64,000 bases of DNA. Source: Lysobacterales bacterium (lineage in GTDB: Bacteria > Pseudomonadota > Gammaproteobacteria > Xanthomonadales > SZUA-5). Position numbers and translations under genes: made by a program. The notes beneath the pieces are model-generated. The model made no database searches and had not been told where the DNA came from. It worked only from the letters and a program-made list of their open reading frames with translations. Position 1 is the stretch's first letter; every line of letters starts with the position of its first letter. Below, piece after piece: positions 1 through 64,000 of this stretch. The stretch lies in contig JALHMG010000034.1 of NCBI GenBank assembly GCA_022844135.1, forward strand, positions 1-64,000. The letters are read 5' to 3'.

Positions 1-2
1 AC

Positions 3-41
3 GAGCTATTCGCCAAGCTCAAGATCCCCGAGCCGACCTAA
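3..41 (+). CDS. C-terminal end of a gene cut by the window start
   Basis: The first bases read open in frame 3 as a 12-residue tail (ELFAKLKIPEPT) followed by a TAA stop. The residues look like ordinary protein sequence, but there is far too little to name a family. It may equally be a chance open frame. A gene would have to continue to the left of this window. Confidence 0.2.
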   Translation, partial: ELFAKLKIPEPT

Positions 42-195
42 AAAGCGCTTGTAGTGTCAAAAATGACTACCGTCGTGTAGTCAAATCAACAGGTTGCAGC
101 GCGAACTGTCGAACTCGGGAGACTTCCGCATACGCGGCAGCGGCCACCGATGGGTGGCGCGCCCCTGCCACTCTTCAACAAAGGAGCGATGAGTC

Positions 196-345
196 ATGGC
201 GATGCGCAAGATCCGGTCGAAATCCCCACCGCCAAACACCGTGCCCGCGCCTGCCGGAGTGACTACGTCTGCCCAGGTCAGTGCGCACGAGAGACATCGC
301 GAAGACTGTTGGAAAGCACATTCCTCTCAACGTCATTGGCCATAG
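196..345 (+). CDS. possible small protein of 49 aa, unknown
   Basis: An ATG at 196 follows an AAGGAG at 181-186 with a 9-base spacer, which is the best ribosome binding site in the otherwise empty stretch 42-426. The reading frame encodes a short, basic, proline-rich product rich in His and Arg, ending at TAG 343-345. I recognise no domain, signal peptide or membrane segment. An overlapping frame (150-404) is also open but has no better start. The rest of 42-426 shows nothing I can assign, apart from the leader of the next gene. Confidence 0.22.
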   Translation: MAMRKIRSKSPPPNTVPAPAGVTTSAQVSAHERHREDCWKAHSSQRHWP

Positions 346-426
346 GTCCGGCACAACGACTGGTGGCGGCTAGTGCCGGCGCGGAGCCCACCACCTCACA
401 CTGAGCGCCGTACCGGGAGAAAACAA

Positions 427-2826
427 ATGCAACGTTCGATCGAATCATCAGTCCCATTTGTTATGGCCTCGCCCAACGCTGAGTCAAGCATGACGGCGGC
501 AGCCTCCGTGCCGAAGGTCCGGCTCTTGGCGCAGGGCGATTCGTGGTTCGCTTATCCAACGCGTAAACCACCCTTTGGGAGCCCGTCGAACCTGATCAGT
601 TGGCTTCGCCGAGATCGGAATCTCCTAATCGAATCCCTGGCGTCCAATGGCGATGAAGCAGCGGAAATGTTGGTTGGTGCGCAAAAGTTTGAGTTGATCG
701 ATGCGCTCAACGCTGACCGATTCGACGGTTTGCTGTTCTCCGGTGGCGGCAATGACATTGTCGGTCGTTACGACTTCGATTTTTTCCTCCATGATAAACG
801 CACGACTGGCAAGTCAGGCGCGGCACTGATTCGGGAAGATCGATTTGCCCGCCGAGTCGCATTAATTGAACAGGTGTATCTCGACTTAATCGATCTTACC
901 GCCGATTATGGAAAAAATCGCGGATTACCTATCTTCTCCCACACTTACGACCTCGCAATCCCAAACAACCAGGGCGCCGAGGTGTGGTGGCTGGATGTGA
1001 GCGGGCCTTGGATGTGGCCTTATCTGGTTGAGAAAGGAATCACCGAGCCTGCCGAACAGCGAGAAATCGTGCACACGATGCTGAGGCGATTCGCAAGGAC
1101 ATTGGAGAAAATCGCCGAAGCGCATCCGCGGCGGTTCTTCGTTGTACCGACTCAGGGAACACTTTCCCGCGACCATTGGCGTGATGAAATTCACGCAACA
1201 TCGGATGGGTTCCGAATCCTGGCTGAAAAGCTCCGCGCGCGCCTCTATAGTCACTATGCTAATCTGATTGGCGCTGCGCATGGCGGCATGCAACCGCTCT
1301 CGTTGATCGACTTGCCCGTGGCAGCAGCAGAATCGGAGTTGGAGAAGCGCGTCGCTGAATTGGAACGCCGCATCCAAGGAGCGCCGGCCATTGTTCGATC
1401 TGGCTCGTTAGGCAGCGGCGATGCTCCGCTACCGAGCGGCCACTTGGATGGTTGGCTTAGTGTGCGCTTACGTTCGGACGCGCCTGCACAACAGACTGCG
1501 CGCACACTCGGCATGATGTCGATGGGTGAAATGCCCCTGACGGCTGGGGATGGTGCGCTGGACGCGATTGGCGCGCTGCGTGCGAGGGGAGCGATAGCCG
1601 AGGTCATCCCTTGGGATGGGAATGGACAGCTCGCGAATCTCGGCGCCATGCCTGCTGTCGGACTTTCAGCAACCCTTGCGCACGACTCCAAACCTAGAAA
1701 GCATAGGCGCGTTTCATGCAGCCATCTGCTGCGCCTGACCGACGGGCAATCGGCGTCAGCTTTGAAATCAGAACTTGAGCGTGACCCGCAGGTATTGCGG
1801 GTCCAGCGCGTCCCGATCCGCCAGCTCATTCAACCGTTGGATTCGAGTCAGCCGCAATCGGGTAATCGCAAGAAGTCCGCGGCAGCCACCAAGCCACCGC
1901 TGCCATGGGCATTGACCAAGATTGGTTGGCGCAAACGCGTGAACACTGGTCAGCGAATAGCTGTATTGGACACCGGGATCGACCTTAGTCACCCTTCATA
2001 TACGGAATTGGGAATTACGCATTCGCACAATTGGGGCAGTTATGGCAGCGCGAATGCTCGGGATGAGCCCGGCCATGGAACGCATGTCACTGGCACGATT
2101 GTCGCTCGCCTAAATAGCAGAAATGGCCACCGAGGATTGATTGACGCAAATGTCGAGGTGATGAATATCTTTGATGCCAATCCTATACCTATCTTTCTCG
2201 GCGGTCGCTACTGGTTTAGTTGGGTCGTTTCGCCGGCCCTATTCGCGCGCGCTCTGGCGCGCTGCCTGGACGAGAGTTTCGACGTGGTCAACCTGAGCAT
2301 CGGAGGGTCGGTTCGTAATGACGATGAGTCCGAAGCAATCCAGGACTTAATTGATTCAAACATTGTGGTAGTTGCCGCGGCAGGCAATAGTGGTAACAAC
2401 ATCCCGAACTACCCAGCTGCGTACTCCAATGTCATCGCCGTGGGTGCAAGCGATCCAAACGACCAGCGATCTGGTTTCTCGAACACGGGGCCGCACTTGA
2501 GTCTTGTGGCACCGGGTACCGACGTGCTGTCCACCCTTCCGACCTACCCTGGCACAAGCTACTGGGAGGCAAACTGGCACAATAACGCCTTCCATAGGGG
2601 AGCACCGACAGCCAGGAGTCAAGACTTTGCCAGTTGGCCGGGAACCTCTATGGCCACGCCGCATGTCTCAGCTGCGGTGGCACTGCTGCGCCATAAGTAT
2701 CCAGGGGAGACCGTCGCACAGACCCGGGCTCGTTTGATTGCAGCGTGTGTTAAGCCAGTCGGGATGCAGGGCGCGCAGTTCACCGAGGACTATGGCTACG
2801 GTCGACTCGACTGGAGCAAACTCTAG
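427..2826 (+). CDS. SGNH/GDSL hydrolase fused to subtilisin-like S8 serine peptidase
   Basis: The protein is 799 aa. The start at 427 is preceded by GGGAGA with a 6-7 base spacer; ATGs at 463 and 490 are alternatives. Residues about 30-265 form an SGNH hydrolase: GDSWF with Ser39, GGGND with Asn109, and DEIH with Asp253/His256. A short charged helix or coiled coil follows (about 305-325). A stretch around 440-475 resembles an I9-type subtilase propeptide. The rest is an S8 peptidase with Asp515 (VLDTGID), His550 (GHGTHVTG), an AAAGNSG oxyanion segment and Ser741 (GTSMATPHV). Both catalytic sets look complete, so the chain should be an ester/lipid-type hydrolase joined to an endopeptidase. There is no signal peptide or membrane helix, which is odd for two classes that are usually exported. 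It lies upstream of a small propeptide-like protein and an M15 peptidase, all on the same strand. The domain calls are firm; the joint role is unknown. Confidence 0.88.
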   Translation: MQRSIESSVPFVMASPNAESSMTAAASVPKVRLLAQGDSWFAYPTRKPPFGSPSNLISWLRRDRNLLIESLASNGDEAAEMLVGAQKFELIDALNADRFDGLLFSGGGNDIVGRYDFDFFLHDKRTTGKSGAALIREDRFARRVALIEQVYLDLIDLTADYGKNRGLPIFSHTYDLAIPNNQGAEVWWLDVSGPWMWPYLVEKGITEPAEQREIVHTMLRRFARTLEKIAEAHPRRFFVVPTQGTLSRDHWRDEIHATSDGFRILAEKLRARLYSHYANLIGAAHGGMQPLSLIDLPVAAAESELEKRVAELERRIQGAPAIVRSGSLGSGDAPLPSGHLDGWLSVRLRSDAPAQQTARTLGMMSMGEMPLTAGDGALDAIGALRARGAIAEVIPWDGNGQLANLGAMPAVGLSATLAHDSKPRKHRRVSCSHLLRLTDGQSASALKSELERDPQVLRVQRVPIRQLIQPLDSSQPQSGNRKKSAAATKPPLPWALTKIGWRKRVNTGQRIAVLDTGIDLSHPSYTELGITHSHNWGSYGSANARDEPGHGTHVTGTIVARLNSRNGHRGLIDANVEVMNIFDANPIPIFLGGRYWFSWVVSPALFARALARCLDESFDVVNLSIGGSVRNDDESEAIQDLIDSNIVVVAAAGNSGNNIPNYPAAYSNVIAVGASDPNDQRSGFSNTGPHLSLVAPGTDVLSTLPTYPGTSYWEANWHNNAFHRGAPTARSQDFASWPGTSMATPHVSAAVALLRHKYPGETVAQTRARLIAACVKPVGMQGAQFTEDYGYGRLDWSKL

Positions 2827-2910
2827 CAGGCTGTTGAGAAACAGCCTGCTAGCGCGAACCATGGATGGTTCGCGCATTGATCAAGCACGTAAGTGTTTGA
2901 TCAACATCGT
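2827..2910. repeat. cluster of three hairpins
   Basis: Three adjacent palindromes follow the stop codon directly: 2827-2852 (arms AGCAGGCTGTT/AACAGCCTGCT), 2855-2874 (GCGAACCAT/ATGGTTCGC) and 2878-2905 (TTGATCAA.../TTGATCAA with an AAGCACGT core). The motifs GAGAAACAGCCTGCT and GATCAAGCAC recur near 50.42 kb, and related ones occur at 13.38 kb, so this is a dispersed repeat family. The first hairpin could also help end transcription, though no T-run follows it. Confidence 0.7.
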
Positions 2911-2911
2911 G

Positions 2912-3022
2912 CTAGTGTGGTGTCCCAAAAATAACTTGAACTAATTGTGGCGAGGTTCGTCTTTTTAGAGCAGGGAAAGTGATTACTATTTAATGGTAGT
3001 TATTTTTGGGACACCACACTAG
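2912..3022. mobile_element. 111-bp MITE-like element with perfect 25-bp inverted ends
   Basis: The segment 2912-2936 (starting CTAGTGTGGTGTCCC) is repeated exactly in inverse orientation at 2998-3022, with 61 bp of AT-richer sequence between. The ends begin and finish with CTAG, which would fit insertion at a TA or CTAG target. There is no room for a transposase, so it would be non-autonomous. The outer motif recurs at 50409-50522. Alternatively it may be a long-stem regulatory hairpin, but the perfect 25-bp arms and reuse of the ends favour a mobile element. Confidence 0.6.
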
Positions 3023-3165
3023 TCACAGCGGCCCATTGACCGGGTTTGTCGGGATCTCCGTCCGACGGGTCTGGTGTTCACTGGCGCGAGTTTGCTTTTC
3101 CAAGACTCGCGGCAGTGGCCAAGTGGCGCACACCGTTTTCTCAATCTCAAAGAAAGGGAATACTC

Positions 3166-3417
3166 ATGTCATCCGTGCTTTTCTTTAAAGCAAAGCCCGA
3201 CTTGGCGGGAGCGGAACGAGACCAGCTCATTCACCAACTTGCCTCACACCAACTGGTCACGAAGGCAGACTGGGCCAGCGAACGTGGTACTGGATCGCGC
3301 GGCGTGTTGTTTCTCGACGATGCCGCCGACCCTCTCGAAGTGGCGAAGGATCTGGCCGATGTCCCCGGACTTGCACGCCCTCCGTCCGTTCCAGCAGAGC
3401 GCTTTCTGATTCGTTGA
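3166..3417 (+). CDS. small protein resembling a subtilase (I9-type) propeptide/inhibitor
   Basis: The protein is 83 aa. The ATG at 3166 follows AAAGAAAGGGA with a suitable spacer; the open frame extends upstream to 3046 but that part looks non-coding. There is no signal peptide. By eye the C-terminal half (a hydrophobic strand, then AKDLADVPGLAR and VPAERFLI) matches the linker of the upstream fusion protein just before its S8 domain (KSELERDPQVLRVQ and VPIRQLI). That spacing is what a subtilase propeptide shows. I infer a stand-alone propeptide-like chaperone or inhibitor of the neighbouring protease. It sits between the fusion gene and the M15 gene on the same strand, separated from the former by the MITE-like element. 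Confidence 0.6.
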   Translation: MSSVLFFKAKPDLAGAERDQLIHQLASHQLVTKADWASERGTGSRGVLFLDDAADPLEVAKDLADVPGLARPPSVPAERFLIR

Positions 3418-3501
3418 AGGCGACCCGTAGACCAGTGCAGTTTCGGGTGCCTCCAAAACAAATGAACCTCCCATTGAAATGAGCCGTTGTTGGAGCAACT
3501 C

Positions 3502-4278
3502 ATGAAAGTCCTCAAACTCGGCGCGACTGGCGCCATCGTCACACAATGGCAAACCTTTTTGCGCGGCCAGGGCTTTGCATTGGACGCCACCGGAACATTC
3601 GATCCGGCGACGGAAGAGGCGACTAAGCGCTTTCAAAAGGCACACAAACTGGGCGTCGACGGAAAGGTCGGCAATGAGACCTTGGGGCAGGCTGCGCTGC
3701 TGGGCTTCGAGATCGTCAAATTTGTTGATGACGCAACGGGCTTTCCGGCCTTGCCTGACTTCAAGCCGCTCACCAGCAATGCGCAGCGGCAGAAGCTCTT
3801 TGGACCGCTGGAATCGGAGCCTGCGCCGACCCCGAAGAATCCGGAGGCAATCCGCATCACCAACGATTGGGAGAAGAACCTCGAACGCATCGTCATCCCG
3901 CAACTGATCGGCATCCCTGGGGCACGTGCCGATGGCAAGGTGTCAGTGCACCGGCTGGTTGCGAAACAAATGCTGGCGGTCTGGAAGGCGTTTGCGGATG
4001 AAGGCGTGCTGGATCGGGTGCTGACCTTCGATGGTCTGTACAACCCACGTTACATCCGCGGCGGCGCGGCCACGCGCACCCTCTCCAATCACGCCTTCGC
4101 GACGGCATTCGACATCAACTTCCAATGGAACAAACTTGGCGCCGAGCCGGCGCAGTCGGGTGAGGTGGGTTGCGTCTATGAACTCGTCCCCATTGCGCAT
4201 CGCCACGGCTTCTATTGGGGTGGGCATTTCACTCGCCGCGACGGCATGCACTTTGAGATCGCCAAGCTGATGACGTAG
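3502..4278 (+). CDS. peptidoglycan-binding domain plus M15 (VanY/endolysin-like) metallopeptidase
   Basis: The protein is 258 aa. The ATG at 3502 has GGAG 6 bases upstream; a TTG at 3487 is less likely. Residues about 5-65 form a PG_binding_1 domain (KLGATGAIVTQWQ ... GTFDPATEEATKRFQ ... VDGKVG). Residues about 130-255 form an M15 peptidase with zinc ligands His197 and Asp204 (SNHAFATAFDIN, the HxxxxxxD pattern) and His250 (DGMHFEI). The family cleaves peptide bonds in peptidoglycan stems, typically D-Ala-D-Ala or L-Ala-D-Glu. There is no signal peptide, so it resembles a phage-type endolysin or an effector rather than a classic periplasmic carboxypeptidase. It is the last of three same-strand genes starting at 427. 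Confidence 0.85.
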   Translation: MKVLKLGATGAIVTQWQTFLRGQGFALDATGTFDPATEEATKRFQKAHKLGVDGKVGNETLGQAALLGFEIVKFVDDATGFPALPDFKPLTSNAQRQKLFGPLESEPAPTPKNPEAIRITNDWEKNLERIVIPQLIGIPGARADGKVSVHRLVAKQMLAVWKAFADEGVLDRVLTFDGLYNPRYIRGGAATRTLSNHAFATAFDINFQWNKLGAEPAQSGEVGCVYELVPIAHRHGFYWGGHFTRRDGMHFEIAKLMT

Positions 4279-4325
4279 CCCAATCGACCAGGATTTCGCC
4301 GCGTCCAGGCGCCATACCATGGCGT

Positions 4326-4540
4326 TCACGTTGCTGCGGGCAACGACAGCCGTCGCAGTGCACCATCGCGGCCGACGACCAGAAACTGGCCGCCTTCAAT
4401 CGACTGCAGTATCGGGAGCAGGAGCAGAATCTTCGCTGTTTCAAGTGGATTGTTCGGAAGGAAGCGGCGTCGAACCCGTTAGCGCGCAGGGCGTCTACGG
4501 AAGCGCGCGGGATGTTTTCGTCGGCGAGGGGTTGTCGCAC
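4326..4540 (-). pseudogene. internally deleted DUF5615 (PIN-like toxin) gene
   Basis: On the minus strand a GTG at 4540 starts PLADENIPRASVDALRANGF, the usual N terminus of DUF5615 PIN-like proteins. After about 30 codons the family-like sequence switches frame and resumes as the family's C-terminal end (ETAKILLLLPILQSIEGGQF ... VVGRDGALRRL), stopping at TGA 4326-4328. The central part with the remaining acidic catalytic residues is missing. The normal length is about 110-120 aa, against about 70 codons here. It lies 6 bp downstream of an intact DUF433 gene, its usual partner. I conclude a deletion plus frameshift has inactivated the toxin. Confidence 0.7.
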
Positions 4541-4546
4541 GGCGCT

Positions 4547-4786
4547 TCAGGCAACCATCTTGCCCTTGATCCAGAATTCCTCTTCCGAAAGGACCTCGGA
4601 CGCGAGCGCGAAAACGGCTTGCAGGTCTTCTTTGGTGATGTGTGGATAGGCGTCGAGGACTTGGGTTTCGGTCCAGCCTTGCGCGAAGAGCTTTAGTAGG
4701 AACTCGACCGACAATCTGGTTCCCTTGATGCGGGGTTTGCCGAAGGCAATGCCGTCATCCACATCTATGCGCGCTTTCCAGTCCAT
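4547..4786 (-). CDS. DUF433 antitoxin-like protein
   Basis: The protein is 79 aa and starts at ATG 4786 behind AAGGAG with an 8-base spacer. The sequence has the DUF433 hallmarks: GKPRIKGTRLSVEFLL, an ALAS-type C-terminal helix, and YPHITKEDLQAVFALASEVL. DUF433 proteins contain a winged/ribbon HTH-like fold and are usually encoded directly before a DUF5615 PIN-like toxin, for which they are the presumed antitoxin. Here the partner immediately downstream (4326-4540) is broken, so this is likely an orphan antitoxin. Length and motifs look complete. Confidence 0.85.
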   Translation of the reverse strand: MDWKARIDVDDGIAFGKPRIKGTRLSVEFLLKLFAQGWTETQVLDAYPHITKEDLQAVFALASEVLSEEEFWIKGKMVA

Positions 4787-4898
4787 GGCGGCACTCCTTT
4801 ACTTGGCGAGATGATCGCATCAATGGCGAGTGGTCACCTACATCGGTGCAGCGACCAAACTCGGATCTTCGGCGCCACGCCGAAAGAGGTTAGACACT

Positions 4899-5085
4899 AT
4901 GAAATCCGTTCCAGCCAGTGATTCGACGCCCGACATGTCGCGCATACCAGCAAGGTACGAATCTTGTGTTGCTCGATCACGATGTAGCTCAGGCGTTTCC
5001 GACTGCGGTGGCGGTCAATCAAGCGTTGCGCATGCTTATGGAGCTTGCGAAGAAGCAGGTGCCGCCGGGAGTGGACGCGCAATAG
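4899..5085 (+). pseudogene. frameshifted antitoxin-like remnant
   Basis: An ATG at 4899 with an upstream AAAGAGG opens a frame (MKSVPASDSTPDMSRIPAR) that loses protein character after about 19 codons. Shifting frame by one base near 4956, the sequence continues convincingly as TNLVLLDHDVAQAFPTAVAV followed by NQALRMLMELAKKQ, ending at TAG 5083-5085. That tail has the pattern of small proteobacterial antitoxin-like proteins (xFPxxxxVNxALRxLMxxA). I read the locus as one short gene with a frameshift. The family name is uncertain, and a sequencing error would restore it. Confidence 0.45.
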
Positions 5086-5290
5086 CTGATGTGCCTAAGC
5101 GCTTTGGTGTCGACAGGGCGGAAACGGCGTTGTTTCGCCCTTTCAGGGCTCGGCGAATGCTTGGGTGCCTGACCGAGGGCTGGCGTCGTGGGATATTGCC
5201 TTGCGCCCCTTTGGGGCTTTGAGTGCCGTGTCGCGCGCACCGCAACTCCCGCAACACTGGCGTACACCGAAGCAGCCACCCTCTCCCCAG

Positions 5291-5314
5291 CCCTCCCCCG
5301 CCAGCGGGGGAGGG
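5291..5314. terminator. GC-rich hairpin, possible terminator or dispersed repeat
   Basis: Perfect arms CCCTCCCCCG (5291-5300) and CGGGGGAGGG (5305-5314) enclose a 4-base loop just beyond the 3' end of the minus-strand gene that stops at 5340. There is no clear T-run. Such G/C hairpins are common dispersed intergenic repeats in proteobacteria. The rest of 5086-5339 contains no gene I can support. Confidence 0.4.
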
Positions 5315-5339
5315 AGCGCATCTGGCCAGCGCTTACGCC

Positions 5340-7814
5340 TCACGCTTCCAGCAATGCCTCAAAATCGATCTCATCCAACCGCTGCGGCTCGCCAAATAGA
5401 TGCCCTTGGACCATGTCGACTTTAGCGGCTTTGAGCCAGGTGAGCGCTTTGGGCGAGTCGACGCGTTCGGCGATGACTTTTAGCTTTAGGGCGTGGGCCA
5501 TCTGGGTGAGGGAAATGGCCATGGCGCGGTCGACTTCGCTGCCTTGTTTTTCGGCGACAAATTCGCCGTTGACCTTGACCAAATCCACGGGCAGCCACTT
5601 CAAGTGACTGAGGGAGTTGTTGCCGGAGCCGAAATCGTCCAGCGCGAAGCGGCAGCCCAGGCGTTTCAACTGAGTGATGAAGCGGCGCGCGGCGTGCAGT
5701 TGATGAATTTCGCCGATCTCGGAGATTTCGAAGATAAAGCGGCCCGGTGGGACGCGGTGGCTGGCGAAGGTGTTTTCGATGTGCGCCAGCACTTCGGGGT
5801 CTTGCAGCGTCTGGTTCGAGAGGTTGATGGCGAAGGCGATGGGCGCATCGTCGGGCACGCGCGTGGCGATGCGTACGGTGCGGGCGATGACCCAGAGGTC
5901 GATCTTCGACATCAAATTGGCGCGCTCGGCGAGTGGCACGAACACGGTGGGGCTGACCCACTGGCCGTCGCGGTTGACCATGCGGATCAACACTTCGAAC
6001 GCCTGCTCGTAACCATCGCCGCGCACATGCCAGCGCTGGCCTTCGCGCACCAGTCCTTGCACCGGCAGGATCGGGTGGCCGAGCAGAATCATGCGGTCTT
6101 CGCTCATGGCCTCGCGGATGCGCTGTGCCCAGCCGGCTTCCAGCTCGCGCGCGGCGCGCGAGTCGCTTTCGACGACGAAAATCTGCGTTTGATTCTGGCC
6201 GCGGCGCTTGGCCTGGGCGCAGGCTTGCCGGGCGTTTTCCAGCACATATTCCCCTGAGGGCGAGTCTTTGCTGATGATCGCCACGCCCACCGACACGGTT
6301 ACGCTGAGCGCGCGACCGGCGTGGTCGGTGTAGCGCACGTCGTGCAGCATTTCGCGCAAGGAGTCGGCAAGCGTGTAGAGGTGTTCGAGCTGCACGTTCT
6401 CCAGCCGCAGCGCGAACTGATCGTGCTCCAGCCGCGCCAGGCCATCGTGATCGCGCAGGCGCGCTTGCAGGCGCTGACCGATGTCGACCAGCAATTGCTG
6501 GCCGGCGATTTCGCCCGCGTTCTCCAGCACCTGCGTGTAGCGATCGATATCCACCAGCAGCACGGCGCCGTAGCCGCCGTCCTTGTGACGCTCCACGGCA
6601 TCGCTCAGTTGGCCAAGGAAATGGCGGCGGTTGGAGAGGCCGGTGAGTTTGTCGTGATCGAGTTCCCAGCGCACGCGCTCCACGCTCTTGCGCTCGGAGA
6701 TGTCGCGAAACACCACCACGTTACCTTCTACTTCGCCACCAACCAGCATCGGCACAATCGTGCATTCGACCGGCAACGAGCGACCGTCGGCAGTGGAAAA
6801 CACGGTCTCCAGACGCGAGCTGACATCGTCGCGTTCGGAGCGCAGGCGCAACTGTCCACCATCCTTGCCGATCAGATCGCTGTCGTCGCTCAAGCCGAGC
6901 AGGCGGCAGGCGCCGGGATTGGCGAAGGTGACGACGCCGCTGTCGTCGAGGCCATAAACCCCTTCGCCGACGGAGCGCAAAATGCCGTCGAGCCGCTGCC
7001 GTTCGGTTTCGGTACGGCGGCGATCGAGCGCCGAGCGCGCCAGCGCTTTGATGCGCGCCAAGGTCAGCGCCACCACTTCGTTCTTGAACATGCACTCGAC
7101 GGCACCGGCGTCGAGACATTTCTGGATGATCTCTTCGCTGTAGGTGGCGGTGATCAGCGCGATCTGTGCGCTCTGCGTGGCGGTATCGGCCTTCAGGCGC
7201 GTGACCAGTTGATCTCCCGTGCCGTCGGGCAGAAAGTAGTCGACGATGATCAGATCGTAACGGCCGGTGCGCGCGCGGGCGAAGCCATCGGCAACACAGT
7301 CGGCCAGATCGACGTGGTAGCCCTGTTGCGTGAGTAGTTGCGAATAGGTGCGGCGCACGCTGACCGAGTCGTCGACCAAAAGCAGTCGCAGCGGGCTTTG
7401 CGGTGTGATCCGTTCGGGCGCCGACTGGAACAGCAAATCCGGCGCCAGCTCGCTGATCGCGCCTGGCACCTGCCAGAACTGCGACCACAGCAGGCGCATC
7501 GATTGGCCGCGCTGTTCCAGCCAGGAATCCAGGCGCGGCAGCGGCGCGTGGCTCAGCACCAGCAGCGGCATGGTCCGGCCGCCGATTTCGCGCACGATCT
7601 TCAGCAGGATCTGGCATTCCGCCGGCTCGCGCTCGGGCACGCCGACGATCAGCAGTGCCGGCAGGCGGGAGGCAACGATGCGCTCGCGCATCTCTTCGAT
7701 CGCATCGCCGAAACGCTCGAAATGCTTAGTGATGCCCACGCCCGCCGATTCCAGTGTGCGTTCGAGCAGATTGCACAGCGTGGCGGAACGTTCGACGAGC
7801 AGGATTTCGGGCAT
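5340..7814 (-). CDS. REC-REC-PAS-GGDEF-EAL c-di-GMP signalling protein
   Basis: The protein is 824 aa from ATG 7814; an ATG at 7856 is an alternative, and neither has a strong ribosome site. Domains in order: a degenerate receiver (about 1-130; the phosphoacceptor Asp position reads LLIVGVPE); a complete receiver (about 145-265; LLVDDS, LIIVDYFLPDG, MFKNE); a PAS sensor (about 285-400); a GGDEF domain (about 415-570) in which GGDEF has become LEHDQF, so no cyclase activity is expected; and an EAL domain (about 590-820). The EAL domain keeps EVL, NLS, FEISE, LDDFGSG, VKVNG and VQGHL, which suggests it can hydrolyse c-di-GMP. There are no membrane helices, so it is cytosolic. The layout recalls FimX-like polar proteins, but the EAL site is better preserved here. 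It is monocistronic and divergent from the gene at 7947. Confidence 0.9.
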   Translation of the reverse strand: MPEILLVERSATLCNLLERTLESAGVGITKHFERFGDAIEEMRERIVASRLPALLIVGVPEREPAECQILLKIVREIGGRTMPLLVLSHAPLPRLDSWLEQRGQSMRLLWSQFWQVPGAISELAPDLLFQSAPERITPQSPLRLLLVDDSVSVRRTYSQLLTQQGYHVDLADCVADGFARARTGRYDLIIVDYFLPDGTGDQLVTRLKADTATQSAQIALITATYSEEIIQKCLDAGAVECMFKNEVVALTLARIKALARSALDRRRTETERQRLDGILRSVGEGVYGLDDSGVVTFANPGACRLLGLSDDSDLIGKDGGQLRLRSERDDVSSRLETVFSTADGRSLPVECTIVPMLVGGEVEGNVVVFRDISERKSVERVRWELDHDKLTGLSNRRHFLGQLSDAVERHKDGGYGAVLLVDIDRYTQVLENAGEIAGQQLLVDIGQRLQARLRDHDGLARLEHDQFALRLENVQLEHLYTLADSLREMLHDVRYTDHAGRALSVTVSVGVAIISKDSPSGEYVLENARQACAQAKRRGQNQTQIFVVESDSRAARELEAGWAQRIREAMSEDRMILLGHPILPVQGLVREGQRWHVRGDGYEQAFEVLIRMVNRDGQWVSPTVFVPLAERANLMSKIDLWVIARTVRIATRVPDDAPIAFAINLSNQTLQDPEVLAHIENTFASHRVPPGRFIFEISEIGEIHQLHAARRFITQLKRLGCRFALDDFGSGNNSLSHLKWLPVDLVKVNGEFVAEKQGSEVDRAMAISLTQMAHALKLKVIAERVDSPKALTWLKAAKVDMVQGHLFGEPQRLDEIDFEALLEA

Positions 7815-7946
7815 GCGTGGGCGTTCTTGCGATGGGGCCTGATTTGAATGCTGCATCAGTCGGCGAATCGATACCAGTCGTCGCCGACAAATCGCTGCAA
7901 TATTTGCCAGCGATGCTGCCCGGTCTTGATCTACAGGGGCCATACG

Positions 7947-9794
7947 ATGATCCGTTTACTCGCGCTCAGCCTGGTGTGCAGCGTTGCCGGCGCGCAAACC
8001 GCACAACTCAACCGCATCGGCGGCTACACCTCCGGGCTGGCCTCGGGCTCAGTGGAAATCGTCGCCTACGATCCGGCAACGCGGCGTGCATTTACTGTGA
8101 ATGGCGGTAACAACAGCTTCGATATCGTTGATCTGGCGAACCCGGCCGCGCCGTCGTTGATCCAGCGCGTCAGCACCGCCGCCATCGGCAGCCCGAACAG
8201 CGTTGCGGTGGCCGGCGGCATCGTGGCCGTGGCGATCCAGAATGCGACCGCGCAGAACCCAGGTGCGGTGGCTTTTTACTCGACCAATGGCGCGCTGCTC
8301 GGCCAGGTGACCGTCGGCGCGCTGCCGGACATGGTGACCTTCTCGCCGAACGGCCGTTACGCACTGACCGCCAACGAGGGCGAACCCAATAGCGCTTACA
8401 CCACGGATCCGGAAGGCTCGGTGTCGATCATCGATCTGCAGAATGGTGTTGCGGGCGCAGTCGTCACGACGGCGCGTTTTGTCGACTTCAACGTCGGTGG
8501 TCCGCGCAATGGCGAAGTGCCGGCCGCGCTGCGCATTTTTGGTCCGGGCGCGAGCGTGGCGCAGGACTTGGAACCCGAGTACGTGGCGGTAACGCCCGAC
8601 AGCCGCACCGCGTTCGTATCGCTGCAGGAGAACAATGGCCTGGCCGTGATCGATATTGCGTCGGCGCGCGTAACGCGTCTGCTCGCGCTCGGCTTCAAGA
8701 ATCACAATGCAGCGGGCGCAGCCCTCGACCCGAGCGATCGCGATTCGCCGACGAACACCGGTGCGATTTCCATCCGTAACTTCCCGGTGTTCGGCATGTA
8801 TCAACCCGATTCGATCGCCGTTGCGATCAGTGGCGGCGAGCCGATTGTGTTCACCGCGAACGAGGGCGATGCGCGCGATTACACTGCGTTTTCCGAGGAG
8901 GTGCGTGTCGGCGCCAGCGGTTATGTTCTCGATCCGGTAGCGTTTCCGAACGCCGCAACGCTCAAGCAGAACAACAACCTGGGTCGGCTGACGGTGACCA
9001 ATCGGCTCGGCAACACCGATGCCGATCCGGACTTCGAGGCGATCTACGCTTTCGGGGCACGCTCTTTCTCGGCGTTCAACGGCAATACCGGTGCGTTGGT
9101 GTTCGATAGCGGCGATACCTTTGAGCAAGCGACGGCCACTGTTGCGCCGACGATCTTCAATTCCGAAGGCGCTGCGGCCACCTTCGATGGGCGCAGCGAT
9201 AACAAGGGCCCCGAGCCGGAAGCGTTGGCGGTAGGCGATGTTGGCGGTCGCCGTTACGCGATCATCGGTATGGAGCGTATCGGTGGTGCGTTTGTGTATG
9301 ACGTGACCAATCCGGCAGCGCCGACAAATCTCGGATACAGCCTCGCCCAAGGCGGCGATTTGGCGCCCGAAGGTATTGCTTATGTGGCGCCAGGTCAGAG
9401 CGGCAACAACCGCGCTCTGGCGCTGATCGCCCACGAGGTCAGCGGCACGCTTGGCGTGTATGAAATCGCCACGTGCACGGTGTCCAATGTCGATGTGTTC
9501 GCGCCGGGCAATATCGTCATCACCGGCTACTGTCCGACCGGTCTGGACGTGTATTGCGGTGCGCCGCCGCAGCAGGTGGCGACTGGCGTGGTGGTGAATA
9601 CGCAAGCCACGGTCACGGCTACGCTGGGCGCCGGCAGCGAATGCTTTGCGGCATTGCCGGGAACCACGACACCGATCAATGGCATTCGCGGCAGTATCGA
9701 AAGCTTCTCGGTGCCGGCGTTGAATGCGCTGTTCGCGACCATGCTGGCGCTGCTTGTGCTCGGCGCTGGCGCATTGACGGTGCGTCGTTGGTGA
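7947..9794 (+). CDS. secreted choice-of-anchor-I beta-propeller protein with C-terminal anchor
   Basis: The protein is 615 aa. The ATG at 7947 opens a signal peptide (MIRLLALSLVCSVAGAQ). The body is a repeated WD/YVTN-like propeller with ANEGEPNSAYTTDPEGSVSI and VFTANEGDARDY, the characteristic segments of the choice-of-anchor-I family (alkaline-phosphatase-associated surface glycoproteins). After a Cys-containing linker the chain ends in VPALNALFATMLALLVLGAG followed by an RRW tail. That is a short motif, membrane helix and basic tail like the IPTL-CTERM anchor of this bacterial group. It is therefore probably cell-surface or periplasmic. A role in phosphate or phosphoester metabolism is suggested only by the family and by the PhoX-type gene 1.6 kb downstream. 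Confidence 0.85.
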   Translation: MIRLLALSLVCSVAGAQTAQLNRIGGYTSGLASGSVEIVAYDPATRRAFTVNGGNNSFDIVDLANPAAPSLIQRVSTAAIGSPNSVAVAGGIVAVAIQNATAQNPGAVAFYSTNGALLGQVTVGALPDMVTFSPNGRYALTANEGEPNSAYTTDPEGSVSIIDLQNGVAGAVVTTARFVDFNVGGPRNGEVPAALRIFGPGASVAQDLEPEYVAVTPDSRTAFVSLQENNGLAVIDIASARVTRLLALGFKNHNAAGAALDPSDRDSPTNTGAISIRNFPVFGMYQPDSIAVAISGGEPIVFTANEGDARDYTAFSEEVRVGASGYVLDPVAFPNAATLKQNNNLGRLTVTNRLGNTDADPDFEAIYAFGARSFSAFNGNTGALVFDSGDTFEQATATVAPTIFNSEGAAATFDGRSDNKGPEPEALAVGDVGGRRYAIIGMERIGGAFVYDVTNPAAPTNLGYSLAQGGDLAPEGIAYVAPGQSGNNRALALIAHEVSGTLGVYEIATCTVSNVDVFAPGNIVITGYCPTGLDVYCGAPPQQVATGVVVNTQATVTATLGAGSECFAALPGTTTPINGIRGSIESFSVPALNALFATMLALLVLGAGALTVRRW

Positions 9795-9906
9795 TAAAGT
9801 CCGGGCACTGAGCAATTGCGGCGCCCGATTTATCGCTACGAACCCTGACCCAACGGACGAGCGCTTTCCTGCGCTCGCCGATCACGGCGCAGCGCTGCTG
9901 AAGTGG

Positions 9907-11172
9907 ATGCGCGAGCATCCCGCTGCGCCGCTGTATCGCAACGAAAGCGGCCATCGCCTGCTGCCGGTGGAGGTCGACGCGGTTCGCGCGCACAGCCGCC
10001 GCGTCGCAACAGCCGCCATTGAACCACGCCCGGCATTCGCGCCGTGGCTGCCGAACTACCTGGCGCGAGTTCGCAAGGTCGTACCGCATTGGCAAGCGTG
10101 CGCGCCTGCCGCTTCTGACTTGGGCGCATGGCCGACGACCTCGCGTGCCGATCTGGCGGCCGATATTGCCGCGTTCGTGCCCGATGATCTGGCGCTGGAT
10201 CGGCTCATCAATTTTCGCACCACCGGGAGCACCGGCCATCCGCTGCTGTTGCCATCGCACCCGGTCGTGGCAGCGCGCTATTTGAGCTATCAGCAACGCG
10301 CCTATCGCCGCTTCGGCGTTGAGCTGACGGCGGGACGCGGACAAGTGGGTGTGCTGCTCATCGGTTGGCAGCAGAAGTGTTTCACGTACACCTCGATCTC
10401 TCCGTATCGCGACGACTGTGGCCTGGCGAAGATCAATTTGCATCCAGTCGACTGGCGCTGTTTAAGCGATCGCGGCGATTACATCGATGCGCTGGCGCCG
10501 GAGGTGATCGCCGGCGATCCGCTGTCGCTTGCGGTGCTTCTGGACATCGAATTCGCTTATCGACCGCGCATTCTGCTCAGCACATCGATGCAACTTTTGC
10601 CTGGCTTGCGAGCTGCCTTGGAGGCGCGGTTTGCGTGTCCGGTGGCCGATGTGTATTCGCTCAACGAGGCCGGCCCAATCGCAGTATTCGATCCAGCTGT
10701 CGGCGGGCACGTGTTGCTGCAGCCGCAGATGATCGTGGAAATCCTCGATACCGAAGGGCGGCCGGTTGCCGATGGCGAGCGTGGCGAAATCGTGATCACC
10801 GGTGGCTTCAACGACTATCTGCCGCTGGTGCGCTATCGCACCGGCGACATCGCGCGCCTCGACCAGACAGGCGACGATTTTGTGCTGTTCGACTTGCAAG
10901 GCCGTCTGCCGGTCCGCTTTCGCCGCAGCGATGGTCGCTACATCAACAACATCGACATCACGCATGCGTTGGCGACATTGCCGATTGCGCAGTTTTCCTT
11001 GCACCAACATGCGAGCGGCGCCTGCGACTTCGCCCTGCAGCCGGCGCCAGGACTGCGCCTTGAGGATGCCGAGGCGCGATTGCGCGACGCGTTGGGAGAC
11101 GTGCCGATTCAATCGCGCATCTTGCACAAGACCGAAGGCAAGCTTTGGCAGTACCGATCTGATGTAGGTTGA
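9907..11172 (+). CDS. PaaK-like adenylate-forming enzyme
   Basis: From the first ATG at 9907 the protein is 421 aa. It shows the P-loop-like AMP-binding motif FRTTGSTGHPLLLP, VADVYSLNEAGPIAVF, the DTEGRPVADGERGEIVIT strand and YRTGDIARL. These are hallmarks of the ANL superfamily branch that includes phenylacetate-CoA ligase and CapK-like proteins. The substrate cannot be told. The coding-like frame continues upstream of 9907 (ending DERFPALADHGAALLKW) back to a stop near 9776 but contains no ATG, GTG or TTG there. The true start may therefore be a rare codon (ATC or CTG near 9812-9840), or the gene may have lost its start. It lies directly after the anchored propeller gene and on the same strand. 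Confidence 0.75.
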   Translation: MREHPAAPLYRNESGHRLLPVEVDAVRAHSRRVATAAIEPRPAFAPWLPNYLARVRKVVPHWQACAPAASDLGAWPTTSRADLAADIAAFVPDDLALDRLINFRTTGSTGHPLLLPSHPVVAARYLSYQQRAYRRFGVELTAGRGQVGVLLIGWQQKCFTYTSISPYRDDCGLAKINLHPVDWRCLSDRGDYIDALAPEVIAGDPLSLAVLLDIEFAYRPRILLSTSMQLLPGLRAALEARFACPVADVYSLNEAGPIAVFDPAVGGHVLLQPQMIVEILDTEGRPVADGERGEIVITGGFNDYLPLVRYRTGDIARLDQTGDDFVLFDLQGRLPVRFRRSDGRYINNIDITHALATLPIAQFSLHQHASGACDFALQPAPGLRLEDAEARLRDALGDVPIQSRILHKTEGKLWQYRSDVG

Positions 11173-11418
11173 TCTGGGCGAGAAGCGTCTTTCAGAGCCA
11201 AGGCAAAGCGGGTGCTGAGACTGGCGCCCGACAACGGCGATGGCTTTGCCTATCGGTCGCGGAGACAGAGCGCAGCGCCAGATGCCAGGCACAGCGGCGC
11301 CCGCCGCCACCGTCATCGCACTGCAACGCGACACGCATCGAAGCGTCACACATCGACCCTAGCGTTCGCCGCTTGCGCGGCACTGTCGCCGTTCACCAGC
11401 CAACGCCAGAGGACTCTG

Positions 11419-13374
11419 ATGAGCACGTTTCACGACGATGGAATGAGTAACGACTCCAACAACACCACTTTTCAGGAAGTGCTGGAGCTCAATCAGAAGC
11501 GCCGCGAGTTGCTGAAAGGCGGCGCCGCCACAGCGACGGCCCTGGTCGTCGGCATGCCGCTATTGGCGGCGCGTTCGAATGCGGAAGCGCAGACCTTTAC
11601 TTCGACACCGGGCATCGGCTTCAAGCCGCTCCCGGCGACCGATGCCGACGCGCTGATCGTGCCGGAAGGCTATCGCGCCGATGTTTTGATCGCCTGGGGC
11701 GATCCGGTCTCCGATCCGCTCAAGTTCTTTCGCTACGACGCCACCAATAGCGCCGAAGATCAAGAGCAGCAGTGGGGCATGCATAACGATGGTATGCATT
11801 TCTTCCCGTTCGAGGAGCGTGCGTTGCTCGGGCGCTCGGTGCCGTCGAGTCGCCGCGGCTTGTTGGTCAGCAACCACGAGTACACCGACGATGGCATCTT
11901 GCACGAAGATGGTCAGCGCACGTGGACGCCAGCGAAGGTCAAGAAGTCGCAGGCCGCACACGGCGTGGGCATCATCGAAGTGATTTTCGACGGCAGCTCC
12001 TGGCGCGTGGTGCGTCCGAGCGTCTACGCGCGCCGCATTACCGGCTACACACCGATGGCGGTCAGCGGTCCTGCCAAAGGCCACCGTTTGCTGCGCACCG
12101 CCGCCGATCAGGCCGGCGAGCGCATCCTGGGAACTATCAACAACTGCGCGCATGGCTTTACGCCTTGGGGCACGTACCTGGCGTGCGAAGAAAACTTCAA
12201 CGGGTATTTCGCTAACGCGGGCACCATTCCGGCAGAACAGCGTCGTTACGGCATCAGCGCCACGGGCTTTGGCTATCGCTGGCACGAACACGACGAGCGT
12301 TTCAATGCGGCATTGCATCCGAACGAGCCAAACCGCTTCGGTTGGGTGGTGGAAATCGATCCTTTCGATCCGACCTCCACGCCGATCAAGCGCACGGCGC
12401 TCGGCCGCATCAAGCACGAAGGTGCGTGGGTAACGCTGTCGCCGGACAATCGCGTGGTCGTGTACATGGGCGACGATGAGCGCTTCGAGTACATCTACAA
12501 GTACGTCTCGCGCGGCTTCTTCAAACCCGGCGACCGCGCCAACAACCGCAATCTGCTCGACGATGGCACGCTGTTCGTGGCGCGCTTCAACGAGAACCAG
12601 AGTGGCGAATGGATCGCGCTGGAGTGGGGCTTGAACGGGCTGACGCCGGAGAACGGCTTTGCCGATCAGGGCGAAGTCTTGATCAAGACGCGTCAGGCCG
12701 GCGATGTTGTCGGCGCAACCAAGATGGATCGCCCAGAATGGATCGCGGTCAATCCGCAGACCAAGGACGTGTACTGCACGCTGACCAACAACGATCGCCG
12801 CGGCAATACCGGTCAGCCCGGAATCGATGCAGCGAATCCGCGCGGCCAGAACGTTTTCGGCCATATCGTACGCTGGGCCGAGGATGGCCAGAACGCGGCG
12901 GCCCGACGTTTCCGCTGGCAATTGTTCGTTCAGTGCGGCGATCCCGCGCTCGGTAACGCGGCGCGCGCCGGCAACATCAATGGCGACAAGTTCGGCAGCC
13001 CGGACGGTTTGTGGTTCGACGACCGCGGTATCTTGTGGGTGCAAACGGACATCTCGACGTCGATTGTTTCGCGGCCGGGGAATGAGCGCGGCGACTATCG
13101 CAACATCGGCAACAACCAGATGCTGGCTTACGATCCGATCAGCGGCGAGTTCCGTCGCTTCCTGACGGGCCCACGCGGTTGCGAGATCACCGGCGTCATC
13201 ACCACGCCCGACATGCGGACGATGTTCGTCAACGTGCAGCATCCCGGCGAACCTGCCAGCGAGCGGCTCGATCCTTCGAACCCGACCGCGATTTCCAGCT
13301 GGCCGTTCGGTGGTCGCCCGCGCTCGGCGACCGTGGTCATTCGCAAGCTCGATGGCGGGATTATTGGGACCTAG
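11419..13374 (+). CDS. PhoX-type (DUF839) Tat-exported phosphatase
   Basis: The protein is 651 aa. The ATG at 11419 follows AGAGGA; the open frame extends further upstream but without coding character. Residues about 27-55 form a twin-arginine signal (KRRELLKGG followed by a hydrophobic run and AEA). The rest matches the PhoX/DUF839 family: FKPLPATDADALIVPEGYRA, a WGMHNDGMHFFPF segment, LLVSNHEYTD, AHGVGIIEV, CAHGFTPWGTYLACEENFNG, KHEGAWVTL and VYMGDDERFEYIYK. The family consists of Ca/Fe-dependent phosphomonoesterases in the periplasm, often phosphate regulated. I could not find a convincing Pho box in 11173-11418. Activity as a phosphatase is a family inference. Confidence 0.88.
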   Translation: MSTFHDDGMSNDSNNTTFQEVLELNQKRRELLKGGAATATALVVGMPLLAARSNAEAQTFTSTPGIGFKPLPATDADALIVPEGYRADVLIAWGDPVSDPLKFFRYDATNSAEDQEQQWGMHNDGMHFFPFEERALLGRSVPSSRRGLLVSNHEYTDDGILHEDGQRTWTPAKVKKSQAAHGVGIIEVIFDGSSWRVVRPSVYARRITGYTPMAVSGPAKGHRLLRTAADQAGERILGTINNCAHGFTPWGTYLACEENFNGYFANAGTIPAEQRRYGISATGFGYRWHEHDERFNAALHPNEPNRFGWVVEIDPFDPTSTPIKRTALGRIKHEGAWVTLSPDNRVVVYMGDDERFEYIYKYVSRGFFKPGDRANNRNLLDDGTLFVARFNENQSGEWIALEWGLNGLTPENGFADQGEVLIKTRQAGDVVGATKMDRPEWIAVNPQTKDVYCTLTNNDRRGNTGQPGIDAANPRGQNVFGHIVRWAEDGQNAAARRFRWQLFVQCGDPALGNAARAGNINGDKFGSPDGLWFDDRGILWVQTDISTSIVSRPGNERGDYRNIGNNQMLAYDPISGEFRRFLTGPRGCEITGVITTPDMRTMFVNVQHPGEPASERLDPSNPTAISSWPFGGRPRSATVVIRKLDGGIIGT

Positions 13375-13383
13375 CACGATGTT

Positions 13384-13468
13384 GAGAAACGCACTTCCTG
13401 TGCGTTTCTCAAGTCGCGAGTCCGGCGCATGTCCGGACTCGCTCTCTATGGATCAAGCACGTGCCTGA
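13384..13468. repeat. hairpin repeat cluster after the phoX-like gene
   Basis: Two perfect hairpins stand in tandem: 13384-13410 (GAGAAACGCAC/GTGCGTTTCTC) and 13416-13442 (GCGAGTCCGG/CCGGACTCGC). A shorter GGATCAAGCAC...GATCC unit follows. The second hairpin and the GATCAAGCAC unit recur at 50.43-50.50 kb. The cluster lies between convergent genes and may also stop transcription from both sides, although it lacks a T-run. Confidence 0.65.
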
Positions 13469-13531
13469 TCCGCGCGCGAAACATCCTCGTCTCATTTCAG
13501 CCGCGGACATGAGTCCGCGCACACAGAGCTT

Positions 13532-14410
13532 TCAGCCGTTCTCTTTTTCCGCCTCCACTTTGGCGTCCGCTTTGAAGCGAATTACCGCTTCCTTGCCGTA
13601 CCACCGACCATCGATCTGCGTCAGCTCCAGCTCGTGCGACAGCGGCGCGTCGAACACGGTTACGGTCGCACGTACGCGCGCCTTGTTTCCTTCCACTGCG
13701 ATCGTCTGAAAGCGGGTACTTGCGGCGATGGCGTCGATGTCCAGGCCGTACAGCTTTACGGCGCGTTTACTGGCGGCGAGCATCTTGCTGGCGGAATTCA
13801 ACGCTTCGTCGAACGACAGCATCTTGAGTTGATCGAGATTCTGGATGCCGGTGTCGCGAGCGGCGCGCGTCACCAGCGTGACCGCTTCGCGGGCGATCGC
13901 CGGATTGAAGAAATCCGTGCTCTTCAACCATCGTTCCAGACCCGGCAATAGCGCGCGCAGCATCTCGCGTTGCTCGGGAGTCATGTCGCTCTCGGGCTGG
14001 GATATCGCCATTTGCATGGCTCCCAGTGCCATCAAGATACCGCCTTGCGCCTGTGGCGCTGCTTCCAGCAGTTTCGGCTCGATCTCAGCCATCAACTGAT
14101 CGACAGCGTTGCTTGCCGTCAGTTTGCCGATGGCCTCTTCGAATTCCGCGCGTTGTTCATCCGTGATTGGCTTGCCGCGTTGCATTTCGTATGCGCCGCG
14201 CAATATCTGGAATTGACCGGCCGGCATCGACGCGCGCAACAAACCCGCAACGTCGTTGTTTCGGAGATGGCTGACCATTCCCTGCAACTGTTCTGCGGGA
14301 TCGACACTGGCAACGGCGGCGACAACGGCCGCTTCGCGGGCCTGCAACGGATTGGCGAAACCGGCAAACAACGCGACGCTGATGGTCGCGGCCAACACAA
14401 TTTTCTTCAT
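13532..14410 (-). CDS. secreted protein of unknown function
   Basis: The protein is 292 aa and starts at ATG 14410 with AGGAG 7 bases upstream. A clear signal peptide (MKKIVLAATISVALFAGFAN, then PLQA) is followed by a helix-rich body. Towards the end a strand-rich segment (GNKARVRATVTVFDAP ... QIDGRWYGKEAVIRF) resembles a small lipid-binding or NTF2-like fold, but I cannot name the family. It is probably periplasmic. It is monocistronic, convergent with the PhoX-type gene and faces the same way as prmB. Confidence 0.75.
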   Translation of the reverse strand: MKKIVLAATISVALFAGFANPLQAREAAVVAAVASVDPAEQLQGMVSHLRNNDVAGLLRASMPAGQFQILRGAYEMQRGKPITDEQRAEFEEAIGKLTASNAVDQLMAEIEPKLLEAAPQAQGGILMALGAMQMAISQPESDMTPEQREMLRALLPGLERWLKSTDFFNPAIAREAVTLVTRAARDTGIQNLDQLKMLSFDEALNSASKMLAASKRAVKLYGLDIDAIAASTRFQTIAVEGNKARVRATVTVFDAPLSHELELTQIDGRWYGKEAVIRFKADAKVEAEKENG

Positions 14411-14535
14411 GGCGGACTCCTGAGCTTTTGGGGCAAGCCTTGGTGACCCTGGGATCATCCTCAGCTTGTGGAGCCATGCTAGTGTGTTAGTGATGTATTA
14501 CACCAATGAAAGAAGTCATGGTGTTGAAGAAGAAT

Positions 14536-14690
14536 GCGGGGCATGGGGCACGCGCGCACTTTGGTCGATACGCTCTACCAAGACGCCCGACGCGCTGGTC
14601 ACGCAACACCCGAAACTGGAACCGGTGCGAAAAAGTGCATCCGTGCCCCGTGCCCCGTCACTCACGCCCCGTGCCGCGATGAGCGATCAA
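14536..14690. repeat. intergenic GGGGCACG/CGTGCCCC repeat running into the prmB stop
   Basis: The left part (14538-14558) carries GCGGGGCATGGGGCACG. The right part (about 14643-14683) carries repeated CCGTGCCC units and GCCCCGTGCCGC, making an interrupted inverted repeat. The same word family occurs at 25817-25944. The right arm overlaps the 3' end of prmB, so the repeat encodes the last residues (HRGTGRE) of that protein. Confidence 0.55.
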
Positions 14691-15560
14691 CGCTTCGCGG
14701 GTGATGGCGAAAACACCCATATGGCCTACCGAAAACGGAATCCAGGCGACCGGTAAATCAGGAAAGCGGCCCTTGAACGCGCGCCATGCTTCGCCGATCT
14801 CGACGATCAGCAGCCCTCCTGGCCTGAGATAGTCGGAGGCTTCGGCCAGTATCCGCGCCGTGGCGTCGAGGCCGTCGGAACCAGAAACCAGGCCCAATGC
14901 GGGCTCAAAGCTGTATTCGGGCGCCAGCGCCGCAAATTCGGCTTCGGTCACATAAGGCGGATTGGACACGATCAATTCGTAGTGGTTGCCCTTCAGCCCA
15001 TTGAACATATCCGATGGAATGGCGCGCACGCGGTCGCCCACGCCGTGGCGTTCGATATTGGTTTGCGCAAGTGCGAGTGCCTGCGGTGAGATATCGGCGA
15101 GGTCGACCTGCCAGCGGGGTTGATGCACAGCCATCGCGATCCCGATCGACCCGCCGCCGCAGCACAGATCCAGTGCGCGCTCGACGCGGCTGGCATCGCA
15201 CCAGCCATCAAATCCGGTTTCGATCAACTCGGCGATCGGCGAGCGCGGCACCAGGGCGCGCGCGTCGCACGCAAAGCTGAGCCCAGCGAATTCGGCGCGC
15301 CCAATCAAGTACGCTGCCGGAATGCGCTCACGAATCCGGCGTTCGATCAGCGCGTCGATTCTGTCCTGTTCGACAATGCTTAGCGCAGCTCCCGAGAGGT
15401 TGCCTGGCCAGTTGGCCGGCAAATCCAAAGCATGCAAGGCCAACGTACGCGCCTCGTCGAGCGCATTGTCGGCGTTATGCGCAACGAATACGCCTGCAGC
15501 GCGAAGCTGGCTGGCGGCGCGGCGAATGGCGGACAGCAAATTCATGGCGGCGTACTTCAT
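14658..15560 (-). CDS. prmB: 50S ribosomal protein L3 N5-glutamine methyltransferase
   Basis: The protein is 300 aa from ATG 15560, or 295 aa from ATG 15545; neither has a clear ribosome site. It shows the PrmB/HemK architecture. An N-terminal helical domain (about 1-90) is followed by a SAM-dependent methyltransferase fold with ALDLCCGGGSIGIAMA (motif I), VDLADISPQALALA, and the catalytic SNPPYVTEAEF (NPPY binds the target glutamine). PrmB methylates a glutamine in ribosomal protein L3 using S-adenosylmethionine in the cytosol. LVPRSPIAELIETGF is typical of PrmB rather than PrmC. It is divergent from frr. Its last codons are supplied by an intergenic repeat, which is harmless to the fold. 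Confidence 0.9.
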   Translation of the reverse strand: MKYAAMNLLSAIRRAASQLRAAGVFVAHNADNALDEARTLALHALDLPANWPGNLSGAALSIVEQDRIDALIERRIRERIPAAYLIGRAEFAGLSFACDARALVPRSPIAELIETGFDGWCDASRVERALDLCCGGGSIGIAMAVHQPRWQVDLADISPQALALAQTNIERHGVGDRVRAIPSDMFNGLKGNHYELIVSNPPYVTEAEFAALAPEYSFEPALGLVSGSDGLDATARILAEASDYLRPGGLLIVEIGEAWRAFKGRFPDLPVAWIPFSVGHMGVFAITREALIAHRGTGRE

Positions 15561-15825
15561 CGCAATAAATCGCAGACTAACCTGAAAGATTTCGGGCGAG
15601 CGAATCTGCCTGCGGAGTTCACGCTCAGCATCCAGGCCACGAAGAACTGCGGTCTGGTAAGAACCACAGCCCGAGCGAGGAACGTAACCGGCCTTGTCAT
15701 CTTTCGATCCGCCTCGGGTTTTTGCTTGACCGGCCGGGTGCACTACCATGTTAAGCCCAGGTTCTTGCGGACCCGGCAACCCGCCTATACTCCGCCGCCG
15801 TTCGTTTCACGCAAAGGATCAAAAT

Positions 15826-16392
15826 ATGGCGACGACCATCCCGGCTATCAAAACCGATGCCGAAACGCGGATGAAGAAGTGCATCGAAGTGCTCAAGCAC
15901 GAGTTGATGAAGCTGCGCACGGGTCGCGCTTCGGCGCAGCTGCTCGATCATCTGCGCGTCGACTACTACGGGAGCGAGGTACCGATCAGTCAGGTGGCGA
16001 ATGTTTCTGTGACCGACGCGCGCACGATTACCGTGCAGCCTTGGGAGAAAGCGATGGTCGTTGCGGTCGAGCGCGCCATCATGACTTCGGACCTGGGCCT
16101 GACGCCCAACACCGCAGGGCAAGTCATCCGCATCGTGTTGCCGCCGCTGACGGAGCAGCGGCGCAAAGAGCTGGCGAAAGTTGTTGCGCACGAGGGCGAA
16201 AACACCAAGGTGGCGATTCGCAATATCCGCCGCGATGCCAATAGCCACTGTAAAGATTTGCTCAAGGCCAAAGCGATCACCGAAGACGAGGATCGTAAAG
16301 CCGAGGAAGACATCCAGAAGCTGACCGATCGCTTCGTGAAGGAAGTTGATGTGGTCGCCAAGCACAAAGAAGATGAGTTGATGCAGCTTTGA
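15826..16392 (+). CDS. frr: ribosome recycling factor
   Basis: The protein is 188 aa. The ATG at 15826 follows AAAGGA. Family signatures include the C-terminal LPPLTEQRRKELAKVVAHEG and the three-helix-bundle heptads. RRF acts with EF-G to split post-termination ribosomes. It is first in a tightly packed series of envelope genes: uppS begins inside its stop codon. In most gammaproteobacteria rpsB-tsf-pyrH precede frr. Here prmB lies divergently upstream, so the usual upstream genes have been separated from it. Confidence 0.97.
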   Translation: MATTIPAIKTDAETRMKKCIEVLKHELMKLRTGRASAQLLDHLRVDYYGSEVPISQVANVSVTDARTITVQPWEKAMVVAVERAIMTSDLGLTPNTAGQVIRIVLPPLTEQRRKELAKVVAHEGENTKVAIRNIRRDANSHCKDLLKAKAITEDEDRKAEEDIQKLTDRFVKEVDVVAKHKEDELMQL

Positions 16393-17141
16393 CAGCAGCG
16401 GTCTTGCCTGCGCCTCGCATCCCGCGGCATATCGCCATCGTCATGGATGGCAACGGGCGCTGGGCGAAGCTGCGCAAGCGGCCGCGCGCCTTCGGACATC
16501 GCGCCGGAGTGGATGCAGTGCGCAAGGTGATCGAGGCGGCGCTTCGGTCCGGTGTGCAAGTTCTTACGCTGTTTGCGTTCAGCAGCGAGAACTGGGCGCG
16601 CCCGCCGAGCGAGGTGCGACATCTGATGGAGTTGTTCTTGCGCGCGCTGCGTAAAGAGACGCGCGAGTTGGGGGATAACGGCGTGCGCCTGCGTTTTATC
16701 GGCGAGCGCTCGGCGTTTTCCAGCGATTTGCAGCTGGCCATGGCGGCCAGCGAATCGGTGAGTATCGCCAGCCTCAAACTCACCCTGAACATCGCCGTGA
16801 ACTATGGCGGGCGCTGGGATATCGTGGCAGCGACGCGTGCGGTAGCGGCGGAGGCTAAAGCGGGCCTGATAGAAATCGACGCGATCGATCAGGCGACATT
16901 GGAGCGCCACTTGTCGTTGGCCCCGCTGCCGGAGCCCGACCTCTTCATTCGAACTGGCGGCGAGGCGCGGATCAGCAACTTCCTGCTGTGGCATCTGGCG
17001 TACACGGAGTTGTATTTCACGCCAGTACTTTGGCCAGATTTCGATGCCACCTGCTTTCAGGGAGCGCTCAACGAATACGCTCGGCGCGAGCGGCGCTTTG
17101 GCCAGACCAGCGAGCAAATCGCGGAGGTGGTGGATGCTTGA
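16389..17141 (+). CDS. uppS: isoprenyl (undecaprenyl) diphosphate synthase
   Basis: The protein is 250 aa, starting at TTG 16389 in a TTGA overlap with the frr stop. It has the cis-prenyltransferase signatures HIAIVMDGNGRWA (catalytic Asp), FGHRAG, LTLFAFSSENW, and the C-terminal PDLFIRTGGEARISNFLLWH and YTELYFTPVLWPDF. It condenses isopentenyl diphosphate units on farnesyl diphosphate to make the C55 lipid carrier for peptidoglycan and O-antigen. The overlap suggests translational coupling with frr. Confidence 0.97.
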   Translation: MTAAVLPAPRIPRHIAIVMDGNGRWAKLRKRPRAFGHRAGVDAVRKVIEAALRSGVQVLTLFAFSSENWARPPSEVRHLMELFLRALRKETRELGDNGVRLRFIGERSAFSSDLQLAMAASESVSIASLKLTLNIAVNYGGRWDIVAATRAVAAEAKAGLIEIDAIDQATLERHLSLAPLPEPDLFIRTGGEARISNFLLWHLAYTELYFTPVLWPDFDATCFQGALNEYARRERRFGQTSEQIAEVVDA

Positions 17142-17988
17142 GCGCACGCTGTCGCGGTGGCAGGGTAGTGGAGTGCTGACGCGCATCGCCACAGCTGTGG
17201 TATTGGCGCCGATCGCGATCTGCGGCGTGCTGTTCCTGCGCACCGAATGGTTCACCTTGATCTTCGGTGCGATCCTGTGTTTCGCGCTCTGGGAATGGAC
17301 CCGAGTGATCGGCTTTCGCCGCCGCCGGCTGCGCACGCTTGTAGTCGCCGCAAACGCGGGCTTGATGCTGTGGCTTTGGTGGGCCGAGCCCAAAACGTTA
17401 TTAATGCCCATCGTTTGGGCCGGCGCCGGGTGGTGGTGCCTGGCGATCATTTGGCTGCGCGCATTCGAATTTGCGCAGGAGCCGACGACGCGCAATCTCG
17501 AAATCAAGGTGCTGGTCGGCAGCATCATGGTAGTACCGACCTTCGTGGCCGCGTGGCTGACCCATCGCGACCCGGTCAACGGTCCCTGGTGGATTCTCTT
17601 CGTGCTGGTGCTGATCTGGGTGGCCGATTCTTCCGCATACTTTGCTGGGCGGCAGTTCGGCCAGCACAAGCTGGCGCCCAGAATCAGTCCGGGGAAAACC
17701 ATCGAAGGCGTCATCGGCGCGCTGATCGGTTCGGCGCTCTTTGCCGCCGCCGCCGGGTTGCTTTTGCCGACCATTCCCATCGCGCATGGTTTGCTGATTT
17801 TGCTGGCGCTGGTGACCGTGCTGTTTTCTATCGTCGGCGATTTGTTCGAAAGCCTGATCAAGCGCCAATCGAAAGTTAAAGACTCGGGGAATATTCTTCC
17901 AGGCCACGGTGGCATGCTCGATCGCATCGACAGCGTGCTTTCAGCGCTGCCGATCTTCGTCTGCGGCCGCGCGCTGATCGGCTTATGA
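17134..17988 (+). CDS. cdsA: phosphatidate cytidylyltransferase (CDP-diglyceride synthase)
   Basis: The protein is 284 aa. The ATG at 17134 overlaps the end of uppS by 8 bases. It is a multi-helix inner-membrane protein with about 7-8 hydrophobic segments. The CDS signature is present near the C terminus (SLIKRQSKVKDSGNI followed by LPGHGGMLDRID). It makes CDP-diacylglycerol from phosphatidate and CTP, the branch point of phospholipid synthesis. dxr starts inside its stop codon (ATGA). Confidence 0.96.
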   Translation: MLERTLSRWQGSGVLTRIATAVVLAPIAICGVLFLRTEWFTLIFGAILCFALWEWTRVIGFRRRRLRTLVVAANAGLMLWLWWAEPKTLLMPIVWAGAGWWCLAIIWLRAFEFAQEPTTRNLEIKVLVGSIMVVPTFVAAWLTHRDPVNGPWWILFVLVLIWVADSSAYFAGRQFGQHKLAPRISPGKTIEGVIGALIGSALFAAAAGLLLPTIPIAHGLLILLALVTVLFSIVGDLFESLIKRQSKVKDSGNILPGHGGMLDRIDSVLSALPIFVCGRALIGL

Positions 17989-19163
17989 AACAGATCGCTC
18001 TGCTCGGGGCGACCGGCTCTATCGGTCGCAGCACGCTCGATGTGATGGCGCGCTCGCCGCAACGATTCACTCTGGCGGTTGTTGCCGCACGCCAGGACGA
18101 TGTGGGAATGGCCGAAATCTGCAAGCGCTTTGCGCCGGCGCGCGCCATCCTCGTCGATCCGGAGGCCGCGGCGCGGTTGCGCGCACGTCTTCGCGATCTC
18201 GACATTGAAACCGAGGTGCTGAGCGGCAAGGAGGCGCTGTGCCAGGCTGCGGCCGATGCCGAGATCGATGTTGTGGTTGCCGCGATTGTTGGCGCCGCAG
18301 GCCTGGCATCGACGATGGCAGCTGTGGAAGCCGGCAAGCAGGTGTTGCTGGCCAACAAAGAAGCCTTGGTATGCGCTGGCGAATTGCTGATGGCCGCGGC
18401 GTCTCGCAGCGGCGCGACGCTGGTGCCGCTCGATAGCGAACATAACGCCATCTTCCAATGCCTCCCGCAAGGTCATGCGCGCCCGCCCGTCGGCGTCAGT
18501 CGCCTGTGGTTGACCGCATCGGGCGGACCGTTCCGTGGCTATAGCCGCGATGCGCTGCAGGCGGTGACGCCGGAACAAGCCCTCAAACATCCGAACTGGC
18601 AGATGGGTCCAAAAATCAGCATCGATTCGGCGACGCTGATGAACAAGGGTCTGGAAGTCATCGAAGCGCATCACTTGTTTGGCCTGCCGGGCAGCGCCAT
18701 CCGCGTGTTGGTTCATCCTCAGAGCACGGTGCATAGCCTCGTTGAGTACATCGACGGCAGTTTTCTGGCGCAGTTGGGCTCGGCCGATATGCGCATCCCG
18801 ATCGCCCACGCATTGGGCTGGCCCGAGCGCATCGAATCCGGCGCCACCTCGCTCGATCTGCTGAAACTCGCGCGGCTGGACTTCGACGAGCCGGATCTCG
18901 ATGCATTTCCCTGCTTGCGCCTGGCGTTTGCCGCGCTCGATGCCGGCGGCACCGCGCCGGCAATCTTGAATGCTGCGAACGAAGTGGCGGTTGACGGCTT
19001 CCTGAATGGACAGCTGGGATTCCTCGAAATCGCCGAACTAGTTAACGAGGTCTTAAATCGAGTCGGTCCATCATCGGCGCACAACATTGATGCGGTGCTC
19101 GATGCAGACCGTGCCGCGCGCGATACTGCGGAAGCCATTTTGAAAGGGGTAACTCGTGGGTGA
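17985..19163 (+). CDS. dxr: 1-deoxy-D-xylulose 5-phosphate reductoisomerase
   Basis: The protein is 392 aa, with an ATG in an ATGA overlap with cdsA. It has the NADPH-binding GATGSIGRSTLDVM, LLANKEALVCAG, the flexible-loop segment ASGGPFRG, the metal/substrate segment KISIDSATLMNKGLEVIEAH and VHPQSTVHSLVEY. It converts DXP to 2-C-methylerythritol 4-phosphate, the committed step of isoprenoid precursor synthesis feeding UppS. It is full length for the family. Confidence 0.97.
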   Translation: MKQIALLGATGSIGRSTLDVMARSPQRFTLAVVAARQDDVGMAEICKRFAPARAILVDPEAAARLRARLRDLDIETEVLSGKEALCQAAADAEIDVVVAAIVGAAGLASTMAAVEAGKQVLLANKEALVCAGELLMAAASRSGATLVPLDSEHNAIFQCLPQGHARPPVGVSRLWLTASGGPFRGYSRDALQAVTPEQALKHPNWQMGPKISIDSATLMNKGLEVIEAHHLFGLPGSAIRVLVHPQSTVHSLVEYIDGSFLAQLGSADMRIPIAHALGWPERIESGATSLDLLKLARLDFDEPDLDAFPCLRLAFAALDAGGTAPAILNAANEVAVDGFLNGQLGFLEIAELVNEVLNRVGPSSAHNIDAVLDADRAARDTAEAILKGVTRG

Positions 19164-20499
19164 GATCGTTGGCTCCGTGTTCTGGTTTCTGGTGGCTACC
19201 AGCATCCTGATCACGTTCCATGAGTTCGGTCACTACTGGGTAGCGCGTCGCTTCGGCGTTCACGTGCTGCGCTTCTCCATTGGCCTCGGCAAGCCGCTAT
19301 GGCGTCGGGTCGCCGCCAACGGTACGGAATTCGTGATCGCCGCGGTACCGTTGGGCGGTTACGTGAAGTTCCTTGATGAGCGCGACCAGGAGGTTCCCGC
19401 GCACTTGCGATCTGGCGCCTTCAACGCCAAGCCAGTGGGGCAGCGTTTTTTGATTGTTCTGGCCGGGCCGGTATTCAATCTGATCCTGGCGCTCGCCGTG
19501 TTCTGGGTCATGCTGATGGTTGGCGTGCGCGACTATCAGCCGGTGGTCGGTGACGTGACAGGTCTGGCGCAGCGCGCCGGCCTGGAGACCGGCGATCGCA
19601 TTGTTGCGATCGACGAGCAGCCGATGAGCACTTGGACGCATGTGCTCGTTGATCTCACCACCAAGGCTTATCGCGATGCCAGTGTGGCCATCACCGTTGA
19701 ACAGGCCAACGGCAATCTGACTACGCGGCGCTTGAACCTGGCTGAAATCGATGCGGTCGATGAGTCGAAGTTCTTCGAGCAGGTGGGTGTGACGCCGTGG
19801 CATTGGAATCCACCGGCGTTGGTGGGGTTCGTTGCGCCGGGGTCTCCTGCAGAACGAGCGGGGCTGAGAGTTGGCGACAGCATCACCGCCGTTGGCGACA
19901 AGGCGGTCGATCGTTTCGTTGCGATGCGCGATCAGCTGCAGATCGCGGCGAAGGCCGAGGGCGGCACCGTGCGTTTATCGATACGGCGCGGCGCCATGAC
20001 CGAAACCTTGCTGATCAAGCCCGACGCCATCGAAGAGGGCGGCAAGACCAGATATCAGATTGGCATCGCCCCCGACGGGCGCGCCACGACGCGGTCCTAC
20101 GGGCCGATTGCGGCTATGCCTGCAGCCGTCAGCGAAGCCTGGCGCATGACGGTCGGCAGCTTCAAAGTCATCTGGCACATGATCGCCGGCAACGCGCAAT
20201 TGAAGAACATCTCCGGTCCGATCAGCATCGCGCAGTTCGCCAACTATTCGGCTGAAGGTGGGCTGTCGAAGTACCTTGAGTTCCTGGCATTGATCAGCCT
20301 CAGCTTGTGCATCATGAATCTGTTGCCGATCCCGGTGCTCGACGGCGGGCATCTGGTGTACTGCGCCGCAGAATGGCTCAAAGGGTCGCCAGTCAGCGAA
20401 CGTACGCAGTTGATTGGGCAATACTTCGGTCTGGCGGCGATTCTGGCGTTGATGAGTTTGGCCTTCTTTAACGACATTTCGCGCCTCGTGGCGTCTTAG
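19156..20499 (+). CDS. rseP: site-2 protease RseP (sigma-E regulator)
   Basis: The protein is 447 aa, with GTG start 19156 overlapping dxr by 8 bases. The zinc-protease motif HEFGH lies in the first membrane segment, and the second motif NLLPIPVLDGGHL is in the third. Two PDZ domains lie between them (about 120-200 and 215-300). RseP cleaves the membrane-bound anti-sigma factor after DegS and clears signal peptides. It is expected in the inner membrane. Its place just before bamA is the classic arrangement. Confidence 0.96.
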   Translation: MGEIVGSVFWFLVATSILITFHEFGHYWVARRFGVHVLRFSIGLGKPLWRRVAANGTEFVIAAVPLGGYVKFLDERDQEVPAHLRSGAFNAKPVGQRFLIVLAGPVFNLILALAVFWVMLMVGVRDYQPVVGDVTGLAQRAGLETGDRIVAIDEQPMSTWTHVLVDLTTKAYRDASVAITVEQANGNLTTRRLNLAEIDAVDESKFFEQVGVTPWHWNPPALVGFVAPGSPAERAGLRVGDSITAVGDKAVDRFVAMRDQLQIAAKAEGGTVRLSIRRGAMTETLLIKPDAIEEGGKTRYQIGIAPDGRATTRSYGPIAAMPAAVSEAWRMTVGSFKVIWHMIAGNAQLKNISGPISIAQFANYSAEGGLSKYLEFLALISLSLCIMNLLPIPVLDGGHLVYCAAEWLKGSPVSERTQLIGQYFGLAAILALMSLAFFNDISRLVAS

Positions 20500-20601
20500 A
20501 CGGTAGCATCTGTGACGCGGGCACCGCGAAAAACCAACAACGAACCGCATCCATCGAGATGCGGCACTGACGAAAACCTCGCCCAAAAGGCTGACAACGG
20601 C

Positions 20602-22896
20602 ATGAAGAAACCGCTCGCCGCGCTGATGCTGGCGCTCCTTGGACAGGCCGCGCTTGCGTCCGATGAGTTCACTATTTCCGATATCCGTGTCGATGGCCTG
20701 GAGCGCATCTCTGCCGGCACGGTTTTCACCTATCTGCCAGTGCAAAAGGGCGACCGGATCAATCGATCGCGCTCCGCTGAGGCGTTGCGGGCGCTGTATC
20801 GCACCGGGTTCTTCAAAGACGTGCGCCTCGATCGTCAGGGCGACATCCTGGTCATCACCGTTCGCGAACGCCCGGCAATCTCTAAGATCGATATCGTCGG
20901 CAACAAAGACATCAAGACCGAAGAGCTGCAAAAGGGACTGACCAACATTGGTCTTGCAGAAGGCGAGACGTTCGATCAGCTTAACGTCGAGCGTGTCACG
21001 CAGGAGTTGACGCGCCAGTACAACAACCGTGGCAAGTACAACGTCAAGATCTCGCCGTCGGTCAAAGAACTCGATCGCAACCGCGTTGCCGTCACCTTGA
21101 CGATTGCCGAAGGCAAAGCCGCGAAGATTCGCCATATCAACGTCGTCGGCAACGAGACCTTCACCGATGAGGAAATCCGTGAAGAGTTCGAACTCGATAC
21201 CACCAACTGGCTGAGCTGGTATCGCCGCGACGATCAATACAGCCGCGAAAAGCTCTCTGGCGACCTTGAGAAGTTGCGCGCCTTCTATCTGGACCGCGGT
21301 TACGTCGATTTCGATATCGAATCGACGCAAGTCAGCGTCAGTCCCGATCGTCGGAATGTGTATCTGACCGCCAATGTCAACGAAGGCGAGGTCTACACCG
21401 TCGGCGATGTGCGCCTCACAGGCAAGTTCATCGTCGATGAGGCCACCCTGCGGCGCCTGGTGGTGATCAACAAGGGCGAAACCTTCTCGCGCAAGAACCT
21501 GGAGCAAAGCTCAGAATACATCAAGAAGCTCCTGGGCAATTTCGGTTATGCCTTCGCCGAAGTCTCGCCATTGCCGCAAGTCGATCGCGACAAGCGCATC
21601 GTCGACATCACCTTGTTGGTTGAGCCCGGCAAGCGCGTTTACGTGCGCCGGATCAATTTCGAGGGCAATTCCAAGACGGTCGATGAAGTGCTGCGGCGCG
21701 AGATGCGCCAGTTCGAAGGCGGCTGGTTCAACCAGGCTGCGCTCGATCGCTCGAAGATCCGACTGGAACGTCTGGGTTTCTTCAAGACCGTCACGGTAGA
21801 AACGCCCAAGGTGGCGGGCACTGACGATCAAGTCGACGTCAACATCAAGGTCGAAGAGCAGCAGACTGGCAACTTCCAATTCGGAGTGGGCTACTCGGAG
21901 TTGCAGGGCGCAATTTTGTCGGTGGCGCTCAGCTTCGATAACTTCCTGGGCACCGGTAATCGTGTCGGATTCGCGGTCAGCAACAACAGCGTTTTCAAGC
22001 GCTTCGATGCCTCCTACTTCAACCCGTACTACACCGACGATGGCATCAGCCGCGGATTTAACGTCAGCTATCGCGAGCTCGATTCGCAGCAGGCCAACAT
22101 CGCAAGCTACACAAGCGACGTAGGTCAGGTCGGTGTCAACTACGGCATCCCGTTGAGCGAATTCGATCGGATCAACTTCCGGCTGGCGGCCGATCACACC
22201 AAGATCGAGATTTTTCCTGGGCTTACGCCAGACGAGTACATCCCGTTCGTGCTCGACAATCGCACTTTCAACTCCTTGCGCTTCGAGGCCAGCTGGTTCC
22301 GCGACAGTCGCAATCGCTTCTTCTCGCCTACCGATGGTGCGCTGACTCGCTTGACCGCGGAATTGACGCTGCCGCCAAGCGAGATCGAGTACTACAAGGT
22401 CAGCGCTCAGTACCAGCGCTACTTTCCGCTGACCAAAGCGTTCACGCTGATGGTCAATGGCGAGCTGAATTACGGCGACGCGTTTGGCGGCGACAAGAAG
22501 AATTTGGGCTTGCCGTTCTGGGAAAACTACTACTCTGGCGGCGTGCGTTCGGTGCGCGGGTTCCGCGACAACACGCTCGGGCCGCGTCTGAACTCGGGAG
22601 GCGAATTGCTCCCTGTCGGCGGCGCAATGAGCGTCATCGGCAACGTAGAATTCCTGTTCCCGACGCCATTTGCCAAGGGCGCTGATACCATTCGCCTTGG
22701 CTGGTTCCTGGATGTCGGCAATGTCTATCGCGACATCGACGATTTCGATGCGGGCGAATTGCGCTACTCGACGGGCCTTACGATGCAATGGCGCGCCCCG
22801 GTGGGGCCGATCATCATCAACTTGGCCTATCCGCTCAACGACAAGGAGGGCGACGACGTCGAGCGCATCCAATTCTCGTTTGGCAATCAGTTCTGA
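20602..22896 (+). CDS. bamA: outer membrane assembly factor BamA
   Basis: The protein is 764 aa. The ATG at 20602 starts a signal peptide (MKKPLAALMLALLGQAALAS); the longer open frame from 20512 lacks coding character. Five POTRA domains occupy about 22-425 and the 16-strand barrel occupies the rest. The insertion loop motif VRGF (GGVRSVRGFRDN) is present. The chain ends in an aromatic (FSFGNQF), as BamA substrates and BamA itself do. It folds and inserts outer-membrane proteins. skp and the lpx genes follow. Confidence 0.97.
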   Translation: MKKPLAALMLALLGQAALASDEFTISDIRVDGLERISAGTVFTYLPVQKGDRINRSRSAEALRALYRTGFFKDVRLDRQGDILVITVRERPAISKIDIVGNKDIKTEELQKGLTNIGLAEGETFDQLNVERVTQELTRQYNNRGKYNVKISPSVKELDRNRVAVTLTIAEGKAAKIRHINVVGNETFTDEEIREEFELDTTNWLSWYRRDDQYSREKLSGDLEKLRAFYLDRGYVDFDIESTQVSVSPDRRNVYLTANVNEGEVYTVGDVRLTGKFIVDEATLRRLVVINKGETFSRKNLEQSSEYIKKLLGNFGYAFAEVSPLPQVDRDKRIVDITLLVEPGKRVYVRRINFEGNSKTVDEVLRREMRQFEGGWFNQAALDRSKIRLERLGFFKTVTVETPKVAGTDDQVDVNIKVEEQQTGNFQFGVGYSELQGAILSVALSFDNFLGTGNRVGFAVSNNSVFKRFDASYFNPYYTDDGISRGFNVSYRELDSQQANIASYTSDVGQVGVNYGIPLSEFDRINFRLAADHTKIEIFPGLTPDEYIPFVLDNRTFNSLRFEASWFRDSRNRFFSPTDGALTRLTAELTLPPSEIEYYKVSAQYQRYFPLTKAFTLMVNGELNYGDAFGGDKKNLGLPFWENYYSGGVRSVRGFRDNTLGPRLNSGGELLPVGGAMSVIGNVEFLFPTPFAKGADTIRLGWFLDVGNVYRDIDDFDAGELRYSTGLTMQWRAPVGPIIINLAYPLNDKEGDDVERIQFSFGNQF

Positions 22897-22908
22897 TCTG
22901 GGGTCGCC

Positions 22909-23442
22909 GTGCTCGCCATGAGCAAAGGCAAACCCTCGGCGCTACTGGGCCTGATCCTGGTCGCGCTGGCGGGCGTCGCTCTCGCACAGTCGCCCGCGTT
23001 GAGAATCGGGTACGTCGATGTGCGGCGCATTATCGACGAGGCGACGATTTTCGCGACCACACGCGATCAGATCACGGCGGAGTTCAAGCCGCGCAGCGAC
23101 GCGTTGAAGCTCGATGAAGCACGCCTTCGCGAGCTTGAGGTCGAGCGCGATCGACGCGCGCAGACGGCAACCGACGAGGAAATGCGGGAATTGCGCCGTC
23201 GGGTCGATACCGAATCGCGCAACCTGCAACGTCGTCGCGATGACCTGAACGTGGCGCTCAACCGGCGCCTCAATGAAGCGCGGCAGCGCATCGACGAGCA
23301 GATTCGCGAGGAGATCGCCGCCTACGCGCGCGCCGAAGGCTTCGATTTGGTGCTCACCGATGGCGTCGGTTTTGCGCATCCCCGATTGGACATCACCGAC
23401 GCCGTGCTGGCGCGTGTCAATCGCAGCGGGAGTGCGCCGTGA
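22909..23442 (+). CDS. skp: periplasmic chaperone Skp/OmpH
   Basis: The protein is 177 aa from GTG 22909 (CTGGGG upstream), or 174 aa from ATG 22918. A signal peptide ends around VALAQSP. RIGYVDVRRII is followed by a long charged helical region (about 55-140), as in the jellyfish-like Skp trimer. The C-terminal strand reads FDLVLTDGVGFAHPRLDITD. Skp holds unfolded outer-membrane proteins on their way to BamA. lpxD begins within the stop codon. Confidence 0.92.
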   Translation: MLAMSKGKPSALLGLILVALAGVALAQSPALRIGYVDVRRIIDEATIFATTRDQITAEFKPRSDALKLDEARLRELEVERDRRAQTATDEEMRELRRRVDTESRNLQRRRDDLNVALNRRLNEARQRIDEQIREEIAAYARAEGFDLVLTDGVGFAHPRLDITDAVLARVNRSGSAP

Positions 23443-24425
23443 TCTTGCGCGAGCTGGCGGGGCGACTGGGTTTGCGCGTGATCGGCAACGATGAGGTTGC
23501 CATCGAGGGCGTCGCGCCGATCGAGCGCGCGCACAGCAATCGACTGACGTTTCTCGCCAATCCCAAGTATCGCGGCCAATTGGCGACGACCACCGCCGCC
23601 GCCGTAGTGGCGCATGCCGATGCGGCAGCCGCTGCCCCGTGTTCGGTGTTGGTCAGCCGTAATCCCTATGCCGACTTCGCACGTGCCGCCGCTCTGTTCG
23701 AGATCAAGCCGGCACGCGAACCGGGCATCCATCCTACGGCGGTGGTCGATGCATCGGCCAGTGTCGACAAAAGTGCGCACGTTGGGCCGATGGTGGTGAT
23801 TGGCGCGCGCTCGGCGATTGGCCCGGGTTCCGTCGTCGGCCCGGGTTGTGTGATCGGCGAGGATTGCGTCGTTGGCGCTGGCTGCGAGCTGGTCGCGCGG
23901 GTCACGCTGGTCACCCGTGTGCGCCTCGGTCATCGCGTGCTGATTCATCCCGGTGCCGTACTCGGTGCCGATGGTTTTGGTCTCGCCTTCGATCAGGGCG
24001 CGTGGCTCAAAGTGCCGCAGTTAGGTGGCGTCGAGGTCGGTGACGATTGCGAGATCGGCGCCAACACCACGATCGACCGCGGCGCGCTCGGCGATACAGT
24101 GCTGGAAGAGGATGTACGCCTGGACAATCAGATTCAGATTGCGCACAACGTGCACATCGGCGCGCATACGGCCATGGCCGGTTGCTCCGCCGTGGCTGGT
24201 AGCGCGCGCATCGGGCGTTGGTGCTTGATCGGAGGTGGTGCGGGCATTCTGGGGCATCTCGAAGTTTGCGATAAAGTAACCATCACCGCGATGAGTCTGG
24301 TGACCCACTCCATCAAATCACCCGGGGAATATTCGTCCGGAACGCCGCTGATGGATAATCGCCAATGGCGCAAGAGCGCTGTTCGTTTCAAACAGTTGGA
24401 TGAGCTGGCACGCCGGGGGAAATGA
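23439..24425 (+). CDS. lpxD: UDP-3-O-(3-hydroxyacyl)glucosamine N-acyltransferase
   Basis: The protein is 328 aa, with GTG 23439 in a GTGA overlap with skp. An N-terminal uridine-binding domain (about 1-100; NRLTFLANPKY) is followed by a left-handed beta-helix of hexapeptide repeats. The active-site region contains GADGFGLAFDQG, TTIDRGALGDT and the catalytic His in IAHNVHIG. The C-terminal helix has YSSGTPLMDNRQWRKSAVRF. It adds the second acyl chain in lipid A synthesis, third step of the pathway. Confidence 0.96.
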   Translation: MILRELAGRLGLRVIGNDEVAIEGVAPIERAHSNRLTFLANPKYRGQLATTTAAAVVAHADAAAAAPCSVLVSRNPYADFARAAALFEIKPAREPGIHPTAVVDASASVDKSAHVGPMVVIGARSAIGPGSVVGPGCVIGEDCVVGAGCELVARVTLVTRVRLGHRVLIHPGAVLGADGFGLAFDQGAWLKVPQLGGVEVGDDCEIGANTTIDRGALGDTVLEEDVRLDNQIQIAHNVHIGAHTAMAGCSAVAGSARIGRWCLIGGGAGILGHLEVCDKVTITAMSLVTHSIKSPGEYSSGTPLMDNRQWRKSAVRFKQLDELARRGK

Positions 24426-24446
24426 TGGATTAGTCGTTGGTGATGG

Positions 24447-24511
24447 TCAATAGTCAATAGTCAATAGTCAATAGCAATTTCCATTTACTATTCGCTATTT
24501 ACTATTCATCC
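24447..24511. repeat. tandem TCAATAG repeat with imperfect inverted partner
   Basis: Four exact copies of the 7-mer TCAATAG run from 24447 to 24474. An AT-rich stretch with TTACTATTCGCTATTTACTA follows (about 24483-24511), forming an imperfect hairpin with the array. It occupies the only sizeable gap between lpxD and fabZ, about 117 bp. The low GC contrasts with the flanking genes. Confidence 0.75.
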
Positions 24512-24542
24512 ATCGCTTTCTATCAGCAAATCAGGCCCGACC

Positions 24543-25013
24543 ATGACCCAATCCGCTACGCCGACGCCAACCTTGCCGGTGGACGTGAGACGTATTTTCG
24601 AGATGCTGCCGCATCGTTATCCTTTTTTGCTGGTTGATCGCGTGATCGCATTTGAGCCGGGCAAGCGTCTGACGGCGATCAAGAACGTCACGCTAAACGA
24701 ACCTTTTTTTCAGGGTCATTTTCCCGGAAATCCGGTGATGCCGGGTGTGTTAATTCTGGAAGCGCTGGCACAGGCGTCCGGCGTACTGGTGCAGATGTCT
24801 GCGCCGCATTCGCTGGATCAGAATCCTCTTTATTACCTGGTCAAGATAGACAAGGCACGCTTCAACAAGATCGTGAGGCCGGGAGACCAGTTGCACTTGG
24901 AAGTTGAGCAAAAGCGCATGATGTTGCGCATGGGCCAATTCATTTGCCAGGCAAAGGTCGACGGCGAAGTGGTCGCCAGTGCCGAGGTGCTGTGTGCGGA
25001 ACGGGGAGCCTGA
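24543..25013 (+). CDS. fabZ: 3-hydroxyacyl-ACP dehydratase FabZ
   Basis: The protein is 156 aa from ATG 24543. It has the hot-dog-fold dehydratase motifs [14 protein letters not shown] (catalytic His) and [20 protein letters not shown] (catalytic Glu). It dehydrates 3-hydroxyacyl-ACP in fatty acid elongation. Its place between lpxD and lpxA, which consume the same 3-hydroxyacyl-ACPs, is conserved in gammaproteobacteria. Confidence 0.97.
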
Positions 25014-25018
25014 GCGTC

Positions 25019-25792
25019 GTGGCGGTTCATGCAACAGCGGTTGTCGATCCCGGTGCGCAACTTGACGCCAGCGTTGAGGTGGGGCCCTACGCCATTATCG
25101 GGCCGCAGGTCCGTATTGGCGCGGGTTCGCGTATCGGACCGCACGCAGTTCTTGAGGGACCACTGACCATCGGCGAACACAATCATATTCACGCGCATGC
25201 CGCCGTCGGCGGCGCGCCGCAGGACAAGAAATACGCGGGCGAGCCCACTGAACTCATCATCGGTAACGGCAATACCATCCGCGAGTTCACCACACTCAAT
25301 CGCGGCACCGTGCAGGGCGGCGGAAAAACGGTCATCGGCGACGACAACTGGATTATGGCCTACGTGCACATCGCGCACGATTGCATCGTTGGCAATCATA
25401 CGATCCTGGCCAATTCGGTAGCTCTTGCCGGCCATGTAATCGTCGAGGACTACGCGATTCTCGGCGGCTATTCCTTGATTCATCAGTTCTGCAAGATCGG
25501 TGCGCACGCCTTCACTGGCATGGGCAGCAAGATCAATTGCGATGTACCGCCGTTTGTTGTGGCCGGCAGCGAAATGAGCGTACCGCGGGGTATCAACACC
25601 GAAGGCCTCAAGCGGCGCGGTTTCACTCCGGAGCGTATCGCTGCAATAAAGCGCGCATACCGGACGTTGTACATCTCCGGGCTGCCGCTCAAGGAAGCGC
25701 GCGAAAAGTTGCTTGAGCAGGCGCAATCCGAACCGGCGGTGGCGCAATTCGTGGATTTCATCGATCGCAGCGAGCGGAGCATTTTGCGGTGA
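25019..25792 (+). CDS. lpxA: UDP-N-acetylglucosamine acyltransferase
   Basis: The protein is 257 aa. GTG 25019 lies 5 bp after the fabZ stop, with GGGGAG about 10 bases upstream (inside the end of fabZ). Hexapeptide beta-helix repeats cover about 1-190, with GGAPQDKKYAGEPTEL, IREFTTLNRGT and the catalytic His in AYVHIAHDCIVG. The C-terminal helical domain has RRGFTPERIAAIKRAYRTLY. It performs the first step of lipid A synthesis. Confidence 0.96.
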   Translation: MAVHATAVVDPGAQLDASVEVGPYAIIGPQVRIGAGSRIGPHAVLEGPLTIGEHNHIHAHAAVGGAPQDKKYAGEPTELIIGNGNTIREFTTLNRGTVQGGGKTVIGDDNWIMAYVHIAHDCIVGNHTILANSVALAGHVIVEDYAILGGYSLIHQFCKIGAHAFTGMGSKINCDVPPFVVAGSEMSVPRGINTEGLKRRGFTPERIAAIKRAYRTLYISGLPLKEAREKLLEQAQSEPAVAQFVDFIDRSERSILR

Positions 25793-25816
25793 CGGATGCG
25801 GAGCCGTCGATGAAGC

Positions 25817-25944
25817 GGGGCACGCGGTATGGGGCACGGGGCGCGATGGACGCGCACGCGGGCCGGGACCATCGCCGATGCCTCGAGTTGCGAAGTTCGC
25901 ATACGCGATGGTCCCGTGCCCCGTGCCCCGTGCCCCGTGCCCCG
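25817..25944. repeat. CCCCGTG tandem repeat and long hairpin between lpxA and lpxB
   Basis: The left side reads GCGGGGCACGCGG and GGGGCACGGGGCG. The right side has four consecutive CCCGTGC-type 7-mers up to about 25943. Between them GGACCATCGC (about 25868) pairs with GCGATGGTCC (about 25905). The whole can fold into one long interrupted stem. A relative lies at 14536-14690. It separates two genes that abut in most relatives and could affect lpxB expression. Confidence 0.7.
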
Positions 25945-25961
25945 CTTTACTCACACTATCG

Positions 25962-27080
25962 ATGCGCACCCTGATTCTGTGCGCCGGCGAAGCCTCCGGC
26001 GACGCGTTGGGCGCCAGCTTGATCGCAGCGCTGCTCGCTCGAGACCCGGCGCTGAGGTTTGCCGGTATTGGCGGTCCCGCGATGCGCGCGGCAGGCATGG
26101 AGATCTGGTTCGATTCGCAACAACTGGCCGTGATGGGCCTGGTGGAAGTGCTTAAGCACTTGCCGCGCCTGCTGCGCTTGCGCCGCGAGTTTGTTGCGCG
26201 GGTTCGCGCAGCGCGGCCGGTCGCGTACATCGGCATCGACGCGCCCGATTTCAACTTGCCGATTGAGCGGCGCTTGCGCAGTGCTGGACTGCGAACGCTG
26301 CACTATGTGTCGCCATCGATCTGGGCCTGGCGCCAGGCGCGCGCGAAATCCATCGGGGAATGCGCCGCTAAAGTGCTTTGTCTTTTCCCGTTCGAGCCGG
26401 CGCTATACGCCCGGTATGGCGTTGCCGCGACCTTTGTCGGCCATCCATTCGCCGATGAAATGCCGATCAATCCGGATCGCGCTGCTGCACGCGCGCGCCT
26501 CTCGATCCGCGACGGCGTGCCGGTGCTGGCAGTTTTACCCGGCAGCCGGCGCGGTGAAGTTGCTCGACTCGCGAAGGATTTTTTCGCGGCTGCCGAAGCC
26601 ACAAATACGCAGGTCCTGATCCCCGCCGCCAATGCCGAGGTGCGCACGATCATCGAACACGCATTGGCCGACCGTCCGGCGCTGGCGGCGCGTGCGCGCG
26701 TGCTCGATGGCCAGATGCGCGATGCCTTGTATGCCTGCGATCAAGCCATCGTCGCCAGCGGCACTGCGGCGCTGGAGGCATTTCTGGCCAAGCGCCCGAT
26801 GGTAGTCGGTTACCGGATTGCACCTTTAACCTTCTGGATAGTAAAGATCTTCGGTCTGTTGAAAGCGCCATATTTCTCGTTGCCGAACAAGCTCGCGGAG
26901 CAGCCCATCGTCGCCGAGATCTCGCAATATGCGTTAACCCCCGATGCGCTGATCAACGAACTGCGCGCCTGGGACGCGTCGCGTTTGGCGCGCTTCGAGC
27001 GACTCGCCCTCGATATTCATCTTCTGCTTCGGCGCGGCGCCGCGGAGCGAGCAGCCGACGAGGTCCTGGCGACGCTATGA
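25962..27080 (+). CDS. lpxB: lipid-A-disaccharide synthase
   Basis: The protein is 372 aa. The ATG at 25962 begins MRTLILCAGEASGDALGASL, the family N terminus. Other family segments are YIGIDAPDFNLPIERRL, YVSPSIWAWRQ, VGHPFADE, LPGSRRGEV and the donor-binding VASGTAALEAFLAKRPMVVG. This GT-B glycosyltransferase joins UDP-diacylglucosamine and lipid X at the inner membrane. The upstream open frame back to 25713 is repeat DNA, not coding. rnhB overlaps its stop. Confidence 0.96.
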   Translation: MRTLILCAGEASGDALGASLIAALLARDPALRFAGIGGPAMRAAGMEIWFDSQQLAVMGLVEVLKHLPRLLRLRREFVARVRAARPVAYIGIDAPDFNLPIERRLRSAGLRTLHYVSPSIWAWRQARAKSIGECAAKVLCLFPFEPALYARYGVAATFVGHPFADEMPINPDRAAARARLSIRDGVPVLAVLPGSRRGEVARLAKDFFAAAEATNTQVLIPAANAEVRTIIEHALADRPALAARARVLDGQMRDALYACDQAIVASGTAALEAFLAKRPMVVGYRIAPLTFWIVKIFGLLKAPYFSLPNKLAEQPIVAEISQYALTPDALINELRAWDASRLARFERLALDIHLLLRRGAAERAADEVLATL

Positions 27081-27661
27081 CGCAGCGCATCGCCGGCGTA
27101 GATGAAGCTGGCCGCGGTCCGTTGGCGGGCCCAGTCGTGGTCGCTGCGGTTGTGCTTGATCCGCAGCGTCCGATTGCCGGCTTGGCCGACAGCAAAAAGC
27201 TGAGCGCTGCGCGGCGCGATGCGTTGGCTCTGGAGATAAAGGCCCATGCTCGGTTCGCCATTGTCGAGGTCGATGCCGCGACCATCGATCGCATGAACAT
27301 ACTTGCCGCAACTTTGCACGGCATGCGATTGGCCGTCGAGGCGCTCGATCCGTTGCCGAGTGAGGCCTGGATCGATGGCAACCGCCTGCCTCAGAACATG
27401 CCTTGTGCCTGCACCGCGTTCGTCAAGGGCGATGCGCTCCATGCTTGCATATCGGCCGCGTCGATCCTGGCCAAGACGCACCGCGATGCGCTGATGCGGC
27501 GTTATGCCGAGCAGTTTCCGGGTTACGGCTTTGCGGATCACATGGGCTATCCGACGTCCGAGCATCTTGCCGCATTGAAAAAGCTGGGGCCGAGCGCGAT
27601 TCACCGACTGAGCTTTCGGCCGGTTCGCGAGCTCGTCGACGGCGATCTCTGGTTGGCATAA
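27077..27661 (+). CDS. rnhB: ribonuclease HII
   Basis: The protein is 194 aa, with an ATG in an ATGA overlap with lpxB. It has the acidic active site GVDEAGRGPLAGPV (Asp/Glu) and the DSKKLS motif, with further acidic residues at WIDG and in the SILAKTHRD segment. It nicks RNA in RNA-DNA hybrids and removes misincorporated ribonucleotides. In many relatives dnaE follows; here an S46 peptidase does. Confidence 0.96.
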   Translation: MTQRIAGVDEAGRGPLAGPVVVAAVVLDPQRPIAGLADSKKLSAARRDALALEIKAHARFAIVEVDAATIDRMNILAATLHGMRLAVEALDPLPSEAWIDGNRLPQNMPCACTAFVKGDALHACISAASILAKTHRDALMRRYAEQFPGYGFADHMGYPTSEHLAALKKLGPSAIHRLSFRPVRELVDGDLWLA

Positions 27662-27753
27662 CCCAGAGTTTCATGCGACTCCCACGACCATCGGCACCTG
27701 ACACTCGCCCGACAATGCGCTAGCTTCGGGCGCTTTTTCGCGGGAGGACTTTC

Positions 27754-29916
27754 ATGCGTTCGTTGGCGTTGGCGATGGCTTTGGGTTTGTGCGTATCGAA
27801 CGTATGGGCCGTGGAGGGAATGTGGCAGCCGCATCAGTTGCCGGCGCTGGAGTCGCAGTTGCGCAAGGCCGGCATTGCCGTCGATCCAAAGGAGCTCAAG
27901 GACCTGACTCAGTATCCGATGAATGCCATCGTCGGCCTGGGCTTTTGCACCGCTTCTTTCGTTTCGCCGATGGGCTTGGTGGTCACCAATCACCATTGCG
28001 CCTACGGCACTATCCAGTTCAACTCGACGGCCGAGAAGAACTTGCTTCGGGACGGCTTCCTGGCGAAAACGCTGGGTGAGGAATTGGCGGGCGAGCCGAC
28101 GCTGCGTGTGTTCGTGACCGAGTCGATCACCGAAGTAACCGACAAAGTCCGCGCCAATTTGACCGATACGATGACGGGCCGGGAGCGTTTCGATTCGATC
28201 GACAAAAAGCAAAAAGCGCTGGTTGCCGAATGCGAGGCCACCAAGGGCTACCGCTGCGATGTGTATGTGTTCCATGGCGGCGCCACATACTTTTTGATTC
28301 GCCAGATGGAGATCCGCGACGTGCGTCTGGTGTACGCGCCGGCCGAAGCGATCGGTAAGTTCGGCGGGGACATCGACAACTGGATGTGGCCGCGCCACAC
28401 TGGCGACTTCGCCTACTACCGTGCTTACGTCGGGCCGGACGGAAAGCCAGCCGATTTCAACGAAGCCAATGTGCCGTATCGACCCAAGTCGCATCTGAAA
28501 GTGCAGCCGGCCGGCTTGAAAGACGGCGACTTCACGATGATCGCCGGTTACCCTGGACGCACCAATCGCTACCGGCTGAGCGATGAAGTGGGCGACGCCA
28601 TCTCTTGGAGTTACCCGACGCAGATTCAGCGCTACAAGGACATCCTGGCGATCATCGATCGCGAAACCCGGAACCGTCCCGAGGCGGCGATCAAGTACGC
28701 GAGTTCAGTGGCTGGTCTGAACAATGGCTTGAAGAACTTCGAAGGCAATCTCGATGGCTTCGCCAAGATCGATGCGGTCGGCATCAAGCAGGCGGAGGAA
28801 AAGGCCATTCTCGAATGGGCGAAGACCAACCAGCCGGCCGGTGCCGCTGGCTACGATGCGCTCAAGGCGATGATCGAAGAAGCGCGTGCCCGCCGCGACC
28901 GCGATTTGCTATTCGGCTTGATGGCGCAGAGCGGCGCATTGACCGCCGCACAAACGGTGTATCGGTTGGCGGTAGAGCGCCAGAAACCCGATGCCGAGCG
29001 TGAGGTGGGATTCCAGGCGCGCGATGAGATCCGCATCGAAGGCCGGCTTCGCCAGCTCGATCGCCGCTTCGATCCGCAGACGGATCGTGCGCTGCTGACG
29101 TATGTGATGGGCGAGTACTTGAAGCTACCCGCCGAGCGGCGAGTTCCCGAACTCGACCGCTGGATCGCTGGCGAGGACGGCGCCCCGTCCGCCGAATCGC
29201 TGGCGAAGCGCCTCGAAAAGCTCTACGCAGGCACGAAAGTCGGCGACCTGGAACAGCGCTTGAAATGGTTCAAAGGCGATCGCGCGGCACTCGATGCCGA
29301 ACAGGATCCGGCCATTGCGTACGCGCGCGCCGTGTTCCCGGCATCGATGCGCCTTGAAGACGAGCGCAAAACTCTGGCCGGCAACGAAACCCGGCATCGC
29401 CCGGCGTGGATGGCCGCGCGCATCGCCTACGCCAAATCGCAGGGCCGCGAGATCTATCCAGACGCCAATAACTCATTGCGGGTGACCTTCGGCAATGTGA
29501 TCGGTTATAGCCCGCGCGATGGCGTGTCCTATGCGCCATTCACCTATGTCAATGGCATTGTCGAGAAGCATACGGGCAAGGATCCTTTCGATGCGACGCA
29601 GCGCCAGATGAAGGCGATCGCCGACAAGCGCTTTGGCCCATACGCCGTCGATGGGCGCGTGCCGGTGAACTTTCTGGCAGATCTGGATATCACCGGCGGT
29701 AACTCTGGTTCGCCGATGTTGAACGCACGCGCGGAGTTGGTGGGTTTGGCCTTCGACGGCAACTATGAGGCGATCAGCTCGGGCTGGATCTTCAACGAAG
29801 AGCTGACGCGTACCATCGGTGTCGATGTGCGCTACATGCTCTGGGTGATGGACGCCATCGACGGCGCACATCGCTTGCTGGAAGAGATGGGCATCAAGCC
29901 GGCGTTTGCAGAATAG
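27754..29916 (+). CDS. S46 family dipeptidyl-peptidase (DPP7/DPP11 type)
   Basis: The protein is 720 aa. GGGAGGA lies upstream of ATG 27754 and the signal peptide is MRSLALAMALGLCVSNVWA. Family hallmarks: EGMWQPHQLPALE near the mature N terminus, VTNHHCAYG (His80/His81), DNWMWPRHTGDFAYYRAYV (the catalytic Asp region) and GGNSGSPMLN with Ser653. S46 enzymes are periplasmic or outer-membrane exopeptidases that release dipeptides from oligopeptides. The S1-pocket segment reads FDGNYE. I recall DPP11-type (Asp/Glu-specific) enzymes having Arg in this region, so a DPP7-like hydrophobic preference is the better guess. It is monocistronic after rnhB. Confidence 0.92.
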   Translation: MRSLALAMALGLCVSNVWAVEGMWQPHQLPALESQLRKAGIAVDPKELKDLTQYPMNAIVGLGFCTASFVSPMGLVVTNHHCAYGTIQFNSTAEKNLLRDGFLAKTLGEELAGEPTLRVFVTESITEVTDKVRANLTDTMTGRERFDSIDKKQKALVAECEATKGYRCDVYVFHGGATYFLIRQMEIRDVRLVYAPAEAIGKFGGDIDNWMWPRHTGDFAYYRAYVGPDGKPADFNEANVPYRPKSHLKVQPAGLKDGDFTMIAGYPGRTNRYRLSDEVGDAISWSYPTQIQRYKDILAIIDRETRNRPEAAIKYASSVAGLNNGLKNFEGNLDGFAKIDAVGIKQAEEKAILEWAKTNQPAGAAGYDALKAMIEEARARRDRDLLFGLMAQSGALTAAQTVYRLAVERQKPDAEREVGFQARDEIRIEGRLRQLDRRFDPQTDRALLTYVMGEYLKLPAERRVPELDRWIAGEDGAPSAESLAKRLEKLYAGTKVGDLEQRLKWFKGDRAALDAEQDPAIAYARAVFPASMRLEDERKTLAGNETRHRPAWMAARIAYAKSQGREIYPDANNSLRVTFGNVIGYSPRDGVSYAPFTYVNGIVEKHTGKDPFDATQRQMKAIADKRFGPYAVDGRVPVNFLADLDITGGNSGSPMLNARAELVGLAFDGNYEAISSGWIFNEELTRTIGVDVRYMLWVMDAIDGAHRLLEEMGIKPAFAE

Positions 29917-29939
29917 GGGCCCCGAGAGAGGCCGACGCC

Positions 29940-29959
29940 ATCCCCGCGAAAGCGGGGAT
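29940..29959. repeat. short GC hairpin after the S46 gene
   Basis: Arms ATCCCCGC and GCGGGGAT surround a GAAA loop, 24 bp beyond the stop codon. There is no T-run. The stable GAAA-capped stem may protect or end the transcript, or it may be a dispersed repeat. Confidence 0.45.
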
Positions 29960-30032
29960 CTGGCGCAAATGGATTGGTATTGCGCCTCGGTACGCGAATC
30001 CTATGGTTCGCGTGCTAACGAGCACGCTCGGT

Positions 30033-30359
30033 CTAGCCCGCAGATTTCATGAGGGAACGCGGAAGATCGCGAAGGGTGAGAGAGGGCAAGCATGCATCGC
30101 ATGCGATGCGCCCTCTCGAACGACTGGCGGCTGCGCCGCCAGGCCGGACCTTTGCGCCGGAATCGAGGCGGGAGGAGAAGGAATGGTTGTTCCATTGCGA
30201 CGACGAGCAACGAAGAGTCCGGCGCAAAGAACGAGCGAGGGCCGTGTTAGCGAGGAAATGGCAGCGAACACTTTGTCAGTACGACAAACTCGATGATTTC
30301 CGGGCTGTAACAACGAAACTAAGCCATTTCATCGCGACCTCATGAAATATGCGGGCTAG
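30033..30359. mobile_element. 327-bp inverted-repeat-bounded insertion touching mnmG
   Basis: The left end 30033-30053 (CTAGCCCGCAGATTTCATGA, then G) and right end 30339-30359 are 21-bp inverted repeats with one mismatch, both ending in CTAG. The interior has further palindromes (GCATCGCATGCGATGC near 30095; GGCGGCTGCGCCGCC near 30126) and no convincing gene. The right CTAG contains the mnmG stop codon. It looks like a MITE or a deleted IS with a CTAG-type target. From memory the ends resemble IS1380-type termini, but I cannot verify that. The rest of 29917-30355 holds no gene. Confidence 0.55.
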
Positions 30360-32230
30360 CCGCTCGCGCGCCTCAAGTGCACCAATAACAACGACACTGC
30401 CGCTGGCGTTACGCCAGGAATTCGCCCAGCCTGTCCCAACGTCGTCGGGCGCACACGCTCCAGTTTCTGCAGAACCTCGTTCGACAGTCCACGCACTGAT
30501 TTGAATTCGAATCCATCGGGAATCGAGGCCTCTTCGGCGCGGCGATTGCGTTCGATGTCCAGCGTTTGCCGATCAAGATAACCCTGGTACTTCGCCTGCA
30601 CTTCCACCTGCTCTGCCACTTGTTCGTCGACGACAGGTGGCCCGAATCCATCAATCGCCGTCAGCGTCGCGTATGTGATTCCAGGGCGCTTGAGCAAATC
30701 AGTGGCGCTGCATTCGCGGGAGATCGGCTCGCTTGTCGTTGCCGTGAACGCCTGTCCGAGCGCATTTCCAGGGGCCGCCCACAGCGATTTCAAGCGCGCC
30801 GATTCGGCCGCGACGGCATCGCGTTTGCGCGCAAAAGCTGCGAAGCGAGCAGCGTCGACCAGACCCAGCTCGTGGCCGATTTCGGTCAGGCGCAAATCGG
30901 CGTTGTCCTCGCGCAAGGCCAGCCGGTGCTCGGCGCGCGAGGTAAACATGCGATACGGCTCGGTGGTACCGTGGGTGATGAGATCGTCCACCAGCACGCC
31001 CAGATATGCCTGGTCGCGGCGTGGCGCCCATGGCGCCAGCTCGCGGCTCGCACGAGCGGCGTTCAGGCCCGCCAGCAAACCTTGTGCGGCCGCTTCCTCG
31101 TACCCGGTCGTGCCGTTGATCTGCCCGGCAAAAAACAAACCCGACACGGCTTTGGTTTCGAGCGAGGGCTTTAGCCCGCGCGGGTCGAAGTAGTCGTATT
31201 CGATCGCGTAGCCAGGGCGCGTGATGTGTGCCCGTTCGAAGCCCTTGATGGTCCGCACCAGCGCCAGTTGCGCATCGAAGGGCAAACTCGTCGAAATGCC
31301 GTTCGGATAGATCTCGTGCGTGCCTAAACCTTCAGGTTCGATGAAGATCTGATGCGCATTTTTTTCGGCAAAGCGCACCACCTTATCTTCGATCGAGGGG
31401 CAGTAGCGCGGCCCAACGCCTTCAATCGCGCCAGTAAACAGGGGCGAACGATCCAGCGCGCCGCGGATGATGTCGTGTGTGCGCTCGCTCGTGTGCGTGA
31501 TCCAGCAACTGACCTGCCTCGGGTGCGAGCTGCGTTCGCCCAGGAAGGAAAACACCGGACGTGGATCGTCGCCCGGTTGTTCGGTGAGGCCCGTGTAGTC
31601 GATGCTGCGGCCATCGATGCGTGGCGGCGTGCCGGTCTTCAGGCGTCCTTGCCCAAGCGGTAGTTCGCGAAGGCGCTCGGCGAGTTTAAGCGCTGGCGGA
31701 TCTCCCGCGCGCCCGCCGCGATAGTTCTGCTGACCAATGTGGATAAGTCCGGCGAGAAAGGTGCCGGCCGTGAGCACGACCGTGCGCGCGCGAAAGCGCA
31801 GGCCCATCTGCGTGACTACACCGAGGACGCGGTCGCCTTCCAGCAACACGTCGTCCACGGCCTGCTGAAACAACTGCAAGTTCGGCTGATTTTCGACCGC
31901 CTCGCGAATCGCCGCGCGGTATAGCGCGCGATCTGCCTGGCAACGCGTGGCGCGGACCGCAGGTCCCTTGCTCGCATTCAAGGTACGCCAATGGATGCCG
32001 GCACGATCGGCCGCCCAGGCCATGACGCCACCTAGCGCATCGATCTCGCGGACCAAATGACCTTTGCCGATGCCGCCGATGGCCGGGTTGCAGCTCATTT
32101 GCCCAATGGTTTCGATGGCGTGCGTGAGCAGCAAGGTGCGCGCGCCAGCACGTGCCGAGGCAAGGGCTGCTTCGGTGCCGGCATGACCGCCGCCGACGAC
32201 AATGACATCAAAGGACGACTCGAACCACAT
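30356..32230 (-). CDS. mnmG: tRNA uridine-5-carboxymethylaminomethyl synthesis enzyme
   Basis: The protein is 624 aa from ATG 32230. It has the FAD-binding [39 protein letters not shown] with the conserved cysteine, [23 protein letters not shown], the [20 protein letters not shown] segment, and the C-terminal MnmE-binding helical domain (RPGITYATL ... [12 protein letters not shown]). With MnmE it modifies U34 of several tRNAs. Its stop codon lies inside the terminal repeat of the adjacent insertion, and the C terminus appears intact. Confidence 0.97.
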
Positions 32231-32384
32231 GGCAAAACGCGGCAGCAGGTGACGAAAAGGGGCGCTATGTTAAGCGCAAACGGCTGATTCAGAAGCTCTC
32301 GGCCGCAACTTTCGCCTTGGAAGCGCCCGAAAAGACGTTGGCCCGCTCCTTGCAGAGCGAGCCATGCGTCAGGGGGAATCGTTG

Positions 32385-32422
32385 CCGCTCATTGCCATCA
32401 AGGGATGAGCGGTTTTTTTTTG
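32385..32422 (+). terminator. rho-independent terminator with no gene upstream
   Basis: Arms CCGCTCAT (32385-32392) and ATGAGCGG (32406-32413) are followed by nine T residues (32414-32422), in plus orientation. The nearest genes on both sides are on the minus strand, so this terminator serves no annotated gene. It may end a small RNA transcribed from about 32290-32385. I found no clear promoter for one. Confidence 0.65.
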
Positions 32423-32468
32423 GGTAGGTTTCGGCGCCCGACGTTCAACTGGAACAGGGGGAATCCGG

Positions 32469-32546
32469 ATGAACGCTTCATCGGACGCCGAAACCATCGA
32501 ACTCATAGGTGTTAGAGATTACGCCACTTTGGCGCGCCAACTGTGA
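32469..32546 (+). CDS. possible 25-residue small protein
   Basis: An ATG at 32469 follows GGGGGAA and opens 25 codons (MNASSDAETIELIGVRDYAT, then LARQL) ending at TGA. It is soluble and acidic, with no recognised motif. It stands alone in the 32231-32605 gap, downstream of the orphan terminator. A chance frame is quite possible. Confidence 0.22.
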   Translation: MNASSDAETIELIGVRDYATLARQL

Positions 32547-32605
32547 CCGCGATCATGTTTTCGGTCACACATGCCATCGCATATTCCACCGGCCTTAACG
32601 ATCTA

Positions 32606-33160
32606 TCACTCCACCGCATCGCTCATCGTCGCTGAGCGAGCGGTGTTGCGCGCGCCGCCGACGCTGGAGCTGCTGCGACCAAAGCCACCGAAGCTTGTCG
32701 CACGTCCGCTACGCTCGAAACTCATTCCCCGCTCCAGCGCTGCACCACGCGGTCCGCCGTCATCGCGGTCACGGCGAGGCGCGAGATCTTCATAACGCTG
32801 CCAGCGTTCGCCGTGTGCCGCGCTGTCCAGCGCCAGCGCGCGCGCGCGATCAGCAGCGCGCGACGACGAGGTGGCCGGCGCCGGCGCGGACGGATAGCGA
32901 TGCCAGTGGGAATAACGCCATGGCCCGTGCCAGGCCAGCGCGTTGCACGAGTTCCATGCGTAAGGCGAGTACGCGAAGCCACGTGCGCCGAAGCAGTTTG
33001 GATGGCCATATCCATAGCCATAGCCAAACTGGATGCTGCCGCTGATTTGCGGCTGAACCACCGGCGCTGTCCAGTAGCCATCGCGTTGATAGCGATAACC
33101 GCCATCGCTGGCGCATCCCACCAACGCCAGCACTGCAAATACGAGGGTCAATCGGATCAT
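32606..33160 (-). CDS. small lipoprotein, low complexity
   Basis: The protein is 184 aa from ATG 33160 with CAGGAG upstream. The lipoprotein signal is MIRLTLVFAVLALVGC, with Cys16 the lipidated residue. The mature part starts with Tyr/Gly/Trp-rich sequence (GYRYQRDGYW; FGYGYGYGHP). It ends in an Arg/Ser-rich, probably disordered tail with FGGFGRSSSSVGGARN. It should be anchored in the outer or inner membrane. I know no function. Confidence 0.7.
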   Translation of the reverse strand: MIRLTLVFAVLALVGCASDGGYRYQRDGYWTAPVVQPQISGSIQFGYGYGYGHPNCFGARGFAYSPYAWNSCNALAWHGPWRYSHWHRYPSAPAPATSSSRAADRARALALDSAAHGERWQRYEDLAPRRDRDDGGPRGAALERGMSFERSGRATSFGGFGRSSSSVGGARNTARSATMSDAVE

Positions 33161-33292
33161 TGCCGTACTCCTGCTGGTCGACCTTCAGCGTAGCGCTGAG
33201 GGCGTAAAGGATGCCTGAACTTTTTGGCCGGTCGCGCTCGCCCGATTTGGGCAGAGCGTCGTCATGGCGGCAATAGCGAACTGTGCAGTACC

Positions 33293-34519
33293 TTACAGCG
33301 GCTTGCGCGGCGGCACGAGTGAGCTGCCCAGTACTAATCCCGCAACGAGTGCAGCGATCAGCGTGACCACCGAGAAGGCCGCGTCTAGACCGAGGAACAC
33401 GTCTTTTTCGAACACGAAGGACAAGCTCTTGAAGCCCACCGATCCAGGCACAAGCAAGATCAGTCCTGGCATGCGAAATGTGGCGCCGGGGCGATTGGCG
33501 ATGCGCGAGTAGATGTTGCTCGATACGCTGACAATGAAGCTGGCGACGAACAGTCCAACCTCGGGGCCAAGCGCTGGTGTCGCCCACTTGCTGCTGTAGT
33601 AACTGATCGATGCGGCGAGCAAAACCACCCATGCGTCGCGAATACGCGCTTTGAACAACAAGGCAAATGCGGCCGCAGACACGATCAGCGCGGCGATCTC
33701 CAACCATGCCGGTTGTGGCGTGCTGAGCGCCTGCATCGGTGTCCAGCCCAAGCCCTGCGCAAGCTTGGTCCCAACCAGCGCGCCGAAGGCCAGTTTCAAC
33801 AAGATGGCGATGGCACCAGCAAATCGCGCGCTGCCCGACACCAGATGATTGGTCGCCACTTCCGCCGCTGCGGTGGTCAACATCAGGCCAGGCAGGAGCA
33901 CGATCAATCCCGCAGTGATGACGAGGCGCGTCGAAATCGGTTCGATCGCATGGGCGATCCACGCCGTACCGAGTGCAACAACAAATGCGGCTGCGGCATC
34001 GAACGTGGCGCCGACGCGCTGCCGACCGACGGAGAGTTGCGCCAGAACGCCGACCAGCAAACCCAACGCACCAGCGCAGACCATTTCAGTGATGCTGGCT
34101 TTGAGCAGGCCAGCGACGCCCGCAGAAGCGAACAAGAAACCAAAAACAGTTTCCAGCCACTGGCGCCTCAGCGGATCGGACCGGGTCGCGCGCCGCAACT
34201 CTTGCATGCCCACTGCAGCGCTCATCTCGCCGCGCGCCACGCGCTCGGCGATGTCGTCGAGTCGCCACAAACGTCGCAGGTGGATATCGCCCGGTTCCAG
34301 GCGCACCACACGCGTGATCGTGTCGGCGTCACCGATCGCGCCGATCGGGCGAATCGTGGCGATGATGGCGGTGGGGCTCGACCAGATATGGGCATCCAGG
34401 CCCAATCGTTTGGCCACCGCGTCGATCGCTGCTTCCAGGCGCGGCGCCGCGGCGCCTCCTTGGTGAAGGTCGCGCGCCAGCTCGATGATGAAATCTGTTT
34501 GGTGGCCGTATTCAGTCAT
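33293..34519 (-). CDS. ThrE-type threonine/serine exporter family protein
   Basis: The protein is 408 aa from ATG 34519; an upstream extension to 34645 is open but unlikely. A soluble N-terminal part (about 1-120: FIIELARDLHQGGAAAPRLE ... TIRPIGAIGDADTITRVVRL) is followed by about ten hydrophobic segments. These correspond to the DUF1212 and DUF3815 halves fused in one chain, as in Corynebacterium ThrE. The family exports small amino acids across the inner membrane; the substrate here is inferred only. It is divergent from the EamA gene at 34685 and shares a 165-bp upstream region with it. Confidence 0.85.
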   Translation of the reverse strand: MTEYGHQTDFIIELARDLHQGGAAAPRLEAAIDAVAKRLGLDAHIWSSPTAIIATIRPIGAIGDADTITRVVRLEPGDIHLRRLWRLDDIAERVARGEMSAAVGMQELRRATRSDPLRRQWLETVFGFLFASAGVAGLLKASITEMVCAGALGLLVGVLAQLSVGRQRVGATFDAAAAFVVALGTAWIAHAIEPISTRLVITAGLIVLLPGLMLTTAAAEVATNHLVSGSARFAGAIAILLKLAFGALVGTKLAQGLGWTPMQALSTPQPAWLEIAALIVSAAAFALLFKARIRDAWVVLLAASISYYSSKWATPALGPEVGLFVASFIVSVSSNIYSRIANRPGATFRMPGLILLVPGSVGFKSLSFVFEKDVFLGLDAAFSVVTLIAALVAGLVLGSSLVPPRKPL

Positions 34520-34684
34520 GCAGCGATTCTGCGGCAGGCGATTTCGAGTGATGTGTGTGGTTGCGGGCTGAGGCTTTAGCGGCGGTTTAGTTTGCGATTG
34601 AAGCGGTTGCGGGTTGCGGGAGATCGAAGCCGCCACGGCCCGCAACTCGCTATCTTTCGCAGGCTCGCATTCGCCGGATGACCT

Positions 34685-35563
34685 ATGAACGTCGGCCTCG
34701 GAGAGGTGCTATCGGTGGCCGCGGCGGCGTCGTGGGGGCTGGGTGTTGCCCTTTATCGCAAGCTCGGCGATCGCATGCCGCCGGTGGCGCTCAATCTCTA
34801 CAAGAATGCGATTGTGCTGGCGCTGCTGATCCCGACCGTGCTGGTGATCCATGGGTTGGCGCTGCCCGAAATAGCATTGTGGGGGGTGGCGCTGGCAGCG
34901 GCCAGCGGATTGCTGGGTATCGCCGTGGCCGACACCATGTACTTCAAAGCACTGAACACGCTCGGTGCTGGACGGCTCGGCGTGGTGGGGAATCTCTTCA
35001 GTCCGTTCGTTATTGTGTTGTCGTACTTCTTCCTGGAAGAGCGGCTGACCGCCATCCAGTTCGTCGGATTCGTGCTGGTCATGGGCGGCGTGCTGTTGGT
35101 GCATCAACGCGCCAGCAATGAGACGCTGGCGCCGCGCGAACTGAAAATCGGCATGGCGCTGGGTCTGAGCGCGGTGTTCTTGAACGCAGCGGGCATTGTG
35201 ATGGTCAAGCCCATGCTGGAGGAATTCCCGTTTTTCTGGGTGGCCGCGATCCGCATGCTGGCCGCACTGTTGCCGATGATCGTGATGAACCAGCTGGTCG
35301 CCGCACACCGACGCGCACCGCCACTGCGCGAAATCCCTTGGGCGCTGCTGATTTTCGCGGCATTCGTCGGTCAGTACTTGTCGAGCCTGCTGTGGCTCGG
35401 AGGCTACAAATACACTACTGCTTCGGTGGCCTCGGTGCTCAACGAAACCGCGTCGATCTTCATTCTGCTGTTTGCCTGGGCGCTGCTTGGCGAGTCGCTG
35501 ACGCGGCGCAAATTAATGGGCGTAGCGTTGACCTTCGGCGGTGTGGTCGTGATGTTGCTTTGA
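34685..35563 (+). CDS. EamA/DMT-superfamily transporter
   Basis: The protein is 292 aa from ATG 34685. Ten predicted membrane helices form two EamA repeats (about 5-140 and 155-292). Typical segments are FFLEERLTAIQFVGFVLVMG at the end of the first repeat and ALLGESLTRRKLMGVALTFG at the end of the second. The superfamily carries amino acids, nucleotide sugars or drugs, and the substrate is unknown. The aldehyde dehydrogenase gene follows on the same strand after 45 bp. Confidence 0.88.
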   Translation: MNVGLGEVLSVAAAASWGLGVALYRKLGDRMPPVALNLYKNAIVLALLIPTVLVIHGLALPEIALWGVALAAASGLLGIAVADTMYFKALNTLGAGRLGVVGNLFSPFVIVLSYFFLEERLTAIQFVGFVLVMGGVLLVHQRASNETLAPRELKIGMALGLSAVFLNAAGIVMVKPMLEEFPFFWVAAIRMLAALLPMIVMNQLVAAHRRAPPLREIPWALLIFAAFVGQYLSSLLWLGGYKYTTASVASVLNETASIFILLFAWALLGESLTRRKLMGVALTFGGVVVMLL

Positions 35564-35608
35564 GCATCGTGCTATTGATGCGCTTCCGCCCGGCCAACTG
35601 CTTTTGCC

Positions 35609-37069
35609 ATGCGCTCATCTTCTTTGCGTCTCGCCAACTTCATCGACGGCGATTACTCCGCGCCGCGTAACGCGCATTACCTGCCCGTGTTTGAGCCGGC
35701 GACTGGGCATACTTTTGCCGAAGTGCCAGCGAGTCATGCGCCGGATGTCGATATTGCCGTCGCCGCAGCCCGACGCGCGGCGCCTGCATGGGCGGCCACG
35801 GCGCCGAGCGAACGGGCGCGAGTCTTGCGACGCATCGCCGACGAAATCGATGCGCGCGCAGAATCGCTGGCCGAGGAGGAGTCGCGGGACAGCGGCAAGC
35901 CGGTCAGCGTCGCTCGCAGCGTCGATATCCCGCGCGCCGCGGCGAATTTCCGGCACTTCGCCGCTCAAGCCGAAACCTTTGCGTCCGAATCTCACGATGG
36001 CGAGGCGCGCACCTGGAACATCACAATGCGTCAGGCGCTTGGTGTGGTCGGCTGTATCAGTCCGTGGAATTTGCCGTTGTACCTGCTGACCTGGAAGATC
36101 GCGCCAGCGCTGGCCGCAGGCAATACGGTTGTCGCCAAACCCAGTGAGGTCACGCCGATCACCGCATGGCTGCTTGGCGATATCGTCCGCCATGCCGGTT
36201 TGCCCGCAGGGGCCTTGAACATCGTGCACGGCGCTGGCGCCACCGCAGGTGCGGCGCTGGTCGCGCATCGAGATATCAAAGCAGTGTCGTTTACCGGCAG
36301 CACGGCCACGGGCGCGGCGATCGCGGCGGTCGCCGCGCCGCAGTTCAAGAAGTTGTCGCTGGAGCTCGGCGGTAAGAACGCCACCATCGTCTTCGCCGAT
36401 GCCGATTTCGATCGTGCGGTGAGCGAGAGCGTGCGCGCGGCGTTTTCCAATCAGGGCCAAATTTGCCTGTGCGGCTCGCGCATTCTCGTCGAGCGCTCGT
36501 TGCTGCCGCGCTTTCGGGAGGCATTCCTGGCGCAAGTCGCCGCTTTGCGTGTCGGCGATCCGCGCGATCCGCACACGCAAATCGGCGCGCTGGTGTCGGC
36601 CGAGCACTTGGCCAAGGTGGAGTCTTACATTGCTGTGGCGCACGACGAGGGCGGACGCCTGCTGCACGGCGGACAGCGGGTGCGATTGGAGGGACGTTGC
36701 GAACACGGTTACTTCCTCTCGCCAACTGTGTTCGATCAGCTCGATTCGCAATGTCGCGTCAACCAGGAAGAAATCTTCGGCCCGGTCGTAACGTTGACGC
36801 CGTTCGAGGACGAAACGCAGGCGATCGGCTTTGCCAACGCCACCCAATACGGTCTCGCCGCTTCCGTTTGGACGCGCGATCTTGATCGCGCGCAACGCTG
36901 CGCTCGCGAGTTGCAGGCTGGCATCGTCTGGATCAACTGCTGGATGGCGCGCGATTTACGTGCGCCATTTGGTGGTGTTAAAGCGTCGGGCGTGGGCCGG
37001 GAGGGCGGATTGGAGGCTATGCGCTTTTTCTCGGAATCGAAGAATGTTGCGTTCGGCTATGGGTTGTGA
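35609..37069 (+). CDS. aldehyde dehydrogenase, 2-aminomuconate/hydroxymuconate semialdehyde type
   Basis: The protein is 486 aa from ATG 35609. NAD-dependent ALDH landmarks: GVVGCISPWNLPLYLLTWKI, AGNTVVAKPSEVTP, SFTGSTATGAAI, the base in LSLELGGKN, the nucleophile in NQGQICLCGSRI, and EEIFGPVVTLTPF. The C-terminal stretch NCWMARDLRAPFGGVKASGV, then GREGG, matches the ALDH8-like group that oxidises 2-aminomuconic or 2-hydroxymuconic semialdehyde in tryptophan or aromatic catabolism. No partner genes of those pathways are in this window, so the substrate remains a subfamily guess. Confidence 0.85.
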   Translation: MRSSSLRLANFIDGDYSAPRNAHYLPVFEPATGHTFAEVPASHAPDVDIAVAAARRAAPAWAATAPSERARVLRRIADEIDARAESLAEEESRDSGKPVSVARSVDIPRAAANFRHFAAQAETFASESHDGEARTWNITMRQALGVVGCISPWNLPLYLLTWKIAPALAAGNTVVAKPSEVTPITAWLLGDIVRHAGLPAGALNIVHGAGATAGAALVAHRDIKAVSFTGSTATGAAIAAVAAPQFKKLSLELGGKNATIVFADADFDRAVSESVRAAFSNQGQICLCGSRILVERSLLPRFREAFLAQVAALRVGDPRDPHTQIGALVSAEHLAKVESYIAVAHDEGGRLLHGGQRVRLEGRCEHGYFLSPTVFDQLDSQCRVNQEEIFGPVVTLTPFEDETQAIGFANATQYGLAASVWTRDLDRAQRCARELQAGIVWINCWMARDLRAPFGGVKASGVGREGGLEAMRFFSESKNVAFGYGL

Positions 37070-37130
37070 GGAATTTCTTAACTGAGCTACCATCGGGTTG
37101 TTTTGCCTCCGCATTCTCAGGTACGTATCA

Positions 37131-40100
37131 ATGAACGTTTTGTCGCTTCGGGCTGCAGTGATTGCCGGGCTGATGTTCGGTTCTGCCGCACACGCCCAAA
37201 CCAAGGATCAACTCACCCAACAATTGATCGACCTGCAAACGCAGATCGAGACGTTGAAGGCGCAAGGCAACCTGACCGCAATCGCGCCGGTGCAGGCACA
37301 GTTCAATCAGATTTCTGCGCAACTGGGCGGCGATACGCCCTGCGGCGTCGGCCCCGTCCAGGCGGGTTCGTCGGCTGCCCGCGCGCCCGCGCCGTCGCCT
37401 GTGGGTTGCACGGCGACGACAACCAATTTTGCGCAAACCACGGCAACGGCGATCCCGACCGGACCGGCAGTGGTCACCTCGACGCTGACGGTCGCAGGTG
37501 CAGGCACATACTTGTGGGATGTCGATTTGACGACCAACATCGTTCACAGCTTTGGCGCGGATCTCGATATCACCATTCAATCGCCGGCCGGTACGATCGT
37601 AACGATCACGACGGACAACGGTGCCGGGAACGACAACATCTTCAACGGCACGGTTTGGGACGACGACGCCAATCCGGGCGGCACGGTTCCATACACGACG
37701 AATAACGGACTGGTGACGGATCACGCCTACTCCAACCTGACGCTGGCTTCGCCGCTGGTGCCTGAGGAGTCGTTTGCCGCGTTCGTTGGCGAGAATCCGA
37801 ACGGCACTTGGACCATCACCATCAGCGATGACCTCGCGGGCGATGGCGGCAGTCTGGACAGTTGGGCGCTGGCGCTGACCACCTTCCCGCAGGCTGTGCA
37901 GACGAGCCCGCTGCAGGCCTTCAATCAAACCACGCCGGTGGCGATTCCCACGGGGCCGGCGGTTGTTACGTCTACGCTGGCAGTGAGTGGTGTGACCAAT
38001 CGCTTGTGCAAAGCCGTGCTGCGCTCGTCGATTACGCACAGCTTTTCGGCGGACATGGACATTACGTTGACTTCGCCAGCCGGAACGGTGGTGACGCTGA
38101 CGACTGACAACGGCGCTGGCAACGACAACACCTACAACGATACCTCGTGGGATGACGACGCAAATGCTGCCGGCCAGGTTCCGTACGTCACCAACAACGG
38201 AATGGCGACCGATCACGCCTATGTCAATTTGACCACCGCAACGCCGTTGGTGGTTGAGGAGTCGATGGGCGCGTTCATGGGTGAAGATGCCAATGGCACC
38301 TGGACGTTGACCATCAGCGACGACTTGGCTGGTGACGGCGGCAGTATCGATTCCTGGGGTCTGAACATCCAAGGATGTTTCTGCGGCGGCGACCTGACCC
38401 TGGCCGTGACCGACACGCCGGATCCGGTGACGCCCGGCACGAACATTACCTATGTTGCGACGGCTACCAATAACGGGCCGGGCAGCGTCAGCGAAGTCAA
38501 CATCAGTTTTCCGATGGCTGCCGGCACAACGTTTAGTTCTGCAGCAGCAAGCACTGGCGGTAGTTGCACCTCACCAGCGGTCGGCGCCACCGGCACGGTG
38601 AGCTGCACCTGGCCCGGCGCTACAGCGGTGGGTGCTGGCGCCGCGCGTTCCGTGACCATCGCCGCAGGCGTGCCGCCAGCAGCGATGCCGGGAACCAGCC
38701 TGACGGTCAACGCAACGACAGCTTCGACACCGCCGGATCTCAACACCGGAAACAATGGCGCCTCTGCCACAACCACGGTGGGTCCGGCATCTGCCGATCT
38801 TCTAGCCGGTTTGACTACCGCGCCGACGCCATCGGTCGTGGCCGGCACGAACCTCGTGTACTCGGCAACGGTGACCAATCAGGGACCATCCGACGCGCAA
38901 AACGTCCAAGTAAGTTTGCCGCTGCCGGCAGGGACCACTCTGGTTTCGGCGATGGGCACTGGCGCGACCTGCTCGGGTACCACGACGGTCGTCTGCGTTT
39001 TCAACGGAGCTACAGCGCCGACGATCACGCGCACCGCAATGATCACAGTCCTGGTAGCAGCATCTGTGCCGAATGGCTCGACGTTATTGGCGATCAACTC
39101 CGTGTCGGCAACGACAGCCGATCCGACCGCCGGTAACAATGACGCGTCGGTCTCGACCAATGTTGTGGCGAACGCGGACTTGTCGGCGGGTCTGGCGGCA
39201 GCACCTACGCCAAGTGTTACTGCCGGCACCAATCTGGTGTACACGGCAACTGTCGCCAATCTCGGCCCGTCGGATGCCCAGAATGCCCAAGTCAGCCTGG
39301 GTTTGCCTGCCGGCACAAGCCTCGTTTCAGCCTCCGGCACGGGCGCGACCTGTTCGGGTTCCTCCACAGTGGTCTGCGTATTCAACGGCGCCACGGCACC
39401 GACCGTTACGCGGACGGCGACCATCACCGTCCTGGTCGCGCCGTCGGTCGCCAATGGCGCGACGCTGACCGCCAGCAACACCGTGTCGTCGCCGATTACC
39501 GATCCAGCGGGCGGCAACAACACCGCATCGGTCGCAACGACAGTGAATACCAGCGCAGATCTCGTTGCCGGCCTGACTGCAGCGCCAACACCGTCTGTCA
39601 ACGCTGGCGCCAATCTGGTTTACACCGCAACCGTTGCCAATCTCGGCCCGTCCGACGCGCAGAACGTGCAGGTGAGCCTGCCCTTGCCGACCGGAACCAG
39701 CCTGGTCTCCGCCACGGGAACGGGTGCGACCTGTTCGGGCACGACCACTGCGGTGTGCGTGTTCAATGGCGCCACCGCACCCTCGGTCACGCGCACGGCA
39801 GTTATCACCGTGTTGGTTGGTGCGGCGGTGGCCAACGGCACCACGCTGACGGCGACCAACACGGTCTCCTCGGCGACTTCCGATCCGGCAACCGGCAACA
39901 ACAACGCGTCGGTATCGACCACGGTTGCCACCAGCGCGAATCTGGCGCTGACACTCACCGCCTCGTCGCTCGATACGCCGCTCAACACGCCGGTAACCTT
40001 CACCGCGGTGAGCACCAATCTGGGCCCCAGCGATGCGCAGAATCTGTCGATTTCCATCGTACTCAGCCCGGATTTCCGCTTTGGCACAGTGACGCCGGGC

Positions 40101-40433
40101 GCTGGTGGTGCGTGCACAGCGCCGCAGATCGGATTGACCGGTACCGTCACCTGCACCTACGCAGGTGCGACCGCCGCGAACGCATCCCGAACGATGATTG
40201 TGACCGCGGCAGCCGTGGTCGATGGCGTCACAGCGATTAACGCCAGCACGACATCGGCAACGAGCGATCCGGTCACGACCAACAATTCCGCCAGCTTGTC
40301 GATGCGGGCGGGATTCCCGTACGAAGCGATTCCGGTGAATAACCCGCTGGCGCTCGCAATGCTGGCGTTGCTGCTTGGCGGCCTGGGTCTGACCCTGGTG
40401 CGGCGCAACGGTCAGGCTAAAGCGGCAAAGTAA
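37131..40433 (+). CDS. secreted P-domain/DUF11 repeat protein with C-terminal anchor (paralogue 1)
   Basis: The protein is 1100 aa from ATG 37131 (signal peptide ... VIAGLMFGSAAHAQ). A short helical segment follows (about 20-60; DQLTQQLIDLQTQIETLKAQ). Two proprotein-convertase P-type jelly-roll domains occupy about 95-250 and 260-420, each with a SFGADLDIT/SFSADMDIT strand and NGTWTLTISDDLAGDGGS. Five DUF11-type Ig-like repeats begin near nucleotides 38386, 38793, 39172, 39554 and 39938. The chain ends with IPVNNPLALAMLALLLGGLG and an LVRR basic tail, an IPTL-like anchor. It is likely a surface adhesive or stalk-like protein; no catalytic domain is visible. A paralogue with nearly identical first half follows. 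Confidence 0.88.
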   Translation: MNVLSLRAAVIAGLMFGSAAHAQTKDQLTQQLIDLQTQIETLKAQGNLTAIAPVQAQFNQISAQLGGDTPCGVGPVQAGSSAARAPAPSPVGCTATTTNFAQTTATAIPTGPAVVTSTLTVAGAGTYLWDVDLTTNIVHSFGADLDITIQSPAGTIVTITTDNGAGNDNIFNGTVWDDDANPGGTVPYTTNNGLVTDHAYSNLTLASPLVPEESFAAFVGENPNGTWTITISDDLAGDGGSLDSWALALTTFPQAVQTSPLQAFNQTTPVAIPTGPAVVTSTLAVSGVTNRLCKAVLRSSITHSFSADMDITLTSPAGTVVTLTTDNGAGNDNTYNDTSWDDDANAAGQVPYVTNNGMATDHAYVNLTTATPLVVEESMGAFMGEDANGTWTLTISDDLAGDGGSIDSWGLNIQGCFCGGDLTLAVTDTPDPVTPGTNITYVATATNNGPGSVSEVNISFPMAAGTTFSSAAASTGGSCTSPAVGATGTVSCTWPGATAVGAGAARSVTIAAGVPPAAMPGTSLTVNATTASTPPDLNTGNNGASATTTVGPASADLLAGLTTAPTPSVVAGTNLVYSATVTNQGPSDAQNVQVSLPLPAGTTLVSAMGTGATCSGTTTVVCVFNGATAPTITRTAMITVLVAASVPNGSTLLAINSVSATTADPTAGNNDASVSTNVVANADLSAGLAAAPTPSVTAGTNLVYTATVANLGPSDAQNAQVSLGLPAGTSLVSASGTGATCSGSSTVVCVFNGATAPTVTRTATITVLVAPSVANGATLTASNTVSSPITDPAGGNNTASVATTVNTSADLVAGLTAAPTPSVNAGANLVYTATVANLGPSDAQNVQVSLPLPTGTSLVSATGTGATCSGTTTAVCVFNGATAPSVTRTAVITVLVGAAVANGTTLTATNTVSSATSDPATGNNNASVSTTVATSANLALTLTASSLDTPLNTPVTFTAVSTNLGPSDAQNLSISIVLSPDFRFGTVTPGAGGACTAPQIGLTGTVTCTYAGATAANASRTMIVTAAAVVDGVTAINASTTSATSDPVTTNNSASLSMRAGFPYEAIPVNNPLALAMLALLLGGLGLTLVRRNGQAKAAK
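37188..38463 (+). repeat. 1.28-kb direct repeat, copy 1
   Basis: This stretch, covering the end of the signal peptide and both P-type domains, is repeated at 40709-41984 with a constant offset of 3521 bp and only scattered substitutions visible by eye. Many differences are at third codon positions. It implies recent duplication or gene conversion and is a substrate for recombination that would delete 3.5 kb. Confidence 0.85.
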
Positions 40434-40456
40434 AACTGACTGAAGCGGCAAGGCAG

Positions 40457-40490
40457 AAGGGGCGGTCTCCGGGCCGCCCTTTTGCTTTTC
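40457..40490 (+). terminator. terminator after paralogue 1
   Basis: A GC stem (GGGCGG at 40460-40465 with CCGCCC at 40474-40479) is followed by TTTTGCTTTTC. It lies 24 bp after the stop codon at 40433 and is positioned and shaped as an intrinsic terminator. Confidence 0.65.
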
Positions 40491-40648
40491 TAGCGAACAA
40501 GGTCGGCGCCTCGGAATGCCGAGCCCAAGATTGTGCGTGAGCCCACGGAACGCCCAAAAAGCGCGGCCTTCACGAATGCTGTTCAGAACCATTTCACTGA
40601 GTTAGCATGCGCCCACCACTTTGTCCTCCCATGCTCAGGGGATTCACG

Positions 40649-43171
40649 ATGAGAGTTAAGCTGCTATTGGCCGCGGCAGTTGCCGGGGGCCTGACCTTCG
40701 GATCCGGCGCACACGCCCAAACCAAGGATCAACTCACCCAACAATTGATCGACCTGCAAACGCAGATCGAGACGTTGAAGGCGCAAGGCAACCTGAGCGC
40801 GATCGCGCCGGTGCAGGCACAGTTCAATCAGATTTCTGCGCAACTGGGCGGCGATACGCCCTGCGGCGTCGGCCCCGTCCAGGCGGGTTCGTCGGCTGCC
40901 CGCGCGCCCGCGCCGTCGCCTGTGGGTTGTACGGCGACGACAACCAATTTTGCGCAAACCACGGCAACGGCGATCCCGACCGGACCGGCAGTGGTCACCT
41001 CGACGCTGACTGTCGCAGGCGCAGGCACCTATTTGTGGGATGTCGATTTGACGACCAACATTGTTCACAGCTTTGGCGCGGATCTCGATATCACCATTCA
41101 ATCGCCGGCCGGTACGATCGTAACGATCACGACGGACAACGGTGCCGGCAACGACAACATCTTCAACGGCACGGTTTGGGACGACGACGCCAATCCTGGC
41201 GGCACGGTTCCATACACGACGAATAACGGATTGGTGACGGATCACGCCTACGCCAACCTGACGCTGGCTTCGCCGCTGGTGCCTGAGGAGTCGTTTGCTG
41301 CGTTCGTTGGCGAAAATCCGAACGGCACTTGGACCATCACTATCAGCGATGACTTGGCGGGCGATGGCGGCAGTCTGGATAGTTGGGCGCTGGCGCTGAC
41401 CACCTTCCCGCAGGCTGTGCAGACGAGCCCGCTGCAGGCCTTCAACCAAACCACGCCGGTGGCCATTCCCACGGGGCCGGCGGTTGTTACGTCTACGCTG
41501 GCAGTGAGTGGCGTGACCAATCGCTTGTGCAAAGCCGTGCTGCGCTCGTCGATTACGCACAGTTTTTCGGCGGATATGGACATTACGCTGACCTCGCCAG
41601 CCGGTACGGTGGTGACGTTGACGACAGACAACGGCGCTGGCAACGACAACACCTACAACGGAACCACGTGGGATGACGATGCCAACGCCGCAGGCCAGGT
41701 ACCGTATGTGACCAACAATGGACTGGCGACCGATCACGCTTATGTCAATTTGACCACCGCAACGCCGTTAGTGGTTGAGGAGTCGATGGGCGCGTTCATG
41801 GGTGAAGATGCCAATGGCACCTGGACCTTGACCATCAGCGACGATCTGGCGGGTGACGGCGGCAGTATCGATGCCTGGGGACTGGACATCCAAGGATGTT
41901 TCTGTGGCGGCGACCTGACCTTGGCCGTGACCGACACGCCGGATCCGGTGACGCCCGGCACGAACATTACCTATGTTGCGACGGCCACGAACAACGGTCC
42001 TGGCGACGTCACCGACGTCAACATCAGCTTCCCGATGGCCGCCGGAACCTCGCTCGTCTCGGTTGGTCCGAGCCCGGGCGCAGTGTGCACCGGCCCAGCT
42101 GCGGGTGGCACTGGAACGATCAGCTGTACGTGGACGGGAACAACGGGTGTTGGCGCCGCCAACGCGCGCAGCTATTCGGTCATCGTAACAGTCCCGCCAT
42201 CGACCGCGCCGGGCACGAACCTGACCGTGAACGCCACCACCAGCGCCACCCCGCCGGATCTCGACACCACAAACAATGGCGCGACGGCGACGACCACAGT
42301 CGGTGCCGCTTCGGCGAACTTGACCGCCGGGTTGACCGATGCGCCAGACCCTGTGACCGCAGGAACCAATCTGGTTTACACCGCCACGTTGACCAACGCC
42401 GGTCCGTCGGATGCGCAAAACGCTCAAGTAAGCCTGCCGCTGCCAACGGGTACGAGCTTCGTATCGGCAACGGCGGCTGGCGGCGGGACCTGCTCCGGCA
42501 CCACGACTGTGGTGTGCGTGTGGAGCGGCGCAACGGCACCGGGAGTAACGCGCAGCGCGACGATCACGGCGCTCGTGGCGGCTTCGGTCACCAACGGTAC
42601 GGTGCTGACCGCGACCAATACCGCGTCGTCGACGACGGCCGATCCGGTACTGCCGAACACGGCGCAGACGACGACGACGGTCAATGCCTCTGCTAATCTG
42701 GCTCTGACGCTGACCGCATCGTCGCTCGACACCGCACTCAATGTGCCCGTGACCTTCACGGCCGTCAGCACCAACCTGGGTCCCAGCGATGCGCAGAACC
42801 TGTCCATCTCATTGGTACTGAGCCCAGACTTCCGCTTCGGGACGGTGAACCCCGGCGCAGGTGGCACCTGCACGACGCCCCAAATCGGTTTGACCGGTAC
42901 GATTACCTGCACGTACGCCGGCGCCACTGCGCCGAATGCATCGCGCACGTTGATCGTTACGGCGTCGGCAGTGGTTGATGGCGTTACTACGATCAGCGCA
43001 TCGACTGTCTCGGGCACCAGCGATCCGGTGAACACCAATAACAACGCCAACTTGTCGATTCGAGCTGGCTTCCCGTATGAGGCGATCCCGGTCAACAATC
43101 CGTTCGCATTGGCGCTTCTTGCGCTCCTGCTGGGCGGCTTGGGCTTGGTGCTGGTTCGTCGCCAAGCTTAA
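40649..43171 (+). CDS. secreted P-domain/DUF11 repeat protein with C-terminal anchor (paralogue 2)
   Basis: The protein is 840 aa. The ATG at 40649 follows AGGGGA. The signal peptide is MRVKLLLAAAVAGGLTFGSG, then AHAQ. The layout matches paralogue 1: a helical segment, two P-type domains (about 95-420), then only three DUF11 repeats (from about 41908, 42313 and 42694) and the same anchor (IPVNNPFALALLALLLGGLG, then LVRR). The N-terminal half is almost identical to paralogue 1 while the repeats have diverged, so conversion or recent duplication affected the 5' half. No enzyme domain is seen; a surface role is inferred. Confidence 0.88.
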   Translation: MRVKLLLAAAVAGGLTFGSGAHAQTKDQLTQQLIDLQTQIETLKAQGNLSAIAPVQAQFNQISAQLGGDTPCGVGPVQAGSSAARAPAPSPVGCTATTTNFAQTTATAIPTGPAVVTSTLTVAGAGTYLWDVDLTTNIVHSFGADLDITIQSPAGTIVTITTDNGAGNDNIFNGTVWDDDANPGGTVPYTTNNGLVTDHAYANLTLASPLVPEESFAAFVGENPNGTWTITISDDLAGDGGSLDSWALALTTFPQAVQTSPLQAFNQTTPVAIPTGPAVVTSTLAVSGVTNRLCKAVLRSSITHSFSADMDITLTSPAGTVVTLTTDNGAGNDNTYNGTTWDDDANAAGQVPYVTNNGLATDHAYVNLTTATPLVVEESMGAFMGEDANGTWTLTISDDLAGDGGSIDAWGLDIQGCFCGGDLTLAVTDTPDPVTPGTNITYVATATNNGPGDVTDVNISFPMAAGTSLVSVGPSPGAVCTGPAAGGTGTISCTWTGTTGVGAANARSYSVIVTVPPSTAPGTNLTVNATTSATPPDLDTTNNGATATTTVGAASANLTAGLTDAPDPVTAGTNLVYTATLTNAGPSDAQNAQVSLPLPTGTSFVSATAAGGGTCSGTTTVVCVWSGATAPGVTRSATITALVAASVTNGTVLTATNTASSTTADPVLPNTAQTTTTVNASANLALTLTASSLDTALNVPVTFTAVSTNLGPSDAQNLSISLVLSPDFRFGTVNPGAGGTCTTPQIGLTGTITCTYAGATAPNASRTLIVTASAVVDGVTTISASTVSGTSDPVNTNNNANLSIRAGFPYEAIPVNNPFALALLALLLGGLGLVLVRRQA
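40709..41984 (+). repeat. 1.28-kb direct repeat, copy 2
   Basis: This is the second copy of the segment at 37188-38463 (offset 3521 bp). The near identity ends sharply where the first DUF11 repeat diverges (TATGTTGCGACGGC, then different sequence). Confidence 0.85.
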
Positions 43172-43196
43172 GTTGTAAGCGAACGCGGTAGCTCAC

Positions 43197-43228
43197 AGGG
43201 GCGGCCTTCGGGCCGCCCCTTGTCTTTT
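43197..43228 (+). terminator. terminator after paralogue 2
   Basis: A perfect 10-bp stem AGGGGCGGCC/GGCCGCCCCT encloses a TTCG tetraloop (43207-43210) and is followed by TGTCTTTT. It is a clear intrinsic terminator, 25 bp after the stop at 43171. Confidence 0.85.
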
Positions 43229-43337
43229 GTGGGTTGCGTCTGGCGCAGTGCGGCTTGATTCGAGCGAAGAGCAAGAGCGTCAACCTGCGCCTCCCCGATG
43301 CGTTGGTACCGAGATCGTTGCCACCGGACGCGCGCGC

Positions 43338-46166
43338 ATGAAAGCCTTCGCGATTTTGCTACTCGCGGCCTCGTTCGCCCAGGCACAGGATTTCTCTCCG
43401 GTCACAACGCGCGTCCAGTCGCTGGTCAGTAGCGCAAACTTGCCCGGCGCCTCGGTATTGGTGATCCGCGACGGGCAAGTGATGTACCAGCAAGCCTTCG
43501 GCGGCTACACCTTGCAGCAGCGAGTGGCGATTGCTTCTGCCAGTAAGTGGCTATCGGGCGCCGTCATCGCGCGACTGGTCGTTCGTCAGGTGCTCCGATG
43601 GGACGACACCATCGGTCAGTACTTGCCGAATGCACCGGCCGACAAGCGCGCGATCACGCTACGGCAATTGTTCTCGCATACCTCGGGGCTGGCGGGCACG
43701 GAGACCGGTTGCATCGGCGATGCAACCCTGGTGTTTCATAGCTGCGTCGACCAGTTGCTGGCGGCGCCCTTGAGCTATGCACCGGGGACGCGATTCGCTT
43801 ATGGCGGCAATTCGATGCACGTCGCGGGCCGCCTGGCCGAGATTGCCACCGGCCTTCGCTGGGACCAGATTTTCCGCAATGAGGTTGCCACGCCGCTCGG
43901 CATGACGCAGACCGACTACGCGTTCAACAGCACGGCGTCAGGTTACGTCGAGGTCAGCAATCCGCGAATCGCAGGAGGCGCACGCTCGACGTTGAGCGAC
44001 TACGGCCGCCTCGCGCAAGCCTTCGTGCAGCGGGGTCAGTTCAACGGGCAGACCTGGCTCAGCGCTGGGTTGGTCGATCAGCTGATAGAGGATCAGACCC
44101 GTGGCGCGCCGATCCTGTCGACGCCATTCGAAGAAGCGCAAGGATATGGAATCGGCCTCTGGCGTGAGCGAGTTGATGCCAACGGCAGGACCACGCTGGC
44201 GTCGAGCCCGGGCGCGTTCGGTTTCTATCCGGTTTTCGATCGCGAAGCCGGCTTCGCAGGCGTGTTCCTGACGCAAAACGTGCTGCGCAATATCGAAGAT
44301 CCGGTGCAAGCGATGTGGGCCGATGTGCGCGCAATCCTTGGGCCGGCCGTTCCGGCCGTGAATGCCAGCGGCGGCTATCGCGTATCGGCCACTGCGACGC
44401 TTCCTGCCGAATTGTATGCGGAAGCACCTGGCTCGCTGCGCGTGTTCGATCGTTGGCTCGGTGACTCGCCGGTGCTCGCCGATCCGCGCGCCTGGCACGC
44501 AAGTTTCGCGATGCCGGCGCAGCCGGTCGCACTTACGGCGCGTTTTCTGACCTTGCCTGCGGCGACCACGCCGCAGACACTGACGATCAACGGCGCGCGC
44601 TATCGACAATTGCTCCCGGCCAACCTGCGCGGGCTGGTGTTCTCGTTTCACGGCAGCGGCGGCAGCGGCGATCTGCCGTTTCAGAAACCGCAAGCGATCG
44701 AGGCCACGCGCCTTCTCGTCTCCCGCGGCTTCGGCATCGTTGGCCTCGACTCGGTGAATCGAGACGACCGTCAATGGAATCCGCAGTTTTCGATCAGCAA
44801 CCCGGACGTTGTGAATGTCCAGGGAATCATCGATCGATTGCGTGCCAACGGCGCTATCAGCGCGGCCACGCCGATCTTTTGCGAGGGCACCAGCAACGGC
44901 GGTGGCTTCTGTTCGCGTATCAGCGCGTTGCTCGGTTTCGCCGGGCAGTCGCTGATGATCGCCGATGGCATCGAGAGCATCATGGCGCAAACATCGGTGC
45001 CGACCATTTGGACGCTCGGTCGCAACGATCCAACGCTGGCGCCTGGGTCGATTGCTCGCGCGCAGAACTCGAGCGCCGGTTTGACCGCGCGTGGCGTGCC
45101 GAACGAACTGAACATCGTGGAGCCCAACCCGGTATACGCGGAACGATTTGCGCGTATCGATGGCATCAGCGTCGAGCAGTCGCGGGTACTCACCGGCAAC
45201 CTGCGCCAGGGCGGATTCCTGGATGCGCGCGGAATGGTCATTCGCGACCCCCGCGGTAGTGCGATCGATCCGCTGATTCCGAACGAGTTGCGACCGTTAC
45301 GCGGCGACATCATCGGGCAAATCGAGAACGCCTGGGGTGCGCACGAATACCACAGCGACTTCATCCACCGGACCGCGCACTTCTTCGAAGCGCAACTGAA
45401 ACGGAACCTGGCTGGCCTGTACTTTAAACCCGACGAACCCGGTTGGGGTTTGAGTCTGGCGCACCAGGGCGACGCGATATTCCCAACGTGGTACACCTAC
45501 GACGGCAATGGTCGCGCCGTGTGGTACTTGGGCGGCGCATTGACGCTGCAGACCGACGGGCGCTACACAGGACCGGCGTTTCGCTCTACCGGAACGCCGT
45601 TCAATCAGATCGCTGGCGATGCCGGTGCGCAACTGGAGCAAGTCGGCAACTTCGCGCTGCGACCGTTGCCTGCGGGCGCGGTGGAGTTCAGCTACACGAT
45701 TGGCAGCGTGACACAGCAAAAGCGCGTTGAGATCTTCCGATTTTCACGCCCGCCGATTTGCCGTTTTGCGACCGGCATGCGCGATGGCGGGGCCAATCGC
45801 AGCGACATCTGGTGGAACCCGAGGCAATCGGGCTGGGGGCTGAACCTGGCGGAGCAGGGCAATACGCTGGTTGTCGCCTGGTACACGTATGCCGCCGATC
45901 GTCAGCCCATCTGGTTGCTGGCTACGCTCACGCGCGATGCCAGCGGCAAATTTGCTGGTTCTTTGCGCCGACCAACGACGGGTACGCCGTTCGCGCAAAT
46001 CAACAGCACGCCGGCTGCTGCTGATTTGCCGGTCGTCGGCGACGCCAGTGTGGAGTTTGTCGATGGCCAGCGCGCCGTGTTTCGCTATCGCGTCGACGGC
46101 ATCTCGCAGAGCGCAGACATCGAGCGCTTCATTTATGGCGGGCCTGGCCTGAGCGACTGCATGTAG
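43338..46166 (+). CDS. secreted fusion: serine beta-lactamase-family hydrolase, alpha/beta esterase, GWGL repeats
   Basis: The protein is 942 aa from ATG 43338 (signal peptide MKAFAILLLAASFAQAQ). Part 1 (about 20-345) is a beta-lactamase/penicillin-binding-type serine hydrolase with S67-A-S-K70 (SxxK) and a YGGNSMHVAG second motif, as in EstB-like esterases. Part 2 (about 410-690) resembles a polyhydroxybutyrate depolymerase or feruloyl esterase, with LVFSFHGSGGSGD as oxyanion segment and CEGTSNGGGF holding nucleophile Ser519. Part 3 (about 690-942) has two copies of a repeat: EPGWGLSLAHQGD ... TWYTYD and QSGWGLNLAEQGN ... AWYTYA. I know this repeat from many secreted Xanthomonadales proteins, with unknown function. 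Two different serine hydrolases in one chain is unusual. Confidence 0.82.
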   Translation: MKAFAILLLAASFAQAQDFSPVTTRVQSLVSSANLPGASVLVIRDGQVMYQQAFGGYTLQQRVAIASASKWLSGAVIARLVVRQVLRWDDTIGQYLPNAPADKRAITLRQLFSHTSGLAGTETGCIGDATLVFHSCVDQLLAAPLSYAPGTRFAYGGNSMHVAGRLAEIATGLRWDQIFRNEVATPLGMTQTDYAFNSTASGYVEVSNPRIAGGARSTLSDYGRLAQAFVQRGQFNGQTWLSAGLVDQLIEDQTRGAPILSTPFEEAQGYGIGLWRERVDANGRTTLASSPGAFGFYPVFDREAGFAGVFLTQNVLRNIEDPVQAMWADVRAILGPAVPAVNASGGYRVSATATLPAELYAEAPGSLRVFDRWLGDSPVLADPRAWHASFAMPAQPVALTARFLTLPAATTPQTLTINGARYRQLLPANLRGLVFSFHGSGGSGDLPFQKPQAIEATRLLVSRGFGIVGLDSVNRDDRQWNPQFSISNPDVVNVQGIIDRLRANGAISAATPIFCEGTSNGGGFCSRISALLGFAGQSLMIADGIESIMAQTSVPTIWTLGRNDPTLAPGSIARAQNSSAGLTARGVPNELNIVEPNPVYAERFARIDGISVEQSRVLTGNLRQGGFLDARGMVIRDPRGSAIDPLIPNELRPLRGDIIGQIENAWGAHEYHSDFIHRTAHFFEAQLKRNLAGLYFKPDEPGWGLSLAHQGDAIFPTWYTYDGNGRAVWYLGGALTLQTDGRYTGPAFRSTGTPFNQIAGDAGAQLEQVGNFALRPLPAGAVEFSYTIGSVTQQKRVEIFRFSRPPICRFATGMRDGGANRSDIWWNPRQSGWGLNLAEQGNTLVVAWYTYAADRQPIWLLATLTRDASGKFAGSLRRPTTGTPFAQINSTPAAADLPVVGDASVEFVDGQRAVFRYRVDGISQSADIERFIYGGPGLSDCM

Positions 46167-46215
46167 CCCGATCAGCGACGGCGCAAGCGGCGGCCATCGC
46201 TGCGGATGGAGCCAC

Positions 46216-49200
46216 TCAAGGGCGTCGACGAAGGCTTGGGTCGCCGAACAGCGTCGTTCCTAGAATGACATCTGCGGCGCCAGGATCGTTGACCGCCAAA
46301 TTGCGCTTGGCCTGGAGCAGCGCGCTGCCCAGCGTAGCGCCCGGTGCATTCCAGGCCTCGATCAATCGCCAGCTGAGAAAGGCATCGTGCTCGGCCTCGG
46401 TGAGACTGGACGCGCCGATTACGCCGACGGCAGCGCCTGGACCGAGCAACCACGCATGGCCGAGCGTATCGGCTGTCGGTTCGGCGAGGTAGCTGTTCCA
46501 GCATCCCCATTGCCAGACGATCGTCGGCCGCACGGCGTTGGCCAATGCACCGGAGAAAAGCTCTGCAGGGGAAATCAAGCCCGGTGCCGGAAACGTCCAG
46601 GTGTTGGAGCTGGAGTGTCCCAGATAATGGATCAGGTCTGCACCAGATCTGGCGGAATCGAGCAAGTGCTGCCGCACTTGCGAAGCTGGTGTCGTATCGA
46701 GGTAGGCTGTGCTCACCGGGCGGGACATGCGTGTTCGGAGAACATCGCTCAGACTGCTGAAAACCGCGCCGTTTGCATCCGCAGCATCGGCGATGAACAG
46801 TCCAGGCGCGACCGCTGGGCCGCCAACGGCTTCGTAACTGTCGATCTTTTGCAACACCGTCTGCAGCTCGGCAACTGTCCGCACCGGCAGGCGACCTATC
46901 GCAAGGTCGGGAATCCGATCGCCATCGATATCCGCATACAAACCATCGGTGGGCGCGTGATTCACCACCGGATGCATCCGCACATAGTGCGACGGCACGA
47001 AACTGATCGAGCCCAAACCGAGGCGGTTGTAGTAGTCATAAGTGTCCGCGCCAACCAGCAGCACTGAGCGCGTGTTGTTGGCAGCTGCCGCCTCAGCGAT
47101 CAGGCGATCGATCGCCTCCGGGTCCACATTGCCGCCGGAATATCTCGCGTAGGCGGCGTCAGTCGACACCACCTGGACGCTGAGCCCCTGACCGCGGCGG
47201 CGCACAGCAAGCGGCTGGATGGCGTCGACAAACACCGGGTGCGCCACGATCAGCAAGTCAGCCAGTCCGGCGACGGCTGCCGGCATTTCCGACGGCGAGA
47301 TCGTCAAGCCGACCAATCCAGTGGCATCGGCGGCGTGAATCTCGCGCCCGAGCGTCAGCGGTTCGGCCCAACTGATGCCTTGGGATGTCTGCGTCACGCC
47401 AACCAGGGCCTCGACGCTGCCATCGGCGGCGCGCCGATAGACTCGGGCCGAGGCGCTCTGCAATCCCTCCAGCGCGGCGATCCGACACAAGCTCTGTGAA
47501 TCGACAGCTGCACACGAATCCGGCGCTGCCTCCAGGCCGAAGCCGCTGGCAAACAAGTTGTCGGCTGCGGGCAGAGGTGCGTACTCGCCCGGCACGGGCG
47601 TGAAGCGCGCGGCGCCCGCCACAACTGGGGCGTTGCCTTGATAACGAAGCCCGACTTTTTCGACATAGACAATATCGACGCCATAGGCCTGGGCCGGCAG
47701 CGTCAAGGACACTGTGTTGGCGCCCGGATTCAATGCCGATGCAGGAACTTTGGTATCGAAACCAGCCACGTCGACGCCCTCAAAGCGCACTGTAGTGACT
47801 TCCGTACCGTTCACTGCCACTCGAACCAAATGATCGGCCTCGCCGCCCTCGTGATCGATACCGCCCAGCATCTTTCCAGACACGTACACATCGCCGGTGT
47901 AGGAGGGATCAAGCGTCAGCGTGTAGTTGCGCGTGAGCGGCGCGGAGCCAAACGACACCAGCCGCTCGTAATGCCAGGGATCGGGCAGCGGCGAAGACAA
48001 GCTGTAAAGAACGTCCTGATCGAGCACCGATTGCCGCTCAACCTTGATCGCCGGCATGCCCGGCGTTATCGACGCCACGCGGCGCTCGCCGATTCGCGCC
48101 GGTGATGTTTGTCCTCGGCGCAACTGGTAAACCCGGTCCCTCGAATACAAGCTGGTGGAGGCGTCGACGATGAACTCGATGCTATCGCCCGGACCGAAAA
48201 CTTCATCAGTGCTCGTCAGCTTGATCGGAATCGCCTGATCGCGATCGTACACGCCGATACCAGCGATGGCTGTTCCCTGCCAGGCTGCGTTCGGCAAGTC
48301 CTCAAACCGCAGCCGGGCAATTCCGGCGCGTTGCGTCCTGAGATCGAAGGCCTCCGGATTCGGGCTCGCCCCGCGTCCGGCGCTCCGCGACGCCTGAGCC
48401 TGCGCCGCAATCTCGGCCCATGGAATCGTTCGCGTTTCAGGATCGCGGCCAGTCGTCGTGCCTACTTCAAACGGACCGTGCAACATCGACTTCCCGTCGA
48501 TATCGACGACGCGAATCATGAAGCGGTCGGCGCTTGTGCGGCCTTCGAGGCGGATCGACTTGGACACGAAATGGTCCTCGGGTGCCGCCGCGATGCCGCC
48601 CGGTACGCGTGCCCAGCGCGAGGCGCCGGTTGGCAATTCGAGCAACTCGTAATACGCCACGCCGACTTGCACAGCGGTGCGCAACTGCACAACCAGGCGA
48701 TCTCCTTCGCGATTCGAACTGACACTCGCGAGGGTTGCCGGCGTCGGCACCGGCGTACCGCCCGAGGTCACGGCCAGCTCGCACAGCGGGCCCCAGGCAT
48801 ACGTCGCCCTGGACTGAGTGGTGTTCGCAGTTTCATCGACATAGGTAGCAGACGTGCCATTGGAGGCGGGCGTGCCGGTGACCGGAATGCGACCGATCGC
48901 TGCCGGCGTTACCGCCACGCGGTAGGTCATGGTCACGGTCGCGCCGGCGGCCACGGTCCCCGGATTCCAGGTGATCGGCCCGGAGCTGCCAATCGCTGGT
49001 TGCGCGACGATGCTGCCGGCGGAAACCGCTGCTGCAGTTGCCAACACCACTGGCCCGCCCGGCACCTGCGCGCGCACAACGTTGGTCGCAGAGAACGTGA
49101 TCGGATAGGCGGTTGGATTGACCATTTCGATGACCACATCGTAGTTGCCGGTCTGCCCGACACCTGGCGGATTCGGGCTGGCGTCGCCAGCGTGGAAAGC

Positions 49201-50280
49201 GCGTTGCGTCAGGAAGGGTTTGATTGGCGCAGTGCCGCGAGCGGTCGCTGGCGTCGTCGGCGTGGGCAAATAAATGCGCCAGGAGTTCGCCCAGGATGCG
49301 CCTGCGGCTGGAACAGTTGGATTGACGTTGTCTCCGAAACCGTTCGGGTTGTAAAAGCCCACCTGGAATTCGTTGGTCGAGCCCGTCGAACGCGGAACGA
49401 TTTCCGTGGTGTAGATGCCAGGACGTACCACTGCGATATCGGTATGCCACGCGGCCGTGGTGTCGTTCGCGTTCCAGATGCCAGTGTTCGCCGATAGCGC
49501 AGCGCCTGTGAAGCTCTGGCTGACCACGGTTGGCACATTGGAGCTGAGCGAAATTGTCGTCAGAGCGCCAATCGTCGCCGCATCCGCGTCGTGATCGCGC
49601 ACGCGGACCTGGCAATGGCCGGTCACATACGGATGCGCTACGTAAAGCCCGGTGGCGCCGTAGTGCTGTACGCTCAAGTGCGCATCGGCGTAAACCCGCA
49701 ACTGCGTCGCGACGCCGCCCACCGTGGCGCGCGCCCTCAGGCCGTAGCCATTGACATTGCCGCCGCCAGCCAACGAGTCGACGCGCACTTCCCAGTGGCC
49801 ATTTCCGGGGGCAGCCACCGTGGTGAATGGAAACCAGGTTGCATGCGAGGCAGCGGGCGCAGCGACCGAACCATTGAGGGTCTGCACCGTCGTGCCTGCC
49901 GGATTGATCAACAAATAATCGGTAAGAGAGCCGGCAGTGCGCTGTTGATCGTAGTGCGGGAGCGAAGCACTGCTGCCCTCGCCAGCCCCGCCCTGGAAAA
50001 CGTCGGGATCGAAGATTTCGACGATCAGATTGGTCGTCGACGGAGGCACTTCGATGAAGTAACTGTAATGCGTATTGCCGCCGGTCGCTGCCGAAATCCA
50101 ATCGCCGTCGGCTGGTCCATTGCCTTGAGCATGGACAATAAACAGCCCCGATGTCGGTTGTCCTGGCGCGGGTGTGTCGCCGGGCGATACCGCGGGCCAG
50201 CCATCGGCATAAGCGGTGACGCTGAGAACCATCAGCGCTAACGCGCTTGCTACGACTGCCCCGGGCTTCATATACCTCAT
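46216..50280 (-). CDS. secreted C25 (gingipain-like) cysteine peptidase
   Basis: The protein is 1354 aa from ATG 50280 (AGGA 9 bases upstream); ATG 50271 is an alternative. The signal peptide includes MKPGAVVASALALMVLSVTA. The first 700 residues are beta-rich, with DUF11-like or Ig-like character (VRVDSLAGGGNVNGYGL; MTYRVAVTPAAIG). A peptidase C25 domain fills about 1035-1354: LLIVAHPVFVDAIQPL, LLVGADTYDYYN, IGRLPVRTVAELQTVL, catalytic His in HYLGHSSSNTW (near residue 1219) and catalytic Cys in QWGCWNSYL (near 1258). It ends in GTTLFGDPSLRRRP, as family members do. An extracellular endopeptidase is expected. It is convergent with the esterase fusion gene, 49 bp apart. Confidence 0.87.
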   Translation of the reverse strand: MRYMKPGAVVASALALMVLSVTAYADGWPAVSPGDTPAPGQPTSGLFIVHAQGNGPADGDWISAATGGNTHYSYFIEVPPSTTNLIVEIFDPDVFQGGAGEGSSASLPHYDQQRTAGSLTDYLLINPAGTTVQTLNGSVAAPAASHATWFPFTTVAAPGNGHWEVRVDSLAGGGNVNGYGLRARATVGGVATQLRVYADAHLSVQHYGATGLYVAHPYVTGHCQVRVRDHDADAATIGALTTISLSSNVPTVVSQSFTGAALSANTGIWNANDTTAAWHTDIAVVRPGIYTTEIVPRSTGSTNEFQVGFYNPNGFGDNVNPTVPAAGASWANSWRIYLPTPTTPATARGTAPIKPFLTQRAFHAGDASPNPPGVGQTGNYDVVIEMVNPTAYPITFSATNVVRAQVPGGPVVLATAAAVSAGSIVAQPAIGSSGPITWNPGTVAAGATVTMTYRVAVTPAAIGRIPVTGTPASNGTSATYVDETANTTQSRATYAWGPLCELAVTSGGTPVPTPATLASVSSNREGDRLVVQLRTAVQVGVAYYELLELPTGASRWARVPGGIAAAPEDHFVSKSIRLEGRTSADRFMIRVVDIDGKSMLHGPFEVGTTTGRDPETRTIPWAEIAAQAQASRSAGRGASPNPEAFDLRTQRAGIARLRFEDLPNAAWQGTAIAGIGVYDRDQAIPIKLTSTDEVFGPGDSIEFIVDASTSLYSRDRVYQLRRGQTSPARIGERRVASITPGMPAIKVERQSVLDQDVLYSLSSPLPDPWHYERLVSFGSAPLTRNYTLTLDPSYTGDVYVSGKMLGGIDHEGGEADHLVRVAVNGTEVTTVRFEGVDVAGFDTKVPASALNPGANTVSLTLPAQAYGVDIVYVEKVGLRYQGNAPVVAGAARFTPVPGEYAPLPAADNLFASGFGLEAAPDSCAAVDSQSLCRIAALEGLQSASARVYRRAADGSVEALVGVTQTSQGISWAEPLTLGREIHAADATGLVGLTISPSEMPAAVAGLADLLIVAHPVFVDAIQPLAVRRRGQGLSVQVVSTDAAYARYSGGNVDPEAIDRLIAEAAAANNTRSVLLVGADTYDYYNRLGLGSISFVPSHYVRMHPVVNHAPTDGLYADIDGDRIPDLAIGRLPVRTVAELQTVLQKIDSYEAVGGPAVAPGLFIADAADANGAVFSSLSDVLRTRMSRPVSTAYLDTTPASQVRQHLLDSARSGADLIHYLGHSSSNTWTFPAPGLISPAELFSGALANAVRPTIVWQWGCWNSYLAEPTADTLGHAWLLGPGAAVGVIGASSLTEAEHDAFLSWRLIEAWNAPGATLGSALLQAKRNLAVNDPGAADVILGTTLFGDPSLRRRP

Positions 50281-50408
50281 CCGTCGTGATCCTGATCCGG
50301 CACTTTGCCAACCATGATCGCTGCGTGAAAGTGCTCTGAAAGTGACGGCTTTGCAAAAAGATGGAAACGCTGCAGTGCTGGTAGTCCAAGTACTTTGGCG
50401 ACGCCACG

Positions 50409-50522
50409 CTAATGTGGTGAGAAACAGCCTGCTATCGCGATCAAGCACAGCGCTTGATCAATAGGGAGCGAGTCCGGACATGCGCCGGATTCGCGACCTC
50501 AATGGCAAGGACACCACACTAG
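50409..50522. repeat. 114-bp composite repeat bounded by CTARTGTGGTG
   Basis: The outer motifs CTAATGTGGTG (50409-50419) and CACCACACTAG (50512-50522) are inverted with one mismatch and match the ends of the element at 2912-3022. Inside are GAGAAACAGCCTGCT, a TGATCAAGCAC...GCGCTTGATCA-type hairpin (50438-50460) and a GCGAGTCCGG...CCGGATTCGC hairpin (50467-50495). These are the same modules seen at 2827-2910 and 13384-13468. The right end runs into the stop of the gene at 50519. Confidence 0.6.
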
Positions 50523-50956
50523 GGCAGGGATGCCAGCAGACGCCATCCGAACCACGCACCGAGCGTTGCGACCAGATAGAAGCCAAAGGCCAACGCAAAA
50601 CCGAGACGGCCGTACACCAGCGCGCGTTGGCCGCGCACGATGGGCTTGTCTCGTATCAGTCGCGCCTCACTATGCGGGTAACGCTGTTCCTTGATGACGC
50701 GCCATGAGCCGATACCGACCAGGGTTCCCGCCACGAGACCCACCAGACCCATCAGCGCCAGCGCTGCGCGTAGCAGAATATGGAATCGCTCGGTTGCGAA
50801 TTCCACCTCGCCAGCCTGCAGCCAGCCGCGGATGGCCGACAGTTCGCTTTGCACGTAGATCAACGTGGCGACTGCCGCAATACTGGCGCCCAGCAAGATC
50901 CACAGCATGCGTTTTCTTTCGCGCGGATCGGCGCGATGAATCTCGGGCGTTTCCAT
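50519..50956 (-). CDS. membrane protein of unknown function
   Basis: The protein is 145 aa. The ATG at 50956 overlaps the stop of the nitrilase-like gene (TGATG), so the two are translationally coupled. Residues about 20-38 (MLWILLGASIAAVATLIYV), 66-88 and 120-142 form three hydrophobic segments, with a charged N terminus. I recognise no family. Operon position suggests a membrane partner of the upstream enzymes, but that is only context. Confidence 0.65.
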   Translation of the reverse strand: METPEIHRADPRERKRMLWILLGASIAAVATLIYVQSELSAIRGWLQAGEVEFATERFHILLRAALALMGLVGLVAGTLVGIGSWRVIKEQRYPHSEARLIRDKPIVRGQRALVYGRLGFALAFGFYLVATLGAWFGWRLLASLP

Positions 50957-51972
50957 CAGATCAGTCCTCGTGATGCGAGATCGTCGATCACGCGTTTTTG
51001 GGTGTCCAGAAAGTGCGCCCGCGTCGGCGGCGTCTGGGACAGCGTGTTCTTGGGGTGGACGACAGCGGCGTAGGTAGGTGCGAACAGTTCCAGCCGCTGC
51101 CGCGCCAGCAGATTGCCCATGCCCGGACGGCGTCGCCAGGCGCGCAGCGCTTCCAGTTCGATCGTCGCATACGCCACCATCGACTCGCCGGTGCTTGCCT
51201 CGCTCAAAGCCATGCCTTTGTAGTCGATGACCGTGGACATGCCATCGGTTGATTCGGCAGGGATTGAAGTGCCTTCGATGCCAGCCGAGTTTGCCGAGAC
51301 CACGTAGGCGAGGTTCTCGAGCGCTCTTGCACGCTTGGCGATGTGTTTGGGCGTGAGTGCCGGGCTGCCAACTTCGCTGGTGCTGTGCACGAATATCTCG
51401 GCGCCGCGGAGTGCATGAGCGCGTGCGATTTCCGGGTACAGAATTTCCTCGGACGCGATTGCCGCCAGCTTGCCGATCGCGGTATCGGCGACCGGAAACA
51501 CGCCCTCCCAACCATAACGATCCAGGTATGCATCCAGGACATCGTGGGGCGTCGGCGCGAACATCGAAACGAGGCGCCGATAGCGCAGGCAAATCTCGCC
51601 GGATGGACTGATCACAAAGCTTGTCTGGAAATACAGCGCCGGGAAATGCGGGTCGCGCTCGTAGGCGTTGCCGGCGATGTAGACCTGCTCCCCAGACGCG
51701 CAAGCGCCAAGCTGGCCATACAGCGCATCGTCCATCGAAAGGCATGCGAGCGCCTGCCAATGCTCGATCGATTCGCCCTGAGGAAATGAGGTCAGGAAAT
51801 ACTCTGGGAGTACAACCAGCTTCAGATCCGGGCCGATGAATCGCTTGCTCGCGGCGATCTGTGCCGACACGCGGACCAGGTTGGCACGCATGCGCTCGCG
51901 AGCTGAATCGATGCTCATTCCGTTGACCGCGAAGCAACGCGTTTGCAGCGCCAAAGCGAGATATCGAGTCAT
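50956..51972 (-). CDS. nitrilase-superfamily homologue with altered catalytic residues
   Basis: The protein is 338 aa; ATG 51972 lies 4 bp after the preceding stop. The alpha-beta-beta-alpha fold landmarks are present: LKLVVLPEYF with the general-base Glu, and GKLAAIASEEILYPEIARAH followed by ALRGAEI. In active nitrilases this last segment reads C-x-D-x-x-F-P-E, and here the nucleophile position is Ser. The usual catalytic Lys segment (YRKxHL) reads RYRRLVS, with Arg. Only the Glu of the Glu-Lys-Cys triad therefore remains. It may be a non-hydrolytic or re-purposed member, or use Ser. It is cytosolic, third in the operon YciI - enoyl-CoA hydratase - this - membrane protein. Confidence 0.8.
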   Translation of the reverse strand: MTRYLALALQTRCFAVNGMSIDSARERMRANLVRVSAQIAASKRFIGPDLKLVVLPEYFLTSFPQGESIEHWQALACLSMDDALYGQLGACASGEQVYIAGNAYERDPHFPALYFQTSFVISPSGEICLRYRRLVSMFAPTPHDVLDAYLDRYGWEGVFPVADTAIGKLAAIASEEILYPEIARAHALRGAEIFVHSTSEVGSPALTPKHIAKRARALENLAYVVSANSAGIEGTSIPAESTDGMSTVIDYKGMALSEASTGESMVAYATIELEALRAWRRRPGMGNLLARQRLELFAPTYAAVVHPKNTLSQTPPTRAHFLDTQKRVIDDLASRGLI

Positions 51973-51976
51973 CGGG

Positions 51977-52735
51977 TCATCCAAAGTCTGCACTGCGCTT
52001 TTCCACGAAAGCTGCCGCGCCAGCGGCAAACTCCTCACCGCCGAAAGCCTCCATCGCGAGTGCGTCGAGCGCATGGTCGACAGGAATAGTCGACACCGCC
52101 TGAAGCGTGCGCTTGATGCCCGCAAGAGCTTGGCGCGGCCCATACGCCAGCTGCTGCGCAAGCACGAGGAGTTGGCTGTCGAACTCGCCCGCAGCGCAAC
52201 GACGCTGCACCAGCCCGCAGCGCTCGGCGGCATCCGCATCGAGCTCGCGCGCGGTCAGCAGCATATCGCTGGCGAGCGGCAGTCCCACCGCGCGTACCAG
52301 GCGCTGAGTGTCGCTTGGGCTGTAGAGCAGGCCCAGCCGGATGGGCGTCACCGCAAAGCGCGCGGTGTCGTCGGCCAGGCGCAGATCGCACGCGGTTGCG
52401 ATGCCCAGGCCGCCGCCGAAGCATGCCCCGCGAATGGCAGCGATCGTGGGCACCGCAGCCTCGAAAACGCTGCGCTGAGCGCGTTGCACGATTTCATGGT
52501 TTTCCGCCATCCATTCGCGATCGCGGATATGCACGCGCAACTCATGGATATCCGCCCCGGCGCAAAAGTGCGCGCCGCCTTCGATCGAGACAACGCGCAC
52601 TGAAGTGTTGCGCTGGTCGATCGCACGCCCCAGTTCTCGCCATGCAGCCCGATCGAGCGCATTGCGCAGGGCAGGGCGATCCAGAACGATGCGCAGCCAG
52701 CGCCCATCGAGTTCCATGTGCGAGCGCACGCTCAC
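51977..52735 (-). CDS. enoyl-CoA hydratase/isomerase family protein
   Basis: The protein is 252 aa. GTG 52735 overlaps the upstream stop (GTGA); ATG 52717 is an alternative. Crotonase-fold signatures are IVLDRPALRNALDRAAWREL, GAHFCAGADIHELR (first oxyanion strand) and IRGACFGGGLGIATACDLRL (second). In the position of Glu144 of rat hydratase the sequence is RLGLLYSPSDTQRL, lacking an obvious acidic residue. The Glu164 region is LTARELDADAAERCGLV. The reaction may thus be isomerase-like or other. It is coupled to YciI upstream and the nitrilase homologue downstream. Confidence 0.85.
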   Translation of the reverse strand: MSVRSHMELDGRWLRIVLDRPALRNALDRAAWRELGRAIDQRNTSVRVVSIEGGAHFCAGADIHELRVHIRDREWMAENHEIVQRAQRSVFEAAVPTIAAIRGACFGGGLGIATACDLRLADDTARFAVTPIRLGLLYSPSDTQRLVRAVGLPLASDMLLTARELDADAAERCGLVQRRCAAGEFDSQLLVLAQQLAYGPRQALAGIKRTLQAVSTIPVDHALDALAMEAFGGEEFAAGAAAFVEKRSADFG

Positions 52736-53031
52736 CAGTTGCGACCTCCGACCCAGGTACCAGCCGCCGCGTAGTACGGCCAAACGCGACACGATTGCCA
52801 GACGCCCGCCGCTGAGTACGGATCGGCGGCAATCCACGCATGCGCCGCAGCCAGCGAATCGACTTCGATCACATACATCGAACCGATCATCGCGCCATCG
52901 TCCCCCAGCCATGGGCCGGCGACACGAATCGTCGCCATGTTCGATTCGATGTAAGCCAGGTGTGCAGCCAGGTGTTCGCCTCGAGCCGGCGCCGAATCGG
53001 GAATGTCCTGTGCCCAAATGACAGCCAGCAT
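52732..53031 (-). CDS. YciI-like protein
   Basis: The protein is 99 aa from ATG 53031, with GGAAAG upstream. It has the dimeric alpha/beta-barrel-type YciI fold: MLAVIWAQDIPDS, an R-x-x-HLAAHLAYI segment with the family's conserved His, VAGPWLGDDGAMIGSMYVIE and AWIAADPYSAAGVW. The biochemical role of YciI proteins is not settled. It is first gene of the four-gene minus-strand operon and divergent from the GNAT gene. Confidence 0.85.
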   Translation of the reverse strand: MLAVIWAQDIPDSAPARGEHLAAHLAYIESNMATIRVAGPWLGDDGAMIGSMYVIEVDSLAAAHAWIAADPYSAAGVWQSCRVWPYYAAAGTWVGGRNW

Positions 53032-53094
53032 GGCGTTCTTTCCGGAGCGCGATCTGCGGCATGCTAGCGCTTTCCCTTCGATGCGGTCCTTCGC

Positions 53095-53601
53095 GTGATC
53101 CGAGAAGCGACAATCGGCGACGCCGAGCAGATTGGCGTGTTGCACGCCACGAGTTGGCAAAGTGCCTATCGCAATTTGATGAGCGCCGCAAAACTCGGAC
53201 CTGGACTTGTCGATGAGCGCATTGCCATCTGGCGCGAACGATTGTCGGAACCACGGCGTAGCACTTGGATCGCCCGCGATGGAGTCGGATTCATCAGTAT
53301 CGTTATCGACACCGACCAGGGTTCCCTGATCGATAACCTGCACGTCCATCCAGCGCAAAAGAGCGTCGGCATAGGCCGAACGCTCATGCGCTGCGCGGGG
53401 GAACGGTTACAGCGCGAACGCCCGGATGCTTGCGTCTACCTGTGGGTTCTCGACGGCAATTTTCCAGCCGCACGATTTTACGAATCGCTTGACGCGCGCC
53501 ACCAGTTCGCCAGGCGCGATGCGGGACTGGTTGGCGAAACGCTGATCGAACACCAATACCGCTGGTACTCGCCACTCGCGTTGCTCGCCGCCCTGGCATA
53601 G
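53095..53601 (+). CDS. GNAT family N-acetyltransferase
   Basis: The protein is 168 aa from GTG 53095 (MIREATIGDAEQIGVLHATS). It shows the GNAT fold: SLIDNLHVHPAQKSVGIGRTLM with the acetyl-CoA pyrophosphate loop (QKSVGIG, a variant of QxxGxG/A) and the C-terminal YLWVLDGNFPAARFYESL. The substrate is unknown. It is a single gene with 63 bp to the divergent YciI gene. The 53602-53763 stretch after it shows nothing I can assign. Confidence 0.85.
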   Translation: MIREATIGDAEQIGVLHATSWQSAYRNLMSAAKLGPGLVDERIAIWRERLSEPRRSTWIARDGVGFISIVIDTDQGSLIDNLHVHPAQKSVGIGRTLMRCAGERLQRERPDACVYLWVLDGNFPAARFYESLDARHQFARRDAGLVGETLIEHQYRWYSPLALLAALA

Positions 53602-53763
53602 ACGCCAGCGGCCCAGTCGCAACAGCGAACACACATCAATTGCGCACCGGACAACTGCCGCAAGCCCATCAGCAGTAGCTTCGATGTAAAGGCCACGCCG
53701 CCAAGCGCGGGATCTGCGTCGCATGGTTGCTGAATGTCGGTACCCGCCCAATCGTCGGCAAGG

Positions 53764-53792
53764 TTGACGTGACGTTTTCGCTAAGGCTTAAT
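53764..53792 (+). promoter_or_regulatory. sigma-70-like promoter of tRNA-Phe
   Basis: TTGACG (53764-53769), a 17-base spacer and CTTAAT (53787-53792) are followed by a GC-rich discriminator (GCGGGCTCGG), typical of growth-rate-controlled stable RNA genes. The tRNA begins 39 bases downstream. Confidence 0.5.
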
Positions 53793-53831
53793 TGCGGGCT
53801 CGGCGATCACCCACCAACGCCGTGTCTCTTT

Positions 53832-53907
53832 GGCCAGGTAGCTCAGTTGGTAGAGCAGGGGACTGAAAATCCCCGTGTCGGCGGTTCGATTCCGTCCCTG
53901 GCCACCA
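53832..53907 (+). tRNA. tRNA-Phe (GAA)
   Basis: This is a 76-base tRNA with encoded CCA. The acceptor stem GGCCAGG/CCTGGCC pairs fully. The D arm is GCTC AGTTGGTAGA GCAG. The anticodon stem GGGGA/TCCCC has loop CTGAAAA (anticodon GAA, phenylalanine). The T arm is GGCGG TTCGATT CCGTC. Its 3' half is duplicated at 55309-55354, marking it as an integration site; the gene itself remains intact. Confidence 0.96.
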
Positions 53908-53919
53908 TCTCGATCAAGC
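53874..53919 (+). other. attachment site, tRNA-side copy (46 bp)
   Basis: The tRNA 3' half plus 12 downstream bases (from CGTGTCGGCGGTTCGATTCC to GATCAAGC) recur at 55309-55354 with 44 of 46 positions identical. This is the standard footprint of a tyrosine-integrase element in a tRNA gene. Confidence 0.8.
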
Positions 53920-53964
53920 ACTTAGATCACATTTAGGCAGCACTCCAGTTCGCCTGCTCTGATC

Positions 53965-53985
53965 TGGTGCCCGTATGGTGCCCGT
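53965..53985 (+). repeat. two adjacent TGGTGCCCGT direct repeats
   Basis: The 10-mer TGGTGCCCGT occurs at 53965-53974 and 53976-53985, 46 bp inside the tRNA-side att copy. Paired short repeats at this place are often integrase arm-type or excisionase sites. That role is inferred from position. Confidence 0.4.
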
Positions 53986-54070
53986 TTGTTGTCTGCTTGG
54001 CCCGCTGCGTAACCCGGTATCGGGTGGCGCGTTACGCATACGACACACGTTGCGTGGTACGCTTTTCCCC

Positions 54071-54475
54071 ATGAGTACCGTTCGCCCATTTCTCGCCCAC
54101 GCCGTCAGCACCGAGCGCCAGTTCGTGGCCGCAGACTTGCGCGTGTTGATTGCACCCGGCGCCGGCGGCGGGTTCGTGGCTCAGGGAATCGAAATCGACT
54201 ACGTTGCGACAGGTGCCACAGAAGAGGAAGCGCGCGAGCGTTTCGCGGACGGGTTCATCGCCACCATCCGCAGCTACCTGCGGCGCAATCGGCCTCTGTC
54301 TGGCCTTTTCAAATCGGCAGCGCCCGCAGAAGCTCGCGAGGCGTACTTCGATCAGGAAACCAAGCCGATGTTCTGGTGTGAAATCACCGAGGACTTTGGG
54401 CCAGCGACGCAAGGCGCGCCAATCCCGCGATCGATCTCGTTCGTTCGCCACCCGAACGCCCTTCGCGCTGCGTGA
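54071..54475 (+). CDS. HicB-like antitoxin candidate
   Basis: The protein is 134 aa from ATG 54071, without a clear ribosome site. The middle (GGGFVAQGIEIDYVATGATE, then EEARERFADGF) fits the HicB partial RNase-H-like fold, in which a strand-rich start is followed by xTxEEAxxxxxxA. The C-terminal part is longer than usual and has no HTH I can identify. The next gene starts inside its stop codon (GTGA), and both lie in a tRNA-Phe-integrated remnant. Antitoxin function is inferred. Confidence 0.55.
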   Translation: MSTVRPFLAHAVSTERQFVAADLRVLIAPGAGGGFVAQGIEIDYVATGATEEEARERFADGFIATIRSYLRRNRPLSGLFKSAAPAEAREAYFDQETKPMFWCEITEDFGPATQGAPIPRSISFVRHPNALRAA

Positions 54476-54723
54476 AGTTGCCGCAAGGCCAATGGGATGG
54501 CGCACAGCCCCGCACGCACGTGCTAGCGGTCTTGCGCCGTTATGGCGTACAAGTCACCCGCCTGGAAGCCGACAACTACGAATTGATCGACTGCGAAGGC
54601 GATCCGCTCGTTCTGCACATTCCATCGCCCGTGCCACGCGAGTTGATTCCCTTCCTTTACCGGCGGTTCGGCCACCTGCATGGGTTCGAAATCACAGCGC
54701 TGGTGCGCAAGAAGCCAGGCTGA
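54472..54723 (+). CDS. HicA-like toxin candidate
   Basis: The protein is 83 aa from GTG 54472, overlapping the upstream stop by 4 bases. The core (THVLAVLRRYGVQVTRLEAD ... PLVLHIPSPVPRELIPFLYR) has the helix, three strands, helix layout of HicA double-stranded RNA-binding-like toxins. However, the usual GSHxxY with catalytic His is replaced by ADNYEL. It may be inactive or a different small fold. It is paired with the HicB-like gene. Confidence 0.45.
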   Translation: MKLPQGQWDGAQPRTHVLAVLRRYGVQVTRLEADNYELIDCEGDPLVLHIPSPVPRELIPFLYRRFGHLHGFEITALVRKKPG

Positions 54724-55074
54724 TTGCCGATTGTCCGCGTTACCAAGTAACGCCTGTCGAAATCGAGCTGGCCACGTGCGAGCATCATACAAACACTCCT
54801 GGTTGGGTGTCGCTTTTGCCGGCCACGAGGGCACAACAGTGCCGCACGCAACTGCCGCAGCTGTAAGACTGTTTTTGCCTGTAAGGACGCCATTTTCGAC
54901 CAGTGGTTCGCGTGCGCGCGCGAAGAAATCTGCGGCAAGTGCGGCCAATCGCACGACATCCACGAACCACGGGCATCGCCGAAATGTGCTAGCGCGATAG
55001 TGCGTTAGCGCAGTATCCTTACTTCCAGCACAAATGTCGGAACGTGCTTTATATCCGTCATTGAAGTATATACC
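54724..55074. other. no gene recognised inside the tRNA-Phe remnant
   Basis: This 351-bp gap lies between the HicA-like gene and the integrase fragment. Short open frames occur on both strands but none has a ribosome site or protein-like composition. From about 55050 the sequence becomes AT-richer (TTTATATCCGTCATTGAAGT), as at an element boundary. It is probably eroded element DNA. Confidence 0.5.
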
Positions 55075-55310
55075 TTAGGCTTTGCTCCGTGCACGCCGGA
55101 TCGTGGTCACCGTCGCGGCGCTGCCCTGAAGCAGGTCACGCAACTTTTCCAGCGCCGCACGCTTCTCATCGGTGTGGTCTTGGCAATCGTAGTGCCGTTC
55201 CTGAATGCCGCCAAGCCCGTGGCTCTGCAGTTGTGCGCGGATTTCGACCGGGACGCCAACTCCGGCGAGCCGCGTTTCGACAGTGCGGCGCAAATCGCCG
55301 ATGGTAAACG
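55075..55310 (-). pseudogene. 3' remnant of a tyrosine (P4-type) integrase
   Basis: On the minus strand, from the att duplication, the frame reads FTIGDLRRTVETRLAGVGVP, then a HGLGG segment and ERHYDCQDHTDEKRAALEKL, ending at 55075. This is the C-terminal catalytic end of a phage integrase, with the box II Arg and the nucleophile Tyr (RHY). Everything upstream is missing: the 5' truncation coincides with the att copy. Only about 75 of about 400 residues remain, so it cannot be active. Confidence 0.8.
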
Positions 55311-55354
55311 TGTCGGCGGTTCGATTCCGTCTCTGGCCACCATCTTGATCAAGC
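55309..55354 (+). other. attachment site, distal copy (46 bp)
   Basis: This is a duplicate of 53874-53919 with two C-to-T differences. It marks the far end of the integrated remnant, whose unit length is 1435 bp. Confidence 0.8.
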
Positions 55355-56041
55355 CCTTTCTTGAAGTGCTGACGATCGTACTTTCCGCACCTTGCCAGTG
55401 GTAAACGCACAACAAGTCATTCGACTTCCTGTTTCGCGGTCGGGTGCGCTTGCTCGATCGAAGCATTGCCGAATTCCTTTCGACTGGCGTGGGTCGGCGT
55501 CGCTTTCAGTAGCTGATCGGGTACGGCTGCTGCCTCTCCTTTCGATAATCGTGCTTGCGGACCAGTTCGCCGAAAACCCAGACGAACGCTGTTCGTGCCC
55601 ACTTTGGATTGTGAGGCATAGACGCAGGCTGCCTCACAGCGGGCGAGATTGCTTGAGTTCTGTTTACTGAGCGGCTGATTGCCGGTTGTCTGCCGCCACT
55701 GCACCTTCAATCGAATGATGTGCAGCAAATATGCGGCGTTGCCCTGATTTGTTACGGGCGCCTGCCGACGATCAATCTCAGGTGCCAACACACGAGGCCG
55801 AATAGATCAGCTGCCCACGCCACCGCGCCGATGGATCTTGCATCGCTCGCCCTCGAGTTTCGAACTCCTCACTGGCTGGACGTCATCTCGCGTTGGGGGC
55901 GCGCGGCGCAGGTCCAATCATCATAAAACGTCATCTGATTATCCGTCCCAACTGGAGATCGAATTTCTACAATAGCGATATCAGGGTGTTGGCCGATGGC
56001 AGTCGGGCTTCGAAGCACTCGCAGGTTGTCAAGGAGCGGCA
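55355..56041. other. 687 bp without a recognisable gene
   Basis: Short open frames exist on both strands but none has a credible start or family resemblance. A TACAAT at 55968-55973, about 70 bp before the efflux operon, could be a -10 element, although no good -35 stands at the right distance. The stretch may be the scar of a larger island once attached to the tRNA. Confidence 0.4.
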
Positions 56042-57511
56042 ATGCGGTTCACATTCGACAAGCTTTGCCGTGTCGCATTCGAGTTTCACTCGAAACGTAC
56101 CGGACTGCTTGTCCTATGTGCCCTCGCGGCCTGTTCGTCGGTCGGTCCTGAATACGCAAGGACACCGCTGTCATTGCAGGCTGAATGGTCTCAGCCTGCC
56201 GAACTGCGCTTGGACGCCGGCGTCGACGATGAAGCAAACTTCTGGGGCAGCTTCGAAGACCCGGTACTGACTGAACTGCTGCAGCTTGCGCAATCCAACA
56301 ACCTGACGCTGCAAATTGCAGCGATGCAGTTGACGCAGGCCGAGGCCGTGCTGAGCGGAACGCGGGCATCCGTACTGCCGGCTGCCCAGGTCTCTGCAGG
56401 CAGCAACTACAGCCAGCCCGATCCGATCTCGAAACTTCGGGGTACCGATGAGGGCTCGACGGCCAATCAGGTGCTCGGTCAGGTTTCTTGGGAAGTGGAC
56501 TTCTGGGGCAGACAGAGGCGCGCCGTTGAGGCCGACGCCGCGTCCCTACGCAGCAGTCGGGCGGCTTACCGTGCAGCGATGGTCTCAATCAAGGCGAGCG
56601 TTGCAGCCACCTACTGCAACGTGCGGCTGTTCGAGCAGCGCCTTGCCGTCGCCCAGGCCAATCTGGCGCAACAGCAAGAGAGCTTGCGGATCGCCGAGGC
56701 TCGTTTCCGCTTGGGAGCGGCCTCCGAACTGGACTATCGCCAGGCACAAACGCAGCATGCACAGACGCTCGCCCAGTTGCCATCGATCCGGCAGTCGCTG
56801 GCGACCTTCCAACACGCCCTGAGTGTGCTCCTCGGATCGCCGCCGGATCGCTTTGCGCGCCAGTATCCGATGACGCATGCGCTGCCAAGCGCACCCAGGG
56901 CTGCGGCGGCCGGCCTGCCCAAGGATCTGCTCCGGCGGCGCCCCGACGTGATGCAAGCGGAGTCGGTCGCGATGGCGCAGTCGGCGCGCATCGGTCAGGC
57001 CGAAGCCGCCCTGTACCCGTCTTTCACGCTTGGAGGCTCATTCGGGTTCTCGGCCACCGACAGCGTCTCTGAGCTGTTTCGCTGGGACAGCAGGACACTT
57101 TCGGCGGGCCTCGGGCTGGTGATGCCGCTGTTCGACCGTGAACGCATCAAGGCGCAGGTCAAGATTCAGGACAGCCTTTTCAGGCAGGCCGTGCTGACTT
57201 ACCAGAACCAGGTGCTGAAGGCGCAACAGGAGGTCGAGGACGCGATGAGAGCGATCTTGGAATACACGGAGCAGGTGGCGCAATTGCGCGCGGCCGAAGC
57301 GGCGGCATTGAGAAGCGCCGAATTGGCCGGCACCCGGTACCGTTCGGGTCAAACCGACTACACCACCGTGGCCAGCGCCGAGCAGGCCCGACTCCAAACC
57401 TCCGATGCGTTGGTGCAGGCCCGGGGTGCGCTGGTTCAGGCCCATATCAGCGCATGGCGCGCGTTGGGCGGCTTGGAGCAGCAACCGCTCGACGAAGGAG
57501 CTCAGCCTTGA
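56042..57511 (+). CDS. RND efflux outer-membrane factor (NodT/OprM family)
   Basis: The protein is 489 aa. The ATG at 56042 has a strong AAGGAG upstream. A basic N terminus leads to the lipobox LCALAAC, so it is lipidated at Cys35. Two OEP repeats follow, with family segments FWGSFEDPVLTELLQLAQSN, VSWEVDFWGRQRRAVEADAA, LLRRRPDVMQAE and SFTLGGSFGFSA. It forms the trimeric outer-membrane channel for the pump encoded downstream. Its stop overlaps the adaptor start (TTGA). Outer-membrane factor first is less common than adaptor-pump-channel. Confidence 0.93.
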   Translation: MRFTFDKLCRVAFEFHSKRTGLLVLCALAACSSVGPEYARTPLSLQAEWSQPAELRLDAGVDDEANFWGSFEDPVLTELLQLAQSNNLTLQIAAMQLTQAEAVLSGTRASVLPAAQVSAGSNYSQPDPISKLRGTDEGSTANQVLGQVSWEVDFWGRQRRAVEADAASLRSSRAAYRAAMVSIKASVAATYCNVRLFEQRLAVAQANLAQQQESLRIAEARFRLGAASELDYRQAQTQHAQTLAQLPSIRQSLATFQHALSVLLGSPPDRFARQYPMTHALPSAPRAAAAGLPKDLLRRRPDVMQAESVAMAQSARIGQAEAALYPSFTLGGSFGFSATDSVSELFRWDSRTLSAGLGLVMPLFDRERIKAQVKIQDSLFRQAVLTYQNQVLKAQQEVEDAMRAILEYTEQVAQLRAAEAAALRSAELAGTRYRSGQTDYTTVASAEQARLQTSDALVQARGALVQAHISAWRALGGLEQQPLDEGAQP

Positions 57512-58638
57512 TCCGTCGTGCCGCTCTCATGTCTGGGGTCCGCAATCCGGCGGCACTAACCTGCCTCCTTGTGCTTCTGTGCGGATGCGGAAAGCAGAAT
57601 CAGTCGCCAACCGAGTCGTTGGCGTCGGTCGTCGACGTCACCGTCCAACCGGTGGCGAGCATCCACATTCAGGACGTGATCGAACTCGACGGCAGCGTCG
57701 CACCAAGTCAGCGAGCGGACCTGATGGCCCGCGTCGCCGGTGCGTTAAAGGAGATCCATTACCGCGACGGGCAATACGTGCGCCGCGGCCGATTGCTGTT
57801 TTCCATCGAGCCGGAAACCTACGAACAGCAGGTCAAACTCAATGAGGCCCGCCTGGCTCAGACCCGCAGCGACTTCGACCGCCAATCCCAGTTGCTGCAG
57901 GAGAGGGCCACCTCCCAGTCGAGCGTAGATGCCGCGCTGGCTAATCTGCAGCAAGCGGAGGCCAATCTTGCGCTTGCAAAGATTAGCCTCAGCTACACGC
58001 AGATCAGAGCGCCATTCGATGGCGTCGTCGGCCGGCGCCAAGTGGATGTCGGTGCCTACGTTGGCGCCTCGCCCGGCGGCACTTTATTGGCGACAATCCA
58101 AAAGCTGTCGCCGATTTACGTCAACGCTGCCGTGGGCGAACGCGACGTGCTGCGACTGCGCGCGAGGGTGGCGGACCGTGCCGGCCAAGGGGTGGCAGAG
58201 CAGGTCCCGGTGCAGGCCACTCCGCAGGGTGAGGACCAGGAACCTGAGCATGGGGAACTCGACTTCGTCGACCGGCAGGTCTTGCCCGGCACCGGCACTT
58301 TGGCCGTGCGAGGCCGATTCGCCAATAGCGATGGGCGCCTGCTTCCCGGCTACTACGCCAAATTGTCGATCGACCTGGGGCCGCCGCGTGAGGCCCTTTT
58401 GGTGCCGCGGGCGGCAATACTGAGCGACCAGCAGGGCGACTTCGTCTACATCGCCGAAGGCGACCTGGCCCGGCGACGTGGTGTTCAGACTCGGGCCGCG
58501 CGAGGCGAGTTCAGGGAAGTCCTGAGCGGATTGGCGGCAGGCGAACTTCTGATCGTCGGCGGCACCACCAAGGTAGCCGACGGCAGGACAGTTCGGACTC
58601 AGCCAGAGGCTGCTGCTTCGGGCTCCGCGTCTCGATGA
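57508..58638 (+). CDS. RND efflux periplasmic adaptor (membrane fusion protein)
   Basis: The protein is 376 aa. TTG 57508 has an ideal GAAGGAG 7 bases upstream and overlaps the previous stop; ATG 57529 is an alternative. The lipobox VLLCGC puts lipidation at Cys23. The lipoyl halves (VIELDGSVAPSQRADLMARV; SYTQIRAPFDGVVGRRQVDV) flank an alpha-hairpin coiled coil (about 105-170), followed by a beta-barrel and a membrane-proximal domain (ALLVPRAAILSDQQGDFVYI). It links pump and channel. The pump gene begins in its stop codon (ATGA). Confidence 0.93.
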   Translation: MIRRAALMSGVRNPAALTCLLVLLCGCGKQNQSPTESLASVVDVTVQPVASIHIQDVIELDGSVAPSQRADLMARVAGALKEIHYRDGQYVRRGRLLFSIEPETYEQQVKLNEARLAQTRSDFDRQSQLLQERATSQSSVDAALANLQQAEANLALAKISLSYTQIRAPFDGVVGRRQVDVGAYVGASPGGTLLATIQKLSPIYVNAAVGERDVLRLRARVADRAGQGVAEQVPVQATPQGEDQEPEHGELDFVDRQVLPGTGTLAVRGRFANSDGRLLPGYYAKLSIDLGPPREALLVPRAAILSDQQGDFVYIAEGDLARRRGVQTRAARGEFREVLSGLAAGELLIVGGTTKVADGRTVRTQPEAAASGSASR

Positions 58639-61600
58639 TCGCGCGCTACTTCATCGAGCGACCGGTCCTGGCCAATGTCATTGCCTTGCTGACATTGCTG
58701 ATCGGGGCCGTCTCCGTCCTGGGCCTGCCCGTGGCTCAGTACCCGCAGCTCACGCCGCCCACGATCACGGTAACCGCCAACTACCCCGGCGCCAATGCCC
58801 GCACCGTCAAAGATGTGGTGGCGCGGGCCATCGAGCAGCAGGTCAACGGTGTCGAAGGCATGCTCTACATGCAGTCCGTCGCGTCCAACGACGGCCGCTA
58901 TACACTGACGGTCAGCTTCGCCGTAGGTACCGACGCGGACCAGGCCCAGGTCGCCGTGCAGAACCGCGTTGCCAGCGCACTGCCGTCGTTGCCCAGCGCT
59001 GTGCAGCAGCAGGGCGTGGTGACGCGCAAGCGCTCAACCGCGATCTTGCAGATCGTCACGCTCAGCTCGGACGATCCGGCGCATGACGCCCTTTTCCTGA
59101 GCAACTTCGCCAACCTCCGGCTGCGCGAGAGTCTGGCGCGTCTGCCCGGGATCGCCGACGTCGGTGTGTTTGGCGTTGGCGCCTACAGCATGCGCATCTG
59201 GCTCGACGCGGCGCAGATGAAACAGCGCGGCCTCAACCCATCTGCGGTGATCGCGGTGGTGGGCAAGCAGACCCAGCGCATCAGCGCCGGCCAGCTTGGC
59301 ATGCCGCCGGCACCGCCAGGACAGCAGCAGCAGTTGAGCATCGTGGTTGATGGACCTCTTGAGGACGCGGAGGAATTCGGCAATCTCGTGATTGCCACCG
59401 GCGACGGCGGCGCAGTCACCCGGCTGCGCGACGTGGCGCGCATCGAGCTCGGTAGCCAGAACTACAACCAGACCTTCACCTTCGACGGCCGATCGGCCGG
59501 CGGCATCGCCATCTACCAGCTGCCCGACGCCAATGCGCTGGACGCGGCCGATGCCGTGCGTGCGGAGCTTAAGCGCCTGTCGGCGGGCTTTCCGAAGGGG
59601 CTGCGCTTTGATGTGCCCCTGGACACCACGGTATTCGTCCGCGCCTCGATCCATGAGGTCTACAAGACCCTGGTCGAGGCGGGTCTGCTGGTGCTGCTGG
59701 TGATCATCGTATTCCTGCAGGACTGGCGTGCCACCCTGGTGCCGGCCACGACCGTGCCGATCACCGTCATCGGCGCCTTCGCAGCGATGGCCGCGCTGGG
59801 CTTTTCGATCAACCTGCTAACGCTGTTCGCGATCGTGCTGTGCATCGGCATCGTGGTCGACGACGCCATCGTCGTCGTCGAAGGCGTGGCGCAGAAGCTG
59901 GAGGAGGGCATGCCTGCGCGCGAGGCTGCGGTCTCCGCGATGAATGAGTTGCTCGGGCCCATTATCGGCGTGACCCTGGTGCTGACCGCGGTCTTCCTGC
60001 CTGCGGCCTTCATCCCGGGCATCACCGGCGAGATGTACAAGCAGTTCGCGCTGGTCATCGCCGCGACGGCGGTGATCTCGGGGATCAATGCCGTCACGCT
60101 CAAGCCCGCGCAGTCGGCGCAGTATCTTCGTCCGCACGATCCCGGGCGTCGTCCGGGGCGCTTTGCGCGGGCCTTCGACGCAGTCTACGGGCCGACGGAG
60201 CGGGCTTACCTGCGACTCATCCAGATCTTGCTGCGTCGCCGTTGGCTGAGCGCGGCCGCGGGCGCATTGCTGATCGGTTTGTCGGCCTGGGGTTTCGCGA
60301 CGATCCCGACAGGATTCATCCCGACTGAAGATCAGGGCTTTGTGATGGTGGCTTTGCAGTTGCCGGACGCGGCTTCCCTGGAGCGAACCGACCGCGCGGC
60401 CCAGCAGCTAGTGCAGGCTGGACTGCAAGTCCCAGGGGTGAAACATGCAATCGCGGTCGGGGGTGTGTCGCCGCTGGAGAGCAATGCGCCGCTGTCGAGC
60501 GCCGCGCTCGTGTACTTCGTGCTGAAAGACTGGGACGAACGCGGCAAGTCCGCAGGGCAGGATCTGCGGAGCATCTTCAAGCGGCTCAACGAGGAACTTG
60601 ACCGCTTGCCGGACGCCAGCGGGCTCGTTCTGGTGCCGCCGCCGATCAACGGTCTCGGCCTTTCCGGCGGTTTCCAAATGCAGTTGGTGTTGAACGACGG
60701 CAGCGGGGACGACCAGAAGCTGGCCGCCGCGGCCCAGGCCATGGTGGCAGCGGCGTCGACCGACCCGCGCATCGAGCGCGTGTTCACGCCACTCCGGATC
60801 GCCGTGCCGCAGTTGAAGCTGGACCTCAACCGCGCCCGTGCCGAAGCACTCGGGGTGTCGGTGGGCGACGCCTACGATGCGATGCAAAGTTACCTCGGCT
60901 CCTCGTATGTCAACCAGTTCTCGAAGTTCGGTCAGAACTACACGATCTTCGTCCAGGCCGATCCGAAGTCGCGACTGGACCAGGACGCGATCGGACGCCT
61001 GACCGTGCGCTCCCGAAGTGGTCAGATGGTGCCGCTCTCGGCCTTCGTGCGATTCAGCGAGGAGCAGGGGCCCGCAGTCGCCGCGCAGTACAACCTGATG
61101 CCAACCGCAGCGATCGTTGGCGCTGCAGCCACCGGCTATAGCTCCGGCGAGGCGCTCGCGCTGATGGAAGACTTGGCCGCGCGCACCTTGCCCGCCGGTG
61201 TGTCCTACGAATGGACCGCCATGTCCTATCAGGAAAAGCTCGTGGGCAACAGCGTCGTGCTGGTGTTCGGCCTCGCCGTTCTGCTGGTGTACCTGGTCCT
61301 AGCAGGACAGTACGAGTCCTGGTGGACGCCAGTGCCGGTGCTGCTTTCAGTGCCCTTGTCGCTGGTCGGCACAGTGGCTGCATTGGCTGCGGTGGGCCTG
61401 CCGAACAACATCTATGTGCAGATCGGCTTGGTGCTGCTGATTGCGCTGTCGGCGAAGAACGCGATCCTGATCGTCGAAGTGGCGCATGAGTTGCACCAGA
61501 AAGGCATGGGTGTGGTCGAGGCCGCGCTTGAAGGATCCCGGCGGCGTTTCCGGCCCATCCTGATGACGTCGTTCGCGTTCATCCTGGGTGTCGTGCCGCT

Positions 61601-61781
61601 CATCACCAGCAGCGGCGCTGGCGCTGCAGCCCGAAAGTCGATCGGACTCACGGTCTTTTCCGGCATGTTGGCCTCGACCCTGCTGGCCGTGGCGCTGGTG
61701 CCAGTGTTTTTTCTAATCATCGAGCAATGGCAGGGTCGAAAAACGAGCCCGGCCCTCACCGAACCGAAGGTTGAACGATGA
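58635..61781 (+). CDS. RND multidrug efflux pump, HAE1 family (AcrB/MexB-like)
   Basis: The protein is 1048 aa, with an ATG in an ATGA overlap with the adaptor. The N terminus is the family's IARYFIERPVLANVIAL. TM4 carries the proton-relay pair in GIVVDDAIVVVEGV. Two large periplasmic porter loops (about 30-335 and 560-870) and twelve helices are evident. The second-half motif GLSAKNAILIVE reads LIALSAKNAILIVEVA. It exports hydrophobic drugs or solvents using the proton gradient. No regulator gene is adjacent. Confidence 0.95.
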   Translation: MIARYFIERPVLANVIALLTLLIGAVSVLGLPVAQYPQLTPPTITVTANYPGANARTVKDVVARAIEQQVNGVEGMLYMQSVASNDGRYTLTVSFAVGTDADQAQVAVQNRVASALPSLPSAVQQQGVVTRKRSTAILQIVTLSSDDPAHDALFLSNFANLRLRESLARLPGIADVGVFGVGAYSMRIWLDAAQMKQRGLNPSAVIAVVGKQTQRISAGQLGMPPAPPGQQQQLSIVVDGPLEDAEEFGNLVIATGDGGAVTRLRDVARIELGSQNYNQTFTFDGRSAGGIAIYQLPDANALDAADAVRAELKRLSAGFPKGLRFDVPLDTTVFVRASIHEVYKTLVEAGLLVLLVIIVFLQDWRATLVPATTVPITVIGAFAAMAALGFSINLLTLFAIVLCIGIVVDDAIVVVEGVAQKLEEGMPAREAAVSAMNELLGPIIGVTLVLTAVFLPAAFIPGITGEMYKQFALVIAATAVISGINAVTLKPAQSAQYLRPHDPGRRPGRFARAFDAVYGPTERAYLRLIQILLRRRWLSAAAGALLIGLSAWGFATIPTGFIPTEDQGFVMVALQLPDAASLERTDRAAQQLVQAGLQVPGVKHAIAVGGVSPLESNAPLSSAALVYFVLKDWDERGKSAGQDLRSIFKRLNEELDRLPDASGLVLVPPPINGLGLSGGFQMQLVLNDGSGDDQKLAAAAQAMVAAASTDPRIERVFTPLRIAVPQLKLDLNRARAEALGVSVGDAYDAMQSYLGSSYVNQFSKFGQNYTIFVQADPKSRLDQDAIGRLTVRSRSGQMVPLSAFVRFSEEQGPAVAAQYNLMPTAAIVGAAATGYSSGEALALMEDLAARTLPAGVSYEWTAMSYQEKLVGNSVVLVFGLAVLLVYLVLAGQYESWWTPVPVLLSVPLSLVGTVAALAAVGLPNNIYVQIGLVLLIALSAKNAILIVEVAHELHQKGMGVVEAALEGSRRRFRPILMTSFAFILGVVPLITSSGAGAAARKSIGLTVFSGMLASTLLAVALVPVFFLIIEQWQGRKTSPALTEPKVER

Positions 61782-61964
61782 GACGCGCCACAACGTGCTT
61801 CTTCAGCGTCGCAGCCACGAACGGAAGGCCGCGCAGCCGCTATCTGAATTTCAGCGACCCCGCCGCGCCCGCTAAAGAACGATGTACCCGCGTCTTCGCG
61901 GATCAGATTTCAACCCTGCGCTGACAGCGCGCCATTACCCCACCCACCGAAGCGGAGCTACACC

Positions 61965-62243
61965 ATGAAGTCGAAACCACGTTGTCTGACCTTCGCCACG
62001 CTGACCTTGTTCGTCGCAGCAGCCACCCCAGCAGGCGCGCAGCTCGGGAAGCCGAGCGCCGAGGAACTGGCCAAGCGGTTCGCTGCGGCCGACACGAATG
62101 CGGATGGACAACTGACGCTCGAAGAGGCTAAGGCCGGTATGCCGCGAGTCGCCAAAAACTTCGCCACGATCGACAAGGACCAGAAGGGCTACATCACCCT
62201 CGATGAAATCAAGGCCGCGATGGCCGCAGGCGGTTCCCGGTAA
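61965..62243 (+). CDS. secreted EF-hand protein
   Basis: The protein is 92 aa. The ATG at 61965 starts a signal peptide (KPRCLTFATLTLFVAAATPA, then GAQ). Two canonical EF-hand loops follow: DTNADGQLTLEE (about 45-56) and DKDQKGYITLDE (about 69-80), each with acidic residues at positions 1, 3 or 5 and 12. It should bind calcium in the periplasm. It lies 183 bp after the RND pump, with the same strand and no visible terminator between. A functional link is not shown. Confidence 0.88.
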   Translation: MKSKPRCLTFATLTLFVAAATPAGAQLGKPSAEELAKRFAAADTNADGQLTLEEAKAGMPRVAKNFATIDKDQKGYITLDEIKAAMAAGGSR

Positions 62244-62286
62244 CGACGGGTGAGGTTCGCCGTCCCTTGGCCTTGAGGATACGCAC

Positions 62287-64000
62287 ATGAAGTACATGAC
62301 GACAGCAACCATGCTGATCGCCCTGATCTGCGTCGTTACTGCGCCGCCAGCAGCGGCGCAGCAGCCGACCGCGGCCCAATCAAGCGCTATCCGCGAGGCT
62401 TGCCGTGCCGACTATCAGAGCCAGTGCGCTGGCGTGCCGACGGGGGGCTCGGCTGCACGAGCCTGTTTACAGGAAAACTTCGCAAGCCTGTCGCCGTCTT
62501 GCCAACAGGCGCTGCGCGCGGTGGCGGAAAGCGACGGTGCCGCTCAGGCGAGCCCAGCCAAGATGGCGCCGGCAGCGGCACCTGCCGCAGGCAGCGCCGA
62601 CACATGGCCGCATGCAATCCGCGGCGATAACGGCGCGGTCACGGTCTTCCAGCCCCAGGTGATCTCCTGGCCCGACCGGCAGACGCTGAACGCACGCATC
62701 GCACTGTCGATCTTGTCGGACGGTGCGAAGACCGCGGTCCTGGGCTCGCTGGAGGCGAGTTTTTCCACGACCACAGATCTGGCAACGCGCCAAGTCACGT
62801 TGAGCAATGCGCGCCTGACCGGCTCGCAGTTCCCCGCTTCCGACAAAGCGCAAGTCGCGCGTTTCGACGAGCGCATCCGTGCTGCGCTGGCCTCGATGCC
62901 GCCCAAGCGGGTGCCGTTGGACTTGCTGTTGTTGAGCCTGCGCTCGGGCGGCGAGACGCCCGCCTCGGTGCCGCTGCAACATGTGCCGCCGACGATCTTC
63001 GTCAGCCAGCGGCCGGCGAGCCTGCTCGTCTTCGACGGCGAACCGGTGCTGACGCCGGTGGCCGGCACGGCGCTCTCGGTGGCCGTCAACACCAACTGGG
63101 ACGTGTTCGTCGATGCCGACAGCAAGACCTGGTACTGGCTGAACGACGGCGCCTGGTTGCGCGCGCCCGACGTCAAAGGCCCCTGGGCTCCGGCCGGCGA
63201 ACTGCCCGCTGCCTTCTCGAAACTGCCCGACGACCGCAACTTCGCCGACGTGCGCCGCAATCTGCCCGGTCGCAGCTTGAGCGTGGCAGACCTGCCGCAG
63301 GTCTTCGTGTCCACCACGCCGGCCGAGGTCATCGTTACACGAGGCGCGCCGCAGTACAGCGCGATCGACGGTACGCGACTGACCTACGCGACTAACACCG
63401 ACGTGCCTCTGTTCCGCCACGTGGACAACAAACTCGTCTACTTCCTCGTCTCGGGGCGCTGGTTTTCGGCCCCCGACCTGCAGGGGCCCTGGACCTTCGC
63501 CACCGCGGCGCTACCGCCCGACTTCGCGCGCATTCCTCCGGATAGCCCACGCGGCTTCGTGCTCGTGTCCGTCCCAAAAACCGAGCAGGCGCAAGAGGCG
63601 CTGATCCAGGCGCAGATTCCGCAGCAGGCCACGCTCGACAAGAACAGCGCCAAGCTCGTGGTGGTGTATGCCGGCGAACCCAAGTTCGAGCCGATTCCCA
63701 ACACATCCATGACCTATGCAGTGAACACGTCGTTCAATGTCGTGCGGGTTGAGAACCGTTACTGGGCCTGCCATCACGGCGCCTGGTTCACCGCGTCGAA
63801 GCCGGTCGGCAACTGGACGCTGGCCGTCACCGTGCCCGCCGCGATCTACACGATCCCGCCCGCGAGCCCGTTGTACCCCTGCACCTACGTACGCGTGTAC
63901 GGGTCCACGCCGACCAGCGTCACGTACGGCTACACGGCCGGATACACGATGGGATTCATCAGCGCTGGCGTCGTCGTCTACGGTACCGGGTGGTACTACC
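62287..64000 (+). CDS. large secreted protein with N-terminal Cys-rich repeat, cut by window end
   Basis: An ATG at 62287, 43 bp after the EF-hand gene, opens a frame with no stop through base 64000 (571 codons seen). It starts with a signal peptide (MKYMTTATMLIALICVVTAP, then PAAAQ). A Cys-rich-repeat-type unit follows (REACRADYQSQCAG ... ARACLQENFASLSPSCQQAL, four Cys). The long remainder has repeated Trp/Tyr-containing units of the type WYWLNDGAWLRAPDVKGPW, RWFSAPDLQGPWTFA and YWACHHGAWFTASKPVGNW. These look like surface- or carbohydrate-binding repeats. The visible end turns Tyr/Gly/Val-rich (TYGYTAGYTMGF). No catalytic motif is seen in the part present. Confidence 0.75.
   Translation, partial: MKYMTTATMLIALICVVTAPPAAAQQPTAAQSSAIREACRADYQSQCAGVPTGGSAARACLQENFASLSPSCQQALRAVAESDGAAQASPAKMAPAAAPAAGSADTWPHAIRGDNGAVTVFQPQVISWPDRQTLNARIALSILSDGAKTAVLGSLEASFSTTTDLATRQVTLSNARLTGSQFPASDKAQVARFDERIRAALASMPPKRVPLDLLLLSLRSGGETPASVPLQHVPPTIFVSQRPASLLVFDGEPVLTPVAGTALSVAVNTNWDVFVDADSKTWYWLNDGAWLRAPDVKGPWAPAGELPAAFSKLPDDRNFADVRRNLPGRSLSVADLPQVFVSTTPAEVIVTRGAPQYSAIDGTRLTYATNTDVPLFRHVDNKLVYFLVSGRWFSAPDLQGPWTFATAALPPDFARIPPDSPRGFVLVSVPKTEQAQEALIQAQIPQQATLDKNSAKLVVVYAGEPKFEPIPNTSMTYAVNTSFNVVRVENRYWACHHGAWFTASKPVGNWTLAVTVPAAIYTIPPASPLYPCTYVRVYGSTPTSVTYGYTAGYTMGFISAGVVVYGTGWYY

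Follow-up and report, generated by a model that had tools for sequence, protein, structure and literature searches.

Islands integrated into tRNA genes, as catalogued by the Islander approach, are among the closest described counterparts of the locus analyzed here. According to PMC4383910, they share with it a tRNA gene, a correctly oriented displaced 3' fragment of this gene, an integrase, present here as a remnant, and flanking direct repeats. The locus differs from these islands by its length of 1.4 kb, by the truncation of its integrase and by a fragment that begins at tRNA base 43 and not within the anticodon arm. Islander rejects candidates shorter than 2 kb, and the same source describes both anticodon-centred integrases and a class with the crossover in the T-stem. 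For the gene pair carried by the locus, termed here HB and HA, the nearest known system is class 2 of the hicBA modules. This class, as described in PMC10865869, agrees with the pair in an antitoxin-like gene placed first, an overlap of the two genes, the lack of a recognised DNA-binding domain and a second protein of HicA size; the pair deviates from this class by the length of HB (134 aa versus 63-103 codons) and by having neither a Pfam HicA/HicB match nor the catalytic histidine.

As a remnant of a tRNA-integrated element, the locus is ordinary and well resolved. We consider it very likely that this element is a collapsed one, frozen in tRNA-Phe by a single deletion and still carrying a HicBA-like pair; this reading builds on the anatomy of the locus, its relatives, the joint between integrase and repeat, and the predicted folds, all of which were observed directly. 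The window, that is, the whole stretch of DNA that was analyzed, is 64 kb long, and the integration target in it is a plus-strand tRNA-Phe(GAA) at positions 53832-53907 (ARAGORN; Rfam RF00005 at 53832-53904). A plus-strand direct repeat that starts within this gene (53874-53923, the attL side) recurs on the same strand at 55309-55358 with 47/50 identical positions. The preliminary description had reported a 46-bp duplication of the tRNA-Phe 3' end around ~1.4 kb, and its 44/46 identity is confirmed as part of this fuller match. Bases 43-76 of the tRNA account for 34 nt of the 50-nt repeat and the remaining 16 nt lie beyond the gene. The displaced fragment (55309-55342), which matches these tRNA bases at 33/34 positions and reaches the tRNA 3' end, is located downstream of tRNA-Phe in the same orientation. 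A scan allowing up to 12 mismatches revealed no further copy of the 34-nt core on either strand to the right of position 50000. The G+C content of the interval is 0.60 compared to 0.62 for the whole window, and a whole-genome DNA search detected no second copy of the interval in its own genome, merely short tRNA-like matches.

The interval contains two TGGTGCCCGT sites, the HB and HA genes, ~350 bp in which no gene could be assigned (54724-55074, between HA and the integrase tail), and the end of a tyrosine integrase gene, in agreement with the preliminary description. This C-terminal piece (55075-55308, minus strand) corresponds at 73% identity to residues 401-477 of the complete integrase of G006, a genome of the same family, and represents 77 of the ~480 codons of a complete enzyme, as judged from an alignment of four complete integrases. 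The lost front part includes the first catalytic arginine, and the retained part includes the LRRT, LQSHG and RHY regions, which we take to have active-site roles. The missing front was not found elsewhere in the 64-kb window.

The element in G006 is ~10 kb long and resides at tRNA-Phe, with a displaced copy and a full distal integrase that reads inwards; each of its ends carries GGTGCCC sites. It resembles the window locus in the integrase family, the target, the arm-site motif and the position and orientation of the integrase, which supports the earlier proposal that the locus is a collapsed integrative element. Unlike the locus, it has a complete integrase, encoded in one frame of ~480 codons between the att copies, and both ends, and the HB-HA pair was not found in it. 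The G006 element (L030, 2618-12623) also has DUF927 and phage capsid genes and resembles a capsid-carrying phage satellite. We found no intact version of the exact element present in the window.

Relatives of this integrase were detected at E <= 1e-60 in 29 of 398 genomes of the order, including the four genomes that provided the query alignment. In 26 of these 29 loci, inspection by eye revealed that the N-terminal end of the integrase is adjoined by a tRNA 3' fragment with the anticodon loop; 15 of these fragments are tRNA-Phe-like, and the rest resemble tRNAs for Leu, Asn, Lys, Thr and Met. The pattern search found no such fragment in the other three loci (L168, L169 and L170). A script that accepts anticodon arms of five pairs, one of which may be mispaired, identified a paired arm at the right place in 22/29 loci (it reported 23, with the one in L160 misplaced), and four loci (L150, L154, L159 and L160) have the anticodon loop with a degenerate outer stem. 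By the same script, the tRNA gene in the window has an anticodon arm and the distal copy has none: the latter begins at base 43 and not at the anticodon-arm subsite used by the integrase family. The part of the repeat upstream of GGTTCGA measures 17, 20, 22, 23 and 25 nt in five two-copy loci, two of which, L037 (G008) and L075 (G055), have no match to this integrase, versus 9 nt in the window.

The distal att copy directly abuts integrase codon ~401 and shares the CG with which the alignment to the G006 integrase terminates. Thus, the earlier statement that the integrase is cut precisely at the distal att holds for the reading frame, which ends at the repeat, but the att copy itself is not intact, as it lacks the anticodon arm seen in relatives. 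Both the missing arm and the directly adjoining integrase codons can be explained by a single deletion; most simply, att was damaged by the same event as the integrase. In the proposed scenario, a small element with a tyrosine integrase, probably a phage satellite or something akin to one, would have integrated into tRNA-Phe, restoring the tRNA on the left and pushing the old 3' end to the right, with its integrase at the far end and reading inwards. Afterwards, a single deletion of ~1.4 kb, equivalent to a span of 1389 bp in G006, probably fused the displaced copy, at tRNA base 43, to integrase codon ~401. The integrase front would have been lost in this event, as would the outer arm sites and the anticodon portion of the outer att; excision would then no longer be expected, and the pair beside the tRNA would have stayed open. 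The argument for loss of excision combines the anticodon-arm start in relatives with general knowledge of attachment sites. Since crossovers in the T-stem are described for other integrases (PMC4383910), it is from the relatives that we infer this loss; most likely, the remnant can no longer move.

The end of the integrase frame exactly at the repeat would also be expected if the integrase gene spanned attP, so that the cut at att is the normal state of an integrated and intact element, and integrases of this kind (Mx8, SSV) are named in PMC4383910. This explanation appears highly improbable, given that 26 of 29 relatives carry their tRNA fragment N-terminally of the integrase match, that the G006 gene runs uninterrupted between its att copies, and that no missing front was found elsewhere in the window. 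It is also improbable, if not to the same degree, that the integrase of another element mobilizes the locus in trans as a non-autonomous mini-island. The two direct repeats, the remaining arm sites on the tRNA side and the compact cargo would fit such a mini-island, whereas the distal copy is devoid of the relatives' anticodon part and of a nearby arm-site pair, the interval is single-copy in its genome, and no helper integrase of the family was found there. The latter search used the integrase alignment and gave no match reaching E 1e-60 in the own genome, with 4 of 17 first-look candidates scored. The same genome has five PF00589 matches, which are dissimilar to the family of the remnant (best blastp E 0.044). 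However, PF00589 does not detect this family and is uninformative about a helper: the G006 integrase has no PF00589 match at E <= 0.01, and its Pfam arm-binding and central-domain matches are slightly under the curated cut-offs. A diverged helper integrase in the own genome is therefore possible. The suggestion that a full integrase elsewhere in the genome could still excise the element is accordingly narrowed to such a diverged enzyme, with no close relative at E <= 1e-60 and no second DNA copy.

Returning to the collapsed element, its tRNA side has two putative integrase arm sites, both with the sequence TGGTGCCCGT on the plus strand (53965-53974 and, 11 bp from the first, 53976-53985); these are the only two exact copies in the 64-kb window and form a spaced GGTGCCC pair beside att. 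In 908 kb of redundant sequence, GGTGCCC-N4-GGTGCCC occurs solely at the window locus and in G003, G006 (at both ends), G055 and G139, and every pair found adjoins an att copy, which suggests binding by the integrase. No arm-site pair is located near the distal att copy at 55309. A terminator-like hairpin formed by the two arm sites was considered and rejected, as such hairpins are no more frequent than by chance (2.4 expected versus 1 found), and a search of the plus strand revealed no sigma-70-like promoter.

Another motif, ATCAAGCACTTAG, is located immediately after the tRNA (53913-53925, plus strand). By our count by eye, this motif or a near copy of it follows 6 of 18 complete tRNA-Phe genes (in G000, G001, G006, G008, G031 and G055). 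A weaker version of ATCAAGCACTTAG follows the distal tRNA copy in the window, so that an older element could lie beyond it on the right. The remnant may be the inner survivor of a tandem array, in which case the sequence to the right of 55343 would be the left end of another, older element; this is compatible with the single-deletion scenario, and we regard it as possible, if rather doubtful. Past the tRNA, the repeat extends for another 16 bp into a GATCAAGCCCTT stretch that resembles the sequence after tRNA-Phe in several element-bearing loci, and a tRNA-Phe gene in G055 is followed by a second 3' copy and then by a GGTGCCC pair (L075, 4196-4222 and 8934-9035), an arrangement that looks like tandem elements. 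On the other hand, the sequence to the right of 55358 has neither a third att copy nor a recognisable element gene, and its only arm motif is a single-mismatch one at 61696; moreover, G048 bears an element without a ATCAAGCACTTAG-like stretch.

G001, the nearest relative and the one further member of the genus covered by the search, has an orthologous left flank and an identical tRNA. The ~70 bp past this tRNA (a 72-bp scar) resemble the window and include one TGGTGCCCGT; together with the tRNA, 135 of 148 positions are identical. This stretch looks like the scar of an element of the same kind, and the HB-HA pair is absent from G001. The efflux-type right flank of the window was not found beside tRNA-Phe in the eight relatives searched, and none of the relatives searched has both flanks, so we cannot point to an empty tRNA-Phe site.

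The HB gene (54071-54475, plus strand) encodes a HicB-like protein of 134 aa and overlaps by 4 bp with the HA gene (54472-54723, plus strand), which has a GTG start and encodes an 83-aa protein with a predicted HicA fold and no catalytic histidine. The same overlap is present in L044, L046, L047, L048 and L049. Neither protein scored above chance level in Pfam, NCBIfam, PHROGs and PADLOC; in particular, there was no match to HicA (PF07927) or HicB (PF15919) in Pfam or NCBIfam at E <= 1, and the same was true for 10 HB members in Pfam.

The distribution of the pair is very narrow. At E <= 1e-3, HB was found in three of 398 genomes of the order (the own genome, G030 and G042). The match in G042 and a second one in G030 (E ~4e-4) were rejected as chance, since a both-strand re-search gave E values of at least 0.19 for HB and no adjacent HA. 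HA was detected solely in the own genome, both among 369 genomes of the class and, by its profile, in a phylum sample of 398 genomes. In the GTDB species collection, a pattern scan retrieved two loci, L044 and that of G030 (L045), and viral contigs contributed eight HB loci, four with close HB and HA (L046-L049) and four distant. Searches of plasmid and phage records with HB and a viral scan with HA alone returned no match. Given this rarity and the absence from G001, the pair is not a conserved chromosomal module that occurs without att repeats, a case that would have contradicted the island interpretation.

Of the seven close copies of the pair, five (those of the window, L044, G030, L047 and L048) have an integrase, a tRNA or a fragment of a tRNA as their neighbor. 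In L044, the pair follows tRNA-Asn by ~145 bp, and a second copy of the tRNA-Asn end was not seen within 8.6 kb. The G030 pair (L032, 5754-6760) is located ~280 bp from a 3' fragment that we assigned by eye as tRNA-Lys-like, with AATCAAGCACTTGA alongside. In L047 and L048 the pair adjoins a phage integrase and is convergent with it, and in L046 and L049 it lies among other genes of viral contigs. The seven copies are not independent, as the pairs of L047/L048 and of L046/L049 are nearly identical. Between these close viral copies, the synonymous and other changes number 9:0 and 4:0 for HB, and 6:3 and 2:1 for HA. All changes in HB being synonymous, HB seems to be kept by selection in the viral contigs, the copies to which this comparison applies.

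Predicted structures suggest a resemblance of HB to HicB, which has a partial RNase H fold, and of HA to HicA, which has a dsRBD-like fold. For the HB model (AlphaFold, pLDDT 76.9), the top seven structural matches are HicB or HicAB chains (Z 5.5-6.9), followed by 3k6q, a putative antitoxin (Z 4.4), the uncharacterised 2yzt (Z 4.3) and unrelated chains from 3.8. The HA model (pLDDT 87.7) consists of a helix, three strands, a helix and a short helix; its best match is 1whz, titled hypothetical protein (Z 6.5), ranks 2-4, with Z 5.8-5.9, are HicA-length chains of toxin-antitoxin (HicAB) complexes, the unrelated chains next in order have Z 5.2-5.3, and an NMR structure of HicA gives just Z 3.5, all in the range below 8 in which a match may reflect merely a common arrangement. 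The best Foldseek matches are HicB3 for HB (probability 1.00, E 0.12) and 1whz for HA (probability 0.92, E 0.08), and none reaches E <= 0.001 for either model. The hhalign comparisons with proteins of relatives (13 HicA for HA, 8 HicB for HB) were roughly collinear and weak (probability 2.5-5.4%, with E 0.007-0.019 for one of these comparisons); the 13 HicA were chosen by their SH motif and hence provide no test of histidine conservation. Sequence searches of PDB with the HB and HA profiles retrieved no HicA or HicB. The designation of the pair as HicBA-like thus draws on predicted fold and operon layout; sequence profiles do not match, and HA lacks the catalytic histidine.

This histidine, which is important for activity in the HicA proteins studied (PMC11594946), is absent in 10/10 HA members. 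Together with the lack of any family profile matching the pair, its absence would suit a pair that is not a toxin-antitoxin system, in which HA is an RNA-binding or regulatory partner within a HicBA-shaped arrangement. We regard such a non-toxic regulatory pair as quite possible and as the main alternative to a HicBA-type module. The missing histidine does not set HA apart, since 6 of the 29 PF07927 matches in relatives that could be read have arginine in its place; in the unfiltered set, GSH is present in 18/30 matches, one locus is unreadable and the others vary. The matches with arginine are in L104, L112, L114, L115, L117 and L118 (match from 1501), most of them in a GSR context. Further points against a regulatory pair are the fit of gene order, overlap, sizes, both predicted folds and mobile setting to hicBA, the invariance of H70 of HA in the seven close members, and the G030 copy, where HA is frameshifted and HB is open, as expected on toxin loss, although an error of the draft assembly may account for the frameshift. 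On these grounds we favor, with some reservation, a pair that works as a HicBA-type module, where HB would bind and mask HA, an RNA-binding HicA-like protein, and the translations of the two would be coupled; HA may be toxic, and the pair may assist maintenance ('addiction'). An unlikely but more specific proposal is that the pair constitutes an unrecognised HicBA branch with a toxin fold that lacks the catalytic histidine and uses other chemistry or binding only. Such a branch would occupy the att-end slot of satellites and prophages, with its 5' end facing att in tRNA-adjacent cases, and its transcription would differ between the integrated and excised states. A literature search revealed no HicA without the histidine among the matches listed, and none that combined a truncated integrase, a toxin-antitoxin pair and a tRNA; neither result implies absence from print.

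The locus provides a clean example of mobile-element lock-in, as one deletion seemingly disabled both the enzyme and the site and the cargo pair survived. The pair itself is a small gene family missed by four annotation libraries. If HA is toxic without the HicA histidine, it would reveal a second mode of action for the HicA fold and provide a marker for element ends; if the pair is not toxic, the reading that an addiction pair outlives its island fails here.

The sequence to the right of tRNA-Phe was also compared between the two genomes of the genus. Gene order there differs (window 53907 onward versus L031 and L070): the right flank of G001, with thiolase-like and then HslUV-like genes (named by eye), has its counterpart on another contig of the own genome, and the nearest of these genes are on contig C19. 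In addition, a dispersed repeat of ~95 bp is present at 2824-2902 of the window and at 13736-13831 and 18108-18215 of L031. The own genome contains over 30 matches to this repeat, and the copy in the window folds into three strong hairpins that lie side by side (z -9.05).
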